From Microcystis elabens FACHB-917 (lineage in GTDB: Bacteria > Cyanobacteriota > Cyanobacteriia > PCC-6307 > Cyanobiaceae): DNA of 64,000 nucleotides. The notes below the pieces were generated by a model that was not told the origin of the DNA, made no database searches, and worked only from the letters and a program-made list of their open reading frames with translations. Of the stretch, positions 1 through 64,000 are shown in pieces; position 1 is the stretch's first letter; every line of letters starts with the position of its first letter. A program made the translations under genes and the position numbers. The DNA lies in contig NZ_JACJSZ010000007.1 in the NCBI RefSeq assembly GCF_014698445.1, positions 1 through 64,000 of the forward strand, in the 5' to 3' direction.

Positions 1-830
1 CCCCTGATTTCGAGCTCAAGTCCTCTTACAGCATCCGGGTGCAGACCCGCGACCAGGGCAACCGCACCTTCGCCAAGGTGTTCACGATCTCGGTGACCAA
101 CATCAATGAAGCCCCCACCAGTGGCACTGACTTCTTTACCGCTAGCACTGAAGTGGATGCTCTTCAGGGTCTAGGAGGCAACGATGGATTTTTTGTTGAT
201 ATTAGTGCCCTTAACAGCGGCGATAGCTTTGATGGTGGTGCCGATACTGACCAAGTGACTTTCTCTGGTGGATCGTCAACTCAGATCCTGACAATTGATC
301 TAAACCAAGCCAATCAGCTTGTCAGCCTTACCAATGGACCTGCATTTGCCACCACTCCGATTTTCACGGGGTTTGAGGATGTGAATCTCGCCGGTTTTGC
401 AGGGTCCGGTGTGCTGATTGGAAACAGTGAGGCCAATCGCTTTACTTCCTCTGCACGCAAGGACATCCTCACCGGGGAGGCTGGGGCTGACACCTTCGCC
501 CTTAACGTTCTTGAGCACTCATTGCGGACGGCCTTCGATGTAATTACAGACTACACCAGTATCGATCGGATTGATGCTCCTGGAGCGATTGCTGCAACAC
601 TCACCACTTCCAGTGGAAATGCCACAAGCTTGAGCAGCTCTGCTGTCTCTGCAGTGCTTTCTTCAGCTGCTTTCCCAGCCAATTCTGCCAGAGCCTTTAC
701 CGTGACCGGTCAAAGTGGCACTTTCATTGCCATGAACAACAGCACTGCTGGCTTCAGCAGTACAACTGATGCAATTCTGCACCTTAGTGGCTTCACAATA
801 GGAGTTGCCAATCCTGTAACGATCTTGTAA
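1..830 (+). CDS. C-terminal part of a large secreted RTX/bluetail-type protein (5' end outside window)
   Basis: The reading frame is open from base 3, so the gene starts before the window; about 275 residues are visible. The first residues form a cadherin/VCBS-like strand ending in VTNINEAPT. A region with glycine-aspartate motifs (GLGGND, FDGGADTD, LTGEAGADTF) follows, as in RTX or hemolysin-type calcium-binding modules. The last ~45 residues (FTVTGQSGTF, then TDAILHLSG) resemble the bluetail C-terminal domain of cyanobacterial surface proteins. The likely role is a secreted or cell-surface calcium-binding adhesin; this is family inference. GC is visibly lower than in the rest of the window, which suggests acquired or fast-evolving DNA. 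The stop is TAA at 828-830. Confidence 0.75.
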   Translation, partial: PDFELKSSYSIRVQTRDQGNRTFAKVFTISVTNINEAPTSGTDFFTASTEVDALQGLGGNDGFFVDISALNSGDSFDGGADTDQVTFSGGSSTQILTIDLNQANQLVSLTNGPAFATTPIFTGFEDVNLAGFAGSGVLIGNSEANRFTSSARKDILTGEAGADTFALNVLEHSLRTAFDVITDYTSIDRIDAPGAIAATLTTSSGNATSLSSSAVSAVLSSAAFPANSARAFTVTGQSGTFIAMNNSTAGFSSTTDAILHLSGFTIGVANPVTIL

Positions 831-832
831 AC

Positions 833-894
833 TCCTTTTGTCCTTTTGTCCTTTTGTCCTTTTGTCCTTTTGTCCTTTTGTCCTTTTGTCCTTT
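833..894. repeat. 8-bp tandem repeat (TCCTTTTG), 7 full copies plus a partial
   Basis: Seven exact copies of TCCTTTTG occupy 833-888 and a partial copy (TCCTTT) runs to 894. The array begins two bases after the stop codon of the RTX/bluetail gene and abuts the inverted-repeat element starting at 895. It is non-coding. Such arrays can change length by replication slippage; no function is shown by the sequence. Confidence 0.95.
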
Positions 895-1048
895 CCTGAT
901 CAGCAACGAAGCTCCGCAGTGCCAATTTGCCGTCGTTCAGGGATGCCGACCAGTGCCGCATAAGGCCACAAAAGACAGTTTCCGCAGGACATCTGCTTTT
1001 ATGCGTTTAAAAGCATTAACATGATGCGGAGCTTTGTTGCTGATCAGG
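895..1048. mobile_element. MITE-like element with 24-bp terminal inverted repeats
   Basis: The 24 bases at 895-918 and the 24 bases at 1025-1048 are inverted repeats with a single mismatch. They enclose about 106 bp with no convincing coding content. The interior also has a hairpin at 994-1015 (arms TGCTTTTA and TAAAAGCA). Size and structure fit a miniature inverted-repeat transposable element or a deleted insertion sequence. No clear target duplication was seen, and the left side is blocked by the octamer array. Confidence 0.6.
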
Positions 1049-1386
1049 TCTGCTTATCCTGGGATCTCTTCAATCTTCTAATGGCACTGCTTTTTGGCTT
1101 GAAACTTTTTGACGCTTTGTATTGCCCCACGGCTTCACCCGTTCACTGCATTTTGTTTTTCCACTCAAAAGTGCCCAACAGGAGGCCGACAAGGGACAGT
1201 ACAAGACTAAGGTGGTGGGAGTATGTCATTCGATGCAGTGCTAGCAGCTAGTTGACATTCTACGCCTCACAGGCGCGGGACGTGCCGCCGCAGCACGGAC
1301 GTACTTCAAGCCTTATCCCTTATGGAACCCCTGAAAAACCCGCTGATATTAATCCAGGGTCATGACTGAGTCTAGAACAGGCATAG
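1049..1386. other. Intergenic stretch with no supported gene
   Basis: This stretch between the MITE-like element and the insertion sequence is less GC-rich than the core genome. A short rightward open frame crosses its left part (to 1251), but it starts inside the inverted repeat and has no recognisable features. I see no RNA gene or clear promoter here. Confidence 0.5.
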
Positions 1387-2665
1387 GGCTGATTCATAGT
1401 TTCACCATAGGTTCGGGGATGCCTGGCGCGTGGCCATCCCCAGCAAGCCCGTGATGTCGTGCATCACCGCCTGCATCCCGGCCCGAATCGACCGACATCC
1501 GGCCAGCCTCAGCAGGTTCATCGCTGCGGTTCGCAGCATGGCCATCGCGCCGGCGCCATTGCTCCGATAGCGGTGGCTGGCCACATGGAGCTGGGTGTCC
1601 CGAATCCAGCGCCAGCCCTCGATTCTCCAGTGCTCTCGCACCAGTTTCAGCAGGGTTCCTGGGGTGGTGCGCAGGCTGGTGAGGAGAGATGGATGGCTGA
1701 AAGGGCTTGCCGTTGCGGGTGCCGGTGGCCACCACCTATACGATCCAGCTGGTGCCGATCCCGGCCTGGGCGATGTGCTCTGAGGCCGCTTTGGCACGCA
1801 TCGCCCAGGTGATAGTACGGCCATGGCTGATCTCGTGATTCCTGGCTACATAAGGGATCTTGCGCTTTCCGTGAAACTGGCTGCGGATCTGTCGGTGCAG
1901 CGTTTTCTGGTTGGCCTTCACCGTCAGGAGGAAGTGGGCCTCCTGCTCCTGGAGTTGCCGAAAAACGGCTTCTGGGTGTGCAGGGCAACTGCCTGGATCA
2001 GCACCCCTCCAGATCCAGCTCGCCGAGGAGCTGCCTCAGCACCGCTCGTTCGTGGTTCTCGCCGGTGGCGTAGCAGGCCTGGCTGTAGCTGTCAGGTTTC
2101 TGCGAAGCAGTACGCCACGCCCAGGGCGGCGGAGTAGAGCGTCACCTGGGCAATGTCGACGCAGTCTGCCGGCGGCCATAGGCCGAACCGCCACCGTCGG
2201 TGGGCAATGGAACCTCGGAGCGTCTTGCCGTCGCACACCAGCTGATCGAGATCCACAGCACCACCGTGGATCTGAGCGATCGTCCAGTCACGGATGGCAG
2301 CACCAAGCGCCGTCACGTCCACCTTCAGAAAGAAGTGGCGGAAGGAGGAATCCGATGGCGGTCGCCGCAGCTCCAGGCCCAGCGCCTCGGCCGACACGCA
2401 GTGGTGGCGGATGGCAAAACGCTCCAGGTCCCGTAGGCTCTGGCAGTGGCTCAGGATACGTAACACGGCCACCAGCTGCAGGAGCCAGGCCGGAATCCGC
2501 ACCCCACGCCGCATCCGGGCATCCGGAATCGCCTTGAGGTGGCTCATCAGATCGAGATCGGTTGCAGCAGAGGCGCTTTCGGGCGCAGGGAGGAGGCCAT
2601 TCCGCCGACCTCAACCCATGCTCGCAGCCTCGGCAAGAAAGGCTGTGACTGACTTTGAATCAGCC
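1387..2665 (-). mobile_element. Degenerate ISAs1-family insertion sequence with terminal inverted repeats
   Basis: The ends are marked by inverted repeats GGCTGATTCATAGT (1387-1400) and, on the opposite strand, GGCTGATTCAAAGT (2652-2665). They are 14 bp with one mismatch, and both are preceded a few bases outside by a CAGG. The length of about 1.28 kb fits the ISAs1 family. The transposase inside is frameshifted (see 1402-2547). No target duplication was recognised. The right end lies about 175 bp upstream of chlL, so the element may have displaced or altered its upstream region. Confidence 0.75.
1402..2547 (-). pseudogene. ISAs1-family transposase, frameshifted
   Basis: The N-terminal fragment (2547 down to about 2092) has the family start with IPDARMRRGVRIPAWLLQL and the catalytic-aspartate segment VCDGKTLRGS. 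A middle fragment in another frame (about 1960 to 1736) carries FLLTVKANQKTLHRQI and HEISHGRTITWA. The C-terminal fragment (about 1740 to 1402) carries LVREHWRIEG, HRYRSNGAG and SIRAGMQAVMHDITGLL. These are consecutive parts of one ISAs1 (DDE, H-repeat-associated) transposase split over different frames, with a TGA in the middle. It is therefore inactive unless the sequence contains errors. Confidence 0.85.
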
Positions 2666-2783
2666 GTCCCTGCGCTTCCTGCTGGAGCGTCGGTATGGGC
2701 GGCTCAGGGATGCACCGCAGCGACGTTTCGAAACCCCCATGTTTCGGTTTGCATGAACCCCTGACAGCCGGGATCCGTTCTGA

Positions 2784-3749
<966 letters not shown>

Positions 3750-3779
3750 TTGCCAGCCGACGGACACCGGCGGGGCCGC

Positions 3780-4667
3780 TCAGATCTCCGCGGCGGCCCG
3801 CTCCACCAGGCGGCGGGCCACCGCCTGCACGCCCGTGTGCTGGTAGGTGTCGGTGAACGCATCGAGGAAGGTGGCGAGCTGCTGGAGGCTCCCCTGCCAG
3901 GGCCCGAGGGTCGATTCGAGCGCCTGCACGGCCCTCTGGCCGCTGAGGCCCAGCTCGCTCACGAAGTCCCCGGCCCAGTTCTGCCAGGTGCCGGTGGCCT
4001 GGCGCAGGAAGCCGAGGTGGGCCCCGTCGCCGCGGCCGGGCAGCAGGCCGGCCATGGCGCCGTAGGCCGGGGACTGGCGCAGTTCACGGCTGCCCACCCG
4101 GCCGAGCAGCCCGTCCAGCTGCTGCAGGGCCCGATCCCCCAGGGGCAGCAGGGCATCGAAGCAGACCAGGGCGGCCATGCGCACCCGTGCCTCGCCCCCG
4201 TACTCCCGCAGGGCGGCGGCGAAGTCGGCGAAGTTGTCGCCCGGCAGCCCGTTCACCTGGGTGAAGGCCAGCATCTCGGCCGCCACCTTCAGGCTCAGAT
4301 CCACCGCCTGCAGGGTCTCGCTGGCCGGGGTGAGATCGGCGACCCGCTTCACCAGCGGCAGGGCGCCGCCGACGTTGGCCAGCAGCCGCAGACCGCCGGT
4401 CGCCTTCTGGGAGCGGTTCACCGCGTCGTAGAGGCTCAGGGCGCGCCCGTAGCCCTCGTGCCGGGCCCGGCTCAGGACATCGGCCCGCTCGCGCACCTGC
4501 CGCACCAGGGCGGGGTCGTCGCTGCCGAGCACGTCGATGATCAGGGCCTCGGCGCTGGTCTGGTTGTGCCAGCCGCGGGGCACCACGCTGCCGATGCCCC
4601 GCAGGGCCAGCACGGTGAGGTTGCGGTGCGGCAGGGCTTCCAGCCGCTCCAGCACGGTGGCGCTCAC
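3780..4667 (-). CDS. Conserved hypothetical, alpha-helical, downstream of por
   Basis: This is a 295-residue protein with no signal peptide and no membrane segment. It looks mostly helical, with many Leu/Ala-rich amphipathic stretches (for example LIIDVLGSDDPALVRQVRER and LKVAAEMLAFTQVNGLPGDN). I do not recognise a catalytic motif. The start is GTG, overlapping the stop of the upstream gene by 4 bp (GTGA), so the two are translationally coupled and co-transcribed with por. The context suggests, but does not prove, a role linked to chlorophyll or photosystem biogenesis. Confidence 0.75.
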   Translation of the reverse strand: MSATVLERLEALPHRNLTVLALRGIGSVVPRGWHNQTSAEALIIDVLGSDDPALVRQVRERADVLSRARHEGYGRALSLYDAVNRSQKATGGLRLLANVGGALPLVKRVADLTPASETLQAVDLSLKVAAEMLAFTQVNGLPGDNFADFAAALREYGGEARVRMAALVCFDALLPLGDRALQQLDGLLGRVGSRELRQSPAYGAMAGLLPGRGDGAHLGFLRQATGTWQNWAGDFVSELGLSGQRAVQALESTLGPWQGSLQQLATFLDAFTDTYQHTGVQAVARRLVERAAAEI

Positions 4668-5173
4668 GTCGCCGGCTCCAGGGCGGGCCGCAGCGCCGCC
4701 AGTCCGCCGAGATCGAAGGCCCCCAGCAGCTCATGGCGGCTGTCCTCGTCCAGCCCGTCACCCTGGCCGATCACCTTCACCTGGAAGCGGTCGGCCACCA
4801 GCAGGGCACTGGCCTGGGGGCCCTGCTCCACCAGGGGCCAGCCCTGGAGCCGTTCGCCGGCAGCCGCGAATTTCTCCCTCGCCTCCGGCGCGGTGAGCAC
4901 ATCGGAGATGGACAGCAGGGCCTTGAGCTGATCCCCCTGCCGCAGACGGGCCTGGCTGAAGCCGCGCTTCTCCTGGGTGAAGACGAGCTGCTCGCCCGCC
5001 TCGGGGGACGGGAACAGACGGTTGAAGGCCGTGCCGTTGACCACCGCTGCGGTGGGAACTTCGGCGACGGTGCCGCCGGGCAGCCAGGAGCCGAAGGGCA
5101 GCAGCACCACGGCCCCGATCGCCAGGGCGGCGGCCAGCAGAAGGCCCAGACCCCAGCGCAGCAGGCGTGCCAT
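4664..5173 (-). CDS. Conserved hypothetical single-pass membrane protein, downstream of por
   Basis: The protein has 169 residues. An N-terminal hydrophobic segment (about residues 5-28, LLRWGLGLLLAAALAIGAVV) could be a membrane anchor or signal peptide. The rest is soluble and has no motif I recognise; conserved-looking parts include NGTAFNRLFPSP and FTQEKRGFSQARL. It begins 3 bp after the por stop and overlaps the next gene by 4 bp, so it belongs to the por transcription unit. It may support por or thylakoid function, but nothing in the sequence proves this. Confidence 0.75.
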   Translation of the reverse strand: MARLLRWGLGLLLAAALAIGAVVLLPFGSWLPGGTVAEVPTAAVVNGTAFNRLFPSPEAGEQLVFTQEKRGFSQARLRQGDQLKALLSISDVLTAPEAREKFAAAGERLQGWPLVEQGPQASALLVADRFQVKVIGQGDGLDEDSRHELLGAFDLGGLAALRPALEPAT

Positions 5174-5176
5174 GGC

Positions 5177-6897
<1,721 letters not shown>

Positions 6898-6915
6898 GGG
6901 AACGGCGCGGCTGCT

Positions 6916-7020
6916 TCAGGCTTTGTAGAGGCTGAAGCAGAGACGCACGGCGAGCACCCCGGCATGGGCCGCCACGATGAGGGCGATCAGCACTTCGGCC
7001 TGGTTGATCGGAGTGACCAT
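6916..7020 (-). CDS. psaM: Photosystem I reaction centre subunit XII (PsaM)
   Basis: This is a 34-residue single-helix protein: ATG at 7020, stop TGA at 6916-6918. The pattern is a short polar start (TPINQAE), a hydrophobic helix (VLIALIVAAHAGVLAVRL) and a C-terminal SLYKA. It matches the PsaM pattern of a helix followed by RL and then (E/S)LYK. PsaM is a small cyanobacterial PSI subunit at the trimer-forming side of the complex. It is the first gene of the leftward run that leads to por. A purine-rich GAGGA lies just before the start. Confidence 0.85.
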   Translation of the reverse strand: MVTPINQAEVLIALIVAAHAGVLAVRLCFSLYKA

Positions 7021-7111
7021 GTCCTCGACGGTGAATGGAGTTTGACCGACCCATTCTTCGGCCATCGCGAGCTACGTTCCAGCCTCCGGCCTTGCCCTGT
7101 CACAGCTCTTG

Positions 7112-7609
7112 ATGGCACCCCAACCCTGCCCCGAGTCCCCGCCCGGGTCCCTGACGGTGTCCGCCGCCCAGGTGCGCGGCCTCGATCTCTCCCCCCTGGC
7201 GGGCCTGGCGTCGCTGGCACCGGCCGCTTTGCTCACCGCCGCCGGCGGCCTGGCACTCGACTTCGACTGGCCCCGGGAGCCGGAGGATCCGCGCGAGCTC
7301 TCGGAGATCCCGGAGCTGCGGCTGTGGAGCCTGAGGGCCGACGCGCTCCATCCCTGGCTGCCCCTGGTGTTGGAGCGCAGCGGCGGCCAGCTCACCCGCC
7401 ACGTGGCGATGCTGCTGCCCCATGGCTTCAGCCCCACCGAGGGGATCCGCTTCGCGCCCGAGAGCCTGGAGCTCTGGATCACCCACCGCCTGTTCCTTCT
7501 CGACCACTGGGCCGCCGGCGGGGGGATCGAGTGCCGCGCCAACCTCGGCCAGATGGCCGCCGTGCTCGGCTACGAGCTCGACCCCGGCTTCTGGAGCGTC
7601 ATCCCCTGA
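7112..7609 (+). CDS. CRR6-family protein (DUF1817), NDH-1 assembly related
   Basis: The 165-residue soluble protein has the family core HVAMLLPHGFSPTEGIRF, then ITHRLFLLDHWA, and a C-terminal LGQMAAVLGYELDPGFW. In plants, CRR6 is a chloroplast factor for assembly of the NAD(P)H dehydrogenase-like complex. Cyanobacterial homologues are thought to help assemble NDH-1. I chose the ATG at 7112; a TTG immediately before it is a poor alternative. Its 3' end overlaps the convergent TauE-type gene by about 40 bp. It is divergent from psaM, with a ~90 bp gap holding both upstream regions. Confidence 0.85.
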   Translation: MAPQPCPESPPGSLTVSAAQVRGLDLSPLAGLASLAPAALLTAAGGLALDFDWPREPEDPRELSEIPELRLWSLRADALHPWLPLVLERSGGQLTRHVAMLLPHGFSPTEGIRFAPESLELWITHRLFLLDHWAAGGGIECRANLGQMAAVLGYELDPGFWSVIP

Positions 7610-8337
7610 GCCTCGACCCACAGACCCAGGGCGCGGCGGCCGCTGTCCACCGCCAGCACCAGGGTGATGGCCCGCAGCATCCACACCAGCCGCTCCTCCC
7701 GCACCCGCTCGAGCCGGGAGGCGGACCACTGGGCCGCCACCGCTGCGGTGCCACCGAGCACCAGAGCGACCAGGGGATTCGCCCGGCCATCGGCCAGGAA
7801 GGCCAGCGAGGCGCTGCACGCGGAGGCCAGCACCGCCAGGGTGCTGTAGCGAATCGCCGCATGGACCGGCAGCCGCAGCAGCCCCACCATCACCGGCACC
7901 ATCACCAGGCCGCCCCCCACGCCGAGCAGGCCGGCCGCCACCCCCGCCAGGACGCCCACCGGGGCCATGGAGAGGGCCATCAGACGCGGCCCGGGGTCCG
8001 GCGGCGCCGGATCCTGCCGGCGTCGGGGCCGGACGAGTCCGGTGAGCAGGGCATAGAGCAGGGCCTGCAGGCCCAGCAGCTGCCACCCGGCCAGCCCCTG
8101 GCCCAGGTGGCTGAACAGACCGGCGCTGAGGGCGGCCCCGGCGGAGATCGCCACCGCCCCCGACCAGGCGAGGCGGCCGCTGCGCACGTGGGCGATGCTG
8201 CCGCCGAGGGTGGTGGGAACGATCGCCAGGGTGCTGGTGGCCAGGGCCTGATGGGGCGTCAGCCCCAGCAGCAGCAGCAGGGGGGAGAAGATCAGGCCAC
8301 CGCCGATCCCCAGCAGTCCGGAGAGCAGGCCGGCCAC
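7570..8337 (-). CDS. TauE/SafE-family membrane permease
   Basis: The family forms inner-membrane exporters or importers for sulfite, sulfoacetate or other organic anions. The protein has about 255 residues with 7-8 hydrophobic segments and the duplicated signature GLLGIGGGLIFSPLL (N-terminal half) and GLLGVGGGLVMVPVM (C-terminal half). The start is unclear: the first GTG is at 8337, but a hydrophobic stretch (LLPLLPLGLVAG) continues in frame upstream to a stop without an ATG, GTG or TTG. The real N-terminus could use a CTG, or the first helix may be short. It converges with the CRR6-like gene and diverges from the lipoate ligase gene. The substrate cannot be told. Confidence 0.85.
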   Translation of the reverse strand: MAGLLSGLLGIGGGLIFSPLLLLLGLTPHQALATSTLAIVPTTLGGSIAHVRSGRLAWSGAVAISAGAALSAGLFSHLGQGLAGWQLLGLQALLYALLTGLVRPRRRQDPAPPDPGPRLMALSMAPVGVLAGVAAGLLGVGGGLVMVPVMVGLLRLPVHAAIRYSTLAVLASACSASLAFLADGRANPLVALVLGGTAAVAAQWSASRLERVREERLVWMLRAITLVLAVDSGRRALGLWVEAQGMTLQKPGSSS

Positions 8338-8408
8338 CAGTCCCAGGGGCAGCAGGGGCAGCAGACTCCAGATCAGGGTCGAGGCCTGCGGCTGACCAGG
8401 GGGGCATC

Positions 8409-9218
8409 ATGACAGCGTCGCCGGCCCGATCCCTGCCACCGGAGGCACCCATGCGCTGGGTCGAGACGACGTGCCTGGGTGGCGACTGGCAGATGGCCAT
8501 CGACGCCTGGCTGCTGGACGGCCCGCCGGAGCCGGCCTTCCGGCTCTACCGCTGGTCGCGCCCCACCCTCTCCCTGGGCTGGCATCAGCGGCGGCTGGAG
8601 CCCCACTGGTGGGATCTGCGGCGCCGGGGGCGCATCGATCTGGTGCGCCGCCCCAGTGGCGGCAGGGCCGTGCTCCATGGCGCCGACCTCACCTACGCGC
8701 TGGTGTGGCCCCAGCCGTCGGGAACCCGATCGGAGGTCTACCGCCGGGCCCTGGTCTGGCTGGTGGAGGCCTTTGCCGCCATGGACCTGCCGCTGCATTG
8801 CGGCCGCCAGGCGGCCGCAATGCAGCGCAGCAGCTGCTTTGCCACCAGCACCGTCGCCGATCTGGTCCATGCCGACGGCGCCAAGCGGGTGGGCAGCGCC
8901 CAGCTCTGGCGCGGCGGCCACCTGCTGCAGCACGGATCGATCCAGCTGGCCCCCTGCCCCGTGCTGTGGCGCGAGGTGTTCGGCGGCGATCCCCCTGACC
9001 TCGATCCCCTGCCGCTGGCCGGTACCGACCTGGAGGAGCACCTGCTCCGCTCGGCGGCGCGCTGGTTGCCATGGCCCGCCGGTCCCGTGCCCGACGTGGG
9101 GTGTGGGCCATCGCTCCTGCCGCCACGGCCGCCGCTGGTGCCCCTGGCTGCGGAGGCACTGGCCGCCATCGCCCCCCGGCTCGCCCGTCATCGGCTGGAC
9201 GAGTCGGTCAGCGGCTGA
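8409..9218 (+). CDS. Lipoate/biotin protein ligase family protein
   Basis: This is a cofactor-transferring ligase family (LplA/BirA fold), 269 residues. The diagnostic segments are RLYRWSRPTLSLGWHQ, RRPSGGRAVLHGADLTYAL, the lysine-containing GAKRVGSAQLWR, and LLQHGSIQL. It probably attaches or transfers lipoate or octanoate to E2 or GcvH-type subunits, but the exact substrate is not visible. The ATG at 8409 is used; the internal ATG at 8451 (MRWVETTCLGG) is equally plausible because the family core begins there. A perfect 37-bp palindrome lies inside the gene at 8791-8827 and encodes the variable linker before SSCFATSTVADLV. Confidence 0.85.
   Translation: MTASPARSLPPEAPMRWVETTCLGGDWQMAIDAWLLDGPPEPAFRLYRWSRPTLSLGWHQRRLEPHWWDLRRRGRIDLVRRPSGGRAVLHGADLTYALVWPQPSGTRSEVYRRALVWLVEAFAAMDLPLHCGRQAAAMQRSSCFATSTVADLVHADGAKRVGSAQLWRGGHLLQHGSIQLAPCPVLWREVFGGDPPDLDPLPLAGTDLEEHLLRSAARWLPWPAGPVPDVGCGPSLLPPRPPLVPLAAEALAAIAPRLARHRLDESVSG
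8791..8827. repeat. 37-bp perfect palindrome inside the lipoate ligase gene
   Basis: Two 18-bp arms (8791-8808 and 8810-8827) are exact inverted repeats around a single A at 8809. The arms contain GCGGCCGC. The palindrome lies wholly in coding sequence and would form a very stable hairpin in DNA or mRNA. Confidence 0.97.
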
Positions 9219-9227
9219 CCGAAGACA

Positions 9228-10547
9228 TCAGCGGCTGACCGGATCCGTCGGTGGGGAGACCTCTCCGGAGCTGACCATGCCGCGGGCCACCTGGCCGAGG
9301 ACCAGTCCGAGGGGGTAGCCGTTCTCACGGCGGGCGACGGAGAGCAGGTTGGCGGGGAGCCGCAGCCCCATCTTCTTCAGCACCGCATCCCCCAGCTCGG
9401 GACGCTCCACGGTGCCGCAGGGCAGTCCGGCCGGGCTGAGCACCAGCAGCCGCCGGTGGTTGCCGTCATCGAGCTGGAGGGCGGCCTGCCAGAGCGGTGC
9501 CGATTCGGGGATGGCGGGCAGGCTGGCGAGGGGCCGGAGGTGGTCCCCAACCCGTTCCAGGTCCCAGCACTGGACCGGCAGGGACTGCAGTGGCTCGTCA
9601 TCGATGACCCCCTGCCAGCGACCCCGGTCACAGACCAGCAACCACTCCGGCGGTCCGTTGGCGTCAGGGCCGGCGGCGGCGGTGGTGGCGGGGGCTTGGC
9701 CCGCTTCGGCGATGGGCGCCGCGGTGCCGAGGCGCATCCGGCTCAGCTCCCGCAGGGTGGTGTCGGCCTCCAGCACCCGGAAGCGGCGCTGCGCCACATC
9801 CCGGACCTTGAGATCCTTGAGGGCCTGCTGGACGACCAGCATCTGTTTCTGGTTGCGGGCCGCCCCGAGGCCGAACCAGCCGAGCAGGATCAGCCAGGCG
9901 CCGCCGATGCCGCCCCCCCGCAGCAGCAGCACCGTGCCCATGCCGACGGCGAACAGCGACAGGAACCGGCCGCAGGCATTGGCCACCTCCACGCCCCGCC
10001 GCTGGCTGCCGGAGACCTGCCAGACCAGGGCCTTGACGATCAGCCCCCCATCCAGGGGCAGGCCGGGCAGCAGGTTGAACAGGCCCAGGATCAGGTTGAG
10101 GGCGGCGAGCCGCTCCACCATCTGGCCCAGCACCGGGGCGACATGGCTGGCGGCATGGGTGGAGGCCAGGAGGCCGAAGCCGAGCACCAGGCTCACCGCC
10201 GGTCCGGCCGCCGCCACCATCAGGGCGCCGCGGGCGGTGGAGCATTCCCGCTCGACACTGGCCACGCCGCCGAGCAGGAAGAGGGTGATGCTCTTCACCT
10301 TGACCCCCTGGTGCAGGGCCACCAGGGAATGGCCGAGCTCGTGCAGCAGCACGGAGACGAACAGGGCCAGGGACGTGACCAGGGCCACGGCCCAGAGGGC
10401 CGCCGGGGCGAGCTGGCGGCCCAGGCTGAGGGCGTACTGCTGCTGAAAGGCCATGGTGGCCAGCAGCAGGATGACGAACCAGCTCGGGTGGATGCGCAGG
10501 GGGATGCCGCGGATCGTCAGCAGTTGCCAGCCTTCACCCACGGGCAC
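9228..10547 (-). CDS. Site-2-protease-type M50 metalloprotease with CBS-like C-terminus
   Basis: This is an intramembrane zinc protease, 439 residues. The zinc motif is HELGH (about residues 69-73). The third ligand is in NLLPGLPLDGG (Asp ~166). Several membrane helices occupy residues 20-240. The C-terminal ~200 residues have a CBS-pair pattern (KVRDVAQRRFRVLEADTTL, then a second repeat near ERVGDHLRPLASL), which fits the S2P/CBS subfamily common in cyanobacteria. Such proteases cleave membrane-bound regulators such as anti-sigma factors; the substrate here is unknown. The start is GTG at 10547. The gene is divergent from trpF. Confidence 0.9.
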   Translation of the reverse strand: MPVGEGWQLLTIRGIPLRIHPSWFVILLLATMAFQQQYALSLGRQLAPAALWAVALVTSLALFVSVLLHELGHSLVALHQGVKVKSITLFLLGGVASVERECSTARGALMVAAAGPAVSLVLGFGLLASTHAASHVAPVLGQMVERLAALNLILGLFNLLPGLPLDGGLIVKALVWQVSGSQRRGVEVANACGRFLSLFAVGMGTVLLLRGGGIGGAWLILLGWFGLGAARNQKQMLVVQQALKDLKVRDVAQRRFRVLEADTTLRELSRMRLGTAAPIAEAGQAPATTAAAGPDANGPPEWLLVCDRGRWQGVIDDEPLQSLPVQCWDLERVGDHLRPLASLPAIPESAPLWQAALQLDDGNHRRLLVLSPAGLPCGTVERPELGDAVLKKMGLRLPANLLSVARRENGYPLGLVLGQVARGMVSSGEVSPPTDPVSR

Positions 10548-10605
10548 CGTCCGCTTGGAGATCCGACCGGGGCCGGAGTTGTTCAGCCCATCCTAGAAAG
10601 GCGGG

Positions 10606-11277
10606 ATTGCCGCTCCGATTCCGGTCGCCACTCCCCTGCTCAAGATCTGCGGGCTCCGGGAGCCGGCCCAGGCCGCCGCCGTCGCGGCCCTCGGGGCCGA
10701 TGCCATCGGCGTCATCGCCGTTCCCGACTCGCCCCGCTACGTGCCGCCGCCCCAGCGGCCCGCCCTGTTCGCCGCCATGGCCGCCGGCCGCCCCACCTGC
10801 TTCGGCGTGCTGGTGGTGGCCGATCCCGGCGACGACCGGCTGGAGGAGCTGGCGGCGGGGCGGGGCCACGCGGTGGTGCAGCTCCATGGCGAGGAGAGCG
10901 TCGAGCGCTGCAGCGCGCTGGGACGGACGCTCGGTGTGCGCCTGTGGAAGGCCCTGAGGGTGCGGACGCCCGGGGACCTGGAACGGGCGGCCTCCTATGC
11001 GGGCGTCGTGGAGGCCCTGCTGCTCGATGCCTGGCAGCCCGGTCTGCTGGGGGGGACAGGGCACCGGATCCCGATCGACTGGCTGGAGGGCTTCCGGCCG
11101 CCCGTGCCCTGGTGGCTGGCCGGGGGCGTCAGCCCGGCGACGGCGGCCGAGCTGCTGGCCAGGCTGCGTCCCGATGGCCTGGATGCCTCCAGTGCCCTGG
11201 AGGTGCGCCCCGGTGTCAAGGATCTGGCGCGGGTCGCCGAACTGGTGGCGGCGGTGCGTGGATCCGGCAGAGATTGA
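10606..11277 (+). CDS. trpF: Phosphoribosylanthranilate isomerase
   Basis: TrpF isomerises phosphoribosylanthranilate in tryptophan synthesis. The frame encodes LLKICGLREPAQAAA, GADAIGVIAVPDSPRYV, LHGEESVE, LLLDAW and a phosphate-binding end (WLAGGVSPATAAELL, then LDASSALEVRPGVKD). This covers the whole TIM barrel, about 223 residues. The start is odd: between the in-frame TAG at 10594-10596 and the GTG at 10741 there is no ATG, GTG or TTG. GTG 10741 would remove the first beta strand and the catalytic Cys of KICG. I place the start at ATT 10606 (then AAPIPVATPLLKICG). CTG 10636 or a sequencing error are alternatives. Confidence 0.88.
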   Translation: MAAPIPVATPLLKICGLREPAQAAAVAALGADAIGVIAVPDSPRYVPPPQRPALFAAMAAGRPTCFGVLVVADPGDDRLEELAAGRGHAVVQLHGEESVERCSALGRTLGVRLWKALRVRTPGDLERAASYAGVVEALLLDAWQPGLLGGTGHRIPIDWLEGFRPPVPWWLAGGVSPATAAELLARLRPDGLDASSALEVRPGVKDLARVAELVAAVRGSGRD

Positions 11278-11333
11278 TTGGCGATCGGGCCTGCCGGGTG
11301 CAGGATCGGTGCAGTCCGATCCCTGAGCCCCCC

Positions 11334-11864
11334 TTGGCCCCCTATCGCCTTTCCTACCGCGTCCGTGTCGCCTTCCCCATGGCCCTGCTGGTGGCATCGG
11401 CGGCGGCGCCCGCACTCCGGGCCCAGGACCTGGTGGGTTGCCAACTGGTGGACGGCACCCTCCAATGCGTTCCAGGGGTGACGGCCGACCCCCAGCAGCA
11501 GATCCAGTTGCTGCGCCAGGAGATCGCCGGCGATCATCGCCTGGAGGGGGCGGTGGAACAGGGGATCACCGGTCTCGGTCAGCTGCTGCTCCAGGGTGAG
11601 GCCATGCAGGGGGCCCTGCTGCAGGCCACGGCGGCCGCCGAAGGACTGACCTCCCTGCCCCCGAGCGCTTTCCACTGGTACCGGCTGGCCCCCGGTCAGG
11701 TCCGGTGGCAGCTGATCGAGGGGGCCAGCGGACCTGCTTACACCCTCACCCAGGGGGATGTGGCCGGGCAGGTGATGGTGGTGGTGGCGATCCCCACGTC
11801 AGGAGGCAGCCAGCGCAGCGTCTCCCAGGTGGTTGGACCCGTCCAGCCCCGGCGGGCCAACTGA
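11334..11864 (+). CDS. Hypothetical exported protein
   Basis: A 176-residue protein is read from TTG at 11334; an ATG at 11379 is the alternative. The N-terminus is a good signal peptide: a basic start with Arg (PYRLSYRVRV), a hydrophobic run (MALLVASAAAPALRA), and a likely cleavage before QDLVGC. The mature part contains two cysteines close together (GCQLVDGTLQC), a glutamine-rich helical region and SAFHWYRLAPGQVRWQLIEG. I do not recognise the family. It follows trpF by 56 bp and converges with folE; both stops lie in a short palindrome. Confidence 0.7.
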   Translation: MAPYRLSYRVRVAFPMALLVASAAAPALRAQDLVGCQLVDGTLQCVPGVTADPQQQIQLLRQEIAGDHRLEGAVEQGITGLGQLLLQGEAMQGALLQATAAAEGLTSLPPSAFHWYRLAPGQVRWQLIEGASGPAYTLTQGDVAGQVMVVVAIPTSGGSQRSVSQVVGPVQPRRAN

Positions 11865-11874
11865 GCCGGCTCAG
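11861..11874. terminator. 14-bp palindrome spanning both convergent stop codons (possible bidirectional terminator)
   Basis: CTGAGCCGGCTCAG is a perfect palindrome that includes the TGA of the exported protein gene (11862-11864) and the TGA of folE on the other strand (11871-11873). No T-run follows on either side, so a terminator role is only a possibility. Confidence 0.4.
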
Positions 11875-12614
11875 GTGCTCAGCAGGGCCTCCTGCTGACG
11901 CACGAGCTCGAAGAACTCCTGCTTGAGGCTCGGATCGTGGCGGAAATCCCCGCGCACGACAGAGTTCACCATGCTCGTCTGGGGTTCCTTCACCCCGCGC
12001 CATTTCATGCAATAGTGCTGGGCCTTGACCAGGATCGCCAGGCCGAGGGGCTGGCAGAGCCGCTCGATCTCGTTGGCCAGGATGATCACCGCCTCTTCCT
12101 GGATGTGGGGCCGCGAGAAGACCCAGTCGGCGACCCGCGAGAACTTCGACAGGCCGATCACCCGCTCCCCTGGCTTGATCCCGATCCAGCAATTGCCCAG
12201 GATGGGCACCAGGTGGTGGGAACAGGCGGAACGCACGGAGATGGGCCCCACGGTGTAGATCTCATCGAGCTGCTTCACGTTCGGGAAGCTGGCGATCTTC
12301 GGCTGCTCGTGGTAGCGGCCCCTGAACACCTCGTGGAGGTACATCCTGGCGACCCGCTCGGCCGTCTCCTCGGTGTTGTGGTCGTTTTCGATATCGATCA
12401 CCAGGCTGCGCAGCAGGTCGCGCACCTTTCCGGCCACCTCGATCTCCAGCTGGTCGAGCTCCCCCTCACGCAGATGGTCGGCGATGTTGTCGTTGGCCAG
12501 GAACGGAATCCCCTCCTTCTGCAGCCGTTCGCGGATCCGCAGGCTGACGGGGATGGGGGTCGTGACGGGAGCGGCCTGACGGGCGCTGAAGCCGCTGGGG
12601 AGGGTGGATGTCAT
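11871..12614 (-). CDS. folE: GTP cyclohydrolase I
   Basis: FolE converts GTP to 7,8-dihydroneopterin triphosphate for folate and pterin synthesis. The 247-residue protein has the N-terminal helical part and the catalytic core: SVRSACSHHLVPILG (zinc Cys and His), IGLSKFSRVADWVFSRP, and the zinc-binding Cys near AQHYCMKWRGV. The ATG at 12614 gives an N-terminal extension of about 40 residues before the RERLQKEG helix. The gene starts 7 bp after the SDR gene ends, as the last gene of the leftward run from the creatininase-family gene. Confidence 0.95.
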   Translation of the reverse strand: MTSTLPSGFSARQAAPVTTPIPVSLRIRERLQKEGIPFLANDNIADHLREGELDQLEIEVAGKVRDLLRSLVIDIENDHNTEETAERVARMYLHEVFRGRYHEQPKIASFPNVKQLDEIYTVGPISVRSACSHHLVPILGNCWIGIKPGERVIGLSKFSRVADWVFSRPHIQEEAVIILANEIERLCQPLGLAILVKAQHYCMKWRGVKEPQTSMVNSVVRGDFRHDPSLKQEFFELVRQQEALLST

Positions 12615-12621
12615 AGGGGGG

Positions 12622-13332
12622 TTAGAAGGCTCCGGCGGCCGGCATCAGGGTCAGATCCTCAACCGTCTGGCTGTGGGGTTGCCGCGCAAGGTAGAGCAGG
12701 GTTTCGGCGACCTGCTGCGGAGAAAGCATGGCACGTCGGTCGAAGGAACTGTGGACGGTTTCGCTGTCCCAGAGGGGGGTATTCACCGCACCCAGGGTGA
12801 GGGTGCTCACGGCGATGCCGGCGGAACGCTCCTCCGCCTCAAGGCAGCGGCTGAGGGAGGCGAGGGCCGCCTTGCTGACGCAGTAGGCCCCCCACTCCGG
12901 GAAGGCGTTGCGGGCTGCGTGGCTGCTGACGTTGATGATCCGCCCGCCACCAGCCCGGCGCAGGGCCGGCAGCACCGCCTGGCAGACCTGGAACACGCTG
13001 GTGAGGTTGAGCTGCAGCAGCCACTGCCAGCGCTCGATCGGCATCGCCGCCAGGGGGCCGGTCCAGGCGGCACCGGCGTTGTTGATGACCACCGACGGCA
13101 GCAGCCCCCGGCCGAGCAGGTTCTCCATGGCCCCGGGGATCGCCTCCGACCGGGCCAGATCCAGGGCCTGGATCTCGATGCGGCGGTCCGGCGCCCGCAG
13201 CTCGGCCGCCAGCGCCTCCAGGTCGCCGCTGGAGCGGGCCACCAGCAGCAGGTCGTAGCCCTCGGCAGCGAAACGACGCGCGGCGGCGGCGCCGATGCCC
13301 CGGGAGGCGCCGGTGATCAGTGCGACGGGCAA
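12622..13332 (-). CDS. Short-chain dehydrogenase/reductase
   Basis: A 236-residue classical SDR: TGASRGIGAAAARRF for NAD(P) binding, NNAG at strand 4, NVSSHAARNAF with the catalytic Ser, and YCVSK with the catalytic Tyr and Lys. The start is TTG at 13332 (PVALITGASRGIG); the frame stays open upstream into accA, but nothing conserved is there. It lies between accA (26 bp upstream) and folE (7 bp downstream). The position next to accA suggests lipid-related or keto-reductase chemistry; the FabG-like role is inference only. Confidence 0.85.
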   Translation of the reverse strand: MPVALITGASRGIGAAAARRFAAEGYDLLLVARSSGDLEALAAELRAPDRRIEIQALDLARSEAIPGAMENLLGRGLLPSVVINNAGAAWTGPLAAMPIERWQWLLQLNLTSVFQVCQAVLPALRRAGGGRIINVSSHAARNAFPEWGAYCVSKAALASLSRCLEAEERSAGIAVSTLTLGAVNTPLWDSETVHSSFDRRAMLSPQQVAETLLYLARQPHSQTVEDLTLMPAAGAF

Positions 13333-13358
13333 CGGGCGGAGCGGCAGGGAGGCAAACC

Positions 13359-14348
13359 CTACGGCGCGTGGGCGGGATCCGGCGTCGCCCCCTCCAGCAC
13401 CTGGCCCATGCGCCGGAACTTGGCGTAGCGGGCCTCCAGCAGGGCGGATTCGCTGCAGGTCCGCAGCTCCGCCAGATGGCTGAGCAGGGCCTGGCGCAGG
13501 GTCTCGGCCGCCTGGATCGGTGCCCAGTGGTTGCCGCCGGAGGGTTCCTTCAGGAGGGCATCCACAAGGCCGAGCTGCAGCAGATCGGCGCCGGTGATGC
13601 GCAGGGCTTCGGCGGCGGCGGGGGCCTTGCCGGCATCGCGCCAGAGGATCGAGGCGCAGGCCTCGGGGCTGGCCACGGTGTAGACGCTGTGCTCGAACAT
13701 CAACAGGCGATCGGCCACACCGATCCCGAGGGCGCCCCCGGAGCCTCCTTCGCCGATCACCACCGCGATGATCGGCACCCGCAGCCGGAACATCTCGCGC
13801 AGGTTCACGGCGATCGCCTCCCCCTGGCCCTCCTCCTCGGCCTTGACGCCGGCGTAGGCCCCGGGGGTGTCGATGAAGCTGAGGATCGGCAGGCGGAAGC
13901 GATCGGCGTGCTCCATCAGCCGCAGCGCCTTGCGGTAGCCGCCCGGGGAGGCCATGCCGAAGTTGCGCGCCACGTTCTCCTTCATGTCGCGGCCCTTCTG
14001 GTGGCCGAGCAGCACCACCGGCTGGTCGCCGATGCGGCCCACTCCGCCCACCAGCGCGCGGTCGTCGTTGCCGCGGCGGTCGCCGTGCAGCTCGATCCAC
14101 TCGTCGGTGATGACCTGGATGTAGTCGAGGGTGCTGGGCCGCTGGGGGTGGCGGGCCACCTGGATCTTCTGGGCCGGGGAGAGGGAGCTGAAGATCTCCT
14201 CCCGCCGCCGGGTGGCGAGGGTTTCCAGCTGCAGCAGCTGCTGGCTCACGTCCACTTCGGAATCACGGGCCAACTGGCGGATCTGCTCGATCTGCTCCTC
14301 GAGCTCCACCAGCGGTTTCTCGAAGTCCAGCAGGACGCGGCGGGCCAT
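13359..14348 (-). CDS. accA: Acetyl-CoA carboxylase carboxyltransferase subunit alpha
   Basis: AccA, with AccD, moves the carboxyl group from biotin to acetyl-CoA to make malonyl-CoA for fatty acid synthesis. The 329-residue protein starts [13 protein letters not shown] and has [43 protein letters not shown] and [17 protein letters not shown], all typical of AccA. It begins 19 bp after aar ends and is in the same operon as ado and aar. This links malonyl-CoA supply with alkane formation. Confidence 0.97.
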
Positions 14349-14367
14349 GGGCGCTCAGACGGGGGGA

Positions 14368-15417
14368 TCAGGGGATGGAGAGGCTGGGGATCGCGGCCGG
14401 GAGTGCCAGGCCGAGGGCCACGAAGCCGTGGCGCTGGGAGGCGGCACCGATCAGATCCATCTTCTCGAGGGTGATGTTGTTGCGGCCCCAGCTGAAGTTG
14501 GTGTGGATTCCTTCGAACTCCAGGAGCATCGCTTCGGCGAAGCAGGCGAACATCTGGCGCTGCGGTTTGGCCATGTCGGCGGCCTCCATCATCTGCCAGC
14601 CGATGTCGGAGCCGAATTCCACGATGCCGCCCTTGAGCACGTGGATGCCGTCGCCGGCGGCCTTTGTGTCCAGGTTCTTGGGGTAGCCGCCGTCGACCAT
14701 CAGGCAGGGACGGGGCAGCTGGCTGGGATCAATGCTGCTGGCCTGGGCCAGGCTGGCGACCCAGACCACCACGTCGGCTTCGGCCAGGGCCTCCTCGAGG
14801 GGCAGGATGCGCCCACCGCCCAGCTCCTTCTGGAGATCGGCCAGGGGCTGGGGCCGGCGGGCCACCAGCAGCAGCTCCTGGACGCCGGTGCGCTGGGAGA
14901 GCCAGCGACAGATGGCGCTGCCGATGTCACCGGTGGCCCCGACCACCGCCACCGTCGCCCGGCGCAGGTCGATGCCCAGCTTCGGGGCGTTGTCCTCCAC
15001 CTGGCGGCAGAGGACCCAGGCGGTGTGGGTGTTGCCGGTGGTGAAGCGCGTCCAGTCGAGCATCGTGGCCCGCACCTGCTGCTCACGCAGCAGTTTGAAG
15101 TCCTCGAAGATGATCGAGGTGAAGCCCCCCAGGGCGGTGATGTCGATGCCGCTCTTCTGGGCCAGCTCCATGGCGTTGAGCACCTTGCGCTTGGCCGTCT
15201 TGAAGCGGCCCAGCATCTCGGGTACGAAGACCGAATCGATGTAGGCCCCTGCGATGCGCTTGCCCGTGGGGCTGGTGACACTGACCCTTTCCACCAGCTG
15301 GGGCGGAGCGCTGCACCACATGTCCAGATCCCCTTCGGCGTACTCCTCAAACCCGAGGCTTCGCGCCAGGTTGCGGGCCGAGTCGAAGCTGGTGGAATGA
15401 CCGATCAGGCCGAACAT
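14368..15417 (-). CDS. aar: Long-chain acyl-[acyl-carrier-protein] reductase (AAR)
   Basis: AAR reduces fatty acyl-ACP to the fatty aldehyde with NADPH, the first step of cyanobacterial alkane synthesis. The 349-residue protein starts [11 protein letters not shown] and has the Rossmann motif [16 protein letters not shown]. The Cys in [15 protein letters not shown] (about residue 292) matches the position of the thioester-forming cysteine in the family (inference from alignment by eye). It lies between ado (79 bp upstream, with a hairpin in the gap) and accA (19 bp downstream). Confidence 0.97.
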
Positions 15418-15446
15418 GCAGGAAGGAGAGGGCGGCGGCAGGGGCG

Positions 15447-15478
15447 GGGCCGGATGTAGCCGACGCTACATCCGGCCC
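15447..15478 (-). promoter_or_regulatory. Strong stem-loop between ado and aar
   Basis: Two exact 14-bp arms (15447-15460 and 15465-15478) flank a 4-base loop. In the ado-to-aar direction the hairpin begins 18 bp past the ado stop and ends about 30 bp before the aar ATG. No T-run follows it, so it is not a typical intrinsic terminator. It may act as an mRNA 3'-end stabiliser, a processing site or a partial terminator that sets different ado and aar levels. Confidence 0.7.
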
Positions 15479-15496
15479 AGGTGGGGAGCTGGCGCC

Positions 15497-16237
15497 TCAG
15501 CCCACCAGGGCCGCCGCGGCCATCCGGGCGATCTCCCGGGAGGTGAAGCCGATGTCGGTGAGGGCGTCCTGGTAGGCGATCAGGAAATCCTCGATCAGGT
15601 CCTCCTTCTCCATGTGGAGGATGGCGGCATCGGCGGCCACCCGGTCGAGCATGCGGCGAACGTGGGGGAGATTCTCGCGGTTGGCCTGCTCCAGTTCGGC
15701 GCGAGACTCCTCGAAATGGGCCTTGAGCCACTCCTGCCCGTAGTTGAGGTGGGTGTACTCGTCCTTGACGACCCCTTCGGTGATCTTGCGGGCGAATGGA
15801 TCGGCGACGGGAATGTAGATGTGGTAGGCCGAAATGGCGAAGGCTTCGATCAGCAGCGCCTGGATTAGCAGGCAGGTGACCACCTTGCCCTCCTTGAGGG
15901 CGGCCTGGAAGTTGTTGCGCAGGGGGGAGAAGAACTCCTGGGCGAAGGGCATGTCGGCGATCACGCCGAGGTTGTTGCCGCAGGCGGTGAAACCCTTCAT
16001 GTGCTTGAGCTCCATGCGGGCCAGGCGGGCCAGTTCCTCGGCCTGGTCGGGAAGCAGGGTGCCCAGGGACATGTAGTTGTCGTGGGCTTCCTGCTCACCT
16101 TCGATGACGATCGCGTTGATACGGCTGTAGGCGTCCTTGTAGGCGGCGGTGGTGAAGTCGGGCTGGTCGCTCCCCTCGGTCGGGCCCGTCGGATCCAGAG
16201 AGGAATCGACGGACGTGGTGGCAGCGAGGGCGGGCAT
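15497..16237 (-). CDS. ado: Aldehyde deformylating oxygenase (ADO)
   Basis: ADO is the di-iron ferritin-like enzyme that turns fatty aldehydes into alkanes plus formate. The diiron ligands are visible: Glu in [13 protein letters not shown], Glu and His in MELKHMKGF, Glu in [11 protein letters not shown], and Glu and His in [10 protein letters not shown] chose the ATG at 16237 ([10 protein letters not shown]), which resembles known starts; an in-frame GTG at 16276 would add 13 residues. It is followed by aar and preceded, 41 bp away, by the creatininase-family gene in the same direction. Confidence 0.97.
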
Positions 16238-16278
16238 GGGAACCACGGGGATCGGCAATTCGACGACTTTAGTCACGC

Positions 16279-17067
16279 TCAGCCGGATGTCGGCGGCCAG
16301 TCGCTGCGCATCAGGGCCTCCAGTCGCTGCACCCAGCTCTCCACCAGACGGTCGAAGAGCTGGCGGCCCAACTCCATGCTGGAGCCCGCCGGATCACCGA
16401 TCACGCCGCTGGCACTGATCTCCCGTGTGAGCCAGGAACTGGGGCAGGCCCCTTCCAGGCTCCAGCCGGCCGGCGGAGTCTGGGGGGGGGCGGGGCCGTC
16501 GGCGGCGGGCAGGGGCCCCGCCGTGGCCGGCTCCAGGAACAGCATCAGGCTGGTCTCGGCCAGGCCGGCATGGAGGCCGTCGCTGCGTTCCCGCTCGGGA
16601 ATCAGCGCTGCCAGGCCATCGACCCCTCGCCACAGGAAGCAGGGCAGCACCGCCAGAGCGGGTTCCCGCACCCGCAGTTCCCGTGCCGCCGCCTCCAGCA
16701 GGCCGATCTGGCCGCCATGGGCATTGAAGAGGACCAGCCGCTGGAAGCCCGCTGCCGCGATCCCCCGGCCGACGGCGCACACCAGGTCGATCAGCAGCCT
16801 TGCCGGCAGGCTAAGGGTCCCCGGGAAGCCCAGGTGCTCCGGTGAGAACCCCAGGCTCTGCACGGGCAGCCGCCAGAGCGGCAGCTCCGGAGCGAGCCGC
16901 TCCAGCACCGCTGCGGCCACCCGCTCGGCGAACAGGGCATCGGTGCCGAGTGGCAGCAGCGGGCCGTGCTGCTCGATGGCGCCCAGGGGCCAGAGCACCG
17001 TGCTGCCCGGACGGGCCGCCTGCTCACGCACCGTCGTCCAGCTGAGGCGGGCGAGGCGTCGCTCCAT
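16279..17067 (-). CDS. Creatininase-family amidohydrolase
   Basis: The 262-residue protein has the family motifs [24 protein letters not shown] (metal-binding Glu and His; Asp), [28 protein letters not shown] and [11 protein letters not shown]. The family includes creatininase, formylamide hydrolases (ArfB) and mycofactocin or F420-related proteins; the substrate here is unknown. The start is ATG at 17067; the frame is open upstream, but that part belongs to the other strand. It is the first gene of the leftward run leading to ado-aar-accA, and it is divergent from the S1-like gene with a 99-bp shared upstream region. Confidence 0.85.
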
Positions 17068-17166
17068 GCCAGGGGGCTCCGTGCTGGGTGGCATCGGCGG
17101 CGGGAGGACCGGCCTCCGAAGGGTGGTTCGTACAGTGTGGGACCCCGTGCTTCGCTGAGGACCTCC

Positions 17167-18477
17167 ATGGCAGGAACCGGCAACCCCGCGCCGCGTCAGC
17201 CCCGGAACCCCGCCCAGCGCCCCACGCCGCCGGCGAGGCCTGCCGGGTCGGCCCCTGCGCCGCTGCGCAAGCCGCCCCAGGTGTTGATGATCAAGAAGGA
17301 GGAGGAGGTGGCGCCCGAGCTCGCCGCCGCCCCCAGCGCCCCCGTTCCGGCCGGCGCTGCTCCGGCGGCCTCCGCTCCCGTCGCCCCCGGCCCGAACCCC
17401 GCACCTGCGCGACCTGCCCCCTCCCCTGCGGAGCACGACGACCGCTTCGATCTGGAGGGCATCGAGGGCCTGACCATGGCCGACCTGCTGGGACCGGCCC
17501 CAGATCGGCGTGGAGGCGCTGGACGCTCGGCCGGCCCGGGCCGCCCCGCCGCCGCGGAGGCCGGCCCCGGCCAGGCCCGCACCGTCGATGACTTCGATTT
17601 CGACGAGGAGGCCTTCCTCGCCGCCCTCGACGGGAACGCCCCGGTCGGCACCACCGGCGAGGTGGTGCAGGGGGTGGTGATCGGCATGGAGAGCGACGGC
17701 GTCTATGTCGACATCGGCGGCAAGGCCCCCGGCTTCATGCCCAAGAGCGAGTGCGGCCTGGGGGTGATCACCAACCTCAAGGAGCGCTTCCCGAAGGGCC
17801 TGCCGATCGAGGTGCTCGTCACCCGGGAGCAGAACGCCGACGGCATGGTCACGATCAGCGCCCGTGCCCTGGCCCTCCGCCAGAGCTGGGAGAAGGTGCG
17901 CCAGCTGGAGAAGGAGGGCAAGGTGGTGCAGGTGAAGGTGAACGGCTTCAACCGCGGCGGCGTCACCTGCGACCTGGAGGGCCTGCGGGGCTTCATCCCC
18001 CGCTCCCAGCTCAACGAGGGCGAGAACCACGAGGCCCTCGTCGGCCAGACCCTGGGCGTGGCCTTCCTGGAGGTCAATCCCGATACCCGCAAGCTGGTGC
18101 TCTCCGAAAAGCGGGCCGCCACGGCCGCCCGCTTCGCCACCCTCGAGGTGGGGCAGCTGGTGGAAGGCCAGGTGGTGTCGATCAAGCCCTACGGCTTCTT
18201 CGTCGACCTCGGCGGCGTCAGCGGCCTGCTGCACCAGTCCTCGATCACCGGCGGCGCCCTGCGGGATCTGCGCGAGGCTTTCCAGCAGGGCGAGCATCTC
18301 AAGGCCCTGATCACCGCCATCGACCCGGCCCGGGGCCGTATCGCCCTCAACACCGCCCTGCTGGAGGGTCCTGCCGGTGAGCTGCTCATTGCCAAGGAGA
18401 CCGTGATGGCCGAGGCCGAGGACCGGGCCCACCGGGCCCGCTCGCTGCTGCGCCGGCAGGAACAGGACGCAGGATGA
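17167..18477 (+). CDS. S1-domain RNA-binding protein (30S ribosomal protein S1 type, Rps1b-like)
   Basis: The 436-residue protein starts at ATG 17167 (MAGTGNPAPRQP). The first ~140 residues are Pro/Ala-rich and probably disordered. A short acidic motif (DDFDFDEEAFLAALD) follows, then three S1 domains: about 158-230 (GEVVQGVVIGMESDGVYVDI), 240-310 (VQVKVNGFNRGGVTCDLEGL) and 325-395 (LVEGQVVSIKPYGFFVDLGG). Cyanobacteria often carry two S1 genes; the low-complexity N-terminus and three domains fit the second, non-canonical type. It overlaps tab2 by 4 bp (ATGA), so the two are coupled. Confidence 0.85.
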   Translation: MAGTGNPAPRQPRNPAQRPTPPARPAGSAPAPLRKPPQVLMIKKEEEVAPELAAAPSAPVPAGAAPAASAPVAPGPNPAPARPAPSPAEHDDRFDLEGIEGLTMADLLGPAPDRRGGAGRSAGPGRPAAAEAGPGQARTVDDFDFDEEAFLAALDGNAPVGTTGEVVQGVVIGMESDGVYVDIGGKAPGFMPKSECGLGVITNLKERFPKGLPIEVLVTREQNADGMVTISARALALRQSWEKVRQLEKEGKVVQVKVNGFNRGGVTCDLEGLRGFIPRSQLNEGENHEALVGQTLGVAFLEVNPDTRKLVLSEKRAATAARFATLEVGQLVEGQVVSIKPYGFFVDLGGVSGLLHQSSITGGALRDLREAFQQGEHLKALITAIDPARGRIALNTALLEGPAGELLIAKETVMAEAEDRAHRARSLLRRQEQDAG

Positions 18478-19358
18478 GCGCAGCGCTTCAGGTGCCCGGC
18501 CCCGACTGGGAACTCGACTACTACTCCAGGCCGATCCTGGAGGCCGATGGCAAGAAGCGCTGGGAACTGCTGATCTGCTCGACGGCAGGCCTGCAGCCGT
18601 CCCCCGACCCCTTCCGCTGGTCGATGGACTGCCCGGCCGCCAGCGTCAATTCCCAGTGGCTGCGCGGGGCGATCGAGGCGGCCCTGGCGGCGGCCGCCGA
18701 GCAGGGTTACGGCCCGCCGCGGCGGCTGCGCTGCTGGCGCGGCTCGATGCGAGCCATGGTCCAGCGGGCGGCGGACGGTCTCGGCCTGGAGCTGGTGCCC
18801 AGCCGGCGCTGCTACGGCCTGGTCGAGTGGCTGCGGGAGCGGCAGGCCAGCGTCTATCCCCTGGAGCCGGGCTACATGGCCGGCCCCCTCGCCCCGCCGC
18901 CGCAGCCGATTCCCCCCGTGGCCCTGCCCCTGCCGGAGGCGGCCCGGGGCGACAGCTGGAGCTGGGCCACCCTTCCGGCGGCCACCCTGGCCGAGGCCGG
19001 CGGCTGGGAGATCGCCTTCCCGGGCCTGGTGGCCCTGCCTTCCGATGTCGATCCCGCTGCACCGGTGCCCGGCATCCGGCTGTTCAGCCGTCGGCGGGCC
19101 CTGGCCATCGCCGGCTGGCTGTCCGGTCTGGAGCCCACCCGGCTGGAGGTCAGCGTCGGCCAGCTGGTGCTGGAGGCCGGGATCGAGGATCGCTGGATCC
19201 TGGCCCGCCTGCCGGAGGAGGAGGTCCAGCTGGCCCAGCGGGCCCTGGCGGACGCCCGGGAGCGGGCCGGAGGCCTCCAGTTCATCGCCATCCAGGCCAG
19301 TGAGGAGGCGTCCACCCTCGATGGCTTCTGGCTGCTGCGGGACCTGCCCGATGGCTGA
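18474..19358 (+). CDS. Tab2/Atab2-family RNA-binding protein (DUF1092)
   Basis: In algae and plants, Tab2/Atab2 promotes translation of photosystem I mRNA. The 294-residue protein has the family pattern WELDYYSRPILEADGKKRWE, LICST, CPAASVNSQWLRGAIE, the segment with WRGSMRAMVQRAADGLGLEL, PSRRCYGLVEWLRER and VYPLEPGYM. It overlaps the S1-like gene by 4 bp and is followed after 5 bp by pgeF. Coupling with an RNA-binding S1 protein supports a role in mRNA handling or translation. Confidence 0.88.
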   Translation: MSAALQVPGPDWELDYYSRPILEADGKKRWELLICSTAGLQPSPDPFRWSMDCPAASVNSQWLRGAIEAALAAAAEQGYGPPRRLRCWRGSMRAMVQRAADGLGLELVPSRRCYGLVEWLRERQASVYPLEPGYMAGPLAPPPQPIPPVALPLPEAARGDSWSWATLPAATLAEAGGWEIAFPGLVALPSDVDPAAPVPGIRLFSRRRALAIAGWLSGLEPTRLEVSVGQLVLEAGIEDRWILARLPEEEVQLAQRALADARERAGGLQFIAIQASEEASTLDGFWLLRDLPDG

Positions 19359-19363
19359 GGCCC

Positions 19364-20182
19364 ATGGCTGAGGCGCTCGAGCCCCCCTTCGATCGGCCCG
19401 ATGCGGGCTTCAACGACCTTCCCGGCTGGACCTGGGTGGGCACCTACGGCGGCCACTATCTGCAGTGCGATCTGCTGGCGGCGTTCGAGCACGGCTTCTT
19501 CACCCGCCAGTGGCAGGGGCGGCCCCCGGAGGAACTGGCCGCTGCCCTCAGTGCGGGCGTGAGCGTGCACCGCACCCGCCAGGTGCATGGCGCCGCGGTG
19601 CTGGCGGCCTCCGCTGCCGACCGGGACCCCTGGCCCGAGGCCGACGGACTGCGCAGCGACCGGGGCGGCCAGAGCCTCTGGGTGTGCGGGGCCGACTGCA
19701 CCCCCGTGCTGATCGCCGACCCCGCCAGCGGCCGGGTGGCGGCCTGCCATGCGGGCTGGCGCGGGGTCGCGGCCAGGATCGTGCCGGCGGCGATCGAGGC
19801 GCTGGTGGCCGATGGCGCCTGCCGGGAGCGGCTTCTGGTGGCGCTCGGCCCCGCCGTGGCCGGCTTCCGCTACCAGGTGGAACGCTTGGTGACCCTGCAG
19901 GTGGCCGCCGCCATGGCGGCCGAGGGCAGCGGGCCGGAGCCGGAGGATCGGGCCCTGGCCGATCTGGAGCATTGCGGCGCCCTGCTGACGGATCCCGCCC
20001 CCGGCCGGGATCGCCTGGACATCCGACGGGCCGCGGCGCTGCAGCTGGAGCGGCAGGGGATCGCCCCGGAGCGGATCGCCCTCTGCCCGCTCTGCACCGT
20101 GGCCGAACCGGCCCTGTTCCATTCCTGGCGTCGCGACGGGGTCAAGGCGGTGCAGTGGAGCGGCGTGGTGTCCCAAGGCTGA
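19364..20182 (+). CDS. pgeF: Peptidoglycan editing factor PgeF / laccase-domain protein (DUF152)
   Basis: The 272-residue protein has the family motifs HRTRQVHGAAVL, VCGADCTPVLIADP, VAACHAGWRGVAARIV and a C-terminal CTVAEPALFHSWRRDG. The conserved Cys and two His residues that form the metal or active site are present. Homologues are reported as peptidoglycan-precursor editing enzymes and as purine nucleoside-active enzymes. It is the last gene of the rps1b-like/tab2/pgeF run. Its 3' end overlaps the convergent FAD oxidoreductase gene by 41 bp. Confidence 0.87.
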   Translation: MAEALEPPFDRPDAGFNDLPGWTWVGTYGGHYLQCDLLAAFEHGFFTRQWQGRPPEELAAALSAGVSVHRTRQVHGAAVLAASAADRDPWPEADGLRSDRGGQSLWVCGADCTPVLIADPASGRVAACHAGWRGVAARIVPAAIEALVADGACRERLLVALGPAVAGFRYQVERLVTLQVAAAMAAEGSGPEPEDRALADLEHCGALLTDPAPGRDRLDIRRAAALQLERQGIAPERIALCPLCTVAEPALFHSWRRDGVKAVQWSGVVSQG

Positions 20183-21839
20183 GGGCCACGGCCTCCGCCA
20201 CCTTGATGCCGTCGATCGCCGCGGAGAGGATCCCCCCGGCATGGCCGGCCCCCTCCCCGGCCGGGAAGAGCCCTGGGGTGTTGAGGCTTTCCAGGCTGGT
20301 GGGATGGCGCTGCAGCCGCAGGGGCGAGGAGGTGCGGGTCTCGACGCCGGTCAGCAGGGCTCCCGGCATGGTGTAGCCCGGGATGCGGCGGGCGAACACC
20401 GGCAGGGCCCCCCGGATCGCCTCGAGGACGTAGTCCGGCAGGCAGCCGTCCAGGCTGCCGAAGCGCAGGCCGGGCCGGTAGGACCCCACCACCGCCTCCG
20501 GCGGCGCCTCGCGGCTGGGCCGGCGCGCCAGGAAATCCTCCAGCCACTGGGCCGGTGCCCGGTAGTCGTCGCCGCCGGCATGGAAGGCCTGCCGCTCCCA
20601 GTGGCGCTGGAAGGCGATCCCGGCCAGGGCCTCCTCCCCCTCCTGGGCGTAGGGCGCCAGATCCTCCCGGGTGATGGGCACCACCAGGCCGCTGTTGGCG
20701 TTGCGCTCCCGGCGGGAGTGCTGGCTCATGCCGTTGGTGACGACGCAGCCCTCCTCCGAGGTGGCCCCCACCACCAGGCCGCCGGGACACATGCAGAAGC
20801 TGTAGACGCTGCGGCCGGCGCCGCCCCCCCCATCCCCGTTGCCGTGGTGCACCAGCTTGTACTCGGCCGGCCCGAGCCGGGGATGGCCGGCGGCCTCCCC
20901 CCAGCGGGCCCGGTCGACCAGGGCCTGGGGATGCTCGATCCGCACCCCCACCGCGAAGGGCTTCGGCTCCATGGCCACGCCGAGGCGGTGCAGCATCGCG
21001 AAGGTGTCCCGGGCGCTGTGGCCCGGCGCCAGCACCAGGTGACCGGTGGCGATGGCCGTGCCGTCGGCCAGCCGCACGCCCACCAGCCGCCGTTCGGGTC
21101 CGTCCCCCAGCAGCAGCAGCTCGACCACGTGCCTGCCGAAAAGGACCTCCCCCCCCAGGCCCTCGATCCGGGCCCGCAGCCCGCGCACCACCGTGGCCAG
21201 CTTGAAGGTGCCGATGTGGGGGTGGTGCAGGGTGAGGATCTCCGGGTCGGCCCCCGCCGCCACCAACTCCTCCAGCACCTTGCGGATGGTGGCGGGGTTC
21301 TCGCTCACCTGGCTGTAGAGCTTGCCGTCGGAGAAGGTGCCGGCCCCCCCCTCGCCGAACTGGGCATTGGAGCCGGGATCGAAGCGGCGGCGGCCGTGCC
21401 AGAACCCGAAGGTGTCCGCGGTACGCTCCTTCACCGCCTTGCCGCGTTCCAGCAGCAGCGGCCGCCAGCCCATCTGGGCCAGCAGCAGGGCGGCGAAGTA
21501 GCCGCAGGGGCCGGCTCCGACCACCAGCGGGCGCCGCTCCGCGGCGGCGCCATCGGCCCGGGCCACGGGGCGGTAGCGCTCATCCGGGGTGGGGCGCAGA
21601 TGGGGATCACCCCGGAAGCGCTCCAGCAGGCGCGCCTCGGCGGCCGGCGGCAGGGCCAGCTCCAGATCGAGGCAGTACACCAGTCGGATCGCCCCGGTTT
21701 TGCGGGCATCGACGCTGCGCTTCACCAGCCGGTGGGCGCGCAGCTGCCCGGGCCGCAGACGCAGCCGGCGGCAGATCGCCTCCACCAGGGCGTCGCCATC
21801 ATGGTCGAGGGGCAGTTTCAGCTCGCTCAGGCGCAGCAC
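20142..21839 (-). CDS. FAD-dependent oxidoreductase, HI0933/YtfP-like large type
   Basis: A 565-residue flavoprotein. An N-terminal ~100-residue ferredoxin-like domain (MLRLSELKLPLDHDGDALVE) precedes the FAD motif VVGAGPCGYFAALLLAQMGW. Also present are FGEGGAGTFSDGKLYSQ, VLAPGHSARDTF, YSFCMCPGGLVVGATSEEG (Cys-rich) and the C-terminal LFPAGEGAGHAGGILSAAID. The family is widespread and mostly uncharacterised. The start ATG at 21839 fits the family N-terminus. It runs alone leftward between two rightward groups. Confidence 0.85.
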   Translation of the reverse strand: MLRLSELKLPLDHDGDALVEAICRRLRLRPGQLRAHRLVKRSVDARKTGAIRLVYCLDLELALPPAAEARLLERFRGDPHLRPTPDERYRPVARADGAAAERRPLVVGAGPCGYFAALLLAQMGWRPLLLERGKAVKERTADTFGFWHGRRRFDPGSNAQFGEGGAGTFSDGKLYSQVSENPATIRKVLEELVAAGADPEILTLHHPHIGTFKLATVVRGLRARIEGLGGEVLFGRHVVELLLLGDGPERRLVGVRLADGTAIATGHLVLAPGHSARDTFAMLHRLGVAMEPKPFAVGVRIEHPQALVDRARWGEAAGHPRLGPAEYKLVHHGNGDGGGGAGRSVYSFCMCPGGLVVGATSEEGCVVTNGMSQHSRRERNANSGLVVPITREDLAPYAQEGEEALAGIAFQRHWERQAFHAGGDDYRAPAQWLEDFLARRPSREAPPEAVVGSYRPGLRFGSLDGCLPDYVLEAIRGALPVFARRIPGYTMPGALLTGVETRTSSPLRLQRHPTSLESLNTPGLFPAGEGAGHAGGILSAAIDGIKVAEAVALSLGTPRRSTAPP

Positions 21840-21929
21840 GGCAGCATCTCCGGCGATGCATTCATTCCAGCAGCCGCCACCGGCGCCTTCCCTCTGTCAG
21901 GGTGTGGTTTGTCCTGCGGACCGGGCGCG

Positions 21930-22094
21930 ATGTCCCTCTTCCACTGCCCGCTCTGCATCGCCCTGGCGGTGGTGAGCGCCGCCCGCGGCCTGAGCCTGGC
22001 CGCGCTGCTCTGGCAGCTGCGGGCAGTCGGCCGATGCCCGGGCCAGGCCCGCGCCGGATCGCATCGGGCGGGGATCCTCTGGGCTCAGGGCTGA
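21930..22094 (+). CDS. Possible small membrane protein, coupled to the MBL-fold gene
   Basis: An open frame of 54 residues starts at ATG 21930 (MSLFHCPLCIALAVVSAARG). It has a CPLC pair and a hydrophobic segment. Its TGA overlaps the ATG of the next gene by one base (TGATG), a typical coupling arrangement. The second half is Arg/Gly-rich and not clearly protein-like, and high GC makes chance frames common. The gene may not be real. Confidence 0.3.
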   Translation: MSLFHCPLCIALAVVSAARGLSLAALLWQLRAVGRCPGQARAGSHRAGILWAQG

Positions 22095-22855
22095 TGATCA
22101 CCGCCACCTACTTCGGCGCCAACGGCTGGCTGCTCGATTTCGACGGGTTCCGCGTGCTGCTGGATCCCTGGCTGCAGGGCGAGCTGGTGTTTCCCCCCGG
22201 ACGCTGGTTCTTCGCCGGCCGCCTGCCCCACCCCTGGCCGGTGCCCGGCGACCTCCACCTGCTGCTGCTCACCCAGGGGCTGCCCGACCACTGCCACCCT
22301 CCCAGCCTGGCCCTGCTCGATCCCGCCCTGCCGGTGGTGGGTTCGGCCAGCGCCGCCGCCCGTACCCGGGAGCTGGGCTTCCGGAACGTGACGGCCCTGG
22401 AGCCGGGCCAGACCCACCAGGCGGGGGCACTGCGCATCCGGGCGACGGCCGGGGCACCCGTGCCCCAGGTGGAGAACGGCTACCGCCTCGATCATCCGGC
22501 CGGCAGCCTCTACCTCGAACCCCATGGTTACCTCGATCCCGACCTGCCACCGGAACCACTGGATGCGGTGATCACCCCCGTGGTGGATCTGTCGCTGCCG
22601 CTGGCTGGCGCGTTCGTGCGTGGCCGCGCCGTGCTGCCCCGGTTGCTCGAGCGCTTCCGCCCCGCGACGGTGCTCGCCAGCACCGCCGGTGGCGCCGTGC
22701 GTTTCGAAGGCCTGCTCACCCGCGCGCTGCGCCAGCAGGGCGACAGCGGGGAGGCGGCGGCCGTGGTCGGTGCCGATCCGGCGCCCGATCGGCCGGCGAG
22801 GCGCTTCATCGACCCGGTGCCGGGCCAGGCCTACCGGCTCGCCCCATCCCCCTGA
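22094..22855 (+). CDS. MBL-fold (metallo-beta-lactamase superfamily) protein with altered metal motif
   Basis: The 253-residue protein has the N-terminal TYFGANGWLLDFDGFRVLLDP pattern of UlaG-like MBL proteins. The usual T-H-x-H-x-D-H metal motif is replaced by T-Q-G-L-P-D-H (residues 60-66), followed by CH. Two of the standard metal His are therefore missing, while Asp65 and His66 stay. Later segments (DAVITPVVDLSLPLAGAFV) fit the fold. It may bind one metal or none; the function is unknown. The start is ATG at 22094; in-frame upstream sequence looks non-coding. It ends 23 bp before the MscS gene. Confidence 0.8.
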   Translation: MITATYFGANGWLLDFDGFRVLLDPWLQGELVFPPGRWFFAGRLPHPWPVPGDLHLLLLTQGLPDHCHPPSLALLDPALPVVGSASAAARTRELGFRNVTALEPGQTHQAGALRIRATAGAPVPQVENGYRLDHPAGSLYLEPHGYLDPDLPPEPLDAVITPVVDLSLPLAGAFVRGRAVLPRLLERFRPATVLASTAGGAVRFEGLLTRALRQQGDSGEAAAVVGADPAPDRPARRFIDPVPGQAYRLAPSP

Positions 22856-22878
22856 CCGTCGACCGCTCGCCCGCAGCG

Positions 22879-23799
22879 ATGGCCTCTCCCGTCCCCACCC
22901 CGCCGCAGTGGATCAGCGATCCCCTGGTGGGGAAGCTGGTGGCCGCGGTGGTGGTGGCGGCCTCGCTGGTGATCCGGCTGGGCCAGATCTGGCTGGGCCG
23001 TTCCCTGAAGGAGGCCGACACCCGCTACTACGCCCGCAAGCTTCTGGCGCTCAGCGGCTACTTCCTGGCGGTGGTGGGGATCACCGTGATCTTCAAGGAC
23101 CGGCTCGGCGGGCTCACGGTGGCGATCGGCGTCGCCGGTGCCGGCATCGCCTTCGCCCTGCAGGAGGTGATCGGCAGCGTGGCCGGCTGGATCGCCATCT
23201 CCTTCGGCGGCTTCTACCGCCCGGGCGACCGGGTGCAGGTGGGGGGCATCAAGGGGGATGTGATCGACATCGGCATGCTGCGCACCACCCTGATGGAGCT
23301 GGGGGAGTGGGTGGATTCCGATCTCTACAACGGCCGGATCGTGCGCATCGCCAACAGCTTTGTGTTCAAGCAGCCGGTGTTCAATTACTCCGGTGACTTT
23401 CCCTTCCTCTGGGACGAGTTGCGCTTGCCTGTGCAGTACAGCAGTGACCACCATCTGGTGCGCAGCCTTCTGGAGACCATCGGCGCCGAGATCGCCGCCG
23501 AGCCCTTCACCGCCGAGGTGCGCACCGCCTGGCGCCGGATGGTGCGCAAGTATCTGCTGGAGAACGCCGGCGTGGAACCCCAGGTCACCCTGGTGCTCAC
23601 CGACAACTGGATGGAGTTCACCCTGCGCTACGTCGTGGATGTCAAGACCCGGCGCTCCACCAAGGATCACCTCTACCAGCGGATCCTCGATGAGTTCGAG
23701 CGCGCCGGCGACCGAGCGCGGATCGCCTCCGCCACCGTTCAGCTGGTCCAGCCGCCGCCGCTGCACGTCCTTCTGGAGCGCGCCCCCCGGCAGGATCCC

Positions 23800-23817
<18 letters not shown>
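22879..23817 (+). CDS. Small-conductance mechanosensitive channel (MscS family)
   Basis: The 312-residue protein has membrane helices at about residues 18-35 and 50-70, and a pore helix with the Gly/Ala pattern GVAGAGIAFALQEVIGSVAGW. The MscS beta domain follows (FYRPGDRVQVGGIKGDVIDIGMLRTTL and RIANSFVFKQPVFNYS) and then a cytoplasmic alpha/beta domain. The channel opens on membrane tension to release solutes during osmotic downshock. It has fewer helices than E. coli MscS at the N-terminus. Its end overlaps the convergent ppsA by 18 bp. Confidence 0.9.
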
Positions 23818-26304
<2,487 letters not shown>

Positions 26305-26379
26305 CCCTTCCGCCCAGACTGTTCCGACTCTGGGACCGGCTGCAGCCGCTGGCACCGGGCTGTGATCTTTGGTCGTCGC

Positions 26380-26601
26380 TCAGGGGTCGGCGTCGGCGTC
26401 GCTGTCCCCGGGAGAAGGGGCGGATTCGGGCAGCAGCTGGGCCAGCAGACCCGAGGCCATCAGGATGGCGCCGAGGCTGAGGGCCAGGCCCCGGTTGGCG
26501 GCGGCGGGACCGTCGACCCAGGTGCCGGCGGCCAGGAAGGCCCCGCCCAGCAGCAGGGTGGGCACCAGCACGATGCCCTTGGCGGTGCGGTTGAGGCTCA
26601 T
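26380..26601 (-). CDS. Small hypothetical membrane protein
   Basis: A 73-residue protein ([20 protein letters not shown]) with two hydrophobic segments (about residues 9-27 and 38-58) and an acidic, Asp-rich tail. Its ATG overlaps the stop of the upstream nuclease-like gene by 4 bp (ATGA), which supports it as a real, coupled gene. I do not recognise the family. Confidence 0.65.
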   Translation of the reverse strand: MSLNRTAKGIVLVPTLLLGGAFLAAGTWVDGPAAANRGLALSLGAILMASGLLAQLLPESAPSPGDSDADADP

Positions 26602-27005
26602 GGGCAGGCCTCCGCCACGGCCAGGCCGGCAGCGATCAGGCCGTCGCCGATGTCGGAGCCGTCGCCGATCAGGCTCACCCGGGCCAGCAGGGTGCCGTCG
26701 CGCTGACCCATGGGGCGCAGGTTCACCCGGGTGCGGCGGGGCAGGGCCTGGCGAAGCCAGCCGATCGCCTCGGCTTCCTGGCCCGGCACCAGATCCATGC
26801 AGGCCAGTTCCACGGGGTAGCTGCGGTTGCCATCCCCCACCTGCAGCAGGCTGCCGCTGCGCACCTGGTACACCTCCGCCGCCACGGCCGCGCCGGGCCC
26901 GGCGATCAGCACGGCCAGCACCACCGCGAGCAGGGTCAGAGCTTGGCCCCGCAACTGGGGCAGAACAGGTGGGCGCTGGCGGTGGTGCTGCCGCAGGCGT
27001 TGCAT
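26598..27005 (-). CDS. Exported protein with nuclease-like (SNase-type) fold, downstream of ilvB
   Basis: A hydrophobic N-terminal stretch ([20 protein letters not shown]) followed by Ala-Glu looks like a signal peptide. The mature part ([44 protein letters not shown], then [18 protein letters not shown]) resembles the beta-barrel of thermonuclease-like proteins, but the catalytic Arg/Asp/Glu set is not clear. The ATG at 27005 makes a 70-bp overlap with the 3' end of ilvB; a later start would also leave the signal peptide intact. Its stop overlaps the next ATG by 4 bp. Confidence 0.65.
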
Positions 27006-28831
27006 TGGCGGATGGTGTCGATGGCCAGTTCAGGATGGCTGGGCAGGCCCACCATCTGGGCGTTGCTGGCGCCCGGAGGCACCATCGGGTAACAGTTCTC
27101 GTTGCGGCGCACGCGCACGTCCACGAACACCGGGCCGGGGTGGGCCAGGGCCTCGGCAAGATCTGCACGCAGCTGATTGCGGTCGGTGATGCCGATGCCC
27201 CTGATGCCGAAGGCCTCGGCGAGGGCAGGGAAATCGGGCATGCCGCCGGTCATCTCGGAGCTGGAGTAGCGCTCTTCGTAGAAGCTCTCCTGCCACTGGC
27301 GCACCATGCCCTGCCAGCCGTTGTTGAGCACCACCACCTTCACCGGCAGCTGGTACTGGCTGAGGGTGCCCAGCTCCTGGATGTTCATCAGGATGCTGGC
27401 GTCCCCGGCCACGCAGATCACCGTCTCTTCGGGGAAGGCGGTCTGGACGCCCATGGCGGCAGGCATGCCGAAGCCCATGGTGCCCAGGCCGGCACTGCTG
27501 ATCCAGCGGCGGGGTCCGTTGCGCAGGAACTGGGCCGCCCACATCTGGTGCTGCCCCACATCGGTGGTGACGAAGGCCTCGGGGGCCAGCTCCCGCAGGG
27601 CGATCACCACCTCCTGGGGGGCGATCTCTCCGGTGGGCTGGGGGATCACCAGCGGGTAGTGCTGCTTCCAGGTGTCGATGCGCTCCAGCCAGGCGTCGGT
27701 GCGGCGGTTGGAGCCTTCGCCCGACGAGGCCTGCAGCAGGGCCTCGAGGGCCTGCTTGACGTCGGAGACGACGGGCACCTCGGGCACCCGGTTCTTGCCC
27801 ACCTCGGCCGCATCGATGTCGATGTGGATCACCTGGGCCCGGGGGGCGAAGCTGTCGAGGCGGCCGGTGACCCGGTCATCGAAGCGGGCTCCCACCGCGA
27901 TCAGCAGGTCGCACTCGGTGACGGCGAAGTTGGCGTAGGCGGTGCCGTGCATGCCGAGCATGCCGACGGACAGGGGGTGGTTTTCGTCGAAGGCCCCCTT
28001 GCCCATCAGGGTGGCGGTGACCGGCAGACGGAACCGTTCCGCCAGCTGGTGCACCTCGGCGTGGGCGTCGGAGGCGATGGCGCCGCCACCCACGTAGAGC
28101 AGGGGGCGCCGGGCCTGGCGGATCAGGGTCAGGGCGCCCTTGATGGCCTCCGGCCTGGGGGCCGGCGGACGCTTGAAGCCCGAGGGGATCGCCGATCCCG
28201 GAGCCACGGGGGTGTAGTCGAACTCCTCGGCGCCCACATCCTTGGGCACGTCGATCAGCACCGGGCCCGGGCGGCCGCTGGCGGCGATCAGGAAGGCCTC
28301 CGCCACGATGCGGCCGATGTCGGCGGGGTCGCGCACCACCCAGGAGTGCTTCACGATCGGCAGAGTGATGCCGAAGATGTCAGTCTCCTGGAAGGCATCG
28401 GTGCCGATGGCGGCCCGGGGCACCTGGCCGGTGATGACCACCATGGGCACCGAATCCATCTGGGCGGTTGCGATGCCGGTGACCAGGTTGGTGGCGCCGG
28501 GGCCGGAGGTGCCGAAGCAGACGCCCACCCGGCCGGTGGCGCGGGCGTAGGCGTCGGCGGCGTGGGTGCCGCCCTGCTCGTGGCGCACCAGGATGTGCTG
28601 CAGCCAGCCCCGCGCCTCCGCCTTGTGGAGCTCGTCGTAGATGGGGAGAATCGCGCCGCCCGGGTAGCCGAAGATGTGGCGCACGCCGTGGCGGTGCAGG
28701 GCATCCATCAGGGCGTAGGCCCCGCTCACCCGCATCGGCTCCGACGACGGCGGGGACATCGCAGGGGTGGAGGCACTGGGGCTGCTGGTCCCGGCGGCGG
28801 CGATGGCGGACGGAAGGGGTGTGAGCGTCAC
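26936..28831 (-). CDS. ilvB: Acetolactate synthase large subunit with C-terminal zinc ribbon
   Basis: IlvB is the ThDP enzyme that starts branched-chain amino acid synthesis. The 631-residue protein has all parts: [14 protein letters not shown], the catalytic Glu region [26 protein letters not shown], the FAD-binding middle domain, and the ThDP motif [16 protein letters not shown] with [12 protein letters not shown]. The first ~30 residues are Ser/Pro/Ala-rich. Unusually, the last ~25 residues carry two CxxC pairs (Cys 610/613 and 624/627), a zinc-ribbon pattern not part of the standard enzyme. It lies 96 bp after the M23 peptidase gene, and the downstream gene overlaps its end. Confidence 0.96.
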
Positions 28832-28927
28832 GGCGGCGGCTGGGGTCGGGCGAAGGGGGAGGAAATCGTCAGGATGGGAGAGGGGTCGGCCCGGCGGCCA
28901 GGCGTCCGGGGAGGGGTCTCGGAACCA

Positions 28928-29542
28928 TCAGCGGAAGACACCAAGATTAGGTCGCTGGAGGGGGTTTGGGTTGCGCTGACGCCGGCTCTCCGCCATGGCC
29001 CGCAACACGCGGGCCGGATCCATCCAGGCGCCCCGGTAGCGCAGGCCCCAGTGGAGGTGCGGGCCGGTGGTGCTGCCCGTGAGGCCGACATGGCCGATCA
29101 CCTGGCCGGTGGCCACCCGCTGGCCCACCCGCAGCTGGACGCCGCCGCTGCGGTAGACCCCGTTGCCGGCCTGGCCCCCGAGGTGGCAGTAGATGTGCTC
29201 GTAGCTGCCGGAGCGGACCACCAGCCCGTTGCCGCAGCCGCCGTCGACGATCACCTCGCTGACCGTTCCGGCCCACCAGCTGCGGATCGGTGATCCCAGG
29301 GGCGCCGCGATGTCGATGCCGTAGTGGGGACGGACGTCGCCGCTCAGGGGATGGGAGCGCATGCCGAAACCGCTGGTGTAGCCGGCGAAGCTCGCCACCG
29401 GGAACACCCCCCTGGCCCAGAGGCTGGCGTTGCGGGCCTCGGCGGGCAGGGGCTGGCTGCTCAGTCCCAGGGTGGCGGCGATCACCAGCGAACGGCTCCG
29501 AAGCCCGGGGCGCCTGGGGCGATCAGAGCAGTCCAAGGGCAT
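28928..29542 (-). CDS. M23-family peptidase (LytM-type), exported
   Basis: This is a zinc endopeptidase acting on cell-wall cross-links or their regulation. About 204 residues. The first part ([21 protein letters not shown]) looks like a signal peptide. The LytM motifs are [20 protein letters not shown] (first zinc His and Asp) and [11 protein letters not shown] (HxH). The [12 protein letters not shown] and [11 protein letters not shown] segments are typical. The ATG at 29542 gives a 20-bp overlap with the end of hemH, which fits an operon hemH - M23 - ilvB. Confidence 0.87.
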
Positions 29543-30698
29543 GCAGCGGGCCGTGACCGGTGAGCAATTCCAGCAGAAAAGCCGAGAATCCGACCATCGC
29601 CAGCCGGCCATTCCAGACCTCGGAGCTGTTGTTCCAGCCCCAGGCCCACTTGTCCTGGGGGTAGAGCTTCACCTTCTTCGGCAGCTGGGCCGCCATGTCG
29701 AGGTTCACCTCCGGGCCCGCCATGGCCTTGTGCACAAGGTCGGCGAGGCCCTGGATGAAGGTGGGGTCGGTGTCGAGGGCCGGCACCCGGCGGAAGTGGC
29801 GGACGCCGGCCTCGGTGGCGATCTCCCGGTACTCGATGTCGATCTCCTCGAGGGTCTCGATGTGCTCGCTGACGAAGCTGATCGGCACCACCACCAGTTC
29901 CTGGACGCCCTGCCCGCCCAGCTCCCGCAGGGCATCCTCGGTGTAGGGCTTGAGCCATTCCACCGGCCCCACCCGGCTCTGGTAGGCGAGGGTGGAGGGA
30001 TTGGGATGGCCCAGCAGCTGCTCGAGCCGACCCATCACCAGGGCGGCGCAGGCCTCGATCTCCTTCTGGTACGGGTCGCCGGCCTCCTCCACGTAGCTCT
30101 TGGGCACTCCGTGGGCACTGAAGAAGATGTGGGCCGCCTCCGGGGCCTCGCAGCTGCGGACCTCACGGGCGATCAGCCCGGCCATGGCATCGATGTAGCC
30201 GGGATGGTCGTACCAGCTGCGGATGCAGCGGATCGGCAGCCGGCGGAAGGCCGGGTCGGCCTGGCGGAGGCGCTGGAGTTCCCGGAAGCTGGAGCCGCTG
30301 GTGCTGATCGAGAAGTGGGGATAGAGCGGCAGAACCACCACCTCCTCCACTCCGTCGGCCTTGATGTCGCCGACCGCCGATTCGGTGAAGGGATGCCAGT
30401 AGCGCATCGCCACGTAGCTGGTGGCGTCGACGCCCTCCTGGCGCAGGCGGCTCTGCAGCTCCCGGGCCTGCTGCTCGGTGATGCGGCGGAGGGGGGAACC
30501 GCCGCCGATGGTGCGATAGGCCTCCTTCGACTTGCCGCTGCGGAGCGTGCTGATCAGCCAGGCCAGGGGCTTCTGCAGGGCCGGCGTCGGCAGGCGGATG
30601 ATCTCGGGATCGGAGAAGAGGTTGTAGAGGAACGGCCCGACATCCTCGATCCTCTCCGGACCGCCGAGGTTCAGCAGCAGCACGCCGACCCTGGCCAT
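29523..30698 (-). CDS. hemH: Ferrochelatase with C-terminal chlorophyll-binding (HLIP-like) tail
   Basis: HemH inserts ferrous iron into protoporphyrin IX. The 391-residue protein has [66 protein letters not shown] and [19 protein letters not shown]. The last ~40 residues contain [20 protein letters not shown], the E..NGR.AM.GF chlorophyll-binding motif of the cyanobacterial ferrochelatase tail, which is tied to chlorophyll-heme balance. I chose the ATG at 30698 ([13 protein letters not shown]); the frame continues upstream without conserved sequence. Confidence 0.96.
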
Positions 30699-30899
30699 GC
30701 CTTCGGTCAGAAAGGCTGAGCGTAACGCCGCCTCCCCACCGGCGGCTGCCCGGCGGGTCACCGGGCCCACCCTGGCGACGGCGGGACGGCAGGGGTAGCG
30801 TCCGGCTCAGCGCTCCGACCCCCCGCCATCCCCCCGGCCGCCCCGCCACCGTCCGCCCCGCCCATCTCAGCCGAGTCGTGTCCGGCGGCCGATGATCTG

Positions 30900-32165
30900 A
30901 TGGAACGGGTGCGGCACCAGAACCGGCGCCTGGCGGCCTCCGGCACCGGCCTGCGGCTGGAGATCCGCCAGCACCGCCTCGGGCTGCGCGGGCCCCTGCC
31001 CTGTCCGAAGGGCACGGCGGCGCGGCCGGTGCAGCGGATCAGCCTGGGGCTGCCGGCCACGGCGGAGGGGATGGTCGCCGCCCTCGACCAGCTGGCCCGG
31101 GTGCGGGAGGCTGTCGAGCGGGGCCGCTTCCGCTGGGAGCACTGGCGCCGACGGCCGGCCGCGGCGGCGCCGTCCCCGCCCGCCGCTCCTCCGGGGGAGA
31201 TCTCGCCGGCCGAGCCGTCCCCCCGTCCCGGGGCCGCTTCCGCTGGGAGCCCTGCCGGGGCCCCGGGGCTCACGCCGCTGCTGGAGGGCTTCGAGGCCGC
31301 CTTCTTCGCCGATCCCCGCCGCCGCCGCCGGCCCGCCGGCAGCCACAGCACCTGGAGCGGCGCCTACCGGCCCTACCTTCGGCGTCTGGTGGCGGTGGCC
31401 GCCTCGTCGGCGGAGGCGCCGGCGGCCATTGATGGGCCCCTGCTGGAGCGGGTGCTGGAGACCTACCCCCTGGCCAGCCGCAGCCGCCAGCAGTGCGGCC
31501 TCGCCCTGGCGGCCCTGGCCCGCCACCTGGAGCTCCCCCTGCCGGCCGACTGGAGCGAGCGCAGCGGCGGCTACGGCCTGCACGTGGCCCGCTTCCGTGG
31601 CCTGCCCAGCGACGCGCGCATCCTGGAGCTGGTGGCGGCCATCCCCAACCCCCGCTGGCGCCTGGCCTACGGCCTGATGGCCACCTACGGCCTGCGCAAC
31701 CACGAGGTGTTCTTCTGCGATCTTTCCGCCCTGGCGCCGGGGGGCGACCGGGTGCTGCGGGTGCTGCCCACCAGCAAGACCGGTGAGCACCAGGTGTGGC
31801 CGTTCCAGCCCGACTGGGTGGAGCGCTTCGGCCTCGAGGGTCTGGGGGAGGGCGGCGCCGAGCTGCCCCGCGTCTGCACTGACCTGCGCCGCACCACCCT
31901 GCAGCAGGTGGGCCGGCGGGTGGCGGAGCAGTTCCGCCGCTACGGCCTGCCGATCACCCCCTACGACCTGCGCCACGCCTGGGCCGTGCGCACGATCCAC
32001 ATCGGGCTGCCGGACACGGTGGCGGCCAGGATGATGGGCCACTCGGTGGCGATCCACACCCGCACCTACCACCACTGGATCACCCGGCGCGACCAGCAGC
32101 AGGCGGTCGACACGGCCCTGGCGCGGCTCCGCCAGAGTGCGCCGAACCGACACCGCTCCCCATGA
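30900..32165 (+). CDS. Tyrosine recombinase (site-specific integrase), coupled to cobO
   Basis: A 421-residue integrase. The catalytic set is visible: Arg in TYGLRNHEVFF, Lys in TSKTGEHQVWP, His-x-x-Arg in YDLRHAWAVRTIH, His in MMGHSVAIH, and Tyr in HTRTYHHW. A Pro/Ala-rich linker at about residues 85-125 precedes the core-binding domain (HSTWSGAYRPYLRRL). It does not look like a fresh prophage gene: no att site or phage genes are nearby, composition matches the neighbours, and the stop overlaps cobO by 4 bp (ATGA). It may be a resident recombinase; the target is unknown. A 21-bp direct repeat at 31120-31140 and 31230-31250 lies in the linker region. Confidence 0.87.
   Translation: MERVRHQNRRLAASGTGLRLEIRQHRLGLRGPLPCPKGTAARPVQRISLGLPATAEGMVAALDQLARVREAVERGRFRWEHWRRRPAAAAPSPPAAPPGEISPAEPSPRPGAASAGSPAGAPGLTPLLEGFEAAFFADPRRRRRPAGSHSTWSGAYRPYLRRLVAVAASSAEAPAAIDGPLLERVLETYPLASRSRQQCGLALAALARHLELPLPADWSERSGGYGLHVARFRGLPSDARILELVAAIPNPRWRLAYGLMATYGLRNHEVFFCDLSALAPGGDRVLRVLPTSKTGEHQVWPFQPDWVERFGLEGLGEGGAELPRVCTDLRRTTLQQVGRRVAEQFRRYGLPITPYDLRHAWAVRTIHIGLPDTVAARMMGHSVAIHTRTYHHWITRRDQQQAVDTALARLRQSAPNRHRSP
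31120..31250 (+). repeat. 21-bp direct repeat pair inside the integrase gene
   Basis: GGGGCCGCTTCCGCTGGGAGC occurs exactly at 31120-31140 and 31230-31250. The 110-bp spacing is not a multiple of three, so the two copies are read in different frames (GRFRWE and GAASAGS). Confidence 0.95.
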
Positions 32166-32866
32166 CGGCGAACGCCTCCACCAGCACCCCGGCAGCGGCG
32201 GAGGACACCCTGACGCTGGATCGCCAGGCCGAGGAGCTGGGTCCCGGGGGCGATCTGGCCCCGGAGGTGGACCAGGAGGCCTACCGCCGCCGCATGCAGC
32301 GCCGCCGCGAGGTGCAGCAGCAGCGGGTGGGGGAGCGGAACCTGGAGAAGGGCCTGGTGCTCGTCTTCACCGGCGAGGGCAAGGGCAAGACCACGGCGGC
32401 CCTGGGCCTGGTGCTGCGCACCCTGGGCCATGGCGGCAAGGTGGCGGTGGTGCAGTTCATCAAGGGGGGCTGGCAGCCCGGGGAGGCTCGGGCCCTGGAG
32501 CGTTTCGGCGACGACCTCCACTGGCATGCCCTCGGTGAGGGATTCACCTGGGAGACCCAGGACCGGGAGCGCGACCGCCAGCTGGTGCACAGCGCCTGGG
32601 AGCGCTCCTGCTCCTACCTCGCCGACCCCGAGCGCAAGCTGGTGATGCTCGACGAGATCAACGTGGCCCTCAGGCTGGGCTACCTCGAACCTGAGCGGGT
32701 GCTGGAGGGTCTGGCCCTGCGGCCACCGCTCACCCATGTGGCCCTCACCGGCCGCGGCGCCCCGGCGGCCCTGCTGGAGAGAGCCGATCTGGTCACGGAG
32801 ATGAAGGTGGTGCGCCACCCCTTCCGGGAGCAGGGGGTGAAGGCGCAGGCGGGCATCGAATACTGA
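32162..32866 (+). CDS. cobO: Cob(I)yrinic acid a,c-diamide adenosyltransferase
   Basis: CobO/BtuR adds the adenosyl group to the corrin cobalt in cobalamin synthesis or salvage. The 234-residue protein has the P-loop [25 protein letters not shown], the ETQDRERDR region, [17 protein letters not shown] and VALTGRGAP. About 50 extra N-terminal residues precede the core. It is translationally coupled to the integrase gene. With cobK at 53.9 kb, it points to cobalamin or pseudocobalamin synthesis. Confidence 0.95.
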
Positions 32867-32905
32867 AGCCCTCCTCCCGGAGCGCCGCGTTACGGAGCAC
32901 CGGGG

Positions 32906-33052
32906 TCAGTCCAGGTCGGCCCGCAGCCGGGCCAGGCTGCAGACCAGCACCGACAGCCCGCTCACCAGCAGGGCCCGGTGCACCTCCGGCTCGCCCCAGA
33001 ACCCCGGGCTGCGGCTGGCCCGGTCCAGGGCCGATAGCGTGAGCCGGGCCAT
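32906..33052 (-). CDS. Possible small membrane protein
   Basis: A 48-residue open frame ([20 protein letters not shown]) with a hydrophobic segment [20 protein letters not shown]. The ATG at 33052 lies in a longer open frame. It is the only gene-like content of the 343-bp gap between cobO and pyrH. The amphipathic start followed by a single helix looks protein-like, but there is no other support. Confidence 0.35.
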
Positions 33053-33209
33053 CACGTCGCTGCCTCGGGGGCCTCGGGGGCCGGGACATCCAGGCGGTTC
33101 GAGGGCCATGGCGGTGCTCCTTTGCGGCAGTGAAGCGGTTGGCGCCGGCGCCCGCAACCTGGTGGCGCTGTGGCAGGGGTTGCTACTGTTCGGCCGATCG
33201 CACGAGTCG

Positions 33210-33929
33210 ATGGCCTACAGGCGCGTTCTCCTCAAGCTCAGCGGTGAAGCGCTGATGGGTGACCAGGGCTACGGGATCGATCCCGCCATCGTTCAGTCGA
33301 TCGCCAAGGATGTGGCGGCGGTGGTCTCCGGGGGCACCCAGCTGGCCATCGTCGTCGGCGGCGGAAACATCTTCCGGGGCCTGAAAGGCTCGGCGGCGGG
33401 CATGGACCGGGCCACGGCCGACTACGTCGGCATGCTGGCGACGGTGATGAATGCCATCACCCTGCAGGACGGCCTCGAGCGTGTCGGCGTGCCCACCCGG
33501 GTCCAGAGCGCCATCTCGATGCAGGAGGTGGCGGAGCCCTACATCCGCCGCCGGGCCATCCGTCATCTCGAGAAGGGACGGGTGGTGATCTTCGGCGCCG
33601 GCTGCGGTAACCCCTTCTTCACCACCGACACCACCGCCGCCCTGCGGGCCGCCGAGATCAACGCCGACGTGATCTTCAAGGCCACCAAGGTGGACGGGGT
33701 CTACGACAAGGATCCCGCCAAGCACGCCGACGCGTTCCGCTACGAGACCCTCACCTTCCTCGACGTGCTGAGCGGCGAGCTGGAGGTGATGGACAGCACC
33801 GCCATCGCCCTGTGCAAGGACAATGCGATTCCGATCGTGGTCTTCGATCTGTTCGGATCGGGCAACATCGGGCGGGCGGTCGCCGGTGAGCCCATCGGCA
33901 CCAGCATCGTGCCGGCCCCCCCCCGCTGA
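33210..33929 (+). CDS. pyrH: Uridylate kinase (UMP kinase)
   Basis: PyrH phosphorylates UMP to UDP. The 239-residue protein starts [17 protein letters not shown] and has [59 protein letters not shown] and [12 protein letters not shown], all typical. I chose the ATG at 33210. It is followed 29 bp later by frr, the usual pyrH-frr pair, then by a geranylgeranyl-reductase-like gene overlapping frr by 4 bp. Confidence 0.97.
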
Positions 33930-33958
33930 CGTCCCCTCCCCACCACCCTTCCCCTGCC

Positions 33959-34498
33959 ATGGATCTCGAAACCAGCATGCGCAAGTCGGTGGAAGCCACC
34001 CAGCGCACCTTCAACACCATCCGCACCGGTCGGGCCAACCCCTCCCTGCTCGACAAGCTGACCGTTGAGTACTACGGATCCGAAACGCCCCTCAAGTCGC
34101 TGGCGACGATCTCCGCCCCCGACGCCCAGACGATCCAGATTCAGCCCTTCGACAAGGGTTCGATGGCGCTGATCGAGAAGGCCATCGCCATGAGCGATCT
34201 GGGCCTCACCCCCAACAACGACGGCCGGGTGATCCGCATCAACATCCCGCCCCTCACCGAGGACCGCCGCAAGGAACTCTGCAAGCTTGCGGCCAGGTAC
34301 GCCGAGGAGGGCAAGGTGGGCCTGCGCAACCTGCGGCGCGAAGGGATCGAGCGGATCAAGAAGCAGGAGAAGGAAGGCGAATTCTCCGAGGACCAGAGCC
34401 ATGACGAGCAGGAGAAGGTCCAGAAGCTGACCGATCGCTACATCACCGAGCTGGAGAAGCACCTGGCGGAGAAGGAAGCCGATATCCTCAAGGTGTGA
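33959..34498 (+). CDS. frr: Ribosome recycling factor
   Basis: Frr splits the post-termination ribosome with EF-G. The 179-residue protein has [66 protein letters not shown] and a C-terminal helix of the three-helix bundle, matching family length. Its TGA overlaps the next gene's GTG by 4 bp. Confidence 0.97.
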
Positions 34499-35634
34499 TC
34501 AGCTCCGCCGATGCCGACGTGATCGTCGTCGGGGCCGGCCCCGCCGGCGCTGCGGCGGCGTTCCATCTGGCCAACAGAGGGCGCAGGGTGATCCTGCTCG
34601 AGGCCCATGAGCCTGGACGGGCCAAGTCCTGCGGTGGCGGCATGGCCGCCTCGGTGCAGCGCTGGTTCCCCTTCGATCTGGCCCCCGCCGTGGACCAGGT
34701 GATCCGCCGGGTGCGGTTCACCTGGTGCCTGGAGGATCCGGTGACGGCCGAGCTGCCCGGGGAGGCTCCGTTCTGGATCGTCCGTCGCAGCCTCCTGGAC
34801 GCGTTTCTGGGGGAGCAGGTCGTCCGGGCCGGGGGGGAGCTGCGCCACGGCTGCCGTGCCGAGCGGATCGGCCGCCGCGACGACGGCCTCTGGAAGGTCG
34901 CGGTTCCGGGGGATCGGTGGCTGCGGGCCCGGGCGGTGGTGATCGCCGATGGCTCCGGCTCCCGCTTCGCTGTGCCCCTGGGTCTGGGGCCGTCCCGGCC
35001 CCGGTTCGCGGCCACCGTGTCGGTGGAGGTGGCGGCGGATCCCGACCCCGCCGACATGGCCCGCTTCGAGTTCGGCCTTGTGCACCATGGCTTCTGCTGG
35101 GTCTTTCCCCGCCGGGGTGGCTACAGCATCGGAGTGGGCACCTTCGTCGGCCAGCAGGAGGCCGACAGCGACGCGGTGCTCTCGGCCCTGCTTCCCAGCC
35201 TGGGGCTCCCCCCGGAGGCGGGTGAGCGGCGCCGCGGCCAGCTGCGTCTCTGGAATGGCCACCACCCCCTGCACGGCCAGGGCCTGGTGGCGGTCGGTGA
35301 CGCCGCCTCCCTCTGTGATCCGTTCCTGGCCGAGGGGCTGCGCCCGTCCCTGCTCAGCGGCTGCGAAGCGGCTGCGGCCCTTGACCGCTGGCTCGACGGT
35401 GATGGGGGCGCCCTGGAGCGGTACAGCCTGCGGATGCGGGAGGCCTGGGGCGATTCGATGGCCTGGGGCAAGCGCATCGCCCAGGTGTTCTACCGGGTGC
35501 CGCGGGTGGGCTACCAGCTCGGTGTCAAGCGGCCCACCGCCCCCCAGCGCATCGCCCAGATCCTCTCCGGGGAGATGGGCTACGGGGAGATCGCCCAGCG
35601 GGTCATCCGCCGCCTGCTGTTCCAGCGGGGCTGA
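34495..35634 (+). CDS. Geranylgeranyl-reductase-family FAD-dependent oxidoreductase
   Basis: A 379-residue flavoprotein with [73 protein letters not shown], the [10 protein letters not shown] segment and the second FAD motif [21 protein letters not shown]. The pattern ([17 protein letters not shown]) fits the geranylgeranyl reductase family, but the protein is shorter than ChlP, so a different isoprenoid or quinone substrate is possible. GTG start, coupled to frr. It converges with the cNMP-binding gene, with a 4-bp gap. Confidence 0.85.
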
Positions 35635-35638
35635 GGCC

Positions 35639-36028
35639 TCAGGGCCGGCTGGCGCCCTTGAGGTCCCGCAGGCGCTGGTCGATGGAGCCCAGCAGCTCGA
35701 TGGCGAACATGGGGGCCTCCTGAACGGCGAACAGGAACTTCTCGCGGTTCATGACCAGCAGCCGGCAGGGGGTGAGAGCCGTGGCATGGCCGTAGCGCCG
35801 GTGGTCCTGGGTGACCAGGGCTCCGGCCCCGAAAACGTCGCCGGCCTGGATGTCCTCGTGGTCGGCATCGGCGTTCCAGCTCAGCCGCACCGTCCCTTCC
35901 AGCAGGCCGAACATGCAGTCGCCGGGTTCGCCGGCGCGGAAGATGACGGACCCGGCCTCGACGTCCCTCACCTCACCCTTGTCGGCGAGGGCGCGCATGG
36001 TGTCGAGGGCGTGGACGGTGTGGGCCAT
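35639..36028 (-). CDS. Single cyclic-nucleotide-binding-domain protein
   Basis: A 129-residue protein made almost only of a cNMP-binding domain: EVRDVEAGSVIFRAGEPGD, MFGLLEGTVRLSW, the phosphate-cassette region DVFGAGALVTQDHRRYGHATAL, and a C-terminal helix (EAPMFAIELLGSIDQRLRDL). There is no helix-turn-helix after the domain, so it is not a complete CRP/FNR regulator. The cassette lacks the clear GE.....R.A motif, so nucleotide binding is uncertain. It runs leftward and ends next to the geranylgeranyl-reductase-like gene. Confidence 0.85.
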   Translation of the reverse strand: MAHTVHALDTMRALADKGEVRDVEAGSVIFRAGEPGDCMFGLLEGTVRLSWNADADHEDIQAGDVFGAGALVTQDHRRYGHATALTPCRLLVMNREKFLFAVQEAPMFAIELLGSIDQRLRDLKGASRP

Positions 36029-36112
36029 TCGCGGTGAGTGAAGGGGAAACCATCCTTGCCCACCAAGGTGAACAAACGTTCAAGGAAGGGGCGTCGGGGG
36101 ACGGCCCGGCCT

Positions 36113-37282
36113 TCAGCGGCTGATCGCCAGCGGCGCTCCAAGGCCACCACGCACGTCCTCGGGAGCCAGGCGCCCGTCGTTGTCGGTGTCGAGGGCATCG
36201 AAGACGGCATCGCTGCCGAGCCATTCCTCGCGGGTGATGCAGCCGTCACCGTCGAGATCGTTGAGCAGGAAGATCTCGTGCACGGCATGGGTGAAGGCGG
36301 CCCCGCCCTCGATGACGGCCAGGCGATGGGCCAGCTGGCCCTCGAGGGTCTCGATCGCCTTGGAGAAGCCCCGGATGCCCTCATCGAGCTTCTCACTGGC
36401 CATGACATCGGCGGCCATCAGGCTGCGGAAGGTGGCCTCATCGACGTGGATCCGCTCCTCGCTGGCGCCCGGACGGGAGGGATCGAGGCGTCGCTCCAGC
36501 TCACCCTCGCTCTGGCGCAACTGGTCCATCAGGGCCGGGGAGATGGTCAGCAGGTCGCAGCCCGCCAGTTCGACGATCTCGTCGATGTTGCGGAAGCTGG
36601 CCCCCATCACCTCGGTGCCGTAGCCGTGGGTCTTGAAGTAGTTGAAGATCCGGGTCACCGAGAGAACGCCGGGATCCTCCGCGCCGGGATAGCTGTTGCG
36701 ACCGGTGGATTTCTTGTACCAGTCGAGGATGCGCCCCACGAACGGGGAGATCAGGGTGGCGCCGGCCTCGGCGCAGGCCACCGCCTGGGCGAAGCCGAAC
36801 AGCAGGGTGAGGTTGCAGTGGATGCCCTCGCGCTCGAGCACTTGCGCCGCCTTGATGCCTTCCCAGGTGGAGGCGATCTTGATGAGCACCCGGTCCGTGC
36901 CGATACCTGCCTGGGCATAGAGGCCGATCAGCTTGCGGGCCTTGGTGATGGTCGCCTCGGTGTCGTAGCTGAGGCGCGCATCCACCTCGGTGGAAACCCG
37001 GCCCGGGACGATCCTGAGGATCTCCTTGCCGAACGTGACGCTGATCTCGTCGATGGCCTCGCGCACCACGTCCTCGGCGGGGGCCTCGGCACCGATCACC
37101 TGCCGGGATTCGCGCAGGGAGCGGTCGATCAGCTCCTGGTAGGTGGGGATCTGGGCGGCGGCCAGGATCAGGGAAGGGTTGGTGGTGGCATCCCGCGGGG
37201 TGAACTGACGGATCGCGTCGATGTCGCCGGTGTCGGCCACGACCACGGTCATGGCGGCCAGTTGTTCGAGAAGGTTGGCCAT
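36113..37282 (-). CDS. tal: Transaldolase with C-terminal EF-hand pair
   Basis: Transaldolase of the pentose phosphate/Calvin network. The 389-residue protein starts [20 protein letters not shown] and has [19 protein letters not shown], the Schiff-base Lys in [11 protein letters not shown] (about Lys135), [18 protein letters not shown] and [13 protein letters not shown]. After the normal end (about residue 325) a linker leads to two EF-hand loops: [12 protein letters not shown] (342-353) and [12 protein letters not shown] (365-376). Each has acidic groups at loop positions 1, 3, 5 (D or N) and 12, so calcium binding is likely. Confidence 0.94.
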
Positions 37283-37410
37283 CGTGGAATGGTGTCGGGC
37301 GCGATGTCTGCTGACTTCGACGCTAGCCATGGCGCCCGGATGGGATGCATCGGGGTTGTGGGAATGAGGACAGGCCGCCGACCGGGAGCCAGTGTCCGCC
37401 CCTGGCGGGC

Positions 37411-39258
37411 TCAGGATCGCGTGGCGGGGGCGGCGACCCGGGCCGTGGGCTGGCTGGGGGGCACCTTCTCGATCACCAGCAGGGCCTCGGCGATCTGACG
37501 GGCCACCGGCAGGGCCACGGTGGAGCCGTAGGCATTGCCCCCCTGGGGCTCGTCGATCACCACCAGCACCACGTAGCTGGGATCGTCCGATGGCAGGATC
37601 GCCACGAAGCTGCAGATCCGGGCTCCGGGGATGTAGACCCCGTTGCGGGCTTTCTGGGCCGTGCCCGTCTTGCCGCCGATCCGGTAGCCGGGGATCTTCA
37701 TGCCCTTGCCGTTCTCCACCACCGATTCCATCCACTTGACGACCGTGCGGGTGACCGCTGGATCGAGCAGCTGAACACCCGTGGGGGCGGTGGCGCTGGC
37801 GAGGGCGTCGCCGGAGCGGAGGCCGCGGGTGATGTGGGGGCTCACCAGCCGGCCACCGTTGGCGAGCATCGCGTGCAGCTGCAGCAGCTTGAGCGGGGTC
37901 AGGGAAAAGCCCTGACCGAAGGCGGCGACCGCCGGCTCGATCGGTGCCGAGGTGAACTCGCTGCGGCTCTTCAGCTGGCCGGCCACGGCCCCGGGCAGGT
38001 CGGTGTCCGGCATCTCGTCGATGCCGAAGGCCCGCAGCCAGTGCCAGAACCGATCACGCTTCACCTGGGCCATGGCCTTCACCATCGCCACGTTGCTGGA
38101 CACCTGAAGCACCGTCGGAAAGTCGATCAGGCCATTGGCGCGGCGGTCGTGGTTGAAGATCGGCCAGCCACCGATCGTCAGCTGTCCCACGTCGTTCATC
38201 CTGTCGCCGGGGCGGATCGCCTTCTCCTGCAGGGCCAGGGCCAGGTTGATGGGCTTGAAGGTGGAGCCGGGTTCGTACAGATCCTGCACCGACCATTCGC
38301 GGAACAGGGCGGGGCTGTAGCTCCAGAACCGGTTGGGGTCGTAGGTGGGGGTGGAGGCCAGGGCAAGAATCTCGCCGTTGCGGGCATTCATCACCAGGGC
38401 GGCTCCCTTCTTGGCCCGCCACTGCTTCACCTGTTTGGTCAGCGCCTGCTGGGTCACCTGCTGCAGGCGGGCATCGAGGGTGAGCTGGAGCCGCAGGTCG
38501 TCGCCGTAGAGAGCCCCGGCCTGGAGACCATCGGGGAGGGGGGTGCCGTCGGCACCGCGGCGCATGCTCAGGGTCACCTCCTGGCGGCGCAGGTCCCGGT
38601 CCCGGCTCTGCTCCAGGCCCGCCTGGGCGACCCTCTCCAGGTTGAGGAAGCCCACCACGTTGGCGAACAGGGACCCCTGGGGATAGACGCGCTGGGGGTA
38701 GGCCTCCAGATCGAGGCCGCTGATGCCGAGTTCCCTGACCCGGTGGGCCGTTTCCGGATCCAGGCCGGTGGCGAGCTTGACGCCGCTGCGGCGGCTGCCG
38801 ATGGTCTGCAGCAGCTCGGCCGGCGACCGGGCCAGCACCCGGGAAAGCTCCCGGACCACATCGGCGGGGGGACGGATCTGGTTGGGCTCGTCGCCGGGCA
38901 GGTTGAAGTAGCGCGGGTGGGCCCAGAGGGTGTAGCGCTGCTCGTCGAGGGCCACCAGCCGGCCCATCCGGTCGACGATGGTGCGCCGTTTGCCGATGGG
39001 GGTGATCGCCTGGGTCTGGATGGCCCTGGCCCGGGATTCGAGCTTGGGGGCCTGCACCACCTGCAGCCAGGCCAGCCGTCCCGCCAGTCCGACCAGGGCG
39101 GCGCACAGCAGCACATAGACCGTCAGCATGCGGCTGGTGGGGATCGGCTGGATCTCCACCACCCGGCGCGTTTCCGCTGCCCGGGGGCGGCGTCCCGCCC
39201 CACCGGAGGTCGCCGATGAGCGGCCCGCGCCAGGCCCGGAAGGGGAGGCGGGGGGCAT
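37411..39258 (-). CDS. ftsI: Septal peptidoglycan transpeptidase (FtsI/PBP3-type)
   Basis: FtsI cross-links septal peptidoglycan. The 615-residue class B PBP has a Pro/Arg-rich cytoplasmic start, one membrane helix ([22 protein letters not shown]), and a dimerisation domain ([21 protein letters not shown]). The transpeptidase motifs are SxxK in [10 protein letters not shown], SxN in [11 protein letters not shown] and KTG in [12 protein letters not shown]. Its ATG overlaps the stop of the upstream FtsL-like gene by one base. Confidence 0.95.
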
Positions 39259-39761
39259 CAGTAGCCGGCCGGGATGGCCCGCAGCTGGAAGCCGGCGAGC
39301 AGCGGCAGGGGGGCGCGGGGGCGGCTGCTGTGGGGTTCAGGCAGGTGGATGAGCTTGGCGCTGCTGGTGGGCTCCAGGAGGCCCGGACGCCGCACCAGGC
39401 TGAGGTGGTGTTGCTCGAGCAGGGCGGAGGACTCCTGCAGGCGGTGCTCCAGGGTCTTGGCGGCCTCCAGGGTGGCGAAGCTGTGGGCCCACTGGTTCTG
39501 CCAGTGCAGGGTGAGGGCGCTCAGGCCGAGCATGGAGAGTCCGAGGCCCACCAGGGCGCCGGTGCTGATCCGATGCAGGCCGGCCAGCCAGGGGGCCTGA
39601 CGCTCGATCCGGCGCGCCGAGAGGGATCCCTCGATCAGCTGCAGGGGCCTGCGCAGGGACCTCGGTTTCGGCAACGCATTCTGACTGCGTGGGGCGGGGG
39701 AGGCGGCCAAGGGACCTGGAAGGCACTGTGCAAGTGAACCACCCATCAGGGACCGCAGCAA
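39258..39761 (-). CDS. FtsL-like small bitopic protein upstream of ftsI
   Basis: A 167-residue protein with ~60 basic/Pro-rich cytoplasmic residues, one membrane helix (ALVGLGLSMLGLSALTLHW) and a periplasmic helical segment with heptad-like spacing (WAHSFATLEAAKTLEHRLQE, SSALLEQHHLSLVRR). Size, topology and the position immediately before ftsI (TGATG overlap) fit an FtsL-type divisome protein. Sequence similarity to known FtsL is too weak to be sure, and the gene is simply unknown on sequence alone. Confidence 0.7.
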   Translation of the reverse strand: MLRSLMGGSLAQCLPGPLAASPAPRSQNALPKPRSLRRPLQLIEGSLSARRIERQAPWLAGLHRISTGALVGLGLSMLGLSALTLHWQNQWAHSFATLEAAKTLEHRLQESSALLEQHHLSLVRRPGLLEPTSSAKLIHLPEPHSSRPRAPLPLLAGFQLRAIPAGY

Positions 39762-39767
39762 GCGGCG

Positions 39768-41240
39768 TCAGTCGGCGAGAAAGAGGAGATTCATGAAGGT
39801 CATCCCGTTCCAGAGGGCGTGCATCAGCACGGCGCTTCCCAGCCGGCCGCTGCGCCAGCGCAGCCAGCCCAGGCCCAGGCCCAGCACGAACAGCGGGGCC
39901 AGCTCGCCAAGGCTGAGATGGGCGATCGCGAACACGGCCGCGCTCAGCACCACCGCGCCGGCTCCTCCGAGCCGCTGGCCTGCCACCGGCAGCAGCAGGC
40001 CCCGGAAGAGGAGCTCCTCGAACAGCGGGGCCACCACCAGGGCGGTGACGGCGAAACAGGCCAGGGCCAGTGGGTCGGCGCTGGTCAGCACGAGATCGAG
40101 CAGCGGATTGCTGCCCCCCGGATCGGCCCAGATCCGGTCGATCGCCCAGCTGGAGGCCGTCACCACCGGCAGCACCATGAGCAGGCTGGCCACGGCGCCG
40201 CCGAGGGCGGAACCGGCCGGTCGCCACCGCCACTGCAGCCAGCCCCCGGCCGGCGGCGTCGTGCGCCGCGGCAGCATCAGGGCCAGCAGCAGCAGGGGGG
40301 CGGCCATCAGGGCGGCGTAGAGCACCAGCACCTCGATGCCCTGGCTGAGGGCCCTTGGCGTCTCCAGCCGCTGCAGGGCCGCCTGCAGCGGCGGCTGCAC
40401 CACCATCGGCACGAAGACTTCCCCGAGCACGACGAAGCCGCCGGCGATCAGCAGGGTGACATCGACGGGGCTCAGGGGCGGCCCCACCAGCGGCGGTGCG
40501 GGGGCAAGACGGCCTCGCCACGCCAGCCAGCCCTGGCGCATCAGCAGGGCAGCCCCCACCAGCAGGAACAGGGCCGGCAGCGTGGTCACCGCCAGAAGCA
40601 TGAGCAGGAGCCGCAGCGAGCGCTCCTCCGCCGGACAGGCCCCCGGGTCCCCCGGCAGCTGTTCGCACACCAGCTGCTGCACCATCAGCGGGGCCGACCA
40701 GGGCGCGAGCAGCTGCTGCCGTTGCGCCGCCGTCACCGGCCGGCCCTCGAGCAGGGCCTGGATCAGGGGACGCCGCACGGCATCCACCTGGGTCGCCAGC
40801 TCCCTCAGACCGGTGTCGTCGTCCAGGAGCGTCGGTGTGCCGGCATCGCGCTCCAGCAGGGCGCGTTCGAGGCGGCGCAGGGCGAGCGGCGGCTCCTCGG
40901 CCGCCTCCATCTGTCGTCGCAGTTCATCGCCCAGCTCCCGGCGCGGGTCCTCCCCGACGAGCAGCGGCTGCAGCCCGTCCGGAACGGCCTCGGCCGTCAG
41001 GGCGGCCAGTTCGAGCTGCCGCAGGCTGAGGGAATCGACAACCGACGGCCGCTCGAGGCTGTCGATCAGTCCGCCCAGCCAGAGCAGGGCGCAGAGAGCC
41101 AGGCTGAGCAGGGTCAGCAGGCCCTTCCAGCCCGGGGGGGAGGCAGGGGGTCCGGATCGGGAAGGGGTTCCGTTCAACCGGACCACCTCGGCGGCGATGG
41201 GTGCTGATTCTCCCCCGCGCCCGTCCTCGGCCCGTCCCAT
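39768..41240 (-). CDS. CPBP-family intramembrane metalloprotease
   Basis: A 490-residue membrane protein of the CAAX protease/bacteriocin-processing (CPBP, Abi) family. Motif 1 is APLFEELLFRGLLLP, with the catalytic Glu pair and Arg. His residues follow in AIAHLSLGELAP and MHALWNGMTF. About 130 N-terminal extracytoplasmic residues (REL.DELRRQMEAAEE region) lie between the first helix and the core, larger than usual. I chose the ATG at 41240; a TTG at 41264 is also in frame. It is divergent from the histidine phosphatase gene and ends 6 bp before the FtsL-like gene. Confidence 0.87.
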   Translation of the reverse strand: MGRAEDGRGGESAPIAAEVVRLNGTPSRSGPPASPPGWKGLLTLLSLALCALLWLGGLIDSLERPSVVDSLSLRQLELAALTAEAVPDGLQPLLVGEDPRRELGDELRRQMEAAEEPPLALRRLERALLERDAGTPTLLDDDTGLRELATQVDAVRRPLIQALLEGRPVTAAQRQQLLAPWSAPLMVQQLVCEQLPGDPGACPAEERSLRLLLMLLAVTTLPALFLLVGAALLMRQGWLAWRGRLAPAPPLVGPPLSPVDVTLLIAGGFVVLGEVFVPMVVQPPLQAALQRLETPRALSQGIEVLVLYAALMAAPLLLLALMLPRRTTPPAGGWLQWRWRPAGSALGGAVASLLMVLPVVTASSWAIDRIWADPGGSNPLLDLVLTSADPLALACFAVTALVVAPLFEELLFRGLLLPVAGQRLGGAGAVVLSAAVFAIAHLSLGELAPLFVLGLGLGWLRWRSGRLGSAVLMHALWNGMTFMNLLFLAD

Positions 41241-41269
41241 ACGATGACCGGGCCTGCGCCACAAGCACC

Positions 41270-42595
41270 TTGCCCCTTCGCATCGTGCTGGTCCGCCATG
41301 GGCTGAGCAGCTTCAACCAGGAGCACCGCATCCAGGGCCGTGACGATCTCTCCGCCCTGACCGAGGCCGGCGAGGTGCAGGCCCGTCGCACGGGGGAGGC
41401 CCTGGCGGAGCTCCCGTTGGCCGCCGTCTACAGCTCGCCGCTGCGCCGGGCCAGCGCCACCACGGCCGCCCTGCTGGCCCGCCACGGCGCGGCGCCGGCG
41501 CCCGTGCTCGATGATGATCTCCTGGAGATCGACCTGGCCCCCTGGAGCGGTCTGCTGCGCAGCGAGGTGCGGGCCGTCGATCCCGAGCAGGAGCGCCGCT
41601 GGCGCGAGGCGCCGCAGACCCTGGAGCTGCGCCGCGCCGACGGCTCCACCTATCTTCCGGTGCCCGAGCTGATGGAGCAGGCGGGTCGTTTCGCCGATCG
41701 GCTGCTCGCCCGCCACGGCGACGACGACACCGTGCTGGTGGTGGCCCACAACGCCATCCTGCGCTGCCTGGTGCTGCACCTGCTGGGGCTGCCGGCAAGC
41801 GGCTTCCTGCGCCTCAGGCTCGACAACGCCTCCATCTCGGTGCTCAACCTGGTCCGCGGCGCGGGCGGGCGCCCCTCGGTCCAGCTGGAATCCCTCAACG
41901 GCACCGCCCACCTGGGCACGGCCCTGCCGCCGGCCGGTCCCGGATGCCGGTTGCTGCTGGTGCGCCACGGCGAGACCGACTGGAACCGGGAGGGCCGTTT
42001 CCAGGGCCAGATCGACATCCCCCTCAATGCCCACGGCCTGGCCCAGGCGGAGGCGGCGCGGGCCTTTCTGGCGCCGGTTCCGCTGCAGCGGGCCTACAGC
42101 AGCGACATGTCGCGCCCCCTGCGCACCGCCGAGGTGGTCCTGGGCTCCCACCCCGGCGTGCCGCTCACCGCCTGCAGGGGCCTGCGGGAGATCGGCCACG
42201 GACTCTGGGAGGGCCGCCTGGAGAGTGAGATCGCCGCCGGCTGGCCCGATCTGCTCGCCGCCTGGAAGCGCACCCCCGAGACCGTGCAGATGCCCGAGGG
42301 GGAGACGATCGGGGGGGTGTCGGAGCGCTCGCTGCAGGCCTGGAACCGGATCGTCGCCGGACTGGATCCCCAGGAGACGGTGCTGGTCGTCGCCCATGAT
42401 GCGGTCAACAAGACCATCCTCTGCGCCCTGCTCGGCCTCACCCCTGCCGACATCTGGGCCATCAAGCAGGGCAACGGAGGCGTGACCGTGATCGACTACC
42501 CCAGGGGGGCGACGGCTCCGCCGGTGGTCAGTGCCCTCAACCTCACCGCCCACCTGGGGGGTGTGATCGACCGCACGGCCGCCGGCGCCCTCTAG
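41270..42595 (+). CDS. Tandem histidine phosphatase (two phosphoglycerate-mutase-like domains)
   Basis: The 441-residue protein has two complete histidine-phosphatase domains. Domain 1 (about 1-215) has LVRHGLSSFNQEHRIQGRDD and LVVAHNAILRCL. Domain 2 (about 225-441) has LVRHGETDWNREGRFQGQID and LVVAHDAVNKTI. Both keep the phospho-His RHG and the second His. Such two-domain proteins occur in cyanobacteria; the substrate (phosphoserine, alpha-ribazole phosphate or sugar phosphate) cannot be decided here. Start TTG 41270 (PLRIVLVRHG) is chosen because the frame upstream is not conserved. Confidence 0.87.
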   Translation: MPLRIVLVRHGLSSFNQEHRIQGRDDLSALTEAGEVQARRTGEALAELPLAAVYSSPLRRASATTAALLARHGAAPAPVLDDDLLEIDLAPWSGLLRSEVRAVDPEQERRWREAPQTLELRRADGSTYLPVPELMEQAGRFADRLLARHGDDDTVLVVAHNAILRCLVLHLLGLPASGFLRLRLDNASISVLNLVRGAGGRPSVQLESLNGTAHLGTALPPAGPGCRLLLVRHGETDWNREGRFQGQIDIPLNAHGLAQAEAARAFLAPVPLQRAYSSDMSRPLRTAEVVLGSHPGVPLTACRGLREIGHGLWEGRLESEIAAGWPDLLAAWKRTPETVQMPEGETIGGVSERSLQAWNRIVAGLDPQETVLVVAHDAVNKTILCALLGLTPADIWAIKQGNGGVTVIDYPRGATAPPVVSALNLTAHLGGVIDRTAAGAL

Positions 42596-42622
42596 CCGGC
42601 CCATCCCTCCGAGGCCCCTGCC

Positions 42623-43903
42623 ATGGTCCGTCAGCTGCTGCTCCGCGGGGTGATCCTGCTGGAGGCCCCGCAGCGGCCGCCTCGGCGGGCCGACGTGCTC
42701 CTGGAGGGCGGGGTGCTTCGGGCTGTCGACCCGGAGCCGGATGCGGTCTCCGGGGGCGACGTCGCCGGCTTCGAGGCCGAGGGCTGCTGGCTGGGGCCGG
42801 CACTGGTGGACCCCCACAGCGTGCTGGAGGATCCGCTGCAGGGGCGGGCCGAAACCCTGGCCAGTCTCCGGGAGGCCGCCGCCTCAGGCGGCTACGGCAC
42901 CGTGGCCCTGCTCCCCTGGGCCCCCAGCTGGCGCGACCGGCCGGAGCGGCTGGACTGGAGCTGGCCGGACCCCATGCGGCTGCTCACCTGGGGCAGCTTC
43001 AGCGTCGATGGCCTCGATCGGGAGCTGGCTCCCCACGCCGACCAGCTGGCCGCCGGCGCCTGCGGTCTGGCGGCCGGAGCGGCCCTGCCGCCGCTCGACC
43101 TGCTCGAGCGCGGCCTTCGCCTCGGGGAGATGGGCGATCGGCCAGTGCTGCTGCCGCCCCGGGATGGGTCCCTGGCCAGGCGCGGGTTCGTGCGGGAGCG
43201 GGTGGAGGCCCTGCGGGCGGGCTGGCCCCTCGATCCCGCCGGCAGCGAGACCCTCCCCCTCGAGACCCTGCTCTTCCTGGCCGACGACCTCCCCTCCCCG
43301 GGGCTGCGGCTGATGAATGTCTCCACGGCCGACGCGGTGGCCCGGCTGCGGCGCCACGGCCGTCCACCGATGGCCTCGGTGGGATGGTGGCATCTGGTCG
43401 CCGACAGCGGCGGCCTCGATCCGGCCGACGAGGGCTGGCTGGTGGAGCCGTCCCTGGGGGGACCGGCCGATCGGCAGGCTCTGATCGATGGCCTGGCCGA
43501 CGGGGTCATCACCGGGGTGGCGGTGCACCACATCGCCCTGGATGCGGAGGAGGAGCTGCTGCCTCTCGATCAGCGCCGGCCCGGGGTGGCGGGCCACGGC
43601 CTGGTGCTGCCCCTGCTGTGGGAGGAACTGGTGGGACGCCGGGGCTGGCGGCCGGAGCAGCTCTGGCAGGTGCTCTGCTGGGGGCCCGCCCGCTTCCTGG
43701 GCCTGCCGGAGCCGCTGCTGACCGCCGGCACGGGTCGGTGGCTGCTGTTCGATCCCCGCCGCCCCTGGCGCTGGGAGGATGCCCCCTCCGGCTCCCTGGC
43801 CGCCAACCGTCCCTGCCGCGGGCGGCTGCTGCAGGGACGGGTGCTGGCCTGCGGCCTCAGCGATCCGGCGCGTTGGGCTCTGGCAGGGGACCGGCTGAGC
43901 TGA
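42623..43903 (+). CDS. Dihydroorotase-like protein lacking the catalytic residues (pseudo-DHOase)
   Basis: The 426-residue amidohydrolase-fold protein keeps the DHOase layout: an N-terminal LLLRGVILLEA strand region, GPALVDPHSVLEDP in place of the D-x-H-x-H motif, SLGGPADRQALIDGLADGVI, and VAVHHIALDAEEE where active enzymes have TDHAPH. The second His of HxH is Val, the motif-4 Asp is missing, and the whole protein has no lysine, so no carbamylated Lys can bridge metals. It is probably inactive as a hydrolase and may be a structural partner of aspartate carbamoyltransferase, as for other pseudo-DHOases (inference). It ends overlapping convergent lepB by 47 bp. Confidence 0.83.
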   Translation: MVRQLLLRGVILLEAPQRPPRRADVLLEGGVLRAVDPEPDAVSGGDVAGFEAEGCWLGPALVDPHSVLEDPLQGRAETLASLREAAASGGYGTVALLPWAPSWRDRPERLDWSWPDPMRLLTWGSFSVDGLDRELAPHADQLAAGACGLAAGAALPPLDLLERGLRLGEMGDRPVLLPPRDGSLARRGFVRERVEALRAGWPLDPAGSETLPLETLLFLADDLPSPGLRLMNVSTADAVARLRRHGRPPMASVGWWHLVADSGGLDPADEGWLVEPSLGGPADRQALIDGLADGVITGVAVHHIALDAEEELLPLDQRRPGVAGHGLVLPLLWEELVGRRGWRPEQLWQVLCWGPARFLGLPEPLLTAGTGRWLLFDPRRPWRWEDAPSGSLAANRPCRGRLLQGRVLACGLSDPARWALAGDRLS

Positions 43904-44648
43904 AGGGGAAGAAGCGCCAGAAGGCCCGGCCGATCAGTTCGGACTCCGGCAGCAGCGGCCCACCGGGCCAGAAGCGGGCATCCCAGCTGTTGGCCCTGTT
44001 GTCGCCCATCACCACCAGGTGGCCGGGGGGGACCACCACGTCGATGGTGCGGCAGGGGCCGACCCCCTGCCGGTCGACGGGGCAGTAGTTCCTGACGTAG
44101 GGCTCATCGAGGGGCCGGCCGTTGATGCTGACCCGGCCACGGGGGTCGGCCACCACCCGCTCGCCGGGCAGGCCGATCACCCGCTTGATGTACGCATCGC
44201 AGGCCGGCTGCTGGATGCCGGGCAGGGAACCGATCAGGGGCAGGTTGACCAGCAGGCAGCGCAGCGCCCCCGGCTTGGTCGGGCCGGTGAGGATCGAATC
44301 GAAGTGGTAAGGGGAGCGGAACACCACCACCTCGCCGCGCCGCGGCCGGCGCTGGCGGAAGGACAGCTTCTCCACCAGCAGCCGGTCCTGGAGCTGGAGC
44401 CCCGGAAGCATGGAGCCGGAAGGGATGTAGCGGGCCTCCAGCAGGAACTGGCGGATGCCCAGGGCCACCGCCAGGGTGATCAGGACGCTGCGCCAGAAAG
44501 CCCAGGGGCTCTCCTCCCGCTCTTCCTGGCGACGCTGTGGCCCCGGCGGGGGCGTCGGCTCGTCGTGGGCGCCGTGGTCGGCCGGTGGATCCGAGGGGCT
44601 CAAGGGGTTCGTGCGGCAGGTTCCATGGTCGGGAGGCAGATTAGGCAC
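43857..44648 (-). CDS. lepB: Signal peptidase I
   Basis: LepB removes signal peptides of secreted and thylakoid proteins. It has one N-terminal helix (SVLITLAVALGIRQFLLEARY), the catalytic Ser in YIPSGSMLPGLQ, the catalytic Lys in DAYIKRVIGLPGERV, and VVMGDNRANSWDARFWPGG. I chose the GTG at 44648 (263 residues), which leaves a short gap to the divergent gene starting at 44672. GTG 44678 and 44684 are in-frame alternatives that would overlap that gene; no ATG is available. A Pro/Arg-rich stretch precedes the helix. Confidence 0.92.
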   Translation of the reverse strand: MPNLPPDHGTCRTNPLSPSDPPADHGAHDEPTPPPGPQRRQEEREESPWAFWRSVLITLAVALGIRQFLLEARYIPSGSMLPGLQLQDRLLVEKLSFRQRRPRRGEVVVFRSPYHFDSILTGPTKPGALRCLLVNLPLIGSLPGIQQPACDAYIKRVIGLPGERVVADPRGRVSINGRPLDEPYVRNYCPVDRQGVGPCRTIDVVVPPGHLVVMGDNRANSWDARFWPGGPLLPESELIGRAFWRFFPFSSAGPLPEPNAPDR

Positions 44649-44671
44649 GCATCCGCCCGCCGCGTCCCCCG

Positions 44672-46189
44672 ATGGCACGCCCACGCTGGCACCAGAGCCT
44701 GGCCGTGCCCTCGAGCCGGCTGGGGAGGCGCTGGGATCGCTTCGTGGCGCTCTGGGCCGCCCTCAACCTGATCTGGGTGGCCTTCGACATCAGCTACATT
44801 CCCCTGCGCACCTTCTGGCTGCAGCGCAACCTCTACCCGCTGCCGTCGGTGCCCCTGGCGGTGCCGCTCACCATCATCCCCGACATCACCCCCTGGGTGG
44901 ATCCGATCAAGGGGATCGAGCCGCACCGCGAGACCCAGGCCTACCTGCGCCAGTTCGACCGCCTGGATGCAGCCCTGAGCCAGGGCCCAACGGGAGGCGT
45001 CACCCCGATCCAGCGCCAGCTGCTGGCGGAGCAGGTGCGGCTCACCGTCGAGATGATCGATTCCAACCCGATGCAGGCCTCGGGCACCTACGGCACCCTG
45101 GAGAAGATCAAGAACCGCCTGCGCCAGCGGGCCGACCGGGACTCGGCCAAGCAGGCGGCGGCGGTGCTGCTGAGTCCGGCCTGGATCGACGCCCACCCCT
45201 GGCCGCGGGAACGGCTGTTCTGGCGCCAGCAGGTCCTGCCCCTGGTGGCCACCACCTACTGGCGCTCGATCGATGAGAACGGCCGCCCCACCGACCACTT
45301 CTGGCGCTATGACCTGCTCCTGTTCCAGAGCGTCTTCGCCCTCGACATCCTGCTGCGGGCCATCCGCCTGCGGCGCCGCCTGCCGGGCCTGAGCTGGGGC
45401 CGGGCCCTGCTGCGGCGCTGGATCGATCTGCCCCTGCTGCTGCCCTTCTGGCGCTGGCTGCGGGTGGTGCCGGTGCTGGAGCGGCTCCACACCAGCGGGC
45501 TGATCACCATCGAACCGCTGCGGGCGGTCATCAGCCGGGCGGTGGTGGCCCTGCTGGCGGTGGAGCTGTTCGAGGTGCTCGCGCTGCAGCTGATCGACGG
45601 GCTGCAGCAGCTGATCCGCTCCCGCCGCTGGCCGATGCGGATCCGCGCGCTCCGCAGCCATCAGATGGTGGTCAGCAACGACGAGCGTGAGCTGGTGGAG
45701 CTGGTGCGGATCTGGGGGCCCCTGCTGCTGGTGCAGGTGGCCCCGCGCCTCGCCCCCGAACTTCAGGGGGTGCTCGGCCATGCCCTGCAGCAGAGTCTGC
45801 AGAACACGATCGTGCCGCCGGGCCTCCGCCAGCTCCAGCCCCTGCTCCAGGTGGAGAAGGGGCTCAGCCGCCAGCTGGCCGGGGGGATGGTGGAGAGCCT
45901 GCTGGACCTCACCCGCACCACCGGCGAGCGCCTCAGCCGCCGCGATGACCAGCAGCTGGAGCTGCTGCAGCGCTGCATCGACCGTTTCTGGGAGGAGCTG
46001 GCCGATGCGCTGGAGACCGGCCCGGCCCTGGAACGCTCCCAGCAGCTGCTGTGCACCTTCCTCGAGGAGTTCAAGGGCAACTACCTGAGCCAGATCAGCC
46101 GGGCCGGCATCGAAGGGCTGATCGAGGAGCTCGACCTGCTGATGGTCAAGGGAGGCCAGGGGCCCCAGGAGCGGAACGACGGGACCTAG
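44672..46189 (+). CDS. Conserved hypothetical membrane protein
   Basis: A 505-residue protein starting MARPRWHQSLAVPSSRL. Hydrophobic segments are at about residues 27-45, 205-225 and 250-300, with a basic, Leu-rich loop between (LLRAIRLRRRLPGLSWG, then LLRRWIDLPLLLPFWRWLRV). The RWLRVVPVLERLHTSG region recalls the voltage-sensor or linker helices of ion channels, but no pore motif is visible. The C-terminal third is a long helical soluble region (VQVAPRLAPELQGVLGHALQ). I cannot assign a function. It is divergent from lepB and overlaps the end of the Spx-like gene by 4 bp. Confidence 0.8.
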   Translation: MARPRWHQSLAVPSSRLGRRWDRFVALWAALNLIWVAFDISYIPLRTFWLQRNLYPLPSVPLAVPLTIIPDITPWVDPIKGIEPHRETQAYLRQFDRLDAALSQGPTGGVTPIQRQLLAEQVRLTVEMIDSNPMQASGTYGTLEKIKNRLRQRADRDSAKQAAAVLLSPAWIDAHPWPRERLFWRQQVLPLVATTYWRSIDENGRPTDHFWRYDLLLFQSVFALDILLRAIRLRRRLPGLSWGRALLRRWIDLPLLLPFWRWLRVVPVLERLHTSGLITIEPLRAVISRAVVALLAVELFEVLALQLIDGLQQLIRSRRWPMRIRALRSHQMVVSNDERELVELVRIWGPLLLVQVAPRLAPELQGVLGHALQQSLQNTIVPPGLRQLQPLLQVEKGLSRQLAGGMVESLLDLTRTTGERLSRRDDQQLELLQRCIDRFWEELADALETGPALERSQQLLCTFLEEFKGNYLSQISRAGIEGLIEELDLLMVKGGQGPQERNDGT

Positions 46190-46554
46190 CCCACCAGCTC
46201 CTGCCACTCCTCGGGCCGGAACCCGGTGAGGATGCGCCCGTTGCCGCTGACCAGGAAGGGCCGCTTGATCAGGCGCCCGTCAGCCGCCAGGGCGGCCAGG
46301 GCCGTGGCTCTGTCCATCGCCTTGACGGTGGCGGCCCCCAGGGCCCGGTAGCTCTGGCCGCTGGTGTTGAACAGCCGGCCGAAGCCCCCCAGCTGGTCGT
46401 GGGCCGCGGCCAGCAGCTCCAGGGGCGGCGGGCTGGTGGTGATGTCGATGGTGTCGAAGGGAATCTGCCGTTCCCTTAGCCAGGCCAGCGCCTTGCGGCA
46501 GGTGCCGCAGCCGGGGTACTGGTAGAGGAGGTGCCTGGCCCGGTTGACGGCCAT
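46186..46554 (-). CDS. Spx/ArsC-family (thioredoxin-fold) protein
   Basis: The 122-residue protein has the CxxC in YQYPGCGTCRKALAWLRE, FDTIDITTSPP, FNTSGQSYRALG and IKRPFLVSGNGRILTGF. This is the pattern of the Spx/MgsR/YffB group rather than a confirmed arsenate reductase. It may be a redox or transcription-linked regulator. ATG start at 46554. It follows the ferredoxin gene by 5 bp in the same direction, which hints at a shared redox role. Confidence 0.87.
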   Translation of the reverse strand: MAVNRARHLLYQYPGCGTCRKALAWLRERQIPFDTIDITTSPPPLELLAAAHDQLGGFGRLFNTSGQSYRALGAATVKAMDRATALAALAADGRLIKRPFLVSGNGRILTGFRPEEWQELVG

Positions 46555-46559
46555 GACCC

Positions 46560-46922
46560 CTATTTGCGGCCCACCAGCGCCTTGAGCGCACCGACCAGGC
46601 TGTTGGAGCCCTTGCCCACCCCGGCGTCGGGCCGGGTGCGGATGGTCACGTCGCCGTTGACGGTGGTGCGGCAGCTGAGGCGGTAGCTCGCGGGCCGATC
46701 CGCCAGGTAGACCTCCTCCACGTCGCTGCGGGGGGAGAGGTTGCGAGCCCCCTCGACCACTTCCACCACGCAGGTGCCGCACTGGCCGAGGCCACCGCAG
46801 TTGTTGAGGTTGTTGAGGCCCGTGTAGGGATTGACGCCGGCGTCGAGGGCCGCCTTGCGGAGATTGGCCCCTTCGATGCAACCAACCTGCTGGCCTTCCT
46901 TTTCGAAGCGGATGGTGGGCAC
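46560..46922 (-). CDS. 2Fe-2S ferredoxin-type protein
   Basis: The 120-residue plant-type ferredoxin-fold protein has the cluster motif NNCGGLGQCGTCVVEVV (Cys-x5-Cys-x2-Cys) and the distant fourth Cys in YRLSCRTTVNGD. The start is GTG 46922 (PTIRFEKEGQQV). Basic C-terminal residues (GALKALVGRK) extend beyond the core. Its pattern differs from photosynthetic PetF (C-x4-C-x2-C), so it is a minor ferredoxin of unknown partner. It is co-directional with the Spx-like gene. Confidence 0.88.
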   Translation of the reverse strand: MPTIRFEKEGQQVGCIEGANLRKAALDAGVNPYTGLNNLNNCGGLGQCGTCVVEVVEGARNLSPRSDVEEVYLADRPASYRLSCRTTVNGDVTIRTRPDAGVGKGSNSLVGALKALVGRK

Positions 46923-47054
46923 GGTCGATCGGGGGTGAGGGGCGCCGCCCAACTTAGGTCACACCCTGTCCGTTCGATCCCGGTTTCGTTGCCTTGAGAA
47001 AGGATCGGGAGGCTTCGGAGGGGCTGCCTACGATGGCCGGATTGCCCGCTGACC

Positions 47055-47741
47055 TTGCTCTCCTCCGACCCCTACCCGGCCCGGCAAGGCGCCTACGACC
47101 GGGTGGTGCAGCAGCTGATCCCCGGCTACGCCAGCCTGGCCCGTCTCTCGGTGGCGCTGCTCTCCTCCTCCCCCCTGGCCTCGCGTCGGGACGCGGCCGT
47201 GCTCGTGGCTGGATGCGGCACGGGAGCCGAGCTGCTGGAAGCCGACGCCCAACGGCCGGACTGGCAGCTCACGGCCATCGATCCGTCCGCCGAGATGCTG
47301 GCCGTGGCACGGCAGCGGTTGCAGAACCGGGGCCGGATCGATTGGCATCACGCCACGGTCGAAGAGCTGGGGGCCGAGGCTCGCTTCGATGGTGCCCTGT
47401 CGGTGCTGGTGCTGCAGTCGCTGCCCGACGATGGCACCAAGCTGGCCTTCCTGACCGCCCTGGCGCGGAGCCTCCGGCCCCGGGGGCAGCTGATTCTGGT
47501 CGACCTGATGCGCCCGGAACGCTCCCCCCTCTCGGCCCAGGTGGCGGCCGCCTGGCGCTGCTTCCAGCAGGCCAGCGGGGTGGATGGCGAGGCGATGGAT
47601 CCCACCGCCCAGATCCAGGGCTTCCACCCCATCGGCATCGCCCGGCTCACGGCCCTGGTGGAGGCCGCCGGGCTCAGCGATCCGGCGCCCTTCTTCCAGG
47701 CCCTGGACTTCCAGGGCTTTCTGCTGCAGCGACGGGACTGA
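47055..47741 (+). CDS. Class I SAM-dependent methyltransferase
   Basis: The 228-residue protein has the SAM motifs VLVAGCGTGAELLEA (motif I), LTAIDPSAEMLAVARQRL (post-I), FDGALSVLVLQSL and LRPRGQLILVDLMRPERSP. The start is TTG at 47055 (LSSDPYPARQGAYD). The substrate is unknown; the small size and UbiE-like spacing fit general small-molecule methyltransferases. It is convergent with the unknown gene at 47674. Confidence 0.85.
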   Translation: MLSSDPYPARQGAYDRVVQQLIPGYASLARLSVALLSSSPLASRRDAAVLVAGCGTGAELLEADAQRPDWQLTAIDPSAEMLAVARQRLQNRGRIDWHHATVEELGAEARFDGALSVLVLQSLPDDGTKLAFLTALARSLRPRGQLILVDLMRPERSPLSAQVAAAWRCFQQASGVDGEAMDPTAQIQGFHPIGIARLTALVEAAGLSDPAPFFQALDFQGFLLQRRD

Positions 47742-48213
47742 AGCGACGCTCCACCGACTCCTGCTGGCCGGGTAGCAGGGGACGGTCCATGACCACACCG
47801 GCCAGGGGCACGAGCAGCGTCAGCAGACCCAGAACAACCCCGCCGAGGGTCCCGAAGGGCTGGTCGAAGAAGAGGGAAGCCGCATCATCAAGGCCTTCGG
47901 CGGGGCTTCGGCCGCTGCGGGAAGGACCGACGGAAGCGGAGGGGCGGTGAAGGGGCGGGCGGGGGCCCGGACTGTCCGGGTCTCCGCTGGAGACCACCTC
48001 GGCCACGTCAGGGGTGGGGCAGGCCGCGGCGGGGATGGGACCGGGGAGGGCGGCACAGGGGAGGCTGGCCGGGGAAGCGGGGGCGGCTGTTCCCCGATGG
48101 GAACCGGAGCGGGACGCGGGACGGACGGGTCGGACGTGATCCATGCGTTCGTGCAGCGGAGTGGCCCGGTGCACTGGACGGAGAACAAAGGTGGAATGGA
48201 ATGATTGTGGCAC
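47674..48213 (-). CDS. Hypothetical protein with one C-terminal membrane helix
   Basis: A 179-residue open frame. The first ~110 residues are Pro/Ser/Arg-rich and low complexity. A good hydrophobic helix follows (GTLGGVVLGLLTLLVPLAGV) and then DRPLLPGQQESV. An internal ATG at 48144 (MDHVRPVRPASRSG) could be the real start. Its end overlaps the methyltransferase gene by 68 bp, which is a caution. It is the only coding candidate in the ~500 bp between the methyltransferase and the HTH-like gene. Confidence 0.45.
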   Translation of the reverse strand: MPQSFHSTFVLRPVHRATPLHERMDHVRPVRPASRSGSHRGTAAPASPASLPCAALPGPIPAAACPTPDVAEVVSSGDPDSPGPRPPLHRPSASVGPSRSGRSPAEGLDDAASLFFDQPFGTLGGVVLGLLTLLVPLAGVVMDRPLLPGQQESVERRFSPVAAAESPGSPGPGRRAPDR

Positions 48214-48240
48214 CGATCCGCTCGATCGGCCCCCCTCCCC

Positions 48241-48714
48241 TCAGGCGGCCGGCCGTGAGTGGGAGTGCCTGTGCAGGTGCAGGTCGGCGGGAGGCACCTC
48301 GGCCCCGTCGAGACGGGCGCGGATCGCCCGCAGCTCCTCCAGGATCGACGCCAGCAACTGCTGGGTGGCGGTGGAGGGCGAGTTGAGCACCTCCACGGTC
48401 ACCTCCTTGATGCGCAGCACGTCGCGGGCGAAGCGGGCCACTTCATGGGGGTGGAAGACCAGGGGGTCCTTCTGGTCGCTGCGGTATTCGGGATTGAGCT
48501 TGCGGGGGTTGAAGGGGGGGTTGAGGTTGCGGGGATCGGTGTTCGTGTAGCGGTACACCGAAGCCCTGGAGCGGTTCAGGGAGCGCTGAACCTCATCGAT
48601 GCCGATCAGGGTTTCGGTGTCGGTGCGGGAGTCAGCCTGCAGGGTCAGCGGCGTGGCCGGCGAAGCGGTGGAACCGCCCGCTGGGGAGCCGACCGGTGCA
48701 GGGTGAGCAAGCAT
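48241..48714 (-). CDS. Conserved hypothetical, helix-turn-helix-like (excisionase/MerR type pattern)
   Basis: The 157-residue protein contains LIGIDEVQRSLNRSRASVYRYTN, which looks like a helix-turn-helix in which a tyrosine/arginine-rich recognition helix precedes a wing (NPPFNPRKLNPEYRSD), and then PLVFHPHEVARFARDVL, like the helix that follows the wing in excisionase-type domains. A helical C-terminus (LLASILEELRAIRARLDG) and a His-rich tail (HLHRHSHS) follow. It may bind DNA; the regulon is unknown. It is divergent from proS with a ~130 bp gap. Confidence 0.7.
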   Translation of the reverse strand: MLAHPAPVGSPAGGSTASPATPLTLQADSRTDTETLIGIDEVQRSLNRSRASVYRYTNTDPRNLNPPFNPRKLNPEYRSDQKDPLVFHPHEVARFARDVLRIKEVTVEVLNSPSTATQQLLASILEELRAIRARLDGAEVPPADLHLHRHSHSRPAA

Positions 48715-48842
48715 GAGACTGTCGCTGGACGCACTGGACTAACTAGTGAACATAGCAGAGTTTTCCTGCATCTTCCCGTCCGCAGGCCCCCTGCAGACCG
48801 GGCCGGCGGTGATAGCGTCCAGCGCCGAACCGGATGTTCTCC

Positions 48843-50648
48843 ATGCGCGTCTCCCGCCTGATGCTGGTGACGCTTCGCGACGATCCGGCCGAAGCGGAGA
48901 TCAGCTCCCACAAGCTCCTGCTCCGCGCCGGCTACGTGCGTCGCCTGGCGCCCGGGATCTTCGCCTACCTGCCCCTGCTCTGGCGGGTGCTCCAGAAGAT
49001 CTCCGCCATCGTCCGCGAGGAGATGGCCGCCGTCGACGCCCTCGAGACCCTGCTGCCCCAGCTCCAGCCCGCCGACCTCTGGCGGCGCAGCGGCCGCTGG
49101 GACGGCTACACCGCCGGCGAGGGGATCATGTTCCACCTGATCGATCGCCAGGAGCGCTCCCTCGGGCTCGGTCCCACCCATGAGGAGGTGGTCACCGAGC
49201 TGGCGGCCGACCTGCTGCGCTCCTACCGCCAGCTGCCGGTCTGCCTTTACCAGATCCAGACGAAGTTCCGCGATGAGATCCGGCCCCGCTTCGGCCTGAT
49301 GCGTGGGCGTGAATTCATTATGAAGGACGCTTATTCCTTCCATGCCGACGAGGCCTGTCTGCGGCGCACCTACGCCGCCATGGACGGGGCCTATCGGCGC
49401 ATCTTCGAGCGCTGCGGCCTGAGGGCCGTGGCGGTCGACGCCGACAGCGGCGCCATCGGCGGTTCCGCCAGCCAGGAATTCATGGTCACCGCCGAGGCTG
49501 GCGAGGATCTGATCCTGGCCAGTCCCGACGGCCGCTACGCGGCCAACCAGGAGCGGGCGGTTTCCCTGCCCGCGCCCGCCGTCCCCCTGCCGGCCGGCCC
49601 CTGCCGGACCCTGGCCACCCCGGAGCAGACGAGCATCGAGGAGCTCTGCGAGGCCCATGGCTTCGATCCCACCCAGACGGTGAAGGTGCTGCTGCTGCTG
49701 GCCCGCTTCGCCGCCGCGTCCTCCCGGGGGGTGCTCGTGTGCCTGCGGGGTGACCAGCAGCTCAACGACGTCAAGCTGGCCAACGCGGTGACGGCCCGCT
49801 GCCCGGAGGCCGGCGCCCTGCTCGAGATCCTGCCGCTGCAGGCCGATCACCTCAGCGCCGAGCCAGCCGTGCCCTTCGGCTTCCTGGGCCCCCACATGGC
49901 CGATCCGCCCCTGCGGCAGGCGGATCCCCGGGCGACCGCCGCTCCCCTGCTGCGGCTTGCCGACCCCTCCGCTGCCGAACTGGAGGCCTTCGTCTGCGGC
50001 GCCAACCGCGTCGACGAGCACCTGCTGGGGGCCCGCTGGGGGGAGCTCTGCCCCCTGCCCGAGGTGGTCGACCTGCGCTCGGCCCAGCCAGGGGAGCGCT
50101 GCGTCCACGACCCCTCCCAGCGGCTGGAGGCGGCCCGCGGCATCGAGGTGGGCCACATCTTCCAGCTGGGGCGCAAGTATTCCGAGGCCCTGGAGGCCCG
50201 CTTCACCAACGAGGCCGGCGAGGACGAAGCCCTGTGGATGGGCTGCTACGGCATCGGCGTCTCCCGTCTGGCCCAGGCCGCCGTGGAGCAGCACCATGAC
50301 GCCGACGGCATCCGCTGGCCCGTGGCAATCGCCCCCTACACGGTGATCATCGTCACAGCCAGCAGCCAGGATCCGGCTCAGGTGGCCCTGGCTGAGGAGC
50401 TCTACGGCCGCCTGTTGGCGGCCGGGATCGACGTGCTGCTCGACGACCGTCCCGAGCGGGCTGGTGTGAAGTTCAAGGACGCCGATCTGATCGGCATTCC
50501 CTGGCGGCTGGTGGTGGGCCGCGGGGCCGGCGCTGGCCTGGTGGAACTGGTGGACCGCAGCGGCGGCAGCGGCAAGCGCGAGCTCGCGGCGGACGACGCC
50601 TGCGGGCAGCTCGTGCAGTTGCTCGGGCCCCCGGTTGCACCCCCGTAG
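48843..50648 (+). CDS. proS: Prolyl-tRNA synthetase
   Basis: ProS charges tRNA-Pro. The 601-residue class II synthetase has motif 1 (APGIFAYLPLLWRVLQKI), motif 2 (YQIQTKFRDEIRPRFGLMRGREFIMKDAYSF), the bacterial-type editing insertion (residues ~235-390) and motif 3 (GCYGIGVSRLAQA), then an anticodon-binding domain (PVAIAPYTVIIVTAS). I chose the ATG at 48843 (MRVSRLMLVTLR); an ATG 9 bp upstream is in frame. It is followed 25 bp later by psb27. Confidence 0.97.
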   Translation: MRVSRLMLVTLRDDPAEAEISSHKLLLRAGYVRRLAPGIFAYLPLLWRVLQKISAIVREEMAAVDALETLLPQLQPADLWRRSGRWDGYTAGEGIMFHLIDRQERSLGLGPTHEEVVTELAADLLRSYRQLPVCLYQIQTKFRDEIRPRFGLMRGREFIMKDAYSFHADEACLRRTYAAMDGAYRRIFERCGLRAVAVDADSGAIGGSASQEFMVTAEAGEDLILASPDGRYAANQERAVSLPAPAVPLPAGPCRTLATPEQTSIEELCEAHGFDPTQTVKVLLLLARFAAASSRGVLVCLRGDQQLNDVKLANAVTARCPEAGALLEILPLQADHLSAEPAVPFGFLGPHMADPPLRQADPRATAAPLLRLADPSAAELEAFVCGANRVDEHLLGARWGELCPLPEVVDLRSAQPGERCVHDPSQRLEAARGIEVGHIFQLGRKYSEALEARFTNEAGEDEALWMGCYGIGVSRLAQAAVEQHHDADGIRWPVAIAPYTVIIVTASSQDPAQVALAEELYGRLLAAGIDVLLDDRPERAGVKFKDADLIGIPWRLVVGRGAGAGLVELVDRSGGSGKRELAADDACGQLVQLLGPPVAPP

Positions 50649-50673
50649 GATTTCGTCAGACGCCGTTCCTCCC

Positions 50674-51087
50674 TTGGTCGCCTTCCTGCGCCGCAGCCTG
50701 CTCCGACCACTCCTGGCCCTCGGCCTGTGTCTCTGCCTCGGACTGGGCGGCTGCAGCCAGGCCGCGGCCGGCCTCAGCGGCAACTACGTCGATGACACCG
50801 TCAGCGTGGCCCAGACGCTGCTGACCACCATCGCCCTGCCCCAGGACGACCCCGCCCGCCAGGAGGCGGAGGTGCAGGCCCGCCAGCTGATCAACGGCTA
50901 CACCGCCCTCTACCGGCCGCGCCAGGACATCCACGGCCTGGCGTCCTTCACCACCATGCAGACCGCCGTCAATGCGCTGGCGGCCCACTACGCCGGCTAC
51001 GCCAACCGTCCCCTGCCGGACACCCTGCGCAGCCGTCTGGAGAAGGAGCTCAAGAAAGCTGAGGCGTCGGCGGTGCGCGGCGCCTGA
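50674..51087 (+). CDS. psb27: Photosystem II assembly lipoprotein Psb27
   Basis: Psb27 binds CP43 on the lumen side during PSII assembly and repair. The ~137-residue protein has a basic start (VAFLRRSLLRP), a hydrophobic run and a lipobox (LGLGGC), so it is a lipoprotein. The mature four-helix part has GNYVDDTVSVAQTLLTTIAL, INGYTALYRPRQDIHGLASF and NRPLPDTLRSRLEKELKKAE. I chose TTG at 50674; a TTG at 50635, overlapping the end of proS, is in frame but adds unlikely residues. Confidence 0.93.
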   Translation: MVAFLRRSLLRPLLALGLCLCLGLGGCSQAAAGLSGNYVDDTVSVAQTLLTTIALPQDDPARQEAEVQARQLINGYTALYRPRQDIHGLASFTTMQTAVNALAAHYAGYANRPLPDTLRSRLEKELKKAEASAVRGA

Positions 51088-51161
51088 TCCTTTGACTGAG
51101 GGGGCCTCGATCTGAGAAGCTCTCTCCTTGTGCTTAGAAGCGGCTACGGGCCGCTGTTTCC

Positions 51162-52475
51162 TTGGCCAATGTTGTCGTCATCGGTGCGCAATGGGGTGAC
51201 GAAGGGAAAGGCAAGATCACCGATCTGCTGAGTCGCTCCGCCGATGTCGTGGTCCGCTATCAGGGCGGGGTCAACGCCGGGCACACCATCGTCGTCGAGG
51301 ACCGGGTCCTCAAGCTGCATCTGATCCCCTCCGGGATCCTCTATCCGGACACCATGTGCCTGATCGGATCGGGCACGGTGGTGGACCCCAAGGTGATGCT
51401 GGGCGAGATCGACACCCTGCTGGAGCTGGAGATCGATGTCTCCGGGCTGAAGCTGGCCTCCACGGCCCACGTGACGATGCCCTACCACCGCCTGCTCGAC
51501 CTGGCGATGGAGCAGCGGCGCGGCGATCGCCGCATCGGCACAACCGGCCGCGGCATCGGCCCCACCTACGCCGACAAGTCAGAGCGCAACGGCATCCGGG
51601 TGATCGACCTGCTGGATGCCGACTGCCTGCGCGACCGCCTGCTGGGGCCCCTGGCGGAGAAGAACGACCTGCTCGAGAAGGTGTACGGGGTTCCCGCCCT
51701 GGATCCGGAGGCGGTGATCGAGGAGTACGCCGCCTACGGCCGACGGCTGGCTCCCCACGTGGTGGACTGCACGCGCACCATCCACGAGGCAGCCCGGGCT
51801 CGCAAGAACATCCTCTTCGAGGGGGCCCAGGGCACGCTGCTCGACCTCGACCACGGCACCTACCCCTACGTCACCTCCTCCAACCCGGTGTCGGGCGGCG
51901 CCTGCATCGGCGCCGGCGTCGGCCCCACCCTGATCGACCGGGTCATCGGCGTGGCCAAGGCTTACACCACCCGGGTGGGCGAAGGCCCCTTCCCCACCGA
52001 ACTGGAGGGCAGCCTCAACGACCACCTCTGCGACCGCGGCGGTGAGTTCGGCACCACCACCGGCCGACGACGCCGCTGCGGCTGGTTCGACGGCGTGATC
52101 GGCCGCTACGCGGTCCAGGTCAACGGCCTCGACTGCCTGGCGATCACCAAGCTCGATGTGCTCGATGAACTCGACGAGATCCAGGTCTGCGTGGCCTACG
52201 AGCTCGATGGCCGCCGCGTCGACCACTTCCCGAGCAGCTCCGACGAATTCGCCCGCTGCCGGCCCGTCTTCCGCAGCCTGCCCGGCTGGCAGTGCTCCAC
52301 CGCCGACTGCCGCACCCTGGAGGATCTGCCCCCCACCGCCATGGCCTACCTGCGCTTCCTGGCCGAGCTGATGGAGGTGCCGATCGCCATCGTCTCCCTC
52401 GGCGCCCAGCGCGACCAGACGATCGTCGTCGAGGATCCGATCCACGGTCCGAAGCGGGCCCTGCTCAGCGTCTGA
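51162..52475 (+). CDS. purA: Adenylosuccinate synthetase
   Basis: PurA joins IMP and aspartate using GTP in AMP synthesis. The 437-residue protein has [66 protein letters not shown] and VTKLDVLD-type sequence ([11 protein letters not shown]). The start is TTG at 51162. The upstream 74 bp contain a short stem-loop around 51142-51158 (AGCGGC and GCCGCT arms) just before the start. A PfkB-family kinase that may act on adenosine follows 55 bp later. Confidence 0.97.
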
Positions 52476-52530
52476 GCCGCCGCCCTCGCGGGCCGATCCC
52501 GATCCTCCCCCTACCCCCTCCCCAATCCAC

Positions 52531-53529
52531 TTGACCAGCACCGCCAAGGGCTTCGACGTGGTCGGCATCGGCAATGCCATCGTCGATGTGCTCGTCCAGG
52601 CCGACGACGCCTTCCTCGAGTCCCACGGCCTCACCAAGGGCACCATGGCCCTGGTGGATGAGGCCCAGGCCGAGCGGCTCTACGCCAGCGTCGGCGCCGG
52701 TCTGGAGACCTCCGGTGGCTCGGCGGCCAACACCCTGGCGGGCATCGCCCAGCTGGGCGGCCGGGCGGGCTTCATCGGCCGGGTCCGGGACGACCAGCTC
52801 GGGGCGATCTTCGCCCACGACATCCGGGCCGTGGGGGCCAGCTTCGAGACTCCACCGGCCGCCAGTGGCCCCTCCACCGCCCGCTGCCTGATCCTGGTCA
52901 CCCCCGACGCCCAGCGCACGATGTGCACCTATCTGGGGGCTTCGGTGGGTCTGGATCCCGCCGACCTCGACCTGGAGATGGTGCGCCAGGCGAAGGTGCT
53001 CTACCTGGAGGGCTACCTCTGGGACAGCGATGAGGCCAAGCGCGCCTTCATCGCCGCCGCCGAGGTGATGCGCGCCAGCGGCGGCGAGGTGGCCCTCTCC
53101 CTGTCGGATGCCTTCTGCGTCGAGCGCCACCGGGAGAGTTTTCTGGACCTGGTCGACGGCCATGTCGACGTGCTCTTCGCCAACGAGATGGAGATCACCG
53201 CCCTCTACGGCACCGACAGCTTCGAAGCCGCGGCCGACCAGGTCCGCGGTCGCTGCCGGGTGGCGGCCCTGACCCGCAGCGAGCGGGGCTCGGTGCTGCT
53301 GAGCGGCGATGCCACTGTGGCGATCGATCCGTTCCGGCTCGGCCCCCTGGTGGACACCACCGGCGCCGGCGATCTCTATGCCGCCGGTTTCCTCTATGGC
53401 CACACCCGGGGTAAGAGCCTGGAGCGCTGCGGACAGCTCGGATCCCTCTGCGCCGGCCAGGTGGTCACCCAGCTGGGTCCCCGCCCCCAGGCGTCCCTGC
53501 CGGAGCTGGTGGCCCGCCACCTGGACTGA
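52531..53529 (+). CDS. PfkB-family carbohydrate/nucleoside kinase (adenosine-kinase-like)
   Basis: The 332-residue protein has VVGIGNAIVDVLVQADDAFL, GGSAANTLAGIAQLGGRAGFIG, NEMEITALYG, and the catalytic GAGD motif in VDTTGAGDLYAAGFLYG. The N-terminal pattern and the DLYAAGFLYG ending resemble the adenosine kinase branch. Its position after purA supports purine salvage, but the substrate is not proven. Start TTG 52531. The 3' end overlaps convergent cutA by 65 bp. Confidence 0.9.
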   Translation: MTSTAKGFDVVGIGNAIVDVLVQADDAFLESHGLTKGTMALVDEAQAERLYASVGAGLETSGGSAANTLAGIAQLGGRAGFIGRVRDDQLGAIFAHDIRAVGASFETPPAASGPSTARCLILVTPDAQRTMCTYLGASVGLDPADLDLEMVRQAKVLYLEGYLWDSDEAKRAFIAAAEVMRASGGEVALSLSDAFCVERHRESFLDLVDGHVDVLFANEMEITALYGTDSFEAAADQVRGRCRVAALTRSERGSVLLSGDATVAIDPFRLGPLVDTTGAGDLYAAGFLYGHTRGKSLERCGQLGSLCAGQVVTQLGPRPQASLPELVARHLD

Positions 53530-53854
53530 GGGGCAGCTGCTCCAGCAGCCAGAGGCCGTAGGGCCCCTCGCTGCCGGCCGTCCAGTGGATCCATTCGGGG
53601 GTGTCGTAGCTGTGCCTCTCCCCCAGCGCCCGGCGCAGCTCTTCCAGCTGCCCGGGCGTCGTCTTGAGCAGCAGCTGCACCTCCTCGCTCCGCTCCAGCC
53701 GGCCCTGCCAGCGGTAGAGAGACACCACCGGCCACAGGCTGGCGCAGGCCACCAGGCCCCGCTCAAGCAGCTCCCGGGCCAGGGACTCGGCCCGCTCCCG
53801 GTCGGCTTCGGTGGTGAGCACCAGGCTGAGGTGGGTGGGCGCAGGTTCAGGCAT
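53465..53854 (-). CDS. cutA: CutA1-family divalent-cation tolerance protein
   Basis: The 129-residue protein has LSLVLTTEADRERAESLAREL, GLVACASLWPVVSLYRWQG, the EEVQLLLKTTPGQL segment and the SYDTPEWIHW core. CutA1 is a small trimeric protein linked to copper or metal tolerance, although its role is debated. The C-terminal ~25 residues (Gly/Pro-rich) extend beyond the usual family end and lie in the overlap with the kinase gene. It is followed after 21 bp, in the opposite reading order, by cobK upstream. Confidence 0.92.
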   Translation of the reverse strand: MPEPAPTHLSLVLTTEADRERAESLARELLERGLVACASLWPVVSLYRWQGRLERSEEVQLLLKTTPGQLEELRRALGERHSYDTPEWIHWTAGSEGPYGLWLLEQLPLSPGGGPPAPAGTPGGGDPAG

Positions 53855-53875
53855 GGGCGGGGGCAGGGGCCGGCT

Positions 53876-54724
53876 TCAGCCGTCACTCCCAGTTTCGCCC
53901 AGCCGCTCCAGCAGCTTCTCCAGCGGCAGGGCCTCCACCCGGTCGGGCTCCCCGGGCCGCTCCAGCAGCAGCAGGCGTAGCCCCAGCGCGGCGCAGGTCC
54001 GGTGCCAGCGGGCTTCGTTGGCGCCGCCGGAGCGGCGGCAGAGCACGGTGTCGATCTGCCAGTGGCGGCAGAGGGCCCGCTCGATGCGGCCGTCACCGCC
54101 GGGCCGCAGGGGCGCCAGGCGGTGCGGCGGCAGGCCGGCCGCCAGGGCCGTCGCCAGGGCCCCGCCCTGGGGCAGCAGGCGGGCGTGATGCAGCACCCCC
54201 GGCGAGGCCGCCACGGCCTCGGCCAGGCGGCGGGCACCGATGGCCAGCAGCAGCCGCTCCCCCGGCCGGCAGAGGCGTCCCAGTTCGGCCAGATCCCCCA
54301 GGGGCTGGACGCCGGCGTCGCCCAGATCGGGCCGCAGCAGCCGCAGCAGGGGCTGGGAGCGGACGGCGCAGCCGCGGGCGAGGGCGGCGCTGATGCGCGT
54401 GGCGAAGGGGTGGGTGGCATCGATCACCCAGGTGTAAGGGGCAGCCCGGTCTCCGGCGTCGGCCAGCTCGGCGGCGACCCCGGCCTCCGGCCCGTCCGGG
54501 CCCCCGATCGCCCCCACGGCCAGCTCCTGGCGGGGGTGGGCGCCATAGGCCAGGGCGGCGGCCCGGCTGACCAGCGAGATCTTCAGGCGCCAGCCCCTGG
54601 CCAGGAGCGCCCGGGCCAGGGGCGGTCCCTCCCCCGTGCCGGCCACCACCCAGATCCTGTCGCTGCCCCCGCAGCCGCCGTTGCGACCGGGCGGACCGGC
54701 CTGGTTCCCGTGGGGCGCATGCAT
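53876..54724 (-). CDS. cobK: Precorrin-6A reductase (CobK/CbiJ)
   Basis: The 282-residue protein has an NAD(P)-binding start (WVVAGTGEGPPLARALLARGW), YTWVIDATHPFATRISAAL, the segment GERLLLAIGARRLAEAV and a C-terminal NEARWHRTCAALGLRLLLLERP, all typical of CobK. It reduces precorrin-6A in corrin ring synthesis. I chose the ATG at 54724 (MHAPHGNQAG); an upstream TTG is in frame. It is divergent from ssb and precedes cutA. With cobO it supports a corrinoid pathway. Confidence 0.9.
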   Translation of the reverse strand: MHAPHGNQAGPPGRNGGCGGSDRIWVVAGTGEGPPLARALLARGWRLKISLVSRAAALAYGAHPRQELAVGAIGGPDGPEAGVAAELADAGDRAAPYTWVIDATHPFATRISAALARGCAVRSQPLLRLLRPDLGDAGVQPLGDLAELGRLCRPGERLLLAIGARRLAEAVAASPGVLHHARLLPQGGALATALAAGLPPHRLAPLRPGGDGRIERALCRHWQIDTVLCRRSGGANEARWHRTCAALGLRLLLLERPGEPDRVEALPLEKLLERLGETGSDG

Positions 54725-54756
54725 CAGGATGGGTCCTTCCAACCGTTGGTCCTGGC

Positions 54757-55272
54757 GTGAATCACTGCTTGCTGGAGGTGGAGGTCCTGGAGGCGCCCCA
54801 GGTGCGTTACACCCAGGACAACCAGACGCCGGTGGCCGAAATGGCTGTCCAGATCGAGGGTCTGCGGCCCGATGATCCGCCGGGGCAGCTGAAGGTGGTG
54901 GGCTGGGGCAACCTGGCCCAGGATCTGCAGAACCGGGTGCAGGTGGGTCAGCGCTTCGTGCTCGAGGGCCGGCTGCGCATGAACACCGTCACCCGCCAGG
55001 ACGGCGTTAAGGAGAAGCGGGCCGAATTCACCCTGGCACGGCTCCATCCGCTCGGCGCCGGCACCGGTGTCGCCCCGGCCCCGGCCCCGGGCCGCAGCCC
55101 GGCTCCCCTGCCGACGCCGCACCCCGCGGCCGCCGCCACACCCGCGCCACGACGGGCCCCGGTGCCTGCTCCCTCCCGCACGGCCGGTGCCGCGCCCGCC
55201 GAGCCCACCGCCCCGGTCTGGGACACCTCTCCCCTGGTGCCCCTGAGGGACGATGACGAGATCCCCTTCTGA
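54757..55272 (+). CDS. ssb: Single-stranded DNA-binding protein
   Basis: The 171-residue protein has an OB-fold ([52 protein letters not shown]), a long Pro/Ala-rich linker (about residues 108-150) and the acidic partner-binding tip LRDDDEIPF. The GTG at 54757 is the likely start ([11 protein letters not shown]). Cyanobacteria often encode several Ssb forms; here the N-terminal beta strand is of the divergent cyanobacterial type. A small unknown gene follows on the opposite strand. Confidence 0.9.
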
Positions 55273-55273
55273 T

Positions 55274-55537
55274 TCAGAAGCGCTCGCCGGCCTGGTCGAT
55301 CAGCTGACCCAGCTCCCGCTCCAGGGCCGCCAGATCCAGCCGCCATTCGCTCCAGCGGCCGCTGTCCAACTGGCGCAGCAGCCAGAGGCGGTCCTCCCCC
55401 AGCTGGGTGAGAAGTTCGGCGGTGGAGGGACCCTCCGCTTCCCTCCAGGGGGTGCCGGTGTCGCTTCCGGCCCCCACGGGGCTGGCGGGGAAGCCGACAT
55501 CGGGGCTGGCTGGGGGGCTGGATTGAGGGCTGGCCAT
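55274..55537 (-). CDS. Small conserved-looking hypothetical protein
   Basis: An 87-residue protein from ATG 55537 ([16 protein letters not shown]). The first half is Pro/Ser/Gly-rich. The second half is helical and looks conserved: [21 protein letters not shown] and [20 protein letters not shown]. An upstream opening at 55651 would overlap the start of the divergent DUF2854 gene. The stop lies 1 bp beyond ssb, so the genes converge almost without gap. Function unknown. Confidence 0.6.
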
Positions 55538-55595
55538 GGGGCGGGGGCGGAGCCTTGGAGCGCCATCCTGGCCCCCGTTGACGGAGAATGGGGGA

Positions 55596-56183
55596 ATGCA
55601 AGCCTTTCTCTCCCCCGGCAGCCTGGTGACCGTCGCCGGTGCCGTTCTCACCGTGATCGGATCGATCGCCTACGCCACCGACAGCCCCAACATCAGTCTG
55701 GCCGGTGTCTTCTACGGCGTGCCGATCCTGCTGGGGGGCCTGGCCCTGAAGTCGTCCGAGCTGCCGCCCGCCGAGCGGCTCACGCCTGCGGCCCAGCTGC
55801 GCGACCTGCGCCAGCAGCCCGCCAGCGAACCCTTGCGCAAGCTCCTGACCGATGTCACCCGCTGGCGCTACGGCCAGAAGGCCCACCTGGAGAGCTCCCT
55901 CGAGGCCCTCAGGCTCTGGGACGAGGATGCTCCTCCCCAGCTGGTGGCCATCGAGGAGCTGGACGCGGGAGGCGGCTACGGGCTGCGCCTGACGATCGAG
56001 TGCCATGGGGTGCCCTTCGAGCGCTGGCAGGATCGACGGGAGCGTCTGGGCCGGTTCTTCGGTCCCGGCCTGAAGGCCGAGCTCCGGCAGGCCAGCCCCG
56101 GTCGCCTGCAGCTGAGCCTGCTGCCGGCTACCTCCCCCGACCCGGCCTCCTCCGACCCGTCCCTCGCCGCCCCCATCCCTTGA
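55596..56183 (+). CDS. DUF2854 membrane protein
   Basis: The 195-residue protein starts [20 protein letters not shown]. Two hydrophobic segments (about residues 6-24 and 32-50) are followed by a soluble domain with [43 protein letters not shown] and a C-terminal Pro/Ser-rich tail. The pattern fits DUF2854, a family of cyanobacteria and plastids with unknown function. Its TGA overlaps the argB TTG by 3 bp (TTGA), which indicates coupling. Confidence 0.87.
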
Positions 56184-57076
56184 GTTCCGATCGGCACATC
56201 AGCGCGGAAGACACCCTGCGGGTGTCCGTGCTCAGCGAAGCCCTGCCCTACATCCAGCGCTTCGCCGGTCGCCGCATCGTCATCAAGTACGGCGGCGCGG
56301 CCATGGTGCGCGAAGACCTGCGCGAGGCCGTCTTCCGCGACCTCGCCCTGCTGGCCTGCGTCGGGGTGCAGCCCGTGGTGGTGCATGGCGGTGGCCCGGA
56401 GATCAACCAGTGGCTGGAGAAGCTGGCGATCGCGCCCCGCTTCCAGGACGGCCTGCGGGTGACCTGCCCCGACACGATGGACGTGGTGGAGATGGTGCTG
56501 GTGGGCCGGGTCAACAAGCAGATCGTCAACGGCCTCAACCGGGTGGGTGGCCGCGCCGTGGGCCTCTCCGGCAGCGATGGGGGCCTGGTGCAGGCCCGCA
56601 CCATGGGGGACGGCACCCTCGGGGTGGTGGGCGACGTGGCCCGGGTCGATCCATCGGTGCTCGCCCCCCTGCTGGCGGCTGGCTACATCCCGGTGATCTC
56701 CAGCGTGGCCCCCAATGCCGATGGCCTGGCCCACAACATCAATGCCGACACCGTGGCCGGTGAACTGGCCGCCGCTCTGCAGGCGGAGAAGCTCATCCTG
56801 CTGACCGACACCCCCGGCATCCTGCGCGACCGCCATGCCCCCGCCACCCTGATCCGCCAGCTCAGCCTGTCGGAGGCCCGCCGGCTGATCGCCGACGGGG
56901 TGGTGGAGGGCGGGATGACCCCCAAGACCGAATGCTGCATCCGGGCCCTGGCCCAGGGGGTGAAGGCGGCCCACATCATTGATGGCCGGGTGGCCCATTC
57001 CCTGCTGCTGGAGGTGTTCACCAACGCCGGCATCGGCACCATGGTGCTGGGGAGCTCCGTCCCGGCGCATGGTTGA
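56180..57076 (+). CDS. argB: Acetylglutamate kinase
   Basis: ArgB phosphorylates N-acetylglutamate, the regulated step of arginine synthesis, and is the PII target in cyanobacteria. The 298-residue protein has [73 protein letters not shown] and TDTPGILRD. The N-terminal helix ([20 protein letters not shown]) needed for the arginine-sensitive hexamer is present. The start is TTG at 56180, overlapping the DUF2854 stop. The next gene begins within its last bases (57069). Confidence 0.96.
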
Positions 57077-58199
57077 GGAGGATCCCCTCGCCGAGGCCCG
57101 ACGGGCCCTGGATCGCGGTGACTACGGCCGGGTGCTGCGCTTGCTGGAGCCCCTGCAGGAGGAACGATCCCCCCTCACCGCCGCCGGCGCCGAGCTGCGG
57201 CTGCTGATGGCCACGGCCCTGATGGGCCAGGGGCGCACCGATCAGGCGGCGGCCTGCTGCCGCGGCCTGGTGCACTGCCGCGATGCGGCCCTGCGGGCCC
57301 AGGCCAAGGCGCTGATGGTGGTGCTGGAGGCCCCGGAGCTGCGCCGTCCCCGGGACTGGTCGCTGACCCTGCCGGACCTCGCCGGCACCACCCCCATCGA
57401 AGGGATCGGCGCCGGCGTTGGCCGCCGCTCCCGTCGTGGCCCCGAGCCGCCGCCACCACCGGTGGGGCCCACCCGGGCGCCGGTCGGGTTCGCGCTCGTC
57501 GTGGCGGTGGTGCTACTGCTCCTGGCCGCTCTGCTGGGGGGCTGCATGGAGGTGCGCACGGAACTGCGCTTCGAGGGCCCCGGCCGGCTGCAGGTCAGCC
57601 ACCAGCTGCGCAGCAACTCCGGCACCGACAGCCCCTGGCAGCGGCGGTTCGTCGCCGCGCTGGACGGGCATGCCGAAGGGATCCCCGCCCCGGGGCCGTT
57701 CCGCCACTCGGGCGGGGGAGGCGACCGGCTGGTCTCCACCCCCGTGCTGCCCGCCCGCGAGGCCCTCGCTGCCCTGGCGGGGAGCCTGGAGGTGGCGGGC
57801 CGGCTGAGCGGGGTCCCCCTGGCGGCGCCGGTGGTGGTGTGGGAGGAACGCAACTGGCTGCTGGGCGTCCGCCAGCACCTTCGGCTGGAGCTCGACCTCC
57901 GGGCCCTCGAGGCGATTCCGGGGCTGGATCTGGGGGTCGTGCTCGCCCCGGTGCGGCCGGCGGCGGTCCGGCAGGCGCGTCCCGCCGCCATCGTCCCGGC
58001 CCCTGCCGGACACGGCGGCGATCGCCGTCTGCTCTGGCCGCTCCTGCCTGGTCAGGTCAACGTCCTGGAGCTGCGCTGCTGGCGCTGGAGCGGTCTGGGG
58101 CTGGGGGCCACGGCGGTGGGCCTGGCCCTGCCGCTGGTGCTCGGCCTGCAGGCGATCCGGCGGCGGCTGGGCTTCGGCCTGCCGGAACTGCCGGCCTGA
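57069..58199 (+). CDS. DUF3153 protein with N-terminal TPR-like part
   Basis: The 376-residue protein begins [20 protein letters not shown]. Residues ~5-95 look like TPR-like helical pairs ([32 protein letters not shown]). A Pro/Arg-rich linker follows, then a membrane helix with a cysteine ([20 protein letters not shown]), the DUF3153 domain ([20 protein letters not shown] and on) and a C-terminal helix ([19 protein letters not shown]). Function unknown. The start overlaps argB by 8 bp. Confidence 0.8.
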
Positions 58200-58232
58200 G
58201 CCCGCTCCGGTCCCGCTCGCCCGGCGGCGATC

Positions 58233-60560
58233 TCAGAGCTCCAGCGGGTCGGGATCGATCGTCAGGCTCACCCCCGGGGGCAGGGCCCGGCGCAGGTCGG
58301 CTTCGGCGGGAAGGGGCAGGTCCGAGACGGTGCCGTGCAGCAGCAACTGCCAGCGACTGCGGCCCGCCACCCTGGCCACGGGGGCCGGGGCCGGGCCGAT
58401 CACCACCCAGCCGGCCGCCTCCACGACGGGACGGACCCGTTCGGCCAGGGCGGCGGCGGCGGTGGCCGTGCCGCTGGCGCTCGGACCGGCCAGCCGCAGC
58501 AGGCAGGCCCGGCCGAAGGGCACCATGCCCCCCTGGCGGCGCAGTTCCAGCTCCTCGGCCAGGAAGGCCGCGTAGCGGCCGTCCACCAGGTGACGGATGA
58601 CGGGGTGGTCGGGGCTGTAGGTCTGCACCAGCACCTCGCCGGGGCGCTCGCCCCGACCGGCGCGGCCAGCCAACTGCAGCAGCAGCTGCAGGCACTGCTC
58701 GGCGGCGCGCAGGTCGGGCCGGTGCAGCAGGCCGTCGGCCGCCAGCACCGCCGCCAGCGTCACCCGGGGCAGATCCATGCCCTTGGCGAGCATCTGGGTC
58801 CCCACAATCACGTCCGCCTCGCCGGCCGCAAAGCGCTCCAGCAGGCGGCGGTGGCCGTCCCGGCCCCGGGTGGTGTCCCGGTCGAAGCGGATCAGCCGCA
58901 GGCCCTGCAGCTCCGCCGCCAGCTGCTCCGTCACCCGCTGGGTGCCGGCTCCGAAGGGCTTGAACGCGGTGGAGCCGCAGTGGCCACAGCGATCCCCCAT
59001 CTCCTGACGGTGGTCGCACCAGTGGCAGCGGAGCCATTCCCGGCCTTCCCGGGAGCCGGCGCGGGGGCCGCGGTGGACGGTGAGGGGCACGTCGCAGTGG
59101 GGACAGAGCACCACCTCGCCGCAGCTGCGGCAGCTCAGAAAGGAGCGGTAGCCGCGCCGGGGCACCAGCACGACGGCCTGTTCGCCCCGCTCCTGCAGGG
59201 TCTCCAGCCGGGCCATCAGCGGACGGCTGATCAGGCGTCGGTGCCCCTCCTGAAGCTCCTGGCGCATGTCCACCAGCCGCACCGGTGGCAGGGGCCGGCC
59301 GCCGATCCGCTCCGGCAGCGGCAGCAGGCAGGTGTCGGCGGGCTGGCCATGGGGCCGCGGCTGGCAGCGCCACCAGGTCTCGAGGGAGGGGGTGGCACTG
59401 CCGAGCACCAGCCGGGCCCCCGTCTGGCGGGCCCGCAGCCTGGCCACCTCCCGGGCGTGGTAGCAGGGCATGGGGCTCTCCTGCTTGTAGGAGGCATCGT
59501 GTTCCTCGTCGAGCACGATCAGCCCCAGCTGGCCCAGCGGCAGGAAGACGGCGGAGCGGGTGCCCACCGCCAGGCAGGGCTCCTGCCGCCGGGCGGCCTC
59601 GAGGCAGCGCCGCCAGACGGCGACCCGCTCCCCGTCCCCCATGCCGCTGTGGTACTCGATCACCGCGGGGCCGAAGCGGCGCCGGCAGCGGTCCAGCAAC
59701 TGGGGGATGAGGCCGATCTCCGGCGCCAGCAACAGCACGCTGCGACCCGTCGCCAGTTCCCGGGCGGCGGCCTGCAGGTAGACCTCGGTCTTGCCGGAGC
59801 CGGTCACCCCCCACAGCAGCAGGCTCTGGCCGGGTGGGGCGTCGGCGATGGCGGCCATGGCCGCAGCCTGGGCCGGACTGGCTGGCCGGGGCTCCTCCAG
59901 GGGGTCAGGCCCGGCGGCCGCCCCACCGGCGGCCGGGCCCCTGGCGCCGCCGGTCCCCGAGGGGCTGCGGCCGGCTTCCCTCAGCAGCAGGCCCCGACGC
60001 TCCATCGTCCCTATCAGGGAGCGGCCGAAGCCGTCCTGTTGCACCAGATCGCGCAGCCGGCGCGACCCGCCGTGGCTGGCCAGGTGGTCCAGCAGGGCCC
60101 GCTGGCGGGGGGTGATGGCCTGCGCGACCGCGACCTCGGCCGGATTGGGCCGCACGGTCCAGAGGATCCGTCCCTGGGCGGGGGGACGGCGGGCCTGCCC
60201 CAGCCAGCCCGGCGGCAGGGCGCTCTTGAGCGTGCGGAACAGGCCGGTGTGGCACTGCCGGGCCACGCCTTCGAGCAGGGCCTGCCACAGCGGATCGATC
60301 GCGGCAGTCTCCAGCACCGCATCCACCGGCAGGATCGGGCGTCCTTCCATGGCGGCCGGACAGGCCTGGGCCGTCGCCACCACCAGGCCGGTGTGGGGCC
60401 GGCCCTGCAGACGGACCCGCACCAGATCACCCACCCCGATGGCCAGGCCTGAGGGGTTGCCGTAGGTGAAGGCCCGCCCCTCCCGGCCGGCCTCCAGCCA
60501 GACCTCCAGCCAGCCTGGAGGACCGGGCCCCGGTGGAGAGGGTGAGGAGCTGGCTGGCAA
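58233..60560 (-). CDS. priA: Primosomal protein N' (replication restart helicase)
   Basis: PriA reloads the replisome at stalled forks. The 775-residue protein has an N-terminal 3'-DNA-binding domain, Walker A (LLWGVTGSGKTEVYL), DEEH (LIVLDEEHDASYKQ), GSATPSLETWW, eight Cys of the zinc knot (CRSCGEVVLCPHC and CHWCDHRQEMGDRCGHC), and helicase motif VI (LQLAGRAGRGERPGEVLVQT). Residues ~195-230 form a Gly/Ala-rich insert. The ATG/GTG at 60560 fits the family start. A promoter-like sequence for rpoD lies immediately upstream. Confidence 0.95.
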   Translation of the reverse strand: MPASSSPSPPGPGPPGWLEVWLEAGREGRAFTYGNPSGLAIGVGDLVRVRLQGRPHTGLVVATAQACPAAMEGRPILPVDAVLETAAIDPLWQALLEGVARQCHTGLFRTLKSALPPGWLGQARRPPAQGRILWTVRPNPAEVAVAQAITPRQRALLDHLASHGGSRRLRDLVQQDGFGRSLIGTMERRGLLLREAGRSPSGTGGARGPAAGGAAAGPDPLEEPRPASPAQAAAMAAIADAPPGQSLLLWGVTGSGKTEVYLQAAARELATGRSVLLLAPEIGLIPQLLDRCRRRFGPAVIEYHSGMGDGERVAVWRRCLEAARRQEPCLAVGTRSAVFLPLGQLGLIVLDEEHDASYKQESPMPCYHAREVARLRARQTGARLVLGSATPSLETWWRCQPRPHGQPADTCLLPLPERIGGRPLPPVRLVDMRQELQEGHRRLISRPLMARLETLQERGEQAVVLVPRRGYRSFLSCRSCGEVVLCPHCDVPLTVHRGPRAGSREGREWLRCHWCDHRQEMGDRCGHCGSTAFKPFGAGTQRVTEQLAAELQGLRLIRFDRDTTRGRDGHRRLLERFAAGEADVIVGTQMLAKGMDLPRVTLAAVLAADGLLHRPDLRAAEQCLQLLLQLAGRAGRGERPGEVLVQTYSPDHPVIRHLVDGRYAAFLAEELELRRQGGMVPFGRACLLRLAGPSASGTATAAAALAERVRPVVEAAGWVVIGPAPAPVARVAGRSRWQLLLHGTVSDLPLPAEADLRRALPPGVSLTIDPDPLEL

Positions 60561-60562
60561 TC

Positions 60563-60591
60563 TTGCAAAGATCTCATGCCATTCCTAGGAT
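60563..60591 (+). promoter_or_regulatory. Sigma-70-type promoter, probably for rpoD
   Basis: TTGCAA (60563-60568) and TAGGAT (60586-60591) are separated by exactly 17 bp, close to consensus for a GC-rich genome. It faces rightward, just upstream of the leftward priA start, and would give an rpoD leader of about 420 nt. Confidence 0.5.
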
Positions 60592-61016
60592 GACGGGGTT
60601 GGGCCGCCCGAAAGGCTGCTGTCGGAACCGCGCAGAGTTCCGTCCACAGGGAAGATCCGCTGAGGACCCAGGGTTCACCCTCTGTTCGTTCCTCCGGTCT
60701 GAGACCACCCGTGACAGCCCTGCACCGGCTCTGGCCGACCCCCACCATCCCAATCACGCTCCTGGAGCGGTCCATCCACCATCCATCGGTATCCGTTCCG
60801 TGCGGGGGATTTCCCATCCCGCCCCATCCTCAGGTTCCCCTTGCCCTTCCGCCTGGTTCCGAACCGGCACCGTGGAGCATGGTCTCCGCAGTCGATGATC
60901 CGGAGCACGGGAGCGTGCTGATGGTCTCTCGCTCCTGACCACCGCCGGGCCTCCAGCCCTGCCCGCTTTCCCTCGCCCGCTTCCTTCCCCCGTACCTCCC
61001 CTTTCGCGTCGTTTCC
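60592..61016 (+). other. Long leader region upstream of rpoD, no supported gene
   Basis: About 425 bp between the proposed promoter and the sigma factor ATG. Several open frames cross it, but none has a recognisable start or protein-like sequence. It is C/T-rich in its last 100 bp. It may be the 5' untranslated region of the sigma factor mRNA. Confidence 0.5.
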
Positions 61017-62303
61017 ATGAGCCCAGTCGCCGCCAAGGCCAAAGCCGCCGTTCCCGAGATCCTGGCCACCGTCTCCCCCAACGGCGACGTGCTGCCCATC
61101 GAACCGCCAGCGGCGACGGCCAGGACGACCGCGGCCCGCGTCCGGACGGCCACTCCCAAGACGGGGGCCGTCAAGCCGGCGGCCAAGGCCGGCGCCCGGA
61201 CCACCGCCAGGTCGGCGGCTGCCAAGCCCGCCGCGGAGAAACCGGAGGCGGTCGCCCTCGACGGGGATGAGGATCTCCCCGAGACCGGCGGCGATCTCCG
61301 CAAGGACGCCAAGGGCGCCAAGGCCCTGGCCAGCATCAAGGTGGGCCCGAAGGGCGTCTACACCGAGGATTCGATTCGTGTCTACCTCCAGGAGATCGGC
61401 CGCATCCGTCTGCTGCGGCCCGATGAGGAGATCGAGTTGGCCCGCAAGATTGCCGATCTGCTCGAGCTGGAGGAGAAGGCCGCGGAGTTCGAGGCCGACA
61501 AGGGCCATTTCCCCGATACCAAGGAACGGGCGGCGATCTTCGACATGCCCCTGATCAAGTTCCGCCGCCGTCTGATGCTGGGCCGTCGTGCCAAGGAGAA
61601 GATGGTCCAGTCGAACCTGAGGCTGGTCGTCTCGATCGCCAAGAAATACATGAACCGGGGTCTGTCGTTCCAGGATCTGATCCAGGAGGGCAGCCTCGGA
61701 CTGATCCGCGCCGCCGAGAAATTCGACCACGAGAAGGGATACAAGTTCTCCACCTATGCCACTTGGTGGATCCGCCAGGCGATCACCCGTGCGATCGCCG
61801 ATCAGAGCCGCACCATACGCCTTCCCGTTCACCTCTACGAGACGATCTCCCGGATCAAAAAGACCACCAAGACCCTCTCCCAGGAATTTGGGCGTAAGCC
61901 CACCGAGGAGGAGATCGCCGAAAGCATGGAGATGACGATCGAGAAGTTGCGTTTCATCGCCAAATCCGCCCAGCTGCCCATCTCCCTGGAAACTCCCATC
62001 GGCAAGGAGGAGGACTCCAGGCTGGGCGACTTCATTGAGGCCGATATTGAGAATCCCGAGCAGGATGTCGCCAAGAATCTGCTGCGTGAGGACCTCGAGG
62101 GAGTGCTCGCCACCCTCAGCCCCCGCGAGCGGGATGTACTGCGCCTGCGCTACGGCCTCGATGACGGCCGCATGAAGACCCTCGAAGAGATCGGCCAGAT
62201 CTTCGACGTCACTCGCGAGCGCATCCGGCAGATCGAAGCCAAGGCCCTGCGGAAGCTGCGTCATCCCAACCGCAATGGTGTCTTGAAGGAATACATCAAG
62301 TAG
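61017..62303 (+). CDS. rpoD: Principal RNA polymerase sigma factor (group 1, SigA)
   Basis: The 428-residue sigma-70 has the N-terminal Ala/Lys/Thr-rich variable region (~110 residues), region 1.2 ([20 protein letters not shown]), region 2 ([46 protein letters not shown]), region 3 ([21 protein letters not shown]) and region 4 ([40 protein letters not shown]). The perfect regions 2.4 and 4.2 and the priA-adjacent position point to the housekeeping factor. Confidence 0.95.
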
Positions 62304-62336
62304 CCTTCCGCTGCGGCCTGGGTATCCATCAACTGC

Positions 62337-63491
62337 ATGGCGAGTGCAAGACCATTCCCCTCGGAGCTCGCCCATGATTCGATGACGGAACGCGATCAGC
62401 CCTTCCGTCTGACGGTTGTGCTGCCTACCTTCAACGAGTGCTCAAATGTGGAGCCCATCGTCGAACAGCTTCTGCCTCTGGGAGATAACTTCGACCTCGA
62501 ACTTCTGTTCGTTGATGATGATTCCAGTGATGGAACATCGGAAAGGGTTCGGATGCTTGCCCATCGCCACGGTTGTGTGCGGCTGATCCGGCGTGTCGGG
62601 CGTTTCGGCCTCTCCAGTGCCATCAAGGAGGGAATTCTGGATGCCACCGGCGATGTCGTCGTGGTCATGGACAGCGATGGCCAGCATGAACCCGCTTCGG
62701 TGGCCCATGCCGTCACCGCCCTGCTCGAGACTGGCGGTGACCTCATGGTCGGCAGCCGCTTCCATCTCCAGGCCAGGATCATGGGCCTGAGCGAGCGGAG
62801 GGAGCGGAACTCCACCTGGGCGAACACGGTGGCCAGGTTCAGCCTGCCACGCTACCGCCATCTGACCGACTACATGAGCGGTTTCTTCGCCCTGCGCCCC
62901 GACCGTTGCCTCCCCTACGTGCGCCAGGTGGATGTCAACGGCTTCAAGTTTCTCTATGAGCTGCTGGCCCTCAGCCACGGCCATCTGGCGGTGGCTGAGG
63001 TGCCCCTGAGTTTCCAGCCCCGCAATACTGGGGAGTCGAAGCTCAACCTGGCGGTGATCTGGGATCTGGGGGTCTCGATCCTGCACACCCTGCTCTTGCG
63101 CATGGTGCCCCGGCGGGCCGTCAGCTTCGCCCTGGTGGGCGGCACGGGCATCGGCATCCACCTGCTGGTGTTCGCGTTCTGCCAGGACCTTCTCGGTCTC
63201 GGCTTCGAGCAGGCCCAGGTGGCGGCGGTGGTCAGCGCCGGTTGTTCCAATTACCTGATCAACAACGTGCTCACCTTCCGCTCCCAGCAGCTGGGCGGCA
63301 TCGCCCTGGTGTTCGGCCTGATCCGCTTCCTTCTGGTCACCTCCCTGGGGATGGCGGCCAACGTGGGGGTGTCCTCGGCCTTCTACCGGCAGGTCACTCC
63401 CCAGCCGCTGCTGGCCCTGCTGGCCGGGATCGCCGTCGACTTCGTCTGGAAGTACGCGGCCTCCTCCCGCTTCGTCTGGAACACGCCTTAG
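62337..63491 (+). CDS. Glycosyltransferase fused to GtrA-type membrane domain
   Basis: The 384-residue protein joins a family-2 glycosyltransferase (TVVLPTFNECSNVEPIVEQL, LFVDDDSSDGTSE, GDVVVVMDSDGQHEP, YMSGFFALRPD) with a C-terminal four-helix GtrA-like domain (RAVSFALVGGTGIGIHLLVF, NYLINNVLTFRSQQL, AVDFVWKYAASSRFVW). The N-part resembles polyprenyl-phosphate mannosyl/glucosyl transferases and the GtrA part may flip the lipid-linked sugar. ATG at 62337; the internal ATG at 62382 (MTERDQPFRLT) is also possible. The next gene is a PMT-type transferase, a logical user of such donors. Confidence 0.88.
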   Translation: MASARPFPSELAHDSMTERDQPFRLTVVLPTFNECSNVEPIVEQLLPLGDNFDLELLFVDDDSSDGTSERVRMLAHRHGCVRLIRRVGRFGLSSAIKEGILDATGDVVVVMDSDGQHEPASVAHAVTALLETGGDLMVGSRFHLQARIMGLSERRERNSTWANTVARFSLPRYRHLTDYMSGFFALRPDRCLPYVRQVDVNGFKFLYELLALSHGHLAVAEVPLSFQPRNTGESKLNLAVIWDLGVSILHTLLLRMVPRRAVSFALVGGTGIGIHLLVFAFCQDLLGLGFEQAQVAAVVSAGCSNYLINNVLTFRSQQLGGIALVFGLIRFLLVTSLGMAANVGVSSAFYRQVTPQPLLALLAGIAVDFVWKYAASSRFVWNTP

Positions 63492-63561
63492 GGCCCTGCG
63501 GCCCGGGCCGGGGGGCGGTCGGCGGGCCTTAACCTTATGTTGAACTCCTTGTCGAGTCAGG

Positions 63562-64000
63562 ATGGCGTCTGCTGCCCGGTTGGCCACTCCCGAGGGTGTC
63601 GGCGCCCCTGGCCACCGGCAGCTGGTCTGGGTGCTGACCGGCCTCTGGCTGCTGCTGCTCTGCTGGCTGGCCTTCTTCCAGGGCCTGGGCAGCGTCGGCC
63701 TGATGGACAAGACGGAAGCCCTGTTCGTGGAGGTGGGCCACCAGATGCTGGAGCGGGGTGACTGGGTCACCCCCTGGTGGAACGGCGCACGCTTCTTCGA
63801 CTACCCCATCTGGGGCTACTGGGTGGTGGGGCTGAGTTTCCGGGTCTTCGGGGTCAGCGAATGGGCCGCCCGGCTGCCGGTCGCCCTGGCCGCCAGTGCC
63901 GTGGTGGTGGCCGCCTTCGGCCTGATGCTGGCCTGGTCACCGGCGGGCGAGGCCGGACGCCCCCGGCTGCTCAGGGCCGCCGTGGCGGCCGGGGTGATCG
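63562..64000 (+). CDS. PMT/ArnT-family glycosyltransferase (3' end outside window)
   Basis: An open frame starts at ATG 63562 (MASAARLATPEGVGAPG) and runs past the window end; about 146 residues are visible. A first membrane helix (LVWVLTGLWLLLLCWLAFFQ) is followed by the family motif region (GLMDKTEALFVEVGHQMLERGDW, FDYPIWGYWVVGLSFRVFGV). The Asp of MDKTEA sits where the catalytic acidic residue of ArnT/PMT transferases is found. It should use a polyprenyl-phosphate sugar, consistent with the upstream GT2-GtrA protein. The target is unknown. Confidence 0.82.
   Translation, partial: MASAARLATPEGVGAPGHRQLVWVLTGLWLLLLCWLAFFQGLGSVGLMDKTEALFVEVGHQMLERGDWVTPWWNGARFFDYPIWGYWVVGLSFRVFGVSEWAARLPVALAASAVVVAAFGLMLAWSPAGEAGRPRLLRAAVAAGVI

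Follow-up and report, generated by a model that had tools for sequence, protein, structure and literature searches.

A diverged class I dihydroorotase homologue of photosynthetic cyanobacteria as a candidate non-catalytic partner of aspartate carbamoyltransferase

The locus and its degenerate active site

The window (the whole stretch of DNA that was analysed, 64,000 nucleotides) carries an open frame at 42623-43903 (+) whose product has 426 residues followed by a stop, with 44 arginines and no lysine. The features of the locus are listed below.

41201..42595, + strand: upstream gene (PGAM2) with two histidine phosphatase domains (His_Phos_1 in two stretches, E 4.5e-100)
42623..43903, + strand: predicted pseudo-dihydroorotase (pseudo-DHOase) gene, 426 amino acids without lysine, recognised by translation, the NF005614 match, alignment and an AlphaFold2 model
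42809..42823, + strand: D-P-H-S-V, the former D-x-H-x-H metal motif (residues 63-67), first His kept, second replaced by Val
43526..43531, + strand: H-H (residues 302-303), the former D-H of motif 4 (TDHAPH), the Asp305 equivalent being His
43857..44684, - strand: downstream, convergent signal peptidase I gene (Peptidase_S26), assigned by Pfam match and synteny and marking the other edge of the site

The phosphatase stop is separated from the start of the pseudo-DHOase gene by 27 bases, and the 3' end of the latter is overlapped by the convergent signal peptidase I gene, presumably lepB. A 505-residue frame without a Pfam match (44672-46189, +) adjoins the signal peptidase gene, and a similar-sized conserved frame occupies this place in several loci of the family that we take to be Cyanobiaceae (f1), the named relatives in which include Cyanobium, Synechococcus and Prochlorococcus. 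Genes around the loci were called by ORF conservation and not by a gene finder.

The protein matched the NCBIfam dihydroorotase model NF005614 over residues 5-409 (E 8e-74) with 248.9 bits, which is below the curated cut-off of 456 bits, and it was also matched by general DHOase models. No DHOase match was returned by a Pfam-A search of the protein; PF01979 was found in two places in its own genome, urease alpha and class II PyrC, with the pseudo-DHOase gene undetected; and Rfam gave nothing at gathering thresholds over 40000-46500. In the 13 nearest relatives (77-91% identity) the frame is likewise open and the site is of the same dead type, so nothing in the sequences points to a sequencing error as the cause of the odd site.

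A sequence-only reading of this stretch had described a dihydroorotase layout that has lost its catalytic residues. Homology to class I DHOase does run along the whole protein, D-P-H-S-V and VAVHHIA are present as read, and most of the other ligands are replaced as well, with the refinement that the first His of the D-x-H-x-H pair is retained (His65). Ligands were mapped using the numbering of the Aquifex type I DHOase (His61, His63, Asp153, His180, His232, Asp305). Where an active class I DHOase requires the HxH alpha-metal ligands together with Asp153 and Asp305, the window protein has His65 (kept), Val67, Ala151 and His302; the required His180 and His232 correspond to Pro178 and Asn232. Two further positions, Arg65 and the Arg of NPPLR, are Glu69 and Gly279, respectively. 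Replacement of His180 and His232 was reported to leave catalysis of the Aquifex enzyme unaffected (PMC3880350), so the loss of these two residues alone is not decisive.

The predicted model has the fold required of a class I DHOase. AlphaFold2 supplied with 82 family sequences gave a pLDDT of 94.4, and the closest solved fold was the Thermus DHOase 2z00 (Z 47.0, rmsd 2.6 over 410 residues). The Aquifex aeolicus type I DHOase, taken from its complex with aspartate carbamoyltransferase (ATCase; 3d6n, 4bjh), shares this fold with Z scores of 45.2-45.4 (4bjh 45.4) over 409-410 residues at 22% identity; it is, however, described as an active enzyme with a single zinc and complete ligands (PMC3880350), whereas the window protein lacks most of these ligands. 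None of the matches listed in PDB sequence searches (the best 60 of 79 in one search) was named a pseudo-DHOase. By its sequence, the window protein is a real pseudoenzyme.

The family in cyanobacteria and the enzymes of the DHOase reaction

A family match was found in 60/60 genomes first searched, own genome counted, and the pseudo-DHOase was present in 103 of the 109 genomes of the same class, which we take to be Cyanobacteriia, in a phylum-wide draw of 234. All 82 clade members scanned matched NF005614 / PRK07369 at E 1e-5 or better, and the window protein would be placed as a diverged relative inside the clade matching NF005614 and not as a formal member of that family. The copies were aligned as 96 from Cyanobiaceae and 57 from other cyanobacteria (138 distinct sequences, 84 and 54, with some genomes represented twice). 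Not one of the 153 aligned copies retained both motif histidines, His180, His232 or the NPPLR Arg, and Arg65 was gone in 152; in non-photosynthetic relatives, 7/7 active-type class I enzymes retain every one of these residues. In a quick tree a branch with SH-aLRT 100 separated all 52 pseudo-DHOases from seven active-type class I and three QxH enzymes. This tree carries a long-branch warning, and the nesting of Cyanobiaceae inside the other pseudo-DHOases is unsafe.

The first motif His (residue 65) was kept in all 96 Cyanobiaceae copies and is Tyr in 55/57 other cyanobacterial copies. This may be a reversal from Tyr to His or a misplaced long branch, and the apparent reversal is unsafe. The position of His303 is His in 85/96 Cyanobiaceae copies. 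The family is under purifying selection, with dN/dS of 0.20-0.33 in 11 comparisons, and 12 columns were invariant across 82 sequences. Joint transfer of pseudo-DHOase and PyrB, suspected in two genomes (G129 and G145) from high general-model scores, was dropped when both trees placed these beside other genomes of their group (f27); branch lengths were not taken from this PyrB tree, which contained an untrimmed row for the window and a very long outgroup row.

A second DHOase, the absence of which would have told against the sequence-only reading, was found in the genome of the window as a complete class II PyrC (TIGR00856, 440.8 bits, over cut-off) with the HVH, Lys, His, His and Asp motifs (HVH, the CKLYPA lysine, IHGE, EHIT and TDSAPH). 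PyrB (286.8 bits) was likewise over its cut-off. Across the class another DHOase was found in 108/109 genomes. It was of class II in 22/22 Cyanobiaceae genomes and, among the 87 genomes outside this family, 70 had only the QxH type (NF005751), 15 had only class II, one had both (G245) and one had neither (G183); the QxH match of G234 contains stops. Across the class, then, one type of DHOase has been swapped for another with the pseudo-DHOase retained, which we regard as good evidence that the pseudo-DHOase does not supply the activity. Clade-wide loss of metal and substrate residues, a near-constant other DHOase, purifying selection and a predicted ordered DHOase fold were all observed together in this family.

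The two exceptional genomes deserve separate description. In G183, neither a QxH DHOase nor a class II PyrC was found and the pseudo-DHOase has no ligands; the absence may reflect an assembly gap or another enzyme. In G245, the pseudo-DHOase lies near a partial QxH match with an internal stop (contig C79, 228516-231696) and a class II PyrC is also present in the genome, which may be a DHOase replacement in progress. In 12/12 sequences of the QxH DHOases themselves (PRK07575, loci L174-L185), the first motif His is replaced by Gln and the Asp153 column is occupied by His.

No paper on a cyanobacterial pseudo-DHOase appeared among the matches listed in the open-access literature. Pseudo-DHOases as a kind are already known; the cyanobacterial set is new.

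Lysine content and base composition

The sequence-only reading had also pointed to a total lack of lysine, and 0 Lys in 426 residues was confirmed. It had treated this as a mark of lost catalysis, which did not hold: the carboxylated Lys belongs to class II and CAD DHOases, and type I DHOases are reported to have Asp153 in its place (PMC3880350), so a missing lysine is uninformative on catalysis.

Neighbouring genes in the window average 1.4% Lys, from which about six would be expected in the pseudo-DHOase; the probability of none is 0.0026 for one protein, which could still be luck among all proteins of a genome. The lack of lysine is, however, systematic, as it recurs in 40/95 full-length Cyanobiaceae copies (31/83 distinct sequences). 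The composition effect suggested as an explanation stood up when close homologues were compared, with Lys tracking base composition across orthologues. Nine Prochlorococcus orthologues (GC 0.35-0.44) contain 23-39 Lys (5.4-9.2%; their neighbours 5.1-8.1%), and copies in loci of GC > 0.6 contain 0-4. The comparison with neighbours covered 64 loci, each with at least 350 aligned query residues and at least five neighbour genes. A drop in lysine use with genomic GC has been reported in eight bacterial groups (PMC3053387).

Among 12 gene families around the locus, K/R fell with GC most steeply in the pseudo-DHOase (-14.2; next -9.1). In loci above 65% GC it had the lowest Lys of the 12 (0.20%), and 23/50 copies were lysine-free, with no lysine-free copy in the other 11 families. 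There were 23 lysine-free genes among 316 genes of at least 400 amino acids and 22 of these 23 were pseudo-DHOase; two other lysine-free genes of at least 250 residues occurred in those loci. Lys never exceeded 15% in any alignment column of the 96 Cyanobiaceae copies, and an EEK-motif lysine was kept in 57/57 other cyanobacterial copies.

Such depletion at high GC is what might be expected if the absence of lysine had been selected, e.g., to avoid carbamylation near carbamoyl phosphate. The AT-rich Prochlorococcus orthologues are, however, as lysine-rich as their neighbours, by which this reading is already largely refuted, and the steep fall in K/R is expected if function fixes no lysine; we therefore regard such selection as barely credible. 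The lack of lysine results mainly from base composition (~71% GC) in a protein that requires no lysine. At high GC the pseudo-DHOase is genuinely more depleted than its neighbours, as would fit a lack of constraint, and some selection on lysine could still contribute there.

Relation to PyrB and the role of the pseudo-DHOase

PyrB was present in 109/109 genomes of the class. A position beside pyrB is usual for pseudo-DHOase genes, although not strictly defining, and was not found here, with pyrB on contig C59 and the pseudo-DHOase on contig C89. The active-type gene adjoins pyrB in non-photosynthetic relatives (e.g., G246, G239, G276, G278). Pseudo-DHOase, signal peptidase and QxH DHOase are neighbours in 2/10 named loci outside Cyanobiaceae (Leptolyngbya and Hormoscilla), the Leptolyngbya order being phosphatase, pseudo-DHOase, signal peptidase, QxH DHOase. 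The Cyanobiaceae stem of the pseudo-DHOase is 1.75 changes per site long. Expressed relative to the outgroup crown, this stem was 3.21 for the pseudo-DHOase, 3.23 for PyrB and 2.03 for ornithine carbamoyltransferase (OTC), a PyrB paralogue that served as the single control gene.

Two known systems provide precedents. The Pseudomonas PyrC', a class A2 ATCase subunit, is likewise a class I homologue that lacks the metal ligands and coexists with a separate DHOase and a PyrB. Two characters of the class A2 (PyrC'/PyrX) type are found here: a full-length class I homologue devoid of metal ligands, and a separate complete DHOase and PyrB in the genome. The P. aeruginosa ATCase chain is described as a monomer that is inactive until it assembles with the pseudo-DHOase into a dodecamer (PMC7053772). 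That complex was shown biochemically (PMC7053772), whereas the window protein is a candidate partner whose gene does not lie beside pyrB, and one cyanobacterial lineage, in contrast, lives without its pseudo-DHOase. The Sinorhizobium meliloti PyrX is also a proposed pseudo-DHOase, with an essential PyrC elsewhere in the genome. It adjoins pyrB, unlike the window gene, and disruption of its gene, smc01361 (proposed pyrX), was reported to cause pyrimidine auxotrophy (PMC5929573). By analogy with these two precedents, holding or tuning PyrB is the most likely role of the cyanobacterial protein. Of the earlier suggestion that this is a pseudo-DHOase stabilising PyrB, the lost residues and the separate complete DHOase were confirmed; the partner role is indicated by analogy and indirect evidence.

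The pseudo-DHOase was absent from six of the seven genomes of one group (g25), which we take to be Prochlorococcus-like; these six kept PyrB and class II PyrC (loci L303, L304 and L306-L309), and no pseudo-DHOase was found in them with the family profile, the general DHOase model or a Prochlorococcus query. They are 1.6-1.7 Mb in size with a locus GC of ~0.29, and two are single contigs. In these six, the signal peptidase comes within ~60 bases after the phosphatase at the syntenic site, a clean loss; the pseudo-DHOase is present there in the seventh genome (G265) and in four genomes from other groups. The six formed one clade with G265 as sister in the phosphatase and PyrB trees, but not in the OTC tree.

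PyrB accumulated 0.226 changes per site on the loss branch compared to 0.100 on the sister branch, a ratio of 2.20 and the second highest of 13 genes. The 12 control genes pooled had 623 to 652 changes; the Fisher test of PyrB against them gave p 4e-5, a value that is too small as the controls scatter. The phosphatase was not accelerated (ratio 0.71). Five of 101 PyrB sites that are invariant in 16 genomes with the pseudo-DHOase were changed in all six, compared to 0/94 for OTC (Fisher p 0.035 one-sided, 0.060 two-sided), and one of the five is an Arg to Lys change in STRTR (STRTK in the six). When a change in at least one of the six sufficed, the counts were 6/101 for PyrB and 5/94 for OTC. 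Using a 61-genome reference, 4/85 PyrB sites were changed in all six, and the sister G265, in which the gene is present, differed at 2/97 PyrB and 1/90 OTC sites that are invariant elsewhere. The fast change of PyrB on this branch is suggestive and would fit the loss of a PyrB partner. The six genomes show that strict dependence on the pseudo-DHOase is not universal and that any such dependence can be escaped. One neighbouring gene, presumably pyrophosphatase-like (L310-L316), changed faster than PyrB on the same branch (ratio 2.68, 0.471 changes per site).

We consider it probable, largely by analogy, that the window gene encodes a catalytically dead class I DHOase, from a clade that has become fixed among photosynthetic cyanobacteria, and that this protein is kept as a non-catalytic partner of PyrB. 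The pseudo-DHOase would act as a scaffold, stabiliser or regulator of PyrB, the trimers of which would probably be held in a larger PyrB-pseudo-DHOase complex. The ancestor would have been an active class I DHOase paired with PyrB. Along the stem of the cyanobacterial class it would have lost catalysis when the reaction had been taken over by a QxH DHOase (PRK07575) and, in places, a class II PyrC. One Prochlorococcus-like lineage would later have dropped the subunit while its PyrB changed.

An unlikely but serious alternative is that the pseudoenzyme acts elsewhere than in ATCase, for example as a partner of the histidine phosphatase or as a regulator binding a pyrimidine or carbamoyl-aspartate in the dead pocket. 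It is favoured by the co-directional phosphatase gene ending 27 bases upstream, by the phosphatase motif in 67/70 Cyanobiaceae and 5/10 other loci (contig ends included) and by the distance from pyrB in the genome itself. The phosphatase was, however, retained at an unaccelerated rate (0.71) in the six genomes lacking the pseudo-DHOase, and both the operon partners of the active-type relatives and the neighbouring QxH DHOase indicate pyrimidine synthesis. It is less probable still that the protein is an unusual active DHOase, or a related amidohydrolase, able to dispense with the classical metal site, perhaps when zinc is scarce. Loss of metal ligands need not abolish activity, since activity is reported for a Zur-regulated PyrC paralogue, present in Pseudomonas and others, in which the zinc residues are missing (PMC2770081, citing its reference 84), and here the barrel is predicted intact with His65 in 96/96 and a His at the 303 position in 85/96 Cyanobiaceae copies. 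Against such activity, His180, His232 and the NPPLR Arg are missing from every aligned copy and Arg65 from all but one, and 108/109 genomes have another DHOase.

Decay of a functionless gene would account for the very long Cyanobiaceae stem, the absence of any conserved lysine and the clean loss in one lineage, but we judge it very improbable in this family. The dN/dS of 0.20-0.33, the open frames of the relatives, the high-confidence fold from the family alignment, the 12 invariant columns across 82 sequences and the persistence of the gene in small genomes (e.g., G189, G265) all speak against decay.

In cyanobacteria, QxH-type or class II enzymes carry out the third step of pyrimidine synthesis. 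The NCBI model name 'dihydroorotase' implies for the cyanobacterial family an activity that its sequences do not support and is probably wrong in these organisms. A striking composition such as 426 residues without lysine can come from base composition when no lysine is required. ATCase in cyanobacteria may be a pseudoenzyme complex, and dependence of PyrB on its partner can be tested by comparing the natural PyrBs of the six gene-free genomes. More tentatively, nearly all photosynthetic cyanobacteria might run pyrimidine synthesis on an ATCase complex containing a dead class I DHOase, with other DHOases supplying the reaction, from which one Prochlorococcus lineage escaped by deleting the subunit and remodelling PyrB. 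If true, this would be a natural before-and-after experiment on an enzyme freeing itself of a pseudoenzyme partner.
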